NCBI GenBank assembly: GCA_018648825.1
Contig: JABGQL010000100.1
Location: 1-45,086, forward strand
From: Gammaproteobacteria bacterium
GTDB lineage: Bacteria; Pseudomonadota; Gammaproteobacteria; GCF-002020875
DNA: 45,086 bases
Direction of reading: 5' to 3'
A program made the position numbers and the translations under genes. The first letter of the stretch is position 1. Each line of letters starts with the position of its first letter. The notes beneath the pieces are model-generated. The model was not told where the DNA came from. It saw only the letters and a list, made by a program, of their open reading frames with translations, and searched no databases. This document shows positions 1 to 45,086 of this stretch, piece after piece.

Positions 1-2
1 GT

Positions 3-539
3 ATTAGAGAGGCAGTTAATGGGATAGAGGGGGTTGAGCAGTATCTACAGTGGCACCCACATTTGATCTGGATGGATATTCAAATGCCCGAGCTAGATGG
101 TATTGCTGCGATGAAGCAGATCAGAAAGCTACCCGGTGGTAAGGAGTGTAAGATTGTGGCATTCACTGCGGGGGTGTTTGTTGAAGATCATGATCAATTG
201 ATGGCCTCTGGTTTTGATGCTATCTTGATGAAACCTTACCAAGAAAATGCCCCTTTTGAGTTGTTGGAACAGCTGCTCGGCCTGACCTTTAGGAAAGATG
301 ATGTCGTTGAGGCGGTTAATTACGAGCAGTTGCATGATGAAGTTTTAAGGTTAAAACCTGAATGGAAGCAGGAGTTTTTACATATGCACAAAGTTGGAAA
401 CTATAAAGGGATGAAGCAGTTAATTTCCGAGTTAGAGGCAGAATTTCCTACAGTAAAGTATCGACTCACGGAGCTATTGGATGCGTATGATCTAAAGCAG
501 TTGCTGGAGGTGATCAATGACAAAGAGTGCGGAGAGTAG
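3..539 (+). CDS. C-terminal part of a response regulator / hybrid kinase receiver domain (5' truncated by window edge)
   Basis: Reading frame is open to the window start (…IREAVNGIEGVEQYLQWHPHLIWMDIQMPELDGIAAMKQIR…); phosphoacceptor region WMDIQMPELDG and …ILMKPYQ typical of a REC domain, then a helical tail. Confidence 0.85.
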   Translation: MREAVNGIEGVEQYLQWHPHLIWMDIQMPELDGIAAMKQIRKLPGGKECKIVAFTAGVFVEDHDQLMASGFDAILMKPYQENAPFELLEQLLGLTFRKDDVVEAVNYEQLHDEVLRLKPEWKQEFLHMHKVGNYKGMKQLISELEAEFPTVKYRLTELLDAYDLKQLLEVINDKECGE

Positions 540-556
540 CAGTGGAGAGTAGCGAT

Positions 557-2140
557 ATGGAGTCTTCAGCGACTATACTTTTGGTGGATGACCATCCAGG
601 CAACCTGAAATATCTGACAGAAATTTTGGAGCAGAAGGGGTACTCGATTCGGGTTGCGATCGACGGGGAGGATGCACTGGAGTCCTTGCGTACCTCTCCA
701 GTAGATCTGGTCTTACTGGATATCCTGTTGCCGGGGATAGATGGGTTTGAAGTCTGTAAAGAGATTAAGGCTGACCCTCAAATCCACAACATTCCGGTGC
801 TGTTTATTAGTGCGCTCGACCACCCCAAGGATAAGGTTAAAGGCTTCGAAGTTGGCGGCGTTGACTATGTGAGCAAGCCGTTTGAAGAGAGAGAGGTGAT
901 GGCGCGGATTCAGACCCATATTAAGCTCTACCGTGCTCAGCAGGTGCTTGCTGAGGCAAAGGATATTGCTGAAGCGGCTACAGCATCGGCGTTGCAGGCC
1001 AATAGAGCGAAAGATGAATTTCTCGCCTCTATGAGTCATGAACTGCGTACACCATTGACCTCAGTGATCGGCAATGCTGAACTGATGATCGATAGTGGCA
1101 GTTGTGGTGCCTGTGCAATGAGTGATGCTTCTGAAATTCTAAACGCTATCCATGTGGCTGGTAAAACTCAGCTGGCCTTAGTGAATGATATTTTGGATCT
1201 TTCTAAAATTGAAGCGGGGAAATTTCATATCGATGATGCGCCTTTCAATTTAGCGGTATTGTTGAAAGAGGTGGAGCAGATATTTTCAATACGGTCCCGT
1301 GATAGTGGTTTGAGCTTTCAGGTTGAAAATAATGCAGGCCTAAAACAGCAGGTTTGGGGAGACTCCAAGCGTGTGGGGCAAGTCTTAATTAATCTCTTGG
1401 GTAATTCCGTGAAGTTTACTGAAGAGGGGGGTGTGAAGCTGAGTGTATGGCATGATGAGGCGTATCTCCGATTCTCTGTTGTGGATACCGGCATTGGGAT
1501 GTCTCAAGAGGTTTTAGGCCGTCTTTTCAAACCTTTTGAACAGGCAGACCGTAGTATTACCCGTCGTTTTGGAGGAACGGGGTTAGGCTTGCATATCTCT
1601 TGGTCTCTGGCTGAAATGATGAATGGAACCATCGAGGTTTCCAGTCAAGAGGGGGTGGGTTCCACCTTTGAGCTGAAAATCCCATATCGCCCTAGTGAGA
1701 TTTCGGTAAATCAAGATGCAGAGTCTGTGACTGATCCTGCGCTAATCAATCAAAAGTTGACGGGTCATGTGCTGGTTGCTGAAGACATCTATGAGCTGCA
1801 GTTGTTAGAGTGCCGTATCTTGGAGGCGATGGGTCTTACAGTAACGACTGCCAATAATGGAAAAGAGGCGGTAGAGCTTGCAACCGATCACAACTTTGAG
1901 TTGATCTTGATGGATATGCAGATGCCGGTAATGGGTGGCCTGGAGGCCACTAAAGCGTTACGTGAGGCGGGCAATCAGACGCCCATTATTGCGCTGACCG
2001 CTAATGTTATGCAGGAACATCGTAATCAGTTCCATGAAGTGGGGTGTGATGGTTTTCTTGGTAAACCGATTGATAAGCAAGAGCTACGAAGCGTGCTGGG
2101 TCGATATCTGGTGCAGCAACAGGAGCAAGTGGAGTATTGA
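557..2140 (+). CDS. Hybrid sensor histidine kinase, REC-HisKA-HATPase-REC
   Basis: ILLVDDHPGN…LVLLDILLPGIDG (REC), SMSHELRTPL (H box), NLLGNSVKFT, DTGIGM, GGTGLGL (HATPase), GHVLVAEDIYE…LILMDMQMPVMGG…GKP (second REC). ATG at 557 has GGAGAG upstream; ORF track start is GTG at 527. Confidence 0.93.
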   Translation: MESSATILLVDDHPGNLKYLTEILEQKGYSIRVAIDGEDALESLRTSPVDLVLLDILLPGIDGFEVCKEIKADPQIHNIPVLFISALDHPKDKVKGFEVGGVDYVSKPFEEREVMARIQTHIKLYRAQQVLAEAKDIAEAATASALQANRAKDEFLASMSHELRTPLTSVIGNAELMIDSGSCGACAMSDASEILNAIHVAGKTQLALVNDILDLSKIEAGKFHIDDAPFNLAVLLKEVEQIFSIRSRDSGLSFQVENNAGLKQQVWGDSKRVGQVLINLLGNSVKFTEEGGVKLSVWHDEAYLRFSVVDTGIGMSQEVLGRLFKPFEQADRSITRRFGGTGLGLHISWSLAEMMNGTIEVSSQEGVGSTFELKIPYRPSEISVNQDAESVTDPALINQKLTGHVLVAEDIYELQLLECRILEAMGLTVTTANNGKEAVELATDHNFELILMDMQMPVMGGLEATKALREAGNQTPIIALTANVMQEHRNQFHEVGCDGFLGKPIDKQELRSVLGRYLVQQQEQVEY

Positions 2141-2676
2141 GCCGCCTGATCCTTTTTCCAAAAGATCCGTTACTACAGTTGCCGTTAGAGCCACTGCTTG
2201 AGCTGCTGCTGCAGCAACAGGTGGTTGAGTCTCTGTTGGACGGCCATTATGGAGAGAGGAGTTATCTGCTGGGGGAGCGGTTTTTTGATGCCTTTCTCTT
2301 TCTCGGTTGCTCCCCCTCGATTGAGTTGGCTCCCACAGCAGCGGATACCCCCTTCTGTTACCTAGAGCTGGAGTCCGAGGTGCAATGCCGGTTGATCAGT
2401 GGCAGTAACCTGAAGGCCGCCTGCAAAGGGTGTAAGCAGCGTTATGGAGAGCTGCCTCAGCTGGAAGCGCAGCAGCCTCCCGATGTTAGCTGTTGCCACT
2501 GTGGTGCAGTTTATTCTGCTGAGCAGATCGCCTGGAGAAAAACGGCAGCACTTGCCAAAACCCGGTTCTCACTGTGGAATATTTTTGAGGGGGAGGCGGT
2601 CCCTTCGGATCAGCTTCTGGGGATGTTGCAGAAACAGAGTGGAGTGGAGTGGTCTTACGCCTATATCAACTCGTGA
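2137..2676 (+). CDS. Conserved hypothetical protein with zinc-ribbon-like CxxC…CxxC
   Basis: Overlaps upstream kinase stop by 4 nt (TTG start); CKGCKQRY…SCCHCGAVY motif pair. Confidence 0.7.
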   Translation: MSRLILFPKDPLLQLPLEPLLELLLQQQVVESLLDGHYGERSYLLGERFFDAFLFLGCSPSIELAPTAADTPFCYLELESEVQCRLISGSNLKAACKGCKQRYGELPQLEAQQPPDVSCCHCGAVYSAEQIAWRKTAALAKTRFSLWNIFEGEAVPSDQLLGMLQKQSGVEWSYAYINS

Positions 2677-2715
2677 TTAGAAGCGCTCTAGCTGTTTTAC
2701 CCTTTCGACGGGGTA

Positions 2716-3309
2716 TTATTGGTTGAACTCAGGCAGAAACAGCTCGTGCACCAGCAGTGGATTGCCATCAATACGGTAGAGGATGCGCCGCCCCCAGAGT
2801 ACTTTTGGAGGTTGCTTGAGGTGTGCGGTGGCTTGTTGGTAGAGCGTATGTTGCGGTTGAAAGCGGGCGTACTCTACATGGCTGCGTTCCATCACCCGTG
2901 AACGGTGGAGTACCGCACCCAATGACCGGCTCCCCAGTTGAGTAAGACGGCGTAGAGAACGCCTCAGTGCACTGTAAGGGATTACGGTGTGGGCAAAGAC
3001 CCAAGGGTGCTGGTTGCAGTGTAGTCGCACAGTACGAATATTCCCGAGTTGTCCTGCTTGTAGTCGGAGTCGTGTGCGCTCAGTGTGGCGGAGTGGGGCG
3101 AACTGCTGGCTCAAAACCTCAACCGAGAAAGCTCCATCACAGTGTTGAATGATCTTCTTGGTCAGTGATCCAGAGCTGGTCAGTAGCTGGCGTTGAGCGT
3201 GACCGGGATGGAGCAGTGAGAGCTGCTGTCTGGACACCCATCGTGGTTCAGAGGGGGGGAAGTTCATGGCGCAGAAGTATATACCAGCACTTTTCCGTGT
3301 GCCTGTCAT
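2716..3309 (-). CDS. ubiC: Chorismate--pyruvate lyase
   Basis: MNFPPSEPRWVSRQQLSLLHP…LTSSGSLTKKI…PWVFAHTVIPYSAL…LGSRSLGAVL…LWGRRILYRIDGNPLLVHELFLPEF typical of UbiC. Confidence 0.9.
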   Translation of the reverse strand: MTGTRKSAGIYFCAMNFPPSEPRWVSRQQLSLLHPGHAQRQLLTSSGSLTKKIIQHCDGAFSVEVLSQQFAPLRHTERTRLRLQAGQLGNIRTVRLHCNQHPWVFAHTVIPYSALRRSLRRLTQLGSRSLGAVLHRSRVMERSHVEYARFQPQHTLYQQATAHLKQPPKVLWGRRILYRIDGNPLLVHELFLPEFNQ

Positions 3310-3409
3310 AATCGCGCCAAGGTCATAGCGTAGAGCGGGTGAAAGTGGTACAGATCGTGCTCTGATCGCGGTATGATCAAGCTAAACCTGAATTGTAAGG
3401 AGAGAAGAG

Positions 3410-4819
3410 ATGGTCAATCAACTGGATGGTGCAAAACGTCTGTTTGTTCTTGATACCAATATTTTGATGCATGACCCAACGGCACTGTTCCGCTTTCAGG
3501 AGCATGATGTCTATCTGCCGATGGTGGTGTTGGAGGAGCTGGACCGAGGCAAAAAGGGGGGCTCTGAGATTGCCCGTAATGTGCGCCAGACCTCCCGCTT
3601 TATTGATGAGCTGGTTGAGCAGTGTGCGCTGGATGAGATTGACCAGGGGATTGAGCTGGTTCCACCGGGGGTTCTCAACCATGCAGCGGAGTCATCCTCC
3701 GGCAGACTCTTTTTTCAGACCTCGATTGATAAGGTAAAGCTACCCGAATCTCTGCCGGGGAATACCGCTGATAACAGCATTCTGGCCACGGTGCTGGCGC
3801 TGCAAGAGAAAGTGGATGATGTGCGTCTGGTGACGCGTGATATCAATCTACGAATCAAGGCCTCTATTCTCGGTATTCACAGTGAAGATTACCGCAATGA
3901 TAAGGTGCTGGATGATGTTGATCTATTGCAGACGGGCTATCATGAGGTCACCTCAGATTTTTGGGAGGATGTCGGTAAAGATCTCAAGAGTTGGCAAGAT
4001 GAGGGGCATACGCTCTATCAGGTAGAGGGCGAAACGGTAAATGAGTGGATGCCAGGGGAGTTTCTGGCGGATCAGAATAACCCACACAATGATTACATCA
4101 TTCGTAAAATTGAGGGGCAGCAGGCGGTGCTGGAGCGGGTGCGGAACTACAGCTCTGAGCAGCACTCGGTATGGGGGATTGAGGCGCGTAACCGAGAACA
4201 GAACTATGCGATGAATCTGCTGATGGACCCGCAGTTTGATTTTGTCACCCTGTTGGGGCCAGCAGGTACCGGAAAAACCCTGCTGGCACTGGCAGCAGGG
4301 CTGGAGCAGACGCTAGAGAAGAATCTCTATAATGAGATCATCATGACCCGTATCACCATCCCGTTGGGTGAAGATATCGGTTTTCTCCCCGGTACGGAGG
4401 AGGAGAAGATGGCACCGTGGATGGGCGCACTGATGGATAATCTTGAGGTGCTGACGATGCATGATAAGAGCAGCTCGTTTGAGCGTGAGGCGACGCAGGA
4501 GCTGATCAACCACCGTATTAAGATCCGCTCTATGAACTTTATGCGTGGGCGTACCTTTGTCGGACGTTACCTGATTATTGATGAGGCACAGAACCTCAGC
4601 TCCAAACAGATCAAGGCGCTGGTGACCCGTGCAGGGCCGGGGACCAAGATTGTCTGTATCGGTAATTTGGCACAGATTGATACCCTCTACCTGACAGAGA
4701 CCAGTTCAGGACTCACCTACGCGGTAGATCGTTTCAAGAGCTGGGCACACAGTGGTCATGTGACCCTGCAGTTGGGTGAGCGTTCGCGCCTGTCAGATTA
4801 TGCGATCAGTATTTTGTGA
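3410..4819 (+). CDS. PhoH family protein with N-terminal PIN domain
   Basis: KRLFVLDTNILMHDPTAL (PIN), LLGPAGTGKTLLALAAGLEQ (Walker A), YLIIDEAQNLSSKQIKALVTRAGPGTKIVCIGN (PhoH). Confidence 0.95.
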   Translation: MVNQLDGAKRLFVLDTNILMHDPTALFRFQEHDVYLPMVVLEELDRGKKGGSEIARNVRQTSRFIDELVEQCALDEIDQGIELVPPGVLNHAAESSSGRLFFQTSIDKVKLPESLPGNTADNSILATVLALQEKVDDVRLVTRDINLRIKASILGIHSEDYRNDKVLDDVDLLQTGYHEVTSDFWEDVGKDLKSWQDEGHTLYQVEGETVNEWMPGEFLADQNNPHNDYIIRKIEGQQAVLERVRNYSSEQHSVWGIEARNREQNYAMNLLMDPQFDFVTLLGPAGTGKTLLALAAGLEQTLEKNLYNEIIMTRITIPLGEDIGFLPGTEEEKMAPWMGALMDNLEVLTMHDKSSSFEREATQELINHRIKIRSMNFMRGRTFVGRYLIIDEAQNLSSKQIKALVTRAGPGTKIVCIGNLAQIDTLYLTETSSGLTYAVDRFKSWAHSGHVTLQLGERSRLSDYAISIL

Positions 4820-4848
4820 TCTGTTACTGAACGCTGAAGGGGGGGCTA

Positions 4849-6954
4849 TTAAACTGGGAAACAAGCACTGAAACAGCTGCCGAGGTTTTCCCCTTCACTG
4901 CGGGCCTCAATGGTCCCTTTATGGCTCTGTATAAAGGTGCCGACAGAATGCAATCCATAGCCGGTTTTGCCATTATGGGTCGAGAAACCGAGTTTAAAAA
5001 TGTTCTGTTCCTGCCCTGCGGGGATGCCGCATCCATTGTCAATAAAGTCTAGGCACCAGCGGTTACTGTCAAGCAGGTGCACATGGATGGTGATTTTTCC
5101 CGTTGACTCCATCGTTGAGTGATCACTGCGTGCGATGATGGCATCAATACTGTTCTGTAGCATATGGATCAACATCTGCATCAGCTGGTTACGGGGCAGG
5201 TGAATGGGGGGCAGGTTGTCGGGGAGTTCGACTGTAGCCTCAATATGCTGCTGTTTGAACAGTGACTGTTTTGTTGAGAGGACATCCTCAATCAGTACGT
5301 CGAGATCAAAGGAGGGTTCGACCCGCTCGGACTGTGCATCCTGCTCATGTAGCTTGATCAGTGCTCCAATTTTCTGTGTTTTTACACTGGCCTGTTCAAT
5401 ACGTTGCTCTATGGTGAGATGGCTCTTCTGAATCAGCTCATTGGACTTTGTGAAGATAAAGCGGCTCTTCTCTAGTAACTCAATGAGGCTCTCTTTTGAG
5501 GGCTGAGGCTTCTCCAGCTCGCTCTCTATCTGTCTGCAAAATAGCTCAAATGTCTCTGCAGTTTTCTGGTTGATGCGGTTTGATTTACGACTTTTCTGCA
5601 GGTCTCCCGTGATCCCAGTAATGATATTCCCAATGTTGTGCATCACTGTGATGCCCATTTCAGCCAGACCAGACTGGAAGGCGAGGAATTGACGCTGCTC
5701 CTCAGCATGTTTGCGTTCGGTGAGGTCGTGGATGACAAAGGTATACCCGTTGATGCTGCCCTCACTGTCATAGAGCGGAGAGCGGGAGATATCGATGGGG
5801 TGTGTTTTTCCAGAGGCCGTCCGTAGTTGAGTCTCTCCCCCAGTATAATTTTCCTGCAGAATGGGGGCCTCAATGTACGCTTCCAGTGAGTTTGTTTGAA
5901 GCTGAGTACTGGAGTAACCCGTAAGTCGTTCTGCAGCGAAGTTACAGGAGTTTAATTTTCCATCTAAACCGAGTACCAGTAGTGCCTCTGACATGGATGC
6001 AGTGATACTTTCAGCGTAAGCTTTGGCCCCTGCCAGCTCTGCTGTGCGCTCCATGACTCGACTCTCTAGTTGTAGATTGCTCTGTTTTAATTTGCTTTGT
6101 GTATGCTTGAGGTTGACCACAGCAAACAGTAGTGCGGTAAACAGTGCCAAGGTAAATATCCCCAGTAGCTGGGTAGCCGATTGAATACGTATCTGTTGCT
6201 TTTTATAACCGGCCAAGTAGGTGTCGCGTAGGTAGTCAATGGTTCTTGCCGAGGAGGGAGATGAGGCATTGTCCATATGGGTTGTCATTGCTGGAAGGTT
6301 GCTGATAATCAGCTCCATATGGCGCAATAGGGCCTGTAGCATCTTCTCTACTGCTGGGTTCTCCTCAAAATTGTGTTCGATCTGCTTCCTGTAGCGGTCG
6401 ACCTTCTTTAGAAAATAGGCCTCTCGTTCGCCCCGCTGGTTGGCAATGTAGGTGAGCACCTCTTCGGCCATATAGTGTACTTCGTCAATTAAGCGATGGC
6501 TGAAGGCCTTTGACAGCGCTTCGATATCGACATGAAGCTGTGGCAAGTAGCGAACACTGTTGCTGTAGAGTGCCTTGGCGGTTTTAAATTGGGAGATGTG
6601 ATCATTTTTCTCTTGGTATAACGCCTGCAGCTGGGCCACTAGATTTTGAATCCCCCGTTGATAGCGTGGCTCCATATAGGAGGGGGGGGTGTTTAGCAGG
6701 GAGAGCTGCAGTTGTGCAGAGCGCTCAATATCCAACAGCTGATCAAAGTCACTGTTGATGTCAAAACGGGCGCGAAATAGCGCCATGTTATAGGAGAGGT
6801 CATTGTGCTTCAGTTGTTGAAGGTGGTTCAGATAGGTGATGTGTCGCTTTGACTCTACCCCTTGAATGGCGTAGATAAGGCCAAAAAAGAGCAGTAACAG
6901 CGCTCCAAGAAGCGGATAACTGTAGCGCCTGAGGAGTTCCAGTAGTGGACTCAT
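4849..6954 (-). CDS. Membrane sensor histidine kinase: DAHL-type sensor region, PAS, HNxGN-type H box, HATPase
   Basis: N-terminal TM; NSVRYLPQLH typical of DAHL domain; PAS …LNSCNFAAERLTGYS…ISRSPLYDSEGSINGYTFVIHDLTERK; H box MHNIGNIITGI; ATPase QNSIDAI, DNGCGIP, GKTGYGLHS. Confidence 0.9.
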   Translation of the reverse strand: MSPLLELLRRYSYPLLGALLLLFFGLIYAIQGVESKRHITYLNHLQQLKHNDLSYNMALFRARFDINSDFDQLLDIERSAQLQLSLLNTPPSYMEPRYQRGIQNLVAQLQALYQEKNDHISQFKTAKALYSNSVRYLPQLHVDIEALSKAFSHRLIDEVHYMAEEVLTYIANQRGEREAYFLKKVDRYRKQIEHNFEENPAVEKMLQALLRHMELIISNLPAMTTHMDNASSPSSARTIDYLRDTYLAGYKKQQIRIQSATQLLGIFTLALFTALLFAVVNLKHTQSKLKQSNLQLESRVMERTAELAGAKAYAESITASMSEALLVLGLDGKLNSCNFAAERLTGYSSTQLQTNSLEAYIEAPILQENYTGGETQLRTASGKTHPIDISRSPLYDSEGSINGYTFVIHDLTERKHAEEQRQFLAFQSGLAEMGITVMHNIGNIITGITGDLQKSRKSNRINQKTAETFELFCRQIESELEKPQPSKESLIELLEKSRFIFTKSNELIQKSHLTIEQRIEQASVKTQKIGALIKLHEQDAQSERVEPSFDLDVLIEDVLSTKQSLFKQQHIEATVELPDNLPPIHLPRNQLMQMLIHMLQNSIDAIIARSDHSTMESTGKITIHVHLLDSNRWCLDFIDNGCGIPAGQEQNIFKLGFSTHNGKTGYGLHSVGTFIQSHKGTIEARSEGENLGSCFSACFPV

Positions 6955-7996
6955 GAGGCGCTTCCTGAATAGATACCGGTTAATGACTCTAGGAACTGGA
7001 TCAGTTTTTCGATCTGCTGTTTAGATAGCTCCTGCCCCAGTTGTAGGCGACCCATATCGCTGACGGCATCCTCTAGCGTGGTACGTGAACCGTTATGGAA
7101 GTAGGGGGCTGTGCGTGTGATATTGCGCAGTGAGGGGACCTTGAATATCAGGCGATCCTGTTTATTGCCGGTGATCTCAAAGCGCCCTTGGTCCTGCTCC
7201 TGTAGCTGACTGAGTTGAGTCTCTGTTGCATAGACTCCGATGCGCTGGAACAGTGTGCCACCGACATTGCGGCCTTGGTGACAGCTGATACAGCCCAATG
7301 ACTTGAAGAGTTTGTAGCCCTCTTTTTGGACCTTGGAGAGGGCATCTTGATCCCCTTGAAGATAGAGGTCAAAGGGGCTATCTGGGGTGATTAAGGTACG
7401 CTCAAACAGGGCGATAGCATCTTGAATGTTGGTTGCCGTGATCCCTTGAGGATAGATAGAGAATAGTGTGACCATGTCGCTGTCAGAACGGAGGCGTTCA
7501 ATGATTGTTTTCCACTCCCCCCCATCTCTTGTGGGTTGAGGATAGGGTGCGCAGCCTGTTCAAACAGATCCTTTGTACGCCCATCCCAGAACTGCATGGC
7601 ATTAAATGTTGCGTTGAATATGGTGGGGCTGTTGCGGCGCAGTGGTGTCTGGGTGATACCTAGAGAGGTGCCTCGGGGGTCATGCCCCCCAATGGCGAGG
7701 TTATGGCAGGTTGAGCAGGAGATCTCCCCACTACCAGAGAGGCGTGGATCGTTGAACAGTTTACGCCCCAGATCAACCCGTTGTTGCAGTGCAGGGGAGA
7801 GTTTTTTGAGGTGGGGAATGGGGTGAATAGGCTCGTCGATGCTCTGCAACGGCTGATAGAACTCCTGGTCACTGAAGAGCAGGCGTTGAGTCTCACTCTC
7901 TTGATCGGGCGTTAGGTTATCCCAGTACTGGACGGTCGTTCCAACCAGAGTCAGTAGTAACAGTGTTGATAGTAGTAACAGTGTCTTTTTTAACAT
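6951..7996 (-). pseudogene. Di-haem cytochrome c peroxidase / MauG family protein, frameshifted between two ORFs (7391..7996 and 6951..7475)
   Basis: N-terminal ORF has signal/TM and CSTCH haem motif plus NSPTIFNATFNAMQFWDGR; downstream ORF has CISCHQGRNVGG and FKVPSLRNITRTAPYFHNGS. The frames join by adding one G in a G7 run at 7517..7523 (coding strand) giving …NPQEMGGEWKTIIERLRSDSDMVTLFS…. Confidence 0.75.
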
Positions 7997-8049
7997 GGTT
8001 TACGGGGATGTAAGGTTCATATTCAGTTGATTCTATCTCATAAACTATA

Positions 8050-10092
8050 CTACGCAACAGAGTGGTAGTGTTCACCTTGTGGTATCCAACGCTGGATCAA
8101 TCGATCTATTCGTGTGGGATCACCTTGTAGCAGCTGTGGGGCGATCTGCTCCAGTTGTGGCAACAGGTGCTGGTCCAGTGTTAGGTCTGCGATCTTCAGC
8201 TGGAGTTGTCCAGTTTGACGTCGTCCCAACAGCTCGCCGGGGCCTCGCATCTGAAGGTCTTTGCGGGCGATCTCAAAACCATCATTGGAGTTGCGGATGG
8301 TCTCTAACCGCTCTTTGGCTACTGCGCTTAACGGAGAGCGGTACATCAGCACACAACTACTCGCCTCACTGCCACGTCCAACACGACCACGTAGCTGGTG
8401 GAGTTGAGAGAGGCCGAGACGCTCAGCATTTTCGATAACCATCAGACTGGCGTTGGGTACATCAACACCCACCTCAATGACCGTAGTGGCAACCAGAATA
8501 TGCAGCTCTCTGGCGTGGAAGCGGGCCATCTCGGCCTCTTTCTCTGTGGCAGAGAGCCGTCCATGGACCAGTCCAATGTTGAGGTCGGGGAGCTGTTTTT
8601 GCAGTTCAGCGGCCTGTTCAGTGGCTGCTTGGCACTCCAGCAGCTCAGACTCTTCAACCAGTGGGCAGACCCAGTAGACCTGCCGCCCCTGCTGGCAGTT
8701 ACTGTGGATTCGCTGAACCACCTCATCACGGCGGCTCTCGGGGATAGTCACGGTTGTTATCGGGGTGCGACCGGGGGGGAGCTCATCGATCACACTGCTA
8801 TCCAGATCCGCATAGAAGGTCATTGCTAAGGTGCGAGGAATAGGGGTTGCGGTCATGATCAGCTGGTGGGGGCTGTAGCTGCCCTGCTCCCCCTTCTGTT
8901 GCAGTGCGTAGCGCTGGTCGACCCCAAAACGGTGCTGCTCATCAATAATCACCAGAGCCAGAGCGTGGAACTGAACTGCATCCTGAAATAGCGCATGGGT
9001 ACCGACTACAATTTTCAGTGCACCACTTTGTAGCTGCTCTAAGATCGGTTTGCGTTCGGTTTTTCTCATGCTGCCGCTGAGCAGCCCCACCTCAATGCCG
9101 AGTGGAAGCAGTAAGCTCTGTAGTGTCTGCTGGTGCTGTGTAGCGAGTAGTTCGGTGGGGGCCATGAGTGCACACTGTTGGCCTGACTCCACGGCATGGA
9201 GTGCAGCACAGAGTGCAACCAGTGTCTTGCCTGACCCTACATCCCCCTGTAGCAGGCGCTGCATGGGCCAGCTGTTTTTTAGATCAGCAAAGATCTCATC
9301 AATGGTGCGTTGCTGTGCACGGGTTAAGCTAAAGGGGAGCTGCTGCAGAAGGCGGTCGAGCAGAGTCCGTTGGGGGGAGAGTACAATGGCATGCTCTTTA
9401 CGGCTCTTTTGTCGTAGCTGCTGCATCGAGAGGTGATGGGCCAACAGCTCCTCTAGCGCGATGCGTTCACGGCAGCGTTTAAACACCTCTGCCCCTGCAG
9501 TGGCATCGGGGCGATGCAGGGTGCTTAATGCCTGCTGTAGTGGTGGCAGGTTTCTCTGTAGGGCAGTGGGGAGTAGCTCCTTTACCTCATGGAGTGCGCG
9601 CTGTAGTGCTTGCGTGGTGAGTGAGAACAGTGTGCGCTGGTGAAGCCCCTCGGTCATGGGGTAGATTGGGGTGAGAGCCTGCTCCAGTGGTGGAGGTGAT
9701 TTATCAAGCAGCTGATACTCGGGGTGGGCCATCTCCATTCCCGATTTTCCCCGCCGTGCGGTGCCAAAACAGCGGATCTTGCGTCCGTTTTGTAGTGCTG
9801 CCTGCTGCCCTTTATTGAAGTGAAATAGACGAATGGTGAGGCTGTCACTCTCATCTTCCACGCTGCAGACTAGGCTGCGCCTTCGCCCGAAGCGAATTGT
9901 TGTTCCTGTAATGATCCCCTCTATCTGCTGCTCTTCATTGTGTAATAGTGCGGCAATGGGGGTGAGGGTGGTGCGGTCTTGGTAGCGTAGTGGCAGGTGA
10001 AAGAGTAGATCAGAGACACTGCGTATCTGCAGTTTCTCTAAGCGCTCGGAGAGTTTTGGCCCTACGCCGCGTAGTGTTGTGACCGGCTCCAT
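8050..10092 (-). CDS. recG: ATP-dependent DNA helicase RecG
   Basis: TLRGVGPKLSERLEKL, LLQGDVGSGKTLVA, DEQHRFGVDQR, TATPIPRTLAM, QLRGRVGRG, MRGPGELLGRRQTG. Confidence 0.97.
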   Translation of the reverse strand: MEPVTTLRGVGPKLSERLEKLQIRSVSDLLFHLPLRYQDRTTLTPIAALLHNEEQQIEGIITGTTIRFGRRRSLVCSVEDESDSLTIRLFHFNKGQQAALQNGRKIRCFGTARRGKSGMEMAHPEYQLLDKSPPPLEQALTPIYPMTEGLHQRTLFSLTTQALQRALHEVKELLPTALQRNLPPLQQALSTLHRPDATAGAEVFKRCRERIALEELLAHHLSMQQLRQKSRKEHAIVLSPQRTLLDRLLQQLPFSLTRAQQRTIDEIFADLKNSWPMQRLLQGDVGSGKTLVALCAALHAVESGQQCALMAPTELLATQHQQTLQSLLLPLGIEVGLLSGSMRKTERKPILEQLQSGALKIVVGTHALFQDAVQFHALALVIIDEQHRFGVDQRYALQQKGEQGSYSPHQLIMTATPIPRTLAMTFYADLDSSVIDELPPGRTPITTVTIPESRRDEVVQRIHSNCQQGRQVYWVCPLVEESELLECQAATEQAAELQKQLPDLNIGLVHGRLSATEKEAEMARFHARELHILVATTVIEVGVDVPNASLMVIENAERLGLSQLHQLRGRVGRGSEASSCVLMYRSPLSAVAKERLETIRNSNDGFEIARKDLQMRGPGELLGRRQTGQLQLKIADLTLDQHLLPQLEQIAPQLLQGDPTRIDRLIQRWIPQGEHYHSVA

Positions 10093-10102
10093 CTCTGTGT
10101 GG

Positions 10103-12325
10103 TTACCCCTTGAGTCGCTGGATGGTTAGCACCGGCCTCAGTTTGCGGATGTTGCGAATAATCTTTGCCAGATGTTTACGGTCGCGCACCCGCAGGGTGA
10201 AATTGATGAGGTTGGTACGCCCATCTTGGTCGTCGATTGATACGTTATCGATGTTGGAGTCCAGCTCTGAGATGGTGGAGGCGATGATTGCTAGTACGCC
10301 CCGTTTGTTGGCGACCTCTACACGGATTTCGGTGGGAAGATCTTGCTCTCCCTTGGAGGACCACTCGGCAGAGACCCAGCGTTCTGGATGGCTGTCCATT
10401 TTTGCGCCATTTTTACAGTCGCTACGGTGTACCACCAACCCTTTTCCAGAGCTGATGTGGCCGATAATCGGATCTCCTGGGATGGGGTGGCAGCAGTTGG
10501 CAAAGTGGACCACCATCCCCTCTGCACCGCGAATCATCAATGGGCGAGCGCCATCAGACTGGCGAATATGCAACCGGCGTTTCAGTAGCGGTGAGAGCAT
10601 GGATAGTGGGTTCCAGCGCCGCTGCTTCTTTGCTGAAGGCTCTTTGATCTCGTGGCTCCCACCCTTGATGCAGCACTGAACCAAAGAACTTGAAACCAAC
10701 TCGGCCATGCGCAGCCCCATCCCAATCTCATTGTGAAGGTGCTCTAAAGAGTCGAGCTGAAGCTTCTGCAACAGGGGCGTCAGATCCATCTTCTTGAGCC
10801 GTTTCTTGGAGATGTTTTGGCGTGAGAGAGCCTTCATCAGTAGCCGCTCACCAAGAAGAATCGCCTCCTCTTCCTGCAGGTTCTTTAGGTAGTGGCGGAT
10901 GTTGCTACGCGCCTTTCCGGTGGTGACATACTGTAGCCAGCCGGGGTGAGGGCGACTATCAGGGGCGGTGATGATCTCTACCGTCTGTCCATTGAAGAGC
11001 TGGGTATTGAGTGGTGCGGGCTTGCGGTTGATTCGTGCGGATTCAGCATGGGTGCCGATCTCCGTGTGAATGCGGAAGGCAAGGTCGAGTACAGTGGCCC
11101 CGCGTGGTAGCTCGATAATCTTCCCTTTGGGGGTGAAGACATAGACCTCATCGGGGAATAGATCGATCTTGACGCTCTCCAGAAACTCCAGAGAGTTGCC
11201 GCTGTTCTTCTGTAGATCGAGGAGGTCCTGTAACCACTGTCGTGCCCTCTTCTCTGTGGAACCGATATTGGCGGTGTTACTGCTGTCGGGATTGTCGTTT
11301 TTATAGTCCCAGTGGGCAGCGATCCCATTCTCAGAGATAGTGTGCATCTCCTCTGTACGAATCTGAATCTCCACCGGTACTCCATGGGGTCCAAACAGGA
11401 TGGTGTGCAGAGATTGGTAACCGTTTGCTTTGGGGATGGCGATGTAATCTTTGAACTTGCCAGGCAGTGGCTTGTAGATGCTATGGACGATCCCCAGCAC
11501 CTGATAGCATGCCTCCACCGTGGGCACCACAATACGGAAGGCGTAGACATCGAAGATCTCGCGGAATGGCAGGCGCTGGTCCTTCATCTTCTTGTAGAGG
11601 CTGTAGAGGTGTTTCTCTCGACCCTGTAGCTCGGCCTCTAGATCGGTCTCTAGTAGGCGGCGACGGATGGCCACCTCAATGGTGTCGAGAACCTCTTTAC
11701 GGTTGCCGCGTGCCTGTTTTACCGCCTTGGCAAGTACTCGCGCCCGCATCGGGTAGAGGTTGGAGAAGCCCAGTTCACGTAGTTCATGGGCAATCTTGCT
11801 CATCCCCAGCCGGTGGGCAATAGGGATATGAATTTCTAGGGTCTCACGTGCAATGCGGCGACGCTTTTTGGGAGGCATACCGGATAGGGTACGCATATTG
11901 TGAAGACGGTCGGCGAGCTTGATAAGGATGACACGGATATCACGGGTCATTGCCAGCATCATTTTGCGGAAGTTCTCCGCTTGTGCATGTTGCGGGCTCT
12001 CCATCTGTATGCGGGTTAGCTTGCTGACCCCATCCACCAGTTCGGTGACATCTTTACCAAACAGGTCGATCAGTTCGCTTTTGGGGTGGTCGGTATCTTC
12101 CAGTACATCATGCAGCAGGGCAGCGATGATGGTGGTGTGGTCGATATGCATCTCAGCGAGGATGCGAGCAACCTCGATGGGGTGGTAAATGTAGGGTTCA
12201 CCCGTCTTGCGGTGCTGCCCATCGTGGGCCTCCGCAGAGAAGAGATAGGCCGCATAGATCTTGCGGACCTGTTCCTGATCGAGATAGCTCTCCAAGATAG
12301 AGAGCAGGTCACTGATCAGGAACAT
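10103..12325 (-). CDS. spoT: Bifunctional (p)ppGpp synthetase/hydrolase
   Basis: HD hydrolase AALLHDVLEDT intact; synthetase region DVYAFRIVVPTVEACYQVLGIVHSIYKPLPGKFKDYIAIPKANGYQSLHT; TGS and ACT domains; next to rpoZ-gmk. Confidence 0.96.
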   Translation of the reverse strand: MFLISDLLSILESYLDQEQVRKIYAAYLFSAEAHDGQHRKTGEPYIYHPIEVARILAEMHIDHTTIIAALLHDVLEDTDHPKSELIDLFGKDVTELVDGVSKLTRIQMESPQHAQAENFRKMMLAMTRDIRVILIKLADRLHNMRTLSGMPPKKRRRIARETLEIHIPIAHRLGMSKIAHELRELGFSNLYPMRARVLAKAVKQARGNRKEVLDTIEVAIRRRLLETDLEAELQGREKHLYSLYKKMKDQRLPFREIFDVYAFRIVVPTVEACYQVLGIVHSIYKPLPGKFKDYIAIPKANGYQSLHTILFGPHGVPVEIQIRTEEMHTISENGIAAHWDYKNDNPDSSNTANIGSTEKRARQWLQDLLDLQKNSGNSLEFLESVKIDLFPDEVYVFTPKGKIIELPRGATVLDLAFRIHTEIGTHAESARINRKPAPLNTQLFNGQTVEIITAPDSRPHPGWLQYVTTGKARSNIRHYLKNLQEEEAILLGERLLMKALSRQNISKKRLKKMDLTPLLQKLQLDSLEHLHNEIGMGLRMAELVSSSLVQCCIKGGSHEIKEPSAKKQRRWNPLSMLSPLLKRRLHIRQSDGARPLMIRGAEGMVVHFANCCHPIPGDPIIGHISSGKGLVVHRSDCKNGAKMDSHPERWVSAEWSSKGEQDLPTEIRVEVANKRGVLAIIASTISELDSNIDNVSIDDQDGRTNLINFTLRVRDRKHLAKIIRNIRKLRPVLTIQRLKG

Positions 12326-12345
12326 GGGTTCAGGAGACGCTGTAA

Positions 12346-12678
12346 TCAGGCTGCCTGTTCTGTCTTGGCAGTGGCCTCTGCGGCTGCCTCTGTACTGCCT
12401 TCCGCTTCGCCCTCTTCGCCTTCGTTTCTGTTGCGGGCCTCTGAGGCAGCCATAAGATCAGCAGCTCTTGTTGCCTCATTGATCTGCTCAAGGATCTCGC
12501 GGCTCATCACCCCTTCGGAGATTTCACGTAGCGCAATGACGGTAGGTTTGTCATTGTCGAAGGGAACCAGTGGTTCAGCGCCCATAGCGATCTGACGTGC
12601 ACGCTCTGCGGCAATCAGGGTCATGTCAAATCGGTTATCAATTTTATCTAGGCAATCTTCAACGGTGATACGTGCCAT
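12346..12678 (-). CDS. rpoZ: DNA-directed RNA polymerase omega subunit
   Basis: [30 protein letters not shown]; acidic/Ala-rich C-terminal extension. Confidence 0.97.
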
Positions 12679-12731
12679 CTTTGTCCACTCCAGTCGGTCA
12701 ACAATTTAAAAGGGCGGTAATTCTATATAAT

Positions 12732-14833
<2,102 letters not shown>

Positions 14834-14860
14834 CAGTTAAGGTGTCTCTTCATTCGGGTG

Positions 14861-16234
14861 TTAAAATAGTGGAAACTTTTTTCCAGCAGGCTGGAATAGC
14901 TTCTCCACCTCGTGGATGCGGCTCTTGTCTATGAGGAAGAGGATCAGATGGTCATTGGGCTGGATCACTGTATCGTGGTGTGCAATCAGCACCTCATCAT
15001 TGCGCACAATGGCCCCAATGGAGGTGCCGCGTGGCATCTTGATCTTCTCTATCGCCTTCCCCACCACCTTGGAGTCCGTGTGCACAATCGCCTCGGTCGC
15101 CTCAGCGGCACCTCGGCGCAGGGAGTGGGCCACCACCACATCACCCTGACGCACACGCGCCAACAGTGAGCTGATGGTCACCTGTTGCGGTGAGATCGCC
15201 ACGTCGATGATGTCACTCTCTACCAAGTTGGCATAAGCGGGGTTGTTGATCAGGGTCATCACCTTGTGCGCCCCGAGTCGTTTGGCGAGCATGGAGGAGA
15301 GGATGTTGGCCTCATCATCACTGGTGACGGCGATAAAGACATCGATATCCTCGATGTTCTCCTCCAATAACAGCTCTTTGTCAGCAGCATCGCCGAGGAG
15401 CACAATGGCATTATCCAGCTCCTCCGAGAGACGCTGTGCATTCTTTGCGTCGTGATCGATGATCTTTACATCAAGGTTGCCCTCAATAGCGTGAGCCAGA
15501 CTGGTGCCGATGTGGCCGCCGCCGGCAATCATAATGCTGCGATAGGGGCGGTCAGCACGGCGTAGCTCGCGCATCACCTGTCCGATGTTCTCCTTTGCGC
15601 TGATGAAGTGCACCTCATCATCCACCTCAATGATGGTTTCGCGTTTGGGGATGATGGGGCGGCCCTTGCGGAAGATGGCGGCAAAACGCATATCCACATC
15701 GGGCATATGTTCACGAATAGTCTTCAGTTCGTGTCCCACCAGTGGGCCGCCATAGTAGGCGCGTACCGTGACCAGCTGTACCTTGCCACCGGCAAAGTCG
15801 AGCACCTGTAGAGAGCCGGGGCGCTCCAGCAGTTTCTGGATGTAGTCGGTTACCACCTGCTCGGGGCTGATAAACATATCTACCAGCGCCTGCTCTTGCT
15901 GTAGCAGCTCCTTGCGATCCAAGTAGGCGGAAGCGCGTACTCGGGCAATCTTGTTGGGGGTATTGAAGAGGGTGGCAGCCATCTGGCAGGCGACCATATT
16001 GACCTCGTCGCTATCAGTTACTGCCAGTAGCATGTCCGCATCTGCCGCCCCCGCCTGCTCCAGCACGCTGGGGTGGGAGGCGTGGCCGATGATGGTGCGA
16101 ATATCGAGCCGATCCTGAAGTGCATGCAGCTTCTCGGAGTCGGTGTCGATCATGGTCACATCGTTGGATTCGAGAGCGAGGTTTTCTGCTACAGAGGCCC
16201 CAACCGAGCCCGCACCTAAAATGATGATGTTCAT
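14861..16234 (-). CDS. trkA: Trk potassium uptake system NAD-binding protein TrkA
   Basis: MNIIILGAGSVGASVAENLALESNDVTMIDTD and second IMIAGGGHIGTSLAHAIE Rossmann repeats. Confidence 0.96.
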   Translation of the reverse strand: MNIIILGAGSVGASVAENLALESNDVTMIDTDSEKLHALQDRLDIRTIIGHASHPSVLEQAGAADADMLLAVTDSDEVNMVACQMAATLFNTPNKIARVRASAYLDRKELLQQEQALVDMFISPEQVVTDYIQKLLERPGSLQVLDFAGGKVQLVTVRAYYGGPLVGHELKTIREHMPDVDMRFAAIFRKGRPIIPKRETIIEVDDEVHFISAKENIGQVMRELRRADRPYRSIMIAGGGHIGTSLAHAIEGNLDVKIIDHDAKNAQRLSEELDNAIVLLGDAADKELLLEENIEDIDVFIAVTSDDEANILSSMLAKRLGAHKVMTLINNPAYANLVESDIIDVAISPQQVTISSLLARVRQGDVVVAHSLRRGAAEATEAIVHTDSKVVGKAIEKIKMPRGTSIGAIVRNDEVLIAHHDTVIQPNDHLILFLIDKSRIHEVEKLFQPAGKKFPLF

Positions 16235-17613
16235 GTTGGCAGGTTCTTTGGATCGATATTGAGGACTTTAAGCTTGCGGTAGAGGTTGGTGCGCTCCACC
16301 CCCGCTCGCTCCGCGGTTTGCGTGACATTGCCCTGGGTGTCGAGTAGATGGTGCATCAAGTACTCATACTCAAAACGCTCCCGTGCCGCCTTCATCGGCA
16401 GGTTGAAGGTGCTCTGGTCGACTAGGCCTGCAGCGCCCCCTTGGCTTGGGGTTGTCTGCATTGAGAGCATGGGAGCCACCTCCTCCTGTGTTACCTCACC
16501 CTCTGCCCCCATAATCAGCAGCCGCTGTACCAGATTCTTCAGCTCCAACACATTACCGGGCCAAGGGTATTGGCGTAGTAGATTGAGTGCCGCCATAGAG
16601 AAGTTGCGGTAGGGGAGGTTGTGTTGGCGGTTAAAGTAGTCAACGTAGAAGTTCAACAGATCCAGTACATCCTCAGGGCGTTCCCGCAGTGCAGGGACCT
16701 GTAACGGTACCCCGTTGAGGTGGAAGTAGAGGTCTTCCCGGAAGTTGCCCGCAGAGACCTCATTGACCAGATTCTTCTGGGTGGAGGCGATGATACGGAA
16801 GTGGGGTTGAATGGGCTCCGTACCCCCCACCCGCAGAAAGCTACCCGCCTCAAGTGCCCCCATCAAGCGGGCCTGAGTGCTGGGGGCCATCTCGCCGATC
16901 TCCTCTAGAAACAGGGTGCCCTGATTGGCCTGCTCCAGCCGTCCGTAGTGGATCTGCCCATTGGATTCACTACCAAAAAGTTCGGTGTTGGTATTCTCTG
17001 AGGCGACAGATCCGGCTGAGACGATGATAAAGGGGCCGCTCTTCTGTGGGCTGTGTTGATGTATAAAACGGGCAAAAAGCTTCTTTCCAGCCCCAGATTC
17101 ACCCTGAATCAGTACCGGCATCGGGTGTTGGGCGATGCGCTCGGCATTGGACTTTACATCGGCCAGCCGCTGGCTCTTGCCGGTGGGCTCTGTAATGGTG
17201 GTCTGGCGCTCTTGCTGCAGTGAGAGGTTCTCCTGCTTGAGGCGGGAGGATTTGAGCGCGTTGTTGAGGGTCAGTAGCAGTTTTGCGAGTGAGAGCGGCT
17301 TCTCCAGAAAATCGTAGGCACCCAGACGAGTCGCCTCTACCGCGGTCTCCACGGTGCCGTGTCCAGACATCATGATGATAGGAAGGGATTCCGCATCCTC
17401 CTCACTGGACCACTCCTTGAGCAGGGTGATGCCGTCGACATCGGGCATCCAGATATCCAACAAAATAAGGTCAGGACGACGATTCTGGCATGCGCTGCGG
17501 GCAGAAGCGCCATCCTCTGCACTCTCTACCTCAAAGCCCTCATCCTCCAGAATCTCACTGACGGTGTTGCGGATCTCCGGTTCATCATCCACCACTAAAA
17601 TGTATGGCTTCAT
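16231..17613 (-). CDS. ntrX: Sigma-54-associated response regulator NtrX
   Basis: REC …LILLDIWMPDVDG; central AAA+ IQGESGAGKKLFARFIH; C-terminal Fis-type HTH; immediately downstream of ntrY. Confidence 0.88.
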   Translation of the reverse strand: MKPYILVVDDEPEIRNTVSEILEDEGFEVESAEDGASARSACQNRRPDLILLDIWMPDVDGITLLKEWSSEEDAESLPIIMMSGHGTVETAVEATRLGAYDFLEKPLSLAKLLLTLNNALKSSRLKQENLSLQQERQTTITEPTGKSQRLADVKSNAERIAQHPMPVLIQGESGAGKKLFARFIHQHSPQKSGPFIIVSAGSVASENTNTELFGSESNGQIHYGRLEQANQGTLFLEEIGEMAPSTQARLMGALEAGSFLRVGGTEPIQPHFRIIASTQKNLVNEVSAGNFREDLYFHLNGVPLQVPALRERPEDVLDLLNFYVDYFNRQHNLPYRNFSMAALNLLRQYPWPGNVLELKNLVQRLLIMGAEGEVTQEEVAPMLSMQTTPSQGGAAGLVDQSTFNLPMKAARERFEYEYLMHHLLDTQGNVTQTAERAGVERTNLYRKLKVLNIDPKNLPT

Positions 17614-19826
17614 GTTTGGCTACTCTTCTCTTCCAGACTCATCTCAATCTGGTTGGGGTTGTTGGTGTGGTGGCGGTTGGGTAACTGCAGCAAGAAGCAG
17701 CTCCCCTGCTCACGATCAATCAGTTCGATCTCGCCGTTATGCTCTTCAATGATCCGTTTCACAATGGCCAATCCTAATCCTGTCCCTTTCGGTTTGGTGG
17801 TCGCATAGGGTTCGAAAATTTGTGATCTCAGTGACTCCTCAATTCCACCGCCATTATCGCAGATTTTAATCCGTAGGGTGGCCCCCTCGGTGCTGGCGCG
17901 GAGAGTGACATCGGCAACCCGTTTTTCGCCACACGACTCCAGCCCATTTTTGATCAGATTATTGAGAATCTGGCGCAGGCGATCACTATCGGCCTCAATC
18001 TCATGCAGTGCCCCCTCGATATTCAGGGTGATATGGCCCGGGTGTTGTGCCTGATAGAGCTCAACCACCTCCTCCAGCAGCTGTGTTGGATTGACCAGAG
18101 CCAACTGTACCTTCGGTGCGCGTGCGTAGTCGGAGAAGGCCTGCACCATCCGTTTCAGGGTATCGACCTGCTGAATGATGGTGTGGGTGGCGCGGTCCAG
18201 CACCTTGCCCTCCTCGGCATCCATTTTTGAGAGGTAACGGTGGCGCAGTCGATCAGCAGAGAGCTGGATGGGGGTGAGTGGGTTTTTGATCTCATGGGCC
18301 AGACGTCGTGCCACCTCACTCCAGGCGGCATTCTTTTGTGCTGCAACCAGCTCGGTGACATCATCAAAGACCACCACATACCCCTCTAGCTCGCCATGCT
18401 CCAGAAGTGAGGTGCCGCGACAGAAGAGGTGGCGCACACCCTTGGAGGTGGTGAGCGTAATAGAGTCGCTCCACTCATGTGTCCCCTGCTGAATGTGGAG
18501 GCGCAGGGAGTCTGTCAATGGGGCAATAGTGGGGTGATCTTGAGTCACCACCCCGATGGGGGTGCCGGGGGAGGGGGTTATCTTGCTGTCGAGAATGGTG
18601 CAGGCCATGGTATTGGCACGCTCTAGCCGCCGCTGTGGGTCTAGCACCATCACCCCAGAGGAGAGGTGGGATAGGATACCCTCCAGTCGAGTGTGTTGGT
18701 GCTCAATAAAGTCTTGGCTCTCTTTGAGGTTTTTGTGGGTGTGGTCCAGATTCAGCATCATGTCGTTGAAGGACTGCACCAGAAAACCGAGGTCATCGTG
18801 TGAACTGTTGGTGATTGGCTGGTTGTAGATCCCTGCGGCGACTGATTTGGTCCCCTTCGCCAATTGATGGATGGGTGCAATCAGCCGTCGGGTGGAGTAG
18901 AAGGCGAACCAGAGTGCGCTCAATAGAGAGAGTAGTAGCAGCAGAACAAAGGCGATGTTGTGAACAGTGTTGCGCTGATCATCAAGGTAGAGTCGCTTCT
19001 TGTTGCGCATTACCGCGTCATTGATCTTCTGCTGTCCTAGCTCCAGCTGTTTGGGGATGTTGTAGTAGGAGGAGAGGATGCGGCTCTCTCCGCTATCAGA
19101 GCGTAGGTTGTGGATGGGGATCACCACGTGGAGGATCTCCCCCTGCTCTTCGTGGGTGCGTATCTTGTGGTAGTCGAGCCCCTTATTGACCTGATTGACG
19201 ATTAGCGGGTCCAGCGGTGTGGGTACCAGCTCCGGTTCTGCGATCAGGCTGCTGAATCCGATCTGCTGTCCGCTGATGTCATATAGTACCAGCTCCATCG
19301 CCTTACTCTCTTCGCGTGCCTCCTCCAGCAGCAGGTCAACCATACTGCGAGGGGGGGCAGAGAGGGCATCGCCGAGCTGGTAGAGGTTCTCAATAATGCG
19401 TTTCTTCTTCTCATTGAGTGCAGTCTTGTAGAGTTCACGTGACCCCTCTAGCGCATGTTGAATCTCCTCTTCACCGCGATCTTGCTGCTTCAGAATCTGT
19501 GTAGTGAAGAGTGAGATGATGAGGATGGGGATCAGCCCCAGTGAGACAAAGATGCCGACAAAACGGGTGTGGAGTTTTGCGCCAGCCTCACCAGCAAAGA
19601 ATTTTCGGGTCAGCTGATAGAGGCTGAGGGAGATGGTGGAGAAGAGAATGGTGAGGCCGATGATGCTGCTGATCACAATAAAGGGGAAGAGCTGGCCGAT
19701 GCTATCCGGGGTGTGGATGGCCATGGCGAGTAGTGCAAAGGCAGCGAGTGTGGCAATGGCCCCCGTAGTGGTAATAACAACAGCCAGAGGGTGTCGAATC
19801 AGGCTCCGCTTTTTTTCAGCACTCAT
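17610..19826 (-). CDS. ntrY: Sensor histidine kinase NtrY
   Basis: TM segments, HAMP, PAS, SEVARRLAHEIKNPLTPIQLSADRLRHRYLSK H box, DNGGGI, GTGLGLAIVKRI. Confidence 0.9.
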   Translation of the reverse strand: MSAEKKRSLIRHPLAVVITTTGAIATLAAFALLAMAIHTPDSIGQLFPFIVISSIIGLTILFSTISLSLYQLTRKFFAGEAGAKLHTRFVGIFVSLGLIPILIISLFTTQILKQQDRGEEEIQHALEGSRELYKTALNEKKKRIIENLYQLGDALSAPPRSMVDLLLEEAREESKAMELVLYDISGQQIGFSSLIAEPELVPTPLDPLIVNQVNKGLDYHKIRTHEEQGEILHVVIPIHNLRSDSGESRILSSYYNIPKQLELGQQKINDAVMRNKKRLYLDDQRNTVHNIAFVLLLLLSLLSALWFAFYSTRRLIAPIHQLAKGTKSVAAGIYNQPITNSSHDDLGFLVQSFNDMMLNLDHTHKNLKESQDFIEHQHTRLEGILSHLSSGVMVLDPQRRLERANTMACTILDSKITPSPGTPIGVVTQDHPTIAPLTDSLRLHIQQGTHEWSDSITLTTSKGVRHLFCRGTSLLEHGELEGYVVVFDDVTELVAAQKNAAWSEVARRLAHEIKNPLTPIQLSADRLRHRYLSKMDAEEGKVLDRATHTIIQQVDTLKRMVQAFSDYARAPKVQLALVNPTQLLEEVVELYQAQHPGHITLNIEGALHEIEADSDRLRQILNNLIKNGLESCGEKRVADVTLRASTEGATLRIKICDNGGGIEESLRSQIFEPYATTKPKGTGLGLAIVKRIIEEHNGEIELIDREQGSCFLLQLPNRHHTNNPNQIEMSLEEKSSQT

Positions 19827-20404
19827 GGGGTTTTTACCTTGGGGATTGGTAGTGTGTGCCAGCCGCTATCGAGCTTCCACTGTGGCCACAGATAGGGGGT
19901 GTAGAGATAGGGGCGGATTAGACCGGGGAGGGCAGAGCCATCCAGTGAGGCGCGAACTCTGGCCTGATAGTTACTGTTTCTCTCTAACGTGTTGCGATCA
20001 ATATTGAGCGCTGTATGGCGTCGTTCCATACGTGCCAGCGCATCACTAAGGTTGTCATAGGTGCCGTGGGTGTTGTTCTGCAGACTGATCAGATAGTAGC
20101 GGTTGGTAAACTCCCGATAGCTGAGAATAAAACGGTGCTCGATGGTGTGGGTGATCGGGTTCTCCTCCCACAGTGGCTTCATCTCCTCAATGCGGTACTC
20201 GGCATGAAATACCAGTGGAATTCCATTTTTCATCGCATCGATCACCTCATTGCCAAGCTCATACTTAAACTCGACATTGACCCAGATACGGCTGTCGCTC
20301 TCATAAAGCTTTGGCTCGGAGAGGGTGATCCCTGCACTGCTTACCGAGGCAAACAGAGAGAGCAGTGCAGAGAAGAGCAGGGGTAACAGCAGGGGCTGTT
20401 TCAC
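19823..20404 (-). CDS. DUF4390 domain-containing exported protein
   Basis: Signal peptide; VNVEFKYELGNEVIDAMKNGIPLVFHAEYRIE…SYREFTNRYYLIS; conserved position between rsmB and ntrY. Confidence 0.85.
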   Translation of the reverse strand: MKQPLLLPLLFSALLSLFASVSSAGITLSEPKLYESDSRIWVNVEFKYELGNEVIDAMKNGIPLVFHAEYRIEEMKPLWEENPITHTIEHRFILSYREFTNRYYLISLQNNTHGTYDNLSDALARMERRHTALNIDRNTLERNSNYQARVRASLDGSALPGLIRPYLYTPYLWPQWKLDSGWHTLPIPKVKTP

Positions 20405-21759
20405 CCCTTGGTTTCCCCTGATTCGCCTCTCTTTGAGTCGGTTTTTCTCAATTTTGCGTAGTAGAAGCCATCCATGCCTGCGCTACCGGGGAGCAGCTGT
20501 ACCCCAGACGGGGTGGCAATGGCCGCCTCTAGTTCAATCGGTTCTACTGAGGCATCGTTATGGCGTGTAAGGAAGCTTTCAATCTGTTCCTCATTTTCAT
20601 CAGGAAAGATGGAGCAGGTGGCGTAGAGCAGGGTGCCACCAGGCTTGAGCATGGACCAGCAGTTATCGAGTATCGCAACTTGGGTCTCTACCAGTTTGGC
20701 AATGTCTCCCTTGCGGCGCAGCAGCTTGATATCAGGGTTACGGCGGATCACCCCAGTGGCACTACAGGGGGCATCAACCAGAATGCGGTCAAATAGTGCT
20801 CCATCCCACCACCCCTGTTTTGCGGCATCTCCGCTCGCTAAGGTGGCGCTCAGACCGATACGTTGTAGATTCTCCTCTACCCGCTGTAGGCGCTCGCTGT
20901 CACTGTCCAGTGCGACCAGCTTACCCAGTTTTGGTTGCTGTTCCAGTAGGTGTGCGGTCTTTCCGCCGGGGGCGGCACAGGCATCAAGAATATGCTCGCC
21001 GGGTTGTGGGTCCAGCAACCGAGCGCTCTGTTGCGGGGCCTCATCCTGTACTGAAAGAGCGCCCTGGTCAAAGCCGGGTAACATCGCAACGGGGACCCCC
21101 TTGGAGAGGGTGATGGCGGTTGGGGTGATGGCAGAGGGGGTCGCCTCAATGCCCTCGGATGCTAACTGCTCCAGTACCGCTTCTCGGGTCTGTTGCTGCA
21201 GGTTGACCCGCAGTGTCATTGGCGGGCGCTGCAGATTGGCCTCCAACACCGATCGCCACTGCTCTGGCCACCCTTGACGCAACTTCTGTACGATCCAGTC
21301 GGGGTGGTTATTCTTCTCTACAAGGGTGCGTTTGGGGGCGCTGGTGAGTGCCTCGCTCTCTCGTTGAAAGCGGCGCAGCACAGCATTGATCACGCCGGCG
21401 GCCCACTCTCTGCGTAAGGTGGTAGCTGCATTTACCGTCTCGGAGAGGGCGGCGTGGTCTGGCATACGCATATAGTGAAGCTGATAGAGTCCACTCAATA
21501 CCAGCGCATGGAGATCTCCATCCTTCTTCTTGAAGGGCTTCTTTAACAGCTGTTTGGCCAGCCCCTCTAACTCATAAACATGGCGCAGCACCCCGTAGCT
21601 GATCTCTTGTGCCAGTGCGCGTTCGCTAGGCTCCAAATTATGGGTCGCTTGTGGCAGTGTCATCGACAGTGAGTGGTGGTGGTTGAGTACGCCGGAGATC
21701 GCCTTGGCGGCAGCGGCGCGGGCAGTCCAGTTATTGGTGCTGGTTGAAGAGTTGTTCAT
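20401..21759 (-). CDS. rsmB: 16S rRNA (cytosine(967)-C(5))-methyltransferase RsmB
   Basis: NusB-like N terminus; [71 protein letters not shown]. Confidence 0.96.
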
Positions 21760-22697
21760 ACGCTGAATTGGATTCCGCTCTGTTTCAGTTGAGGGCGTGC
21801 ATTGAGGAAGTCAGCAACCGGCATGGAACGTTTCCCCGGTAGTTGAAGTTCCAGTATGCGTAGCACGCCGCTGCCTGTGGCAATATCAATGCCGTCGGTA
21901 GATACGGCGATGCTGTGCCCCGCCGTAGTTGATGTCTGCTCATCGATCACGCAGGCACTACGAATACGGGCCATCTCCCCGTTCCAGTTGGTCTGTGCGA
22001 CGGGCCAAGGGTTGAAGGCGTTGATCTGTTGCAGAATTTGCTGTGCGGATTGACTCCAGTCGATGGTTGCCTCCCCCTTATTGAGCTTCTCTGCGTAGGT
22101 CACCTGCGCCTCATTTTGAGGGACGGGCTGTAGCTGTTTGACTTCGATCTGTTGAATCGTCTCCAGCAGTGCATCGGCGCCCAGTGTGGCGAGGCGGTCA
22201 TGCAGGGTCTGTGCGTTGTCTGTAGCAGAGATGGGTGTGGTTGCCTTGTAGAGCATATCGCCAGTATCCAGCCCCTCATCCATCTGCATAATGGTGACCC
22301 CACTCTCTGCATCGCCAGAGAGAATGGCGCGTTGAATCGGTGCAGCCCCCCGCCAGCGTGGTAGCAGAGAGGCGTGAATGTTGAGGCAACCATAAGAGGG
22401 AGTATCCAGCACCACTTTGGGCAAAATCAGCCCATAGGCGACCACGATCATCAACTCAGGGTTGAGTGCCTGTAGCCTCTGCTGCTCTTCGCTATCACGC
22501 AGGGTCACGGGTTGAAACACTGGAATATCGGCCTCAACGGCACGCTCTTTGACCGGGCTAGCCTTCAGTTTGCGGCCACGACCCGCAGGGCGGTCGGGTT
22601 GGGTGTAGACTCCAACCACCTCATGTTCGCTAGCCAGTAGCGCATCCAGTGCAGAGACTGAGAACTCAGGAGTGCCAGCAAAGAGAATACGCATCAC
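21756..22697 (-). CDS. fmt: Methionyl-tRNA formyltransferase
   Basis: [19 protein letters not shown]…[15 protein letters not shown]…[11 protein letters not shown]…[23 protein letters not shown]. Confidence 0.97.
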
Positions 22698-23197
22698 ATG
22701 GTCTCCTTGGCCTGCTTCTCTAGCCTCTTCTTGATCCGCTGCTGCTTCAATTTGGAGAGCCGATCCACAAACAGCTTACCCTCCAGGTGCTCCAACTCAT
22801 GTTGAATGCAGATCGCCAATAGCCCCTCGGCCTTCAGCTCAAACGGGGTCCCCTCCCGGTCGAGCGCCTCAACGGTAACCTGCTCTGCACGCTGTATGGT
22901 TTCGTAGACACTAGGTACCGAGAGACACCCCTCCTCATACTCCTGTTCTCCCTCGGTTACGGTGATCTTGGGGTTGATCAGGCAGAGGGGTTGATCCTTC
23001 TCTTCGGAGAGGTCTATCACCACAATGCTACGTGGCTCATTGACCTGAATTGAGGCGAGACCGATACCGGGGGCCGCATACATGGTCTCCAGCATATCGC
23101 TGACAATCTGTTTGATCTCATCGGTGACCTCTTCTACTGGAACACTTTTGTTGCGCAGTCGTGGGTCGGGGTGTTTCAGAATTTCTAGTAACGCCAT
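22694..23197 (-). CDS. def: Peptide deformylase
   Basis: [47 protein letters not shown]. Confidence 0.97.
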
Positions 23198-23322
23198 AAT
23201 GGTTCTTTAAGGGGTTAGAGGAATCCTTAATTTTCTAAGGGTTCACTTAAATTTGCGGACTATCTTGAAGACAATGGTATCGTAAACCACCAGATCAGTG
23301 TGAGTGATGGAATAATCAGATA

Positions 23323-24441
23323 ATGGACCGTATTGACGCATGGTTAATATTGCACCATACCCCCTCTGTGGGTGCGGTGACCTATCGTAAGCTATTAGGG
23401 TATTTTGGCTCCCCCGAGTCGGTGCTACAGAGCAGTGGGGCAACCCTGCGCCAGTGTGGGTTGTTGAAGTCGCAGGCGCTCGACTTTTTTGCGCAGGGTG
23501 AGTCGGCCTGGGGCGCGGCGATTGAAAAGGATCTGCGCTGGTTGGAGGAGTCCACTTCATCGGTGGTTACCCTGGATGATGAGCGTTACCCCGCCCTGCT
23601 GAAAGAGATTAGCGATCCACCTCCACTCTTATATGTGCGTGGTGATGTGGATCGTCTCTCCTTTCCACAGTTGGCGATGGTGGGCAGTCGAAACCCAGAC
23701 CTGCCCGGTAAGGAGACGGCAAAAGATTTTGCCAGACGGCTCGCTGCAGCGGGTGTCACCATCACCAGTGGGATGGCGTTGGGAGTGGATACCGAGGCGC
23801 ACCGAGGGGCGCTGGAGACGGGTAGTACGGTTGCCGTGGTGGGTACTGGACTGGATCGAGTCTACCCAGCCCGCAATCGGGAGTTGGCACACCAGATTGT
23901 AGAGCAGGGGGCGATCATCTCGGAGTTTCCGCTTGGTACAGAACCCCATCCGGCCAACTTTCCGCGCCGTAACCGAGTGATTAGTGGTCTCTCACTGGGT
24001 ACCTTGGTGGTACAGGCGGCGAAGAAGAGTGGCTCGTTGATTACCGCACGTTTGGCGATGGAGCAGGGGCGTGAGGTTTTTGCAATTCCGGGGTCGATTC
24101 ATAACCCTTTGGCGCGTGGAAACCACCAATTAATTCGCCAAGGGGCTAAACTGGTAGAGACAACAGACGATATTATGGAGGAGCTGGGGGGCATGTTGCA
24201 CCTCCTGAAAGAGCAGTTAGATTGTGAAGAGTCTGCACCAGATCAAGAGGTTATTGAGGTGGAGGAGGGTTCTCCAGCGGACCGATTACTGCAGCAGATG
24301 GGGTATGAACCGATCTTGCTAGAGCAGTTGGTCTCACTTTGTGGATTGACGGCGGAGACAGTTTCCTCGATTATTATGCGCCTCGAAATTCAAGGGGCGG
24401 TAATTTCACTGCCCGGTGGAAGAGTTCAGCGAAGAGGCTGA
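23323..24441 (+). CDS. dprA: DNA-processing protein DprA
   Basis: AMVGSRNPDLPGKETAKDFARRLAAAGVTITSGMALGVDTEAHRGAL, GTGLDRVYPARNRELA, FPRRNRVISGLS. Confidence 0.96.
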   Translation: MDRIDAWLILHHTPSVGAVTYRKLLGYFGSPESVLQSSGATLRQCGLLKSQALDFFAQGESAWGAAIEKDLRWLEESTSSVVTLDDERYPALLKEISDPPPLLYVRGDVDRLSFPQLAMVGSRNPDLPGKETAKDFARRLAAAGVTITSGMALGVDTEAHRGALETGSTVAVVGTGLDRVYPARNRELAHQIVEQGAIISEFPLGTEPHPANFPRRNRVISGLSLGTLVVQAAKKSGSLITARLAMEQGREVFAIPGSIHNPLARGNHQLIRQGAKLVETTDDIMEELGGMLHLLKEQLDCEESAPDQEVIEVEEGSPADRLLQQMGYEPILLEQLVSLCGLTAETVSSIIMRLEIQGAVISLPGGRVQRRG

Positions 24442-24460
24442 ACCTTATTGAAGGGTTGTT

Positions 24461-24490
24461 CAAGAGAGTAATAACCAAGAGAGTAATAAC
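24461..24490. repeat. Perfect tandem duplication of 15 bp CAAGAGAGTAATAAC (two copies, degenerate partial third)
   Basis: 24461..24475 and 24476..24490 identical; followed by AAAGAGTGATGA. Confidence 0.95.
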
Positions 24491-24508
24491 AAAGAGTGAT
24501 GAATTAAA

Positions 24509-24976
24509 ATGCTTGATGTATTGATGTACCTATTTGAGAACTACGCGCATGATGCGGCAGAGGAGCCGACGGCCCCTGCACAGTTGCAAGATGAGCTGCA
24601 GCGTGCTGGTTTTACAGAAAAGCAGATCAGCCGTGCCTTTAACTGGCTAGAGGGGCTGTCGGAGTTGAAAGGGGGGCGGCTGCTGGATCAAGGGCGTGTG
24701 ACCCAGCCATTCCGTATCTACTCCCGTGTAGAGGCGGCGATGATCGATATCGAAGGGCAAGGGCTGCTGCTCTATCTGGAGCAGATTGGTGTGCTCAATT
24801 GTGAGGCGCGTGAGGCGGTTATTGACCGGGTGATGGCATTGGAGTCGGATGACTTTGATGAAGAGCAGCTCAAGTGGGTGGTGCTGATGGTGCTTTTCAA
24901 CCAACCGGGTGCAGAGTCCTCCTACGCTTGGATGGAAGATTTTGTCTATGATGGTGCACCTGAGAGCATCCATTAA
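24509..24976 (+). CDS. smg: Smg / DUF494 family protein
   Basis: MLDVLMYLFENYAHDAAE…LQDELQRAGFTEKQISRAFNWLEGL; position between dprA and topA. Confidence 0.92.
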   Translation: MLDVLMYLFENYAHDAAEEPTAPAQLQDELQRAGFTEKQISRAFNWLEGLSELKGGRLLDQGRVTQPFRIYSRVEAAMIDIEGQGLLLYLEQIGVLNCEAREAVIDRVMALESDDFDEEQLKWVVLMVLFNQPGAESSYAWMEDFVYDGAPESIH

Positions 24977-25016
24977 ATTACCCTAATCTATTAGATCTAT
25001 TTAAAGAGTACCGTCT

Positions 25017-27698
25017 GTGAGCAAAAACCTCGTTATTGTAGAGTCCCCGGCCAAGGCCAAGACCATTGAAAAATTCCTTGGAGAGGAGTTCACAGTGATG
25101 TCGAGCTATGGCCATGTGCGTGACCTGCCCGGTAAGGGGATGGCCGTTGACATCGAAAATAACTTCGAGCCCACCTATGAGGTGAGCGATGATAAGACCA
25201 AGGTGATCAACGAGCTCAAACGAGCCAGCAAAAAGGCCGAGATGGTCTGGCTCGCATCGGACGAGGACCGCGAAGGAGAGGCCATCGCTTGGCATCTGGA
25301 GCAGGTACTGAATCTGGATGAAAATAATAGTCAACGTATTGTTTTTCATGAGATTACAAAGCCAGCGATCCTTGCCGCGATAGAAAATCCACGCAGTATC
25401 AACCGTGACTTGGTGAATGGGCAACAGGCGCGTCGTATCCTTGATCGACTGGTTGGTTTTGAACTCTCCCCAGTGCTCTGGAAGAAGATCCAGACCGGGT
25501 TATCGGCGGGGCGTGTGCAGTCGGTAGCGGTGCGTCTGGTGGTGGAGCGAGAGCGTGAAATTGATGTTTTTGAGCCTGTCTCCTCCTTCAAGGTGACGGC
25601 CCAGCTGGCCAACAGTGAAGGCACTAAATTTGAGGCAAAACTGCCGAAGGATCGTCAGGGTATTGAGGATGCGGAAGATTTCCTTCAGCGTGTTACCGGA
25701 GCGGGTTATACCATCCGTAAGATTGAGAAGAAGCCCGCCAGCCGTGCTCCACGCGCCCCCTTTACCACCTCGACCCTGCAGCAAGAGGCATCACAGCGCC
25801 TCGGCTTCTCGGTAAGACAGACCATGATGGTGGCGCAACGCCTGTATGAGGCGGGAAAGATCACCTACATGCGTACTGACTCGGTCAACCTCTCAGAGCA
25901 GGCCCATGCGCAGGCGGCGGAGGTGATCCAGAAAGATTACGGCAGTGAGTATGCACAGCAGCGCCACTACAAGACTAAATCAGCGGGCGCGCAAGAGGCG
26001 CATGAGGCGATCCGCCCCACCGACTTTAGTAAATCCAAGGTGGGCGGTGAGAAGAATGAGCAGCGACTCTATGAACTGATTTGGCAGCGTACTATCGCCT
26101 CGCAGATGTCTGATGCACGACTCGAGCGCACCACTGCCACCATCGATATCTCTGCGGTTGAAGAGCATCTGGTCGCCAAGGGAGAGATCCTCACCTTTGA
26201 GGGCTTCCTTAAAGTCTATCAGGATCGCGGTAAAGAGGATGCCAAACGACTGCCCAATATCAGCGAAGGTGAGAAGCTTGATCTTGCGGTGATGCGCGCG
26301 CAAGAGTCCTTTACCCGCCCACCCGCCCGTTTCACCGAGGCAGGTCTGGTGAAGAAGCTGGAGGAGCTGGGAATTGGTCGTCCATCCACCTACGCCCCGA
26401 CCATCTCCACCATCCAGAATCGTGGTTATGTCAGTCGTGGCGAGCAGGAGGGGCGCGAGCGCACCGTCCGTATCCTCGCACTACATGGCGCAGAGATTGT
26501 TAATGAAGACAAAGTGGAGATGACTGGTTCCGACAAGGGCAAGTTGATTCCGCAGGATATCGCCGGTGTGGTGACCGACTTTTTGGTCAAATACTTCTCC
26601 GAGATCGTCGACTACAACTTCACCGCACGGGTAGAGGGGGAGTTTGATGAGATCTCCAATGGAGAACTAGAGTGGCGTGAGATGCTCGGTCGCTTCTATC
26701 AACCGTTCCATGAAGATATCGAGGGGGCGGCAGATATCTCTCGCGAAGAGGCCTCACAGACCCGTCAGCTGGGAACTGATCCGAAAACGGGTCGTCCAGT
26801 CAGCGTAAAGATTGGGCGCTTCGGCTCCTATGCGCAGATCGGTACGCGTGACGATGAAGAGAAGCCACTGTTTGCCGGACTGCGTCCCGATCAGCGCAAA
26901 GATAAAGTGACGCTGGAAGAGGTGTTGCCCCTGTTTGAATTGCCGCGTCAGCTCGGTACTACGCCAGAGGGTGAAGCGGTAATGGTGAATGCCGGTCGCT
27001 TCGGCCCCTATGCAGGTTTTGTCGATGAGATGGTGCGTGATCACCTAGAGGCGAATCCTGTCAAGGGGATCGATCTGCTGGCACAGAACGTATCGATTGA
27101 GCCAGAAGATCCACATACCATTGAGCTGGAACGGGCCATCGAGTTTGTTGAACAGAAAAAGGCGAGTGATCAAGAGAAAGAGATTCGCCTGTTTGAGGGT
27201 TCGCCTGTCCAAGTGTTGGATGGGCGCTGGGGGCCATTTATCACCAACGGCTTTAAAAATGTTAAACCTCCCGCCGATACCGACCCAGCGACACTGACCC
27301 TAGAGCAGTGTGAGAAGCTGATTGAGGAGAGTGAGAAGGAGCGTAAGCGCCTCTCCAAACAGTTCCATGGCGGTGGCTTTACGCTTTTACGTGAAGCGGA
27401 AGGGGCCCCTAATGCCACCCTCAAGGTGAAAGAGGGGAAAGAGAAGAAGGCGATGGAGATTGTTGAGGCATTGGAGAATGCCGGCAAGTTGATTCGTCTA
27501 ATTTCGGCCAATGGTGCTGCGGCGATCCGGGCGGCTGAGAAGCGACAGGCGAGTGCAGCCAGCAGAAAGAAGGCTGTGCCGAAGAAAAAGGCTGTGAAAA
27601 AGAAGGCGGCAAAGAAAAAAGCTGTGAAAAAGAGGGCAGCCAAGAAGAAGGTTGCAAAGAAGAAGGCCGTGAAAAAGGCCGTTAAGAAAACATCGTAA
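25017..27698 (+). CDS. topA: DNA topoisomerase I with lysine-rich C-terminal tail
   Basis: GTG start; SKNLVIVESPAKAKTIEKFLG, MVWLASDEDREGEAIAWHL, GKITYMRTDSVNLS; C-terminal glycine-containing repeats (GRFGSYAQIGTRDD / GRFGPYAGF / GRWGPFITNG) and Lys/Ala-rich tail. Confidence 0.96.
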   Translation: MSKNLVIVESPAKAKTIEKFLGEEFTVMSSYGHVRDLPGKGMAVDIENNFEPTYEVSDDKTKVINELKRASKKAEMVWLASDEDREGEAIAWHLEQVLNLDENNSQRIVFHEITKPAILAAIENPRSINRDLVNGQQARRILDRLVGFELSPVLWKKIQTGLSAGRVQSVAVRLVVEREREIDVFEPVSSFKVTAQLANSEGTKFEAKLPKDRQGIEDAEDFLQRVTGAGYTIRKIEKKPASRAPRAPFTTSTLQQEASQRLGFSVRQTMMVAQRLYEAGKITYMRTDSVNLSEQAHAQAAEVIQKDYGSEYAQQRHYKTKSAGAQEAHEAIRPTDFSKSKVGGEKNEQRLYELIWQRTIASQMSDARLERTTATIDISAVEEHLVAKGEILTFEGFLKVYQDRGKEDAKRLPNISEGEKLDLAVMRAQESFTRPPARFTEAGLVKKLEELGIGRPSTYAPTISTIQNRGYVSRGEQEGRERTVRILALHGAEIVNEDKVEMTGSDKGKLIPQDIAGVVTDFLVKYFSEIVDYNFTARVEGEFDEISNGELEWREMLGRFYQPFHEDIEGAADISREEASQTRQLGTDPKTGRPVSVKIGRFGSYAQIGTRDDEEKPLFAGLRPDQRKDKVTLEEVLPLFELPRQLGTTPEGEAVMVNAGRFGPYAGFVDEMVRDHLEANPVKGIDLLAQNVSIEPEDPHTIELERAIEFVEQKKASDQEKEIRLFEGSPVQVLDGRWGPFITNGFKNVKPPADTDPATLTLEQCEKLIEESEKERKRLSKQFHGGGFTLLREAEGAPNATLKVKEGKEKKAMEIVEALENAGKLIRLISANGAAAIRAAEKRQASAASRKKAVPKKKAVKKKAAKKKAVKKRAAKKKVAKKKAVKKAVKKTS

Positions 27699-27737
27699 AG
27701 AGATCTCCGCTATTGCGGAAATGGAGAAGAAGAGAAA

Positions 27738-28241
27738 ATGTCTGATAAATTTGTTGCGGTCCTGATGGGCTCTGATTCTGACCTGCCGACCATGCAGGCC
27801 TGCCTAGATATCCTGAAGAAGTTGGAGGTGCCTTGTGAAGTAAAGATCACCTCGGCACACCGTACCCCTGCGATTACCCATGAATATGTAAAGGATGCCG
27901 ATGCGCGTGGTTGTGGTGCCTTTATTGCAGCAGCTGGCTTAGCCGCTCACCTTGCGGGTGCGGTTGCAGCAGCCACTACTAAGCCTGTGATCGGGGTGCC
28001 GATGAATGGAGCTCTAGAAGGGATGGACTCCCTGCTTTCTACGGTACAGATGCCAGGAGGTATTCCGGTTGCCACGGTTGCTATAGGCAAACATGGTGCT
28101 AAAAATTCAGCTTATCTTGCTGCACAGATTTTGGCTACGGCAGATCCTGCACTGGCCCAGCGTGTGGTTGATGAGCGTGAAGCCAATGCGCAGGCGGTAC
28201 AGGCGGCAGATGCCAAGTTGCAGGCACAGCTCAACGGATAA
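27738..28241 (+). CDS. purE: 5-(carboxyamino)imidazole ribonucleotide mutase, class I PurE
   Basis: [71 protein letters not shown]. Confidence 0.96.
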
Positions 28242-28265
28242 TCTGTTACCCCTCTTTTGGGAGTC

Positions 28266-28299
28266 AACGTCCGCAGCTTGAGAAGGTTGTGGACGTTTT
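28266..28299 (+). terminator. Probable intrinsic terminator downstream of purE
   Basis: AACGTCCGCAGCTT-GAGA-AGGTTGTGGACGTT, a 14-bp stem including G-U pairs, with a short T run (TTTT at 28296..28299). Confidence 0.6.
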
Positions 28300-28353
28300 G
28301 CTGTATGGGTATGTTACAGTTTACTACTGTTTGATAGGCATGAGGGGATGGCT

Positions 28354-28659
28354 ATGAAGGTGACTAGAGAGCTTAAAGGAATACTGTTTGCACTACTGAT
28401 TGCGGGAGGGCTGTTGATTGCGCTCTTCGTTTTGCGTTCAGCAACGCAACCGGAAAAACAGCAGAGCAGTGAAGAGGTGGCTGATACTGCTACCGATGGT
28501 GGCTCTCAGGGGGACTCCCAAGAGGGTGATGAACAGAAGCTGCTGCTGAAAAAAGGCAAGGTCGATCCAAAGGCCAATCTGTTAGATGCGCTGGGCGGTG
28601 GCTCAGGTAGTAAACAGATGAAGGATCATCTGAAGAAAATTCGAGAGAGCTCGCGTTAG
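28354..28659 (+). CDS. Small hypothetical protein with a single N-terminal TM helix
   Basis: TM GILFALLIAGGLLIALFVL followed by acidic/Ser linker and KGKVDPKANLLDALGGGSGSKQMKDHLKKI; ATG at 28354 (ORF track 28348). Confidence 0.6.
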   Translation: MKVTRELKGILFALLIAGGLLIALFVLRSATQPEKQQSSEEVADTATDGGSQGDSQEGDEQKLLLKKGKVDPKANLLDALGGGSGSKQMKDHLKKIRESSR

Positions 28660-28742
28660 TGGTTATGTTCTGTGTTTGTGGTTGCTGGATGGGGTAGCAG
28701 TAAAGAGAGAAGAGCTGCTTCGGCCAGGTCTCGTTTCAAAAC

Positions 28743-29843
28743 TTACAGGAATAGACTATTAATGATTCTGGCGATTATCTCAGGCGAGTAGCCACGTGTA
28801 GTCTCCAGTGCTTTGAGTGCTGCATTGGGCATGGATTTGACCATAGCGCTCTCTGGGTCCTGTATGTAACAGTGTCCCCCTGCCTGATGTATCTGGCGGA
28901 TTCCCTCAGCACCATCCTTCCCCATTCCGGTCAATACTACTGCACAAGCATTTTTGCCGATGTTTTTTGCCAAGCTTGAGAACAGGTGGTCAATATTGGG
29001 TAGATAGATCTGTCCAGACTTGGGAGGGGCCAAGCGCAAAGCCCCAGAGGAGGTCACTTCCAGGTTCTGGTTGCCGCCTGGAGCAACATAGATATGCCCC
29101 GACTTAGGCAGTTCCCCAGAGCGAGCGATAGAGACGGGAAGCCCCGTCTGCTCTGCAAGCCAAGAGACAAAACCTCGTGTTGGTTCAGGGTCGATATGTT
29201 GGCAGATCAGAATCGGTTGAGGAAAGGGGGCGTGTAGTTTAGAGAGTAATTTTGCAACGGTCGTGGGGCCTCCCGTTGAGCAGCCGATAGCAAGGATTCC
29301 GGGGGCATGTTTAGGTATTCCATCCCCATTTTTTTGCTGTTTTCTCCGTGGCTGTTCGGCATCAGCAGCGCTTTGTAGGCTCTTTACTCGGTTATCATTC
29401 AGGTGCTGAAGGAGCTCAATTTTGTCCAGTAGCTCTCTGCCGGAGGCCTGTAGCTGCTGTTTACTTACTGAGGCCCCCGGGTTGAAGGCGAGATGGGGGG
29501 AGTGTACATAGTCGATAGCACCATATTGAAGCGCACTGAAAATCTGTTTCATGTTGCGCTGAAGGGTCGCGCTTGCGATCAGGATTTTGGCTGCAGGATA
29601 TAACTGGATGATTCTCCGTGTCGCCTCGACGCCATCCATAATGGGCATATGGATGTCCATAATCACGATGTCGGGCTTAAATTGTGCGAATAGTTGGACC
29701 GACTCATCTCCGTTAACAGCAACACCCACTGTCTTGATGTGTGGGGTTGTGTTGAGGATCGCCTGAATGACCGAGGAGGTTACTGAAGAGTCATTGACGA
29801 TCAGTGTCCGAATCTCGGTGGAGTCAGTTTTTCTGTTTTTCAT
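28743..29843 (-). CDS. CheB-type protein-glutamate methylesterase with divergent receiver domain
   Basis: REC-like N terminus IRTLIVNDSSVTSS…IVIMDIHMPIMDG; methylesterase AIGCSTGGPTTV, ICQHIDPEPTRGF, LTGMGKDGAEGI, PNAALKA. Confidence 0.9.
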   Translation of the reverse strand: MKNRKTDSTEIRTLIVNDSSVTSSVIQAILNTTPHIKTVGVAVNGDESVQLFAQFKPDIVIMDIHMPIMDGVEATRRIIQLYPAAKILIASATLQRNMKQIFSALQYGAIDYVHSPHLAFNPGASVSKQQLQASGRELLDKIELLQHLNDNRVKSLQSAADAEQPRRKQQKNGDGIPKHAPGILAIGCSTGGPTTVAKLLSKLHAPFPQPILICQHIDPEPTRGFVSWLAEQTGLPVSIARSGELPKSGHIYVAPGGNQNLEVTSSGALRLAPPKSGQIYLPNIDHLFSSLAKNIGKNACAVVLTGMGKDGAEGIRQIHQAGGHCYIQDPESAMVKSMPNAALKALETTRGYSPEIIARIINSLFL

Positions 29844-29928
29844 GGCTTATATTAACGTCATCTACCGGAAAATATAACACTATTTTATAGTGGTCTGGTA
29901 GCTATTACGGACATGACTGGGTGTATCT

Positions 29929-30402
29929 TCAATATATTCGAATGGGGACTACAGAGATAGAGTTTTTTGGAGAGCCATCAATCACCTTGTCACTATAGCT
30001 GAGATAGACAATCACTTTGCGCTTGGCATCATAGAAACGCACTACCTGTAGGGACTTGAAGAGCATAGAGGTCCGTTTTTTAAACACCTCTTCACCATCA
30101 TCATCACCATTGGCGATCCCCTCGGGGAGCTCAATTTTTCCGGTCTGGCGGCAGGCGATTGAGGCATCCGAAGTATCCTCTGCGATACCGATGGCACCGC
30201 TAAGTCCCCCCTTGCGAGCGTGGCTGAGATAACAGGTAGCACCGGGAATGCGAGGGTCGTCAAAGGCCTCCACTATAATTTTGTCATTGGGGGAGGCGAG
30301 GCGGAATTTTGTGCTCACCTCTCCAACCTCATCACCCCAAGCAGCAGGGGTGCCCAGTATGGTGGTTGTAGAGAGTAGAAAGGTAGAGATGAATTTGTGC
30401 AT
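29929..30402 (-). CDS. creA: CreA family exported protein
   Basis: Signal peptide; VEAFDDPRIPGATCYLSHARKGGLSGAIGIAEDTSDASIACRQTG…FKKRTSMLFKSLQVVRFYDAKRKVIVYLSYSDKVIDGSPKNSISVVPI typical of CreA. Confidence 0.9.
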   Translation of the reverse strand: MHKFISTFLLSTTTILGTPAAWGDEVGEVSTKFRLASPNDKIIVEAFDDPRIPGATCYLSHARKGGLSGAIGIAEDTSDASIACRQTGKIELPEGIANGDDDGEEVFKKRTSMLFKSLQVVRFYDAKRKVIVYLSYSDKVIDGSPKNSISVVPIRIY

Positions 30403-30464
30403 GCAGAGAGCTCCTTTTTTGCGCTATCCTCTATAAATCGTAAATCTATTATAAGGAGTAGGTG

Positions 30465-30923
30465 ATGGCAGTGGGTCGATGGTTTCAATCTTTCTCTCTC
30501 ATGTTAGCAGGTAGCACACTGCTCTATGCCAGTGCTGCAACAGCCTTTGGCTTCAATATGGGGGATAACTTTAATGAAGGGTTTGATTTTGATAAGGGGA
30601 GTGATCTCGATATGGGGGGTTCAAAGATGAACTGGGAGAGTCCGGACAATGTGTGGGATACCGGTACCAGCACCCATAAAGGGTTCTCATGGGGAGGGGG
30701 ACCTCGTTCTGCACCAGGCTGGGGCTTTCGTGACGCACCGCCTCCTGCACCGTGGGGAGTCCCCAACCCCTATGCTATGCCCTCAGCGGTGATGCCACCA
30801 CAAATGGTTCCATATGGTGCACCTCCTATTAGGAGAGCACCACCATCGCAGCAGCCCCAGCGCTATCGTCGTCCACCTGCTCCGCTAGCACCCACCCAAC
30901 CACTGCAAGGATCAGTACAATGA
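30465..30923 (+). CDS. Exported Gly/Pro/Met/Asp-rich low-complexity protein
   Basis: ATG at 30465 with AAGGAG upstream; signal peptide ending SAATAFG; FNMGDNFNEGFDFDKGSDLDMGG…, then Pro-rich C-terminus. Confidence 0.65.
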   Translation: MAVGRWFQSFSLMLAGSTLLYASAATAFGFNMGDNFNEGFDFDKGSDLDMGGSKMNWESPDNVWDTGTSTHKGFSWGGGPRSAPGWGFRDAPPPAPWGVPNPYAMPSAVMPPQMVPYGAPPIRRAPPSQQPQRYRRPPAPLAPTQPLQGSVQ

Positions 30924-31336
30924 ATCGATTTAGTGTAACGCTGCTCTCTGCCCTGCTCTTCTCTACCACCGTGGTGGAGGCGGCAGAGGGGGCACTAGAG
31001 AAAACCACTTGGAACTGTATGGATGTAGGGGCTGCAGGCCTGCGCTGGAATAGAAATACAGAGACCTATCGCGATGCCAGTTTCTTTATGCAGCAACATC
31101 GGGTCGTACAGAACAAGGGGCACCTCACCTTTCCTGCAACCTTGGGGTTTAAAGCGGACTATAGCTGTCGTTTTCGTGCCAATACTCCGGTACTCACCTG
31201 TGAGGATGGGATGAGAACCTTTAACCTGAATGTGCAGACGGGTCACGCTACTCATAGCAAGACCTATGGTTGGATGGACCCCTACAGCCCTCCTCCCTCT
31301 ATGTTTGTGGCCGTAGCGAGGTGCCAGCGGCTGTAG
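30920..31336 (+). CDS. Small exported hypothetical protein with four Cys
   Basis: 4-nt ATGA overlap with preceding gene; signal peptide MNRFSVTLLSALLFSTTVVEAAEG; Cys in NCM, SCR, TCE, RCQ. Confidence 0.65.
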   Translation: MNRFSVTLLSALLFSTTVVEAAEGALEKTTWNCMDVGAAGLRWNRNTETYRDASFFMQQHRVVQNKGHLTFPATLGFKADYSCRFRANTPVLTCEDGMRTFNLNVQTGHATHSKTYGWMDPYSPPPSMFVAVARCQRL

Positions 31337-31474
31337 GGTTACCCCGTACTCTTTTATAAAAGCCCTCTTTAGCGGATAACGGCTGTTTTTAGGAGTGCGT
31401 AGGAAATTGTAGGCAAAGTGATTCTCTATCCTATATTATTTCATCTGAGTGAATGATTATTCTGGGGGGAGATC

Positions 31475-33754
31475 TTGAAACAGCGTACAGGCAATAGCAC
31501 ACCACTGTGGGTTAGCATGAGTGCGAGCGTTGTCGTGCCGCTAACGTTTGGAGTGTTGCTTTCAACGTTTTATCCTGAGTGGCGTTGGGCACACTATCCG
31601 GTGCATGCCATGGCAGAGGGGCTGGGTAGCCTTTCTGCATTGGTGATTGCTGCGGTGATGGTGTTGATGATTCATAACCAACGGCTCACTGCGAGATATT
31701 ATTGGGCTGTAACCGCGTTGGTGGGGATGGGTGTGTTTGATGGCCTGCATGCAGTGACCCATGCAGGTAATGCCTTTGTATGGCTTCATAGTATGGCGAC
31801 ATTTGTCGGTGGGGTTCTCTTTTGTGGTGTCTGGTTTTCAGAATCCTGGCCCAACCTGCAAAAGAAATGGGTTTTGTTGGTTGCAGTCTTGTTGCTCTCT
31901 TTCGCGTTAGGTGGATGGTCGATCCTTTTTGAGTCTCAACTGCCTGCGATGATCGTTGAGGGTAAATTTACCTTGTTAGCAAGGGCGCTCAATATTCTGG
32001 GGGGGTTGGCCTTTATTCTGGGCAGCCTGTTCTTTATCCGACAGTATTTGGCGGAGCATAAAGCCGAGGGGCTGGAGAATCAGCACGCCGAGAATATTAT
32101 TTTTGCCAACCACTGTATGTTATTCGGAGTGTCTGGATTGTTGTTCGAGCTCTCCGTGCTATGGGATGCCGGATGGTGGTGGTGGCATCTATTGAGAATG
32201 TGCGCCTACCTGATTGTATTGGTCTACTTCTTTCGTCTGCTCAAAGAGGACTACTCTCTGTTAAAGCGACAGCGTTCAGAAATTCTGGTTGAGAAGGAGC
32301 GCTCAGAGTTAGCCTCTAAGGCCAAGGGTCAGTTTCTGGCCAATATGAGCCATGAGATCCGCACCCCAATGAATGCCATTATCGGTATGTCTCAATTGGC
32401 GCTGCAGACTGACTTAGATGGCAAGCAGCACCATTATGTGGACAAGGTTAATAATGCCGCAAAGAATCTGTTGGCGTTGCTCAATGGTATTCTAGATGTC
32501 TCTAAGATGGATGCCGGTAAGATTGAGTTAGAGCTCCTGCCGTTGCGTATCCGCTATCTGTTTGATGAGCTTCACGCATTGATGGAGTTGGATGCGGTGA
32601 ACCGAGGTATTCGTTTCCGTACTGAAATCAAACCGGGGATGCCCCCGATTTTACTCGGAGACCAGCTGCGCTTGGCTCAAGTGTTGACCAACCTCTGCTC
32701 CAATGCCCTCAAATTTACGGAGCAGGGTGGTGAGGTTATGGTTTATGCAGAGGTACTGGAGCAGTTAGAGGAACGATTCAAAATTTATTTCTCTATAACC
32801 GATAGTGGAATTGGTATGGATGAGGCGCAACAACAGAAGATCTTTGAACTATTCTCACAGGCAGATGCATCCACTACTCGGAAGTATGGTGGTACCGGAT
32901 TGGGGTTGGCCATTACCAAACAGCTGATTGAGCTGATGGGGGGGGTGCTTAAGGTAGAGAGTAAGCCGGGCTGTGGTTCTACCTTTTTCTTTACCCTAGA
33001 GATGGAGAAAACTGCGGAGCATCACACTGGCCAAGAGCGCCGTCGCCTTGATGTAGTGGATGCCAAACGTAAATTACGAGGTGCCAGCATCTTGCTGGTT
33101 GAGGACAATCAGGAAAATCAAGAGATCGCCTATGAGATGCTTACTGGGGCAGATATGCAGGTTGTTGTAGCCAATCATGGGGAGGAGGTGCTTGACCTGT
33201 TAGAGCAGGGGCTGAAGTTTGATGGTGTATTGATGGACTGTATGATGCCTGTAATGGATGGATATCTTGCTACTAAAACCATTCGTCAGCAGCACCGCTG
33301 GGCTGAGCTGCCGATTATTGCGCTTACGGCCCGGGTGACGGAAGAGGATCTTAAGCAGGTGCTGAGTGCCGGTATGAATGATCAGGTACATAAACCGATT
33401 GATACAGCATGGCTGTTTCTTACCATGAGTAAATGGATTACCCCAGCTATCTCTCTGCCAGATGAAGGCGATGAGGTTAAGCCGATGGCTGTATCTCAGC
33501 AGTCGACAGCGATTGATCTTAAATCATTGCTACCATTAATTGATGCACTGCAGAGAGTGATTGCAGAGAAAGATTTTGATGCACTGGAGGTGGTAGAGAA
33601 GATGAATCCATATTTCTATGCAGCAGAAAATGAGTCTGCGGATGCCTTCAGGGCTCTGTATGAATCAGTTAATAACATTGATTTTGATCTGGCTCAGAAG
33701 CAGCTGCCCGATCTGATTGAACTGCTACAGCCAAAGAGTAAAAGGTCTACATAA
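31475..33754 (+). CDS. Hybrid sensor histidine kinase with multi-TM (MASE-like) N-terminal sensor and C-terminal REC
   Basis: About 7 hydrophobic segments; ANMSHEIRTPMNAIIGMSQLALQ, CSNALKFT, DSGIGMD, GGTGLGLAITKQL, ILLVEDNQENQE…GVLMDCMMPVMDG…VHKPI. TTG start at 31475. Confidence 0.9.
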   Translation: MKQRTGNSTPLWVSMSASVVVPLTFGVLLSTFYPEWRWAHYPVHAMAEGLGSLSALVIAAVMVLMIHNQRLTARYYWAVTALVGMGVFDGLHAVTHAGNAFVWLHSMATFVGGVLFCGVWFSESWPNLQKKWVLLVAVLLLSFALGGWSILFESQLPAMIVEGKFTLLARALNILGGLAFILGSLFFIRQYLAEHKAEGLENQHAENIIFANHCMLFGVSGLLFELSVLWDAGWWWWHLLRMCAYLIVLVYFFRLLKEDYSLLKRQRSEILVEKERSELASKAKGQFLANMSHEIRTPMNAIIGMSQLALQTDLDGKQHHYVDKVNNAAKNLLALLNGILDVSKMDAGKIELELLPLRIRYLFDELHALMELDAVNRGIRFRTEIKPGMPPILLGDQLRLAQVLTNLCSNALKFTEQGGEVMVYAEVLEQLEERFKIYFSITDSGIGMDEAQQQKIFELFSQADASTTRKYGGTGLGLAITKQLIELMGGVLKVESKPGCGSTFFFTLEMEKTAEHHTGQERRRLDVVDAKRKLRGASILLVEDNQENQEIAYEMLTGADMQVVVANHGEEVLDLLEQGLKFDGVLMDCMMPVMDGYLATKTIRQQHRWAELPIIALTARVTEEDLKQVLSAGMNDQVHKPIDTAWLFLTMSKWITPAISLPDEGDEVKPMAVSQQSTAIDLKSLLPLIDALQRVIAEKDFDALEVVEKMNPYFYAAENESADAFRALYESVNNIDFDLAQKQLPDLIELLQPKSKRST

Positions 33755-33755
33755 G

Positions 33756-35006
33756 ATGGAAAATCATAAAATGTTGCCGCGTATTCTTGTTGTTGATGAT
33801 CAGCCGAGCAACCTGCAAGTGGTTGGAGAGACACTGAAAAATAGTGGCAAATACAGAGTGAACTTTGCAAAAAGCGGTGAAGATGCATTGAAACAGGTAG
33901 AGAGTTTATCAACGGACCTGATATTGATGGATGTGATGATGCCAGGACTCAATGGCTATGAGGTTTGTCGCAAGCTAAAACAAGACCCTCGTTACCGAGC
34001 GATCCCAGTGATCTTCCTGACTGCGATGCAAGACAGCGATAGCATGGTCGATGGGTTTGAGGCTGGGGGGGTAGACTATGTGACCAAACCTTTCCAACCT
34101 GCTGTGCTTTTGGCACGTGTAGAGGCTCAGCTCAGGCTCTACCTCTATCATCAGCAGGAAGAGAAGATGAGGCGCTATGAACGTGATAGTGCATACCACA
34201 ATGGGTTGGTGGAGATCAGTAGCGAAGTACTGCATAACTTTGGGAACTTACTGGCCTCTATTAAGTATAGAGGGGAGCTGGTTATTGGTCTCAACCGAGA
34301 GATGGCGCAGTTAGAGGAGGTCTTCCAACGAAGTATTGAGTTGCTGAAGCAGGGAGAACAAGGGAAGGTGGTTGAGATTCTTCAAATAAGCAAAACCTTG
34401 ATCAGTGAAGAGTTTTCAGAGCAACGAAGATCCGATGGAGAGCAGCTTCTTGATAGTATAAGGTTGATGGAGTCACTGCTCAGGTCACAGCGCTCTAACC
34501 TTAAGAAGGGGATGAGGTCGAGCCAATTTACGGTTCACTCTTTCCTGGCTGATCTCGAACCTTTGGTTGATAACCTGAGGCCGCTCTGTAGCTTTCATTA
34601 TCACACGGAAGTTGAGGGAGAGTTACCGGAGCTTAACTTTCCGCGTGGGCCACTCTCTTCAGTGATCTTGATGATTCTAAAAAATAGTATTGAGGCGATT
34701 ATGGAGATGCAGAAGAGCACTCCTGAAAAAGTGGGTGATATTATCCTCCGTGTCCTTACAAAAGAGCAGGGCGAAGCATCGCGCTACTGCTTGTTAGAGG
34801 TGGTTGATAACGGGGTCGGAATAGATCCAGAGCAGCTTAATCAGGTGATCCGATCTCAATTCACTACCAAGGTGGAGCACCTTGGAATGGGGTTGCATAA
34901 TGCGGCGAATTTAATCAGTGCGATGCAAGGTACGTTTCAGGTGTTGAGTAGTGGCCAAGGTCAAGGCTGTACGGTTCAGATACTGCTGCCATTAAATATG
35001 GGGTAG
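33756..35006 (+). CDS. Response regulator / histidine-kinase-like protein: REC plus HNxGN-type DHp and HATPase
   Basis: ILVVDDQPSNLQ…LILMDVMMPGLNG…YVTKPF; VLHNFGNLLASI; LKNSIEAI, DNGVGID, HLGMGLHNAANLI. Internal ATG at 33756 (ORF track start 33717 overlaps the upstream gene). Confidence 0.88.
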   Translation: MENHKMLPRILVVDDQPSNLQVVGETLKNSGKYRVNFAKSGEDALKQVESLSTDLILMDVMMPGLNGYEVCRKLKQDPRYRAIPVIFLTAMQDSDSMVDGFEAGGVDYVTKPFQPAVLLARVEAQLRLYLYHQQEEKMRRYERDSAYHNGLVEISSEVLHNFGNLLASIKYRGELVIGLNREMAQLEEVFQRSIELLKQGEQGKVVEILQISKTLISEEFSEQRRSDGEQLLDSIRLMESLLRSQRSNLKKGMRSSQFTVHSFLADLEPLVDNLRPLCSFHYHTEVEGELPELNFPRGPLSSVILMILKNSIEAIMEMQKSTPEKVGDIILRVLTKEQGEASRYCLLEVVDNGVGIDPEQLNQVIRSQFTTKVEHLGMGLHNAANLISAMQGTFQVLSSGQGQGCTVQILLPLNMG

Positions 35007-35024
35007 TTTGGGGGGGGATGGTTT

Positions 35025-35582
35025 TCAGGAAAACTGCTCAGTATGGTAGCGCTCAATGGTGAGGGTGTCTGACCAGTAGTCTGCGGGTAGCCCCGCCTTC
35101 TGCTTCAGCTGGTTGAGAAAAAGCTGTGGGTCCGGCAACTGCTCCCACACCGAGGGGAGAAAGGTGCCACGGCGGTGACCCTCCTGCAAGATCAGACCGT
35201 CCATCCCCGGAAGTAGCTGTCGGATCAACTCAGCCTCTGAGTTAAACTGCATCGGCTCTGCAGGGGTGAGCAGGGAGAGTTTGATCGTAGTGCTCGGATA
35301 CTCTTGTTGCGCCAGAGAGGGGAAGCGAGGGTCACGGAAGGCGGCGGCATAGCCATTTTCTAATAGATCCTGAGCCAACGGACGGCGTGCCTCTAGTGAG
35401 CCGATACAGCCGCGCAGCTGTTGGTTGATCTCTAGGGTGACAAAGCAGGCTCCTGGCTGTTGCAGGAAAGGGTCGCACTGCTGCAGCTCAATGGTTGCGG
35501 GGCTGCCGTGTGCCAGTCCATGCTCAATGGATTGGCGGGCCAGCTGAAGCATGCTCTGCTGCTGTTGTGGGGTATGGCTCAT
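35025..35582 (-). CDS. amrA: AmmeMemoRadiSam system protein A (AMMECR1 family)
   Basis: ACFVTLEINQQLRGCIGSLEARRPLAQDLLENGYAAAFRDPRFPSL…TIKLSLLTPAEPM…GMDGLILQEGHRRGTFLPSVWEQLPDPQLFLNQLKQKAGLPADYW. Confidence 0.93.
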   Translation of the reverse strand: MSHTPQQQQSMLQLARQSIEHGLAHGSPATIELQQCDPFLQQPGACFVTLEINQQLRGCIGSLEARRPLAQDLLENGYAAAFRDPRFPSLAQQEYPSTTIKLSLLTPAEPMQFNSEAELIRQLLPGMDGLILQEGHRRGTFLPSVWEQLPDPQLFLNQLKQKAGLPADYWSDTLTIERYHTEQFS

Positions 35583-36400
35583 GATGGTGCCTCTAATGAT
35601 GTTGTCTCAGATAATGGCTTCTCGCTGAATAGATAGGCGCCGTAACCGACCACGCGTGCTCTGTCTCCGGCGGTATCCCCAGAGTTTCTCACATCTACCG
35701 TCTCCACCTGTAGCCCCCGGTGTTTTGCAAGATGGAGCAGCCCATTGATCGGCATTCGACCACAGGCGCTTTCATAATCCAGTGCATTCTCATTCAACTG
35801 TTTGATGGCGTTAGAGCTGGCGAGGTCTAACTGCTGTGCCGTGGCATAGGGCTGGTAGTGGCTCAGGTCTGAGCTGATTACAATCAAGGTCTCTGCGCCT
35901 CCCCACAGCTGTTCCAATACTTCGGCAACGGAGTGAGCATCGGCCTGTCCAACCACCAGAGGGAGTAGGGTAAACTCATTCAGCACCGTTTGTAGAAAGG
36001 GGAGCTGTACCTCTAGGCTATGTTCTGCCTGATGGGGTTCATCCATCAACCAGACCTGAGGAAGATCTTGGATCTGTTGTAGTGCCTGTTGGTCAATGGG
36101 GACCGTACCCAGCGGGGTCTCGAAGCTCTCGCTGGTGGGTGCAGCCACGCCATGAAAGGCGACATGGTGAGAGGGGCCGAGCAAGATGACCCGCTTGATC
36201 TGCTCTCGTATTGGTTCTAGTGCACGGTAGGCAGAGCCAGCGATGGGGCCGGAGTAGATGTAACCTGCATGGGGGGCGATCAACGCCTTAGGTATTGTGC
36301 TAGAAGGGTAACCCTGCTGCAGATAGTGCTGCACCTGCTGTTGCAGTTGAAGAGGTTGATTGGGGTAGAAAGTACCAGCGACAGCGGGTTTGCGGACCAC
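35579..36400 (-). CDS. amrB: AmmeMemoRadiSam system protein B (MEMO1 family)
   Basis: VRKPAVAGTFYPNQP…LIAPHAGYIYSGPIAGSAYRAL…VILLGPSHHVAFHGVA…EHSLEVQLPFLQ…VISSDLSHYQPY. Confidence 0.94.
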   Translation of the reverse strand: MVRKPAVAGTFYPNQPLQLQQQVQHYLQQGYPSSTIPKALIAPHAGYIYSGPIAGSAYRALEPIREQIKRVILLGPSHHVAFHGVAAPTSESFETPLGTVPIDQQALQQIQDLPQVWLMDEPHQAEHSLEVQLPFLQTVLNEFTLLPLVVGQADAHSVAEVLEQLWGGAETLIVISSDLSHYQPYATAQQLDLASSNAIKQLNENALDYESACGRMPINGLLHLAKHRGLQVETVDVRNSGDTAGDRARVVGYGAYLFSEKPLSETTSLEAPS

Positions 36401-36472
36401 AATTATTACGCCTCGTTACTATAGTTGAGCTATATTCTGTAAATGAGTATAGCACCAAATATGGAGGGCTAA

Positions 36473-37558
36473 ATGAATCAGCACCACCCTACACAATATT
36501 GGCACACGCTGGAGAGTGGGCAACTGCAATGTGATCTCTGTCCGCGTGAGTGCCAGTTGCGTGATGGCCAGCGTGGACTCTGTTTTGTGCGTATGGCAGA
36601 GGAGGGTGCAGTGGTGCTCACCAGCTATGGGCGCTCTAGTGGCTTTGTAATTGATCCCATTGAGAAGAAACCGCTCAACCACTTTCTACCGGGCAGCAGC
36701 ACGCTTTCGTTTGGTACCGCAGGTTGTAACCTTACCTGTAAGTTCTGTCAGAACTGGGATATTAGTAAGGCGCGGGAGATGGATCGTATGCAAGAGCTGG
36801 CAACTCCAGAGATGATTGCACGGGCTGCAGATGAGCTGGGGTGTCGCAGTGTTGCCTATACCTATAATGATCCAGTAATCTTTCTAGAGTATGCGCTGGA
36901 TGTAGCACGAGCTTGTCGTCAACGGGGTGTCCGCTCTGTTGCCGTAACCGCAGGCTATATTCAGGGGCAGGCGCGTGAGGAGTTCTTTGCTGAGATGGAT
37001 GCGGCAAATATTGATCTGAAAGGGTTTTCAGAGGACTTTTATCACCAGCTGTGTGGAGGGCATCTGCAGCCTGTGCTGGATACCTTGCTCTATCTCAAGC
37101 AGCAGACCTCAGTCTGGTTTGAGTTGACTACCCTGTTGATCCCCGGAAAGAATGACTCTGATGCAGAGCTGGATGCGATGACCCGCTGGATTGTTGATCA
37201 GCTGGGGCCTGAGGTACCGCTTCACTTCAGTGCCTTCCACCCCAGTTATAAGATGAATGATCTTCCATCAACATCACCTGCGATACTACAGCGTGCGCGT
37301 GAGATTGCACTGCGCAATGGCCTACACTATGTCTATCTGGGAAATGTGCATGACAAGGCGGGGAGTAGCACCTACTGTCACCACTGCGGTACGATACTGA
37401 TTGGGCGAGACTGGTATCAACTGTCGGACTGGAATCTGTCGGATCAAGGGTGTTGTAGCGCCTGTGGAACGCAGTGTGCGGGGCGGTTTGATGGCCCTGC
37501 AGGAGATTGGGGGGCGAAGCAGTTACGGGTCGATCTATCAAGCAGTAAGCAGGAGTAG
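36473..37558 (+). CDS. amrS: AmmeMemoRadiSam system radical SAM enzyme
   Basis: LQCDLCPRECQLRDGQRGLCFVR, FGTAGCNLTCKFCQNWDISKAR (CxxxCxxC), DLKGFSEDFYHQLCGGHLQPVLDTL, C-terminal CHHCG…CCSACG. Confidence 0.95.
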   Translation: MNQHHPTQYWHTLESGQLQCDLCPRECQLRDGQRGLCFVRMAEEGAVVLTSYGRSSGFVIDPIEKKPLNHFLPGSSTLSFGTAGCNLTCKFCQNWDISKAREMDRMQELATPEMIARAADELGCRSVAYTYNDPVIFLEYALDVARACRQRGVRSVAVTAGYIQGQAREEFFAEMDAANIDLKGFSEDFYHQLCGGHLQPVLDTLLYLKQQTSVWFELTTLLIPGKNDSDAELDAMTRWIVDQLGPEVPLHFSAFHPSYKMNDLPSTSPAILQRAREIALRNGLHYVYLGNVHDKAGSSTYCHHCGTILIGRDWYQLSDWNLSDQGCCSACGTQCAGRFDGPAGDWGAKQLRVDLSSSKQE

Positions 37559-37562
37559 GGTC

Positions 37563-38141
37563 ATGCATGATCAAATTATTCAGTTAGTCGAGCGGATCAT
37601 CGCCTTGGAGCAAGATCTGGAGCGAGAGCTGGAGCAGAAACAGAGTGAGTTCCGCTACCATCTAGAGGAGAAGCGGGCGGTGTTTGAGCAGGAGATGTTG
37701 CTCTCACAGCGTAAGCTAAAATTGGGGTTGTTACAGTTTGTTGGTGGTGCGCGTCTGCGTAACCTGCTCTCTATGCCGGTAATCTACAGCTTGCTGCTAC
37801 CGTTGGTCATGGTTGATCTGGCGGTAATATTTTACCAGTGGTTCTGCTTTTCGTTATGGGGTGTTGCACGGGTCAAACGACGAGACTATTGGGTGATGGA
37901 TCGAGGACAGCTTGCCTACCTGAATGGGATTGAAAAGATCAACTGTGTCTACTGCAGCTATGCCAATGGGCTGGCTAGCTTTATTCGTGAGGTGGCCAGC
38001 CGTACCGAGCAGTACTGGTGTCCGATCAAACATGCGCGACGGATTCATCAGCCACACCCCCGTTACTGGCGCTACAGTGACTTTGGGGATGCGCAAGCCT
38101 ATCGTTCGCGGATGACTCAGTTTAGAGAGGAGCTGAAATAG
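37563..38141 (+). CDS. Conserved hypothetical membrane protein with coiled-coil and C-terminal Cys motif
   Basis: Starts 4 nt after amrS stop; coiled coil then TM (YSLLLPLVMVDLAVIFYQWFCF); NCVYCSYANGLASFIREVASRTEQYWCPIKHARR. Confidence 0.75.
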   Translation: MHDQIIQLVERIIALEQDLERELEQKQSEFRYHLEEKRAVFEQEMLLSQRKLKLGLLQFVGGARLRNLLSMPVIYSLLLPLVMVDLAVIFYQWFCFSLWGVARVKRRDYWVMDRGQLAYLNGIEKINCVYCSYANGLASFIREVASRTEQYWCPIKHARRIHQPHPRYWRYSDFGDAQAYRSRMTQFREELK

Positions 38142-38149
38142 TCTGAGTG

Positions 38150-41100
38150 ATGGAACAGCCTAACCCAACCAAGCAGTGGCGTGTGCTATCGGTAGATGAT
38201 AGTGGTTATGTGCATGACGGCTATGCGGTCATTCTGGGGTGTGATCAGCCTGTTGATACTCAAATAGATGAGATTGCACAGTTGGTTGATCTGCAGCTGG
38301 TAGACCCGAAGCGTGAGTACTGTTTTAGGTTGGATCGAGCGATGGGTGGTGAGGAGGCCTTTGAGATGGTTCAGCGCTCATTGGATAGTGCTGACCCCTA
38401 TGCTGTGGTGTTGATGGATATACGTATGCCCCCTGGATGGGATGGTTTGGAGAGTGCGACAAAAATTCGTGCTATCGACCCTCAGATCCGTATTGTGATG
38501 ACCACGGCGTATATGGATTATGAATTGTATGAGCTGCGTCAGAAGATTGGCCTCGACTTTCAATTTATCAGCAAACCCGCCAATCCAACCGAGTTGCTGC
38601 AGACGGTGCTCTCTCTTGCAAGCAGTTGGGATCAGGCGAGAATAGATGCTGCAGAGGGAGGGAGTGTTACTGCAGGGTTTGATCAACTACAACAACCTAG
38701 TCTGCTCTCCTGCCTAAATGCATTGAATGCGCAGAGCTGGGTCCGTTTGACTGATGCCAGAGATAAAATTATCTATCTGAGTCAGCCACTGTGTGAGGCT
38801 ATGGGGTATCGGCCTGAGACGCTGATTGGGGCGCAGGGGTGCTCTCTGGAGTCTGATCAGAGTGGGGCTGAACAGTATCAACAGATACGCAAGGGCTTGC
38901 AGCGTGGGGAGGTGTGGCAAGGGGAGCTTGAGCTGGTTACAGCAGAGGGGGAAACTCCTATTATGGCGCGGGTGGTTACGATACCGATTATCGGGCTGCA
39001 GGAGGAGGCGGATATGCATCTCTCCTTTATGTATGCGCTGAGTGCCTTGGATCAGGTGGAGCAGGCGCTGCAAATGGTGCAGCAGAGGGTAGATGGTACT
39101 GCTGGAGATAGGGTGTGTGTGTATGCGCTGTTGATCCAGTTGATTGGGAACAGCGCCCTGTTTACGGCTTGTGACCACTTTTCGCAACAGCCCAGCGTTG
39201 TTCGTGCAGTTGAGGCTGTGGTGAACAGGCAGCTTAGATCGCTTCATCAGGTGTTGGATCTTCACCAGCTAAAGTCTGGCCAAGTTCAGGTTGAGAACAG
39301 TCCGTACAGCCTTACGCAGTTACTGGATGAGTTGGAGCAGATCTATCGTCCTCAGGCTCGTGATGCAGGTCTTCAATGGGGGGGGGAGCAGCAGATTCGA
39401 GAGCCATATTTATTGGATGGGGATGGTTACCACTTGGGCAAGATACTGCAACAGTGGATTGAGAATGCCATTCTCTTTTCCGCTCGGGGCCGTGTGATCT
39501 TGAGGGTCTTGCGTGATTCACGCTATCTGCTATTCGAGGTAGAGGATAGTGGTAGAGGAATCTCCGAACAGAGGCTGGAGCAATTGTTTGACCGTTTTGA
39601 GATAGATGGGGAACCCTCCTGTCGTTTCAAGAGCGGTGGCTTGGGGTTGTCTGTTGCGTTAGGTTTGGCTGAGGCACTGGGTGCTATTGTCGAAGTCTCA
39701 AGCAGAGAGGGGGTTGGTACCACCTTCCGGCTCAAGCTCCCCTATCAGCCGAGCGGTATATTGGCTGCACAGGAGCTAGATGCTGTGCATCAGAGGTCGC
39801 TGTTGCAGGAGCAGTTTAGTGGGCGCGTGCTGCTATTGGATGATGGCTTGGTTGCGGCGTTACTACAGCGCCATATGTTGAAACAGATGGGGCTCTCAGT
39901 GACGGCTGTTCAGCAGCATGAGTTGTTAGAGCAGGCGCAGTACTATCCATTCGATCTGATTTTGGTTGATCTGCAGTGTGTGGGTGAAGAACTCATCACG
40001 CTTCCACGGCTGCTGAGGGAGGTGCGGTGTAAGGTGGCAGTGGTTGCACTGTTGCGTTCGCCTCGACAGCGAGTGCCAGAAGAACTTCATAACGAGGGTT
40101 ATGCGGAGGTGCTTACGCAACCGGTTCACCCTCTGGTTCTCAAGCGTGTGCTGAAGCAGTATCTCTTTCCCCAGAGCGTAGGGCTGAGTGATGATCAGCA
40201 GATGGTACGCCTTATTGAAAATACCTCACAGAGTAAGCAGGAGATCCTGACGGCGTTGATGAAAATGGAGTGGGGCCAAGTGCGGGCAGCTGCGCAAGCG
40301 GGGGTTCACTCCGATGCACCCCAGTATATCGAGAATCTGATTACCCGTTTGGAGTTGATCTATAACCGCTATGTTGATGATGGATACAATATTGTGGATG
40401 ATGTCGAGTCCTTGGCGGATGAGATTATTCACAAGCTGAAGCAGGCAGCAGATATGTTTATTGCCATGGTTCACCTGCGGACCCACTTCCATCACTCGAT
40501 TATGCGTACTGTACAGAACACGATATTTTCGATACTTACGGCGCTGCGTCTACAGTGGGGGGAGGAGCGCATTCACTCTTTGGCATGTGCCAGTCTGACT
40601 CAAAACCTCAGTCTCTATCCGCTTCAGGATACGATGATGGGGTTGAGGGGGGGTGAGTTGAGTGAAGCGTATCGGATGCAGATTCGTCTTCATCCAAAGC
40701 GGAGTAGCAAGATGTTGATCTCCATGGGGGTGACCGATCGGGCTTGGATTCATGCCATTGCCTATCATCATGAGCGTATGGATGGGAGTGGGTATCCGCA
40801 TGGCCATACGGCTAAGGATATTCCGCCGGAGGCGCGGCTGATGGCGATTGCCGACCGTTATGGCTCGATGATCTCACCGAGAAATTACCGTGAGGCGGGT
40901 AGTTCAAAAGAGATCATGCGGAAGTTCTTGGTCTCTAAGAGTAAGAACTATGATATGAGTATCAGCAAGGCGTTGATTGCCGAATTGGGAGTCTATCCTC
41001 CAGGAACAACGGTTATGCTGGAGTCTGGAGAGATTGCATTGGTGACGCGGCGTGGAGGTGATCATCTTCACCCTGTGGTGATGGCGATTTGGAGCCCGCA

Positions 41101-41257
41101 GGGGGAGCGCTATAGTCAGCCACTGAAGCGGGACTCTAGGCAGTCACCGCACATAATCATTTCGATGAAAAAGAGTGAAGATGTGAAGTGGCTGAATGTG
41201 GATCGTTTCTGGGGAGGAGAGCGGGCAGAGCAGCAGCCGTTATTTCTCTCCGTTTAG
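38150..41257 (+). CDS. Multidomain signalling protein: REC - PAS - HATPase (no H box) - REC-like - degenerate HD-GYP
   Basis: LSVDDSGYVHDG…VVLMDIRMPPGWDG…ISKPANP; PAS-like WVRLTDARDKIIYLSQPLCEAMGYRPETLIG; ATPase IENAILFS, DSGRGIS, SGGLGLSVA; HHERMDGSGYPHG and ADRYGSMISPRNYR. Confidence 0.85.
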   Translation: MEQPNPTKQWRVLSVDDSGYVHDGYAVILGCDQPVDTQIDEIAQLVDLQLVDPKREYCFRLDRAMGGEEAFEMVQRSLDSADPYAVVLMDIRMPPGWDGLESATKIRAIDPQIRIVMTTAYMDYELYELRQKIGLDFQFISKPANPTELLQTVLSLASSWDQARIDAAEGGSVTAGFDQLQQPSLLSCLNALNAQSWVRLTDARDKIIYLSQPLCEAMGYRPETLIGAQGCSLESDQSGAEQYQQIRKGLQRGEVWQGELELVTAEGETPIMARVVTIPIIGLQEEADMHLSFMYALSALDQVEQALQMVQQRVDGTAGDRVCVYALLIQLIGNSALFTACDHFSQQPSVVRAVEAVVNRQLRSLHQVLDLHQLKSGQVQVENSPYSLTQLLDELEQIYRPQARDAGLQWGGEQQIREPYLLDGDGYHLGKILQQWIENAILFSARGRVILRVLRDSRYLLFEVEDSGRGISEQRLEQLFDRFEIDGEPSCRFKSGGLGLSVALGLAEALGAIVEVSSREGVGTTFRLKLPYQPSGILAAQELDAVHQRSLLQEQFSGRVLLLDDGLVAALLQRHMLKQMGLSVTAVQQHELLEQAQYYPFDLILVDLQCVGEELITLPRLLREVRCKVAVVALLRSPRQRVPEELHNEGYAEVLTQPVHPLVLKRVLKQYLFPQSVGLSDDQQMVRLIENTSQSKQEILTALMKMEWGQVRAAAQAGVHSDAPQYIENLITRLELIYNRYVDDGYNIVDDVESLADEIIHKLKQAADMFIAMVHLRTHFHHSIMRTVQNTIFSILTALRLQWGEERIHSLACASLTQNLSLYPLQDTMMGLRGGELSEAYRMQIRLHPKRSSKMLISMGVTDRAWIHAIAYHHERMDGSGYPHGHTAKDIPPEARLMAIADRYGSMISPRNYREAGSSKEIMRKFLVSKSKNYDMSISKALIAELGVYPPGTTVMLESGEIALVTRRGGDHLHPVVMAIWSPQGERYSQPLKRDSRQSPHIIISMKKSEDVKWLNVDRFWGGERAEQQPLFLSV

Positions 41258-41260
41258 CGT

Positions 41261-41524
41261 TTAGTCTAGTTTTTCGGTGCTCTCATCATGGATATATACG
41301 GGGCTGACTACGGCAACACCATCGATCCCTTCAATCTCTGCAATGGTGTCTGTCATCCCGCCAGAGTTGCGGTTCTCTAGGGTGATAACCAACTTACCGA
41401 TGGGGTCTTCAGCGTGGATCTCCAGCCCCTCAATGGTATGGAGTGCACTCTTCACTGATTCCATTTTCTCAGGTTCCAGTCGTACTGCTACGCCGGAGAT
41501 CTGAATGATTTCTTCATCGCTCAT
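41261..41524 (-). CDS. napD: Periplasmic nitrate reductase maturation chaperone NapD
   Basis: ISGVAVRLEPEKMESVKSALHTIEGLEIHAEDPIGKLVITLE…DTIAEIEGIDGVAVVSPVYIHDE; next to napAB. Confidence 0.9.
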   Translation of the reverse strand: MSDEEIIQISGVAVRLEPEKMESVKSALHTIEGLEIHAEDPIGKLVITLENRNSGGMTDTIAEIEGIDGVAVVSPVYIHDESTEKLD

Positions 41525-41562
41525 GTTCTGTTTTCTCGCTCTATTTCATTGTTTGGTGGTGT

Positions 41563-41598
41563 AAAAAAGCCGCCCGGATTTAGATAAATCCGGGCGGC
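41563..41598 (-). terminator. Strong intrinsic terminator between napB and napD
   Basis: Minus-strand RNA: GCCGCCCGGATTT-ATCT-AAATCCGGGCGGC (13-bp perfect stem, 4-nt loop) followed by TTTTTT. Confidence 0.9.
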
Positions 41599-41613
41599 AG
41601 TTTGGTAGATAGA

Positions 41614-42063
41614 TTATCTACGAGTTGATGTCTTAAACTCGTTGTCTATCAATGGCTCTACTTTGTAGAGTGGGGTGTGACACTGGTTACAGAAGAAGCG
41701 AGCACCTGCGAGCCGGTGGGTCTTGCGGCCATTGTGGTGCAGATAGTGGCTATCACCGACCTTGGTGGCCTCCTCTTCTCTGTAGCTCTCGTCACCGTGG
41801 CACTCCATGCAGCGATTCTCCTTTATGGTGATGGAGTAATCTTTGTGCGGCATCGATGGAGGCTGCTCTTTCCAAGTCCGATAGAAGGGGTCTACATCTT
41901 TGTAGATTCTTCGTTTGGCTGGAATTTGAGCATCACTGGCGATACCCAAGTCACCGCGTAGTGAGGTCACAAAGGGGCCTTCCGCAACGGATACCGAGGT
42001 GCTACCTAACAGTGCTGCAAATACGGCACCCAACAGGAATAGTACGCTTTTACTCTTTTTCAT
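41614..42063 (-). CDS. napB: Periplasmic nitrate reductase di-haem cytochrome subunit NapB
   Basis: Signal peptide MKKSKSVLFLLGAVFAALLGST; haem motifs CMECH and CNQCH; SHYLHHNGRKTHRLAGARFFCNQCHTPLYKVEPLIDNEF. Confidence 0.94.
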   Translation of the reverse strand: MKKSKSVLFLLGAVFAALLGSTSVSVAEGPFVTSLRGDLGIASDAQIPAKRRIYKDVDPFYRTWKEQPPSMPHKDYSITIKENRCMECHGDESYREEEATKVGDSHYLHHNGRKTHRLAGARFFCNQCHTPLYKVEPLIDNEFKTSTRR

Positions 42064-42076
42064 GGTTCTCTCCTCC

Positions 42077-44623
42077 CTATACCTTAGTGATCTTGACAGC
42101 AGTTTTCTTGTAGTCCGTCTCTTTTGAGAGCGGGTCGGTTGCATCCAGAATCAACTTGTTGACTAGGCGGCGGGCATCGAACCAAGGTACAAAGACCAGT
42201 CCTCTAGGTGGCTTGTTACGGCCACGAGTTGCGACACGTCCCTTGATGTTGCCACGGCGTGAGCTGACCTCAGCCACTGCACCATCATAGAGGCCCAGAT
42301 CCTTGGCATCATCAGGATTCATATAGATCATCGCATCCGGTACCGCCTTATACAGTTCTGGAACACGCTGTGTCATTGAGCCAGAGTGCCAGTGCTCTAG
42401 TACGCGGCCGGTACTCATCCAGAGTGGGTAGTCGTTATCTGGAGACTCTGCGGGTGGCTCGTATGGGCAGCAGAAGATATTAGCCTTGCCGTCTGGTTTG
42501 CCGTAGAAGTAAACATCACCATCTTCTACCTCAGGGTTGGAGGCTTTTACGTGTGGATCATACCCTTCACGGTAGCGCCATAAGGTCTCCTTACCATCGA
42601 CTACAGGCCAGCGCATGCCGCGTACCTTGTGGTACTGGCTGTATTCGCCCAGCTCATGCCCCTTCTTTGGTCCTTTCAAACCAAAGATACGGTACTCCTC
42701 GTAGAGCCCCTTCTGTGGGTAGAAGCCAAAGTCGAACGCCTCGTCATTGTCATGTCCTGGCTCTAGGTCACCCATGCCGTACTTGTTGACCTGTCCATTG
42801 GCGAACAGTACATCAAACAGGGTCTTGCCTTTGTGCTCGGGCATCTTCGCCAGCAGCTCATCGGTCCACGCCTCTTCGGTGGTAAAGTGCTTGGAGAACT
42901 CCATCAACTGCCACAGATCAGATTTGGAGCCATCAGGTGCAGGCACCTGTTGACGCCATGCCTGAGAACGACGCTCTGCATTACCGTAGACACCCTCCTT
43001 CTCAATCCACATTGCGGTAGGCAGGATCAGATCCGAGGCCATTGCAGTAACGGTTGGGTAGGGGTCAGAAGTAACGATGAAGTTCTTCGGGTTACGGTAA
43101 CCGGGCAGGGTCTCCTCATTCAGATTGGGAGCCGCCTGTACGTTGTTGTTACACATTACCCAGTAGGCGTTGAGCTTGCCATCTTTTAATTTACGGTTCT
43201 GCAATACAGCGTGATAACCGGGCTTGGCAGGAATGGTTCCCTCAGGAATTTTCCAAGTCTTCTCGGCAAAGTCACGGTGTGGCTTCTTCATTACCACCAA
43301 ATCTGCAGGCAGACGGTGTGCAAAGGTACCAACCTCACGCGCTGTACCACAGGCAGAAGGCTGACCAGTCAGAGAGAATGGGCTGTTGCCTGGCTCAGAA
43401 ATTTTACCAGTCAACAGGTGCAGGTTGTACATTAGGTGGTTCATCCATACACCACGAACGTGCTGGTTGGTACCCATGGTCCAGAGAGACATTACCTTCT
43501 TGTCTGGATCGGCATAAACCTTCGCCAACTTGACTAAGTTCTCTTCTGGTACACCAGACATTCTGGAGACTTTCTCCAAAGTGTAGTCTGCAACAAATGC
43601 TTTATAGGCCTCGAAGGTCATTGGCTTGGAGCCAACCTGTGCCTTACGTGGAGAGCTGTTTTTTGCATTCTTCTCACGAGGGTCTTCAGGGCGTAGACCG
43701 TAACCGATATCGACGTTGGCGAGACGGATGTTGGTGTGCTTCTTCACAAAGTCATGATCGACTGCATCATTCTGGATGATATAGTTGGCGATATAGTTGC
43801 CAATCGCCAGATCGGTCTGTGGCTCGAAGATCATTGTGTTGTCTGCGAGGTCACAGCTACGATGTGTATAAGTAGAGAGCACATGGACCGAAGCGTTAGG
43901 CTTGGTCAGGCGGGTATCCGTGATACGTGACCAGAGAATAGGGTGGTTCTCGGCCATGTTAGAACCCCAAAGCACAAAGTTCTCACCATGTTCGAAGTCA
44001 TCATAACAACCCATGGGCTCATCTGAACCGAAGGTACGCATAAAGGCACCTACTGCAGAGGCCATACAGTGGCGTGCATTGGGGTCGATGTTGTTAGAGC
44101 GGAAACCAGCCTTGTAGAGCTTAGAAGCGGCGTAGCCTTCCAGAACGGTCCACTGACCGGAGCCGAACATGCCCACGGTAGATTTGCCGTCACCACGCTT
44201 CTTGTCGGCGGCCATGGCTGTTTTCCACTTCTCAGCCATGATTTTGAAGGCGTCTTCCCAGCTGACTGGTGCGAACTCACCGTTCTTATCGTATTTGCCA
44301 TTGGTTTGGCGCAGTAGTGGGGTATCGAGACGATCCTTTCCGTACATAATCTTGGAGAGGAAGTAGCCCTTGATGCAGTTCAATCCACGGTTGACCGGTG
44401 CATCTGGATCACCCTGTGTGGCAACCACACGCCCATCACGGGTGCCGACCAGTACACTACAGCCAGTACCGCAGAAGCGGCAGGGGGCCTTGTCCCAGCG
44501 AATACCATCTTTGTCGTAGCCATCTTTGGCTAGGGTCGTGACAGGAATGCCACTGATACCAACGGCTGCGGCGGTTGCAGCGACTGCATTTGACTTAATA
44601 AAGTCCCTTCTAGAGATTCCCAT
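42077..44623 (-). CDS. napA: Periplasmic nitrate reductase catalytic subunit NapA
   Basis: Tat signal [13 protein letters not shown]; 4Fe-4[44 protein letters not shown]; Mo-bisMGD features …[26 protein letters not shown]…. Confidence 0.97.
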
Positions 44624-44731
44624 AGACTAATGACTCCTCAATTGTTTTAGTTGTATAAAATTGTGTGGTGCACAATTTAGGGGAATAGAAGGTTTTTTAT
44701 TTTTTCCCTCAATTCCCCAGCTCCTCATCCT

Positions 44732-44760
44732 CAATAACCGACTGTAAGTGTTGGTTATTG
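44732..44760. promoter_or_regulatory. Inverted repeat CAATAACC-N13-GGTTATTG in the napA upstream/leader region
   Basis: 8-bp perfect arms at 44732..44739 and 44753..44760. Confidence 0.6.
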
Positions 44761-44841
44761 ATGTATAAATTAACATATAGAATGTGATCAGGTTTATCGC
44801 ATGAATAGACAATCTGAGTCAATGACTATTTGTGAAAATAG

Positions 44842-44855
44842 TTGATGTGTATCAA
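44842..44855. promoter_or_regulatory. FNR/ANR-type box TTGATGTGTATCAA upstream of napA
   Basis: Exact match to TTGAT-N4-ATCAA; about 220 bp upstream of the napA start codon. Confidence 0.8.
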
Positions 44856-45086
44856 CAGGGTGTAATTACTCTATAGAGCTATATGGGGCTGAGAGGGGGG
44901 GAATAGGGGCAAAAAAAATCCCCTTGCCCATCCGTGGACAAAAGGACATTGTGTGTATGACACACACCTCCTCCCTTGGGTGCAGATCCATCTACACGGC
45001 TCCTTCCCCCAGTGATTCTCTTTTTGTAGAGTTAAGGAAAGCCTGAACAAGTCCTCGAGAATTTCCTTGAATGATGAGATCATAGA

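Follow-up and report, generated by a model that had tools for sequence, protein, structure and literature searches.

What can a protein do that keeps the outline of a hybrid kinase and of an HD-GYP protein but lacks several of their catalytic residues? This question is raised by a gene (38150..41257, + strand) of a gammaproteobacterial genome (2.65 Mb, 168 contigs, 88.5% complete). The window analysed here is the 45,086 nucleotides of contig C37. The reading frame may begin at a GTG (38147) or an ATG (38150) and runs without interruption to a stop codon ending at 41257, with GAGGAG upstream as in-frame ribosome site. Counted from the ATG, the product has 1035 amino acids; the original prediction gave 1036, and the motifs that it quoted lie where it placed them. 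Pfam detects REC, a weak PAS, HATPase_c, a second REC stretch and HD_5. Closer annotation gives the order REC1-PAS-pseudo DHp/CA-pseudo REC2-HPt remnant-xN-GYP, "xN-GYP" being a subfamily name coined in the present analysis. The product is referred to as the fusion protein.

The gene lies 8 nt downstream of a gene for a 192-aa protein without Pfam match (37563..38141, + strand, start set from orthologues), and the two are probably co-transcribed. Genomes G003 and G004 retain the Memo-like, AMMECR1, radical SAM, 192-aa, napD, napB-like and napA genes; the fusion gene is absent between these neighbours, and other genes occupy the gap. In the window, napA, napB-like and napD (41261-44623) are convergent with the fusion gene. 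A gene of 285-287 aa with an RRQFLT start, presumably NapG-like, follows napD in G003 and G004 and has no counterpart there in the window. Further upstream, 33717-35006 encodes a 429-aa REC-HATPase protein without HisKA match, in which a HNFGN stretch may represent a divergent phospho-His site. Signalling genes are abundant in the genome: the fusion protein as query returned more than 150 matches, and 22 GGDEF, 12 EAL and 10 HD_5 matches were counted, four of the last being of xN-GYP type.

REC1 (aa 10-163, 38177..38638, + strand; Pfam Response_reg) is intact. All residues expected of a receiver (DD, D, T, K) are present as D16, D17, phospho-acceptor D90, T119 and K142. By these residues REC1 appears to be the clearest phosphorylatable input of the protein, a point that the original prediction overlooked. 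It is followed by a PAS-like domain (aa 195-285, 38732..39004, + strand), whose PAS_9 match (6.7e-05) is under the curated cut-off.

The kinase block is in a different state. When the pseudo DHp (aa 316-425, 39095..39424, + strand) is aligned with 36 related hybrid kinases, the SHELRTP of the paralogues falls on R321-V-C-V-Y-A-L327, placing V322 (codon 39113-39115) at the phospho-His position and C323 at the Glu position. Replacement of the H-box, as first proposed, is thereby borne out; Pfam finds no HisKA in the fusion protein, so that both marks of a histidine kinase, HisKA and phospho-His, are missing. The phospho-His is kept in 36 of 36 kinases, which were retrieved with a query itself devoid of an H-box. 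Judged from this alignment, its loss is specific to the fusion protein among the related kinases compared. A frameshift as source of the missing H-box was rejected, as neither other forward frame brings an H-box back.

The CA domain (aa 426-535, 39425..39754, + strand; HATPase_c 1.7e-17) is eroded. The ATP motifs were said to remain, and the strings are indeed there, including the G1 Asp (DSGRG) and the GLGL glycines; the N-box (N435Q, K442L) and the lid (G494K, G495S) are altered. These are phosphate-side residues of the ATP site in histidine kinases. Because they are gone, ATP binding by the fusion protein is possible but looks less likely than the original prediction proposed. In the pseudo REC2 (aa 557-675, 39818..40174, + strand), D607 is present and the Lys is lost (K657Q), both as predicted, and T635L is a further change. 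The DHp/CA fold is still recognisable, and the best solved matches to the block include DivL. An AlphaFold model of the block (pLDDT 45, from 3 alignment rows) was left out of interpretation.

What follows REC2 tells where this block came from. In many paralogues an HPt domain stands here (DDELM..F...W..VR..AHTVKGS); at this place the fusion protein has IENTSQSKQEILTALMKMEWGQVRAAAQ, then the GYP module. The front half of an HPt can be traced over aa 689-716 (40214..40297, + strand) with an HMM built from 22 paralogue HPt halves, which scores the remnant at 21.0 bits; among 1000 shuffles the highest score is 8.3. Pfam gives no HPt match, and the remnant is visible only with this paralogue-built model. 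It ends at the phospho-His position, now Q716, and the fusion joint lies just after it. One genus hybrid kinase, L018 (G002:C83), likewise has Gln for the HPt phospho-His (AQTVKG), with its kinase H-box intact. Since the HPt remnant follows REC2, the fusion protein is, on sequence grounds, a REC-PAS-HK-REC-HPt hybrid kinase joined to an xN-GYP gene. The hybrid kinases of the genus (e.g. L017, L019, L121) share the DHp-CA-REC order, many with HPt, and judging from their sequences they are evidently the parent type of the middle block. Unlike the fusion protein, they keep the H-box and the REC2 residues, and none was seen with a GYP module.

The other parent can be approached through the GYP half, which is 62% and 59% identical to the standalone proteins L009 and L010 of sister species and groups with them in a tree, without strong support. 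Since L009 and L010 keep an N-terminal domain of their own, the simplest view is that the fusion is derived. No full-length homologue was found in 37 relatives, 369 class genomes, 399 phylum genomes (the latter two samples overlapping in some genomes) or IMG/VR. The combination had been called unusual, and the fusion was indeed absent from all other genomes searched. Taken singly, the kinds of part are known; their combination and its history seem new within the genomes searched.

The xN-GYP module (aa 722-1032, 40313..41245, + strand) consists of a helical GYP domain and a C-terminal beta domain. It has the HD-GYP fold by its HD_5 match (4e-22; 79.2 bits, cut-off 27.2). Its AlphaFold model (pLDDT 87) retrieves PmGH, PA4781 and DvhD with Foldseek, the best match being DvhD bound to c-di-GMP (E 3e-8). 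HHERMDGSGYP is retained at aa 873-883 (40766..40798, + strand), as predicted from the letters, with the GYP motif at G881-Y882-P883. The HD dyad is absent: alignment with canonical HD-GYPs, which fixes the register (e.g. ALTHDLGK in L072), puts Q818-N819 (40601..40606, + strand) at its position. Of the eight metal ligands of PmGH, H848, H873, H874 and D902 are kept and the other four positions differ (H782, R786, Q818, N819), though E185 varies among active proteins too; R911 and Y882 are also retained. PmGH loses essentially all activity when H189, H221 or D222 is changed to alanine, and c-di-GMP has been seen bound in a PmGH monomer that had only the G-site iron (PMC4159591). Lost hydrolysis with retained c-di-GMP binding is therefore plausible for the xN-GYP module, by analogy with PmGH. 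By residue content, then, the fusion protein would lack both autokinase and c-di-GMP phosphodiesterase activity, as the original prediction held.

Is the missing dyad a loss of this protein alone? Every homologue aligned, 9 from the same genus and 29 from other Gammaproteobacteria, has an xN motif, mostly LTxN, in place of the LLHDIGK of active HD-GYPs. The nine genus proteins are standalone (about 330-406 aa) and show LT[QEA]N or LSEN at the HD position; among the 29 class homologues LTxN predominates, the remainder having LSxN, ITxN, FTxN, ISxN or LLxN. The Asn that substitutes for the HD Asp (N819 in the fusion protein) is invariant in 39 sequences, as are the equivalents of H250, H276, H277 and Y285, and the D305 equivalent is present in 38 of 39. 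The H189 equivalent is Arg within the genus (R786) and His in most other homologues. The fusion protein has the features that define xN-GYP: Asn replaces the HD Asp, and H, HH and GYP are all retained. The dyad was thus correctly reported as missing, but to judge by these alignments its absence is an old trait of a widespread subfamily and not the protein's own loss.

Two genomes have a receiver gene of REC1 type immediately downstream of, and co-oriented with, a standalone xN-GYP gene. Such pairs link a receiver input with an xN-GYP output in separate genes; the fusion gene holds both in one chain. Standalone xN-GYP and single-domain receiver genes are paired at L025 (5584-7383) and L029 (5887-7701), 18-24 nt apart; the pair is conserved and adjoins a gene for a 637-aa protein without Pfam match. 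Sensor kinases and periplasmic binding proteins of phosphonate type also adjoin xN-GYP genes (L022 2726-6875, L025 1-7383), and such proteins are found alongside on G000:C31 and G005:C60. At L142 5670-8729 (G077), an xN-GYP gene and one with an EAL-type motif are divergently oriented, and tandem xN-GYP-like genes of 383 and 321 aa occur at L026 927-3046 (G000:C43). A rough motif scan of the neighbours of standalone xN-GYP genes gave no general pattern across the class.

Further, we examined how conservation is distributed along the chain, taking as conserved those columns that are conserved in at least 90% of relatives. The fusion protein keeps 20 of 20 such columns in REC1, 8 of 23 in DHp (2 of 11 in its first part, 6 of 12 in its second), 20 of 35 in CA, 17 of 39 in REC2 and 49 of 51 in GYP, fractions that are only roughly comparable since the numbers of relatives are unequal (8 for REC1, 36 for the kinase, 9 for GYP). 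In a leave-one-out comparison, the 36 paralogues are near-complete at conserved columns throughout. Mainly because of this unequal retention, the two ends of the protein are best taken as constrained and functional and its middle as eroded and non-catalytic, a contrast drawn from one sequence.

Similar designs are known. DvhD of Desulfovibrio vulgaris (9RBZ, 9RC0) is a non-catalytic c-di-GMP receptor (PMC13090378). It has the same fold and a non-canonical HD position (SQ), and its binding role is known; the likeness of the fusion protein to this receptor comes from the fold match of a predicted model and may extend to function. DvhD differs in being a membrane dCache-PAS receptor without receiver or kinase block, and it has lost the HH pair that the fusion protein keeps. 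Non-catalytic GYP regulators further include HnoD, an inhibitor of an EAL phosphodiesterase (reviewed in PMC6335343), NosR (PMC12570481) and PA2572 (PMC3411652), and VC1087 and VCA0895 are inactive GYP proteins (PMC4212101). Like the fusion protein, HnoD, NosR and PA2572 combine a receiver input with an inactive GYP output; as described, they are short REC-GYP proteins with no dead kinase between. PA2572 is a YN-GYP protein with the same Asp to Asn change, a likeness seen in the motif, and HnoD is comparable by the description of its domains. NosR of B. pseudomallei has a HG-GTP motif, unlike the fusion protein. NosR (NF053512) is nonetheless its best named NCBIfam match, at 74-86 bits against a cut-off of 400, which leaves it outside that family.

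We therefore favour, at somewhat better than even confidence, a fused non-catalytic response regulator with REC1 as input, a dead kinase as spacer and a non-catalytic xN-GYP output. A REC-PAS-DHp-CA-REC-HPt hybrid kinase would have been joined, inside HPt, to an already inactive xN-GYP gene, after which strict constraint would have acted on the two ends only. A separate kinase would phosphorylate REC1 at D90, the DHp/CA/REC2 block would serve as a dead dimerising spacer carrying the change onward, and the xN-GYP module would bind c-di-GMP or a partner GGDEF/EAL protein. Its mode of action would be that of HnoD, NosR or PA2572, and like DvhD it might read c-di-GMP. The domains, the lost residues, the HPt remnant, the subfamily-wide HD loss and the unequal erosion are what the sequence itself contributes to this reading. 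The GGDEF (22) and EAL (12) complement of the genome counts in its favour, and the genus-wide loss of the H189 ligand (R786) counts against it. In keeping with the scaffold or allosteric reader originally suggested, the protein is most plausibly a regulator acting by binding, in line with DvhD as best fold match. A more elaborate variant, in which the pseudo-DHp senses whether REC1 in the same protein is phosphorylated and links this to the binding of c-di-GMP by xN-GYP, seems rather unlikely; if true, phosphorelay and second-messenger states would be compared inside one chain.

The dead DHp/CA block might instead act as DivL does: a phosphorylated receiver, either REC1 itself in cis or a different one in trans, would dock on it, and the block would signal this to GYP. 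DivL is a pseudo-kinase sensor of DivK~P and, like the fusion protein, has a histidine kinase fold without phospho-His (PMC4211667); its place among the best solved matches and the recognisable DHp/CA fold speak for such docking. Yet DivL itself differs mainly at the His and ends in the kinase core, with no second receiver, HPt remnant or GYP module, and in the fusion protein erosion has gone furthest in this block (DHp 8/23), counter to a conserved docking surface. We consider this unlikely.

Decay of the whole protein after the fusion broke the phosphorelay, i.e. an incipient pseudogene, would account for the combined loss of kinase, REC2 and HPt functions and for a gene seen in one species only. 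It is quite unlikely given 1035 open codons, the in-frame ribosome site and almost perfect conservation of the REC1 and GYP ends. Residual catalysis is improbable, whether GYP were to use an altered metal site to hydrolyse c-di-GMP or some other nucleotide, or D607 were still to take phosphate. H848, H873, H874, D902, Y882, R911 and D607 are retained, and VCA0681 is active though one PmGH residue is absent (PMC4212101); but four of eight ligand positions differ, the alanine mutants at H189, H221 and D222 are essentially inactive (PMC4159591), VC1087 and VCA0895, whose HD is not intact, are inactive (PMC4212101), and REC2 is devoid of T and K. An assembly chimaera of two genes, conceivable in 168 contigs with the joint seen in a single genome, is very improbable, as a single open frame spans the joint, no near-identical copy of either half occurs elsewhere in the genome (best 50%) and the kinase-half losses are unmatched by any intact kinase gene found there.

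Read as a fused regulator, the protein would be a readable case of a catalytic relay turned spacer, with the joint inside HPt, the losses central and the ends intact. Beyond this one protein, a large and little-characterised xN-GYP subfamily comes into view across the Gammaproteobacteria. Its Asn, standing where the catalytic Asp would be, is invariant, the rest of the site is conserved, and short standalone members may give access to the function that the subfamily shares.
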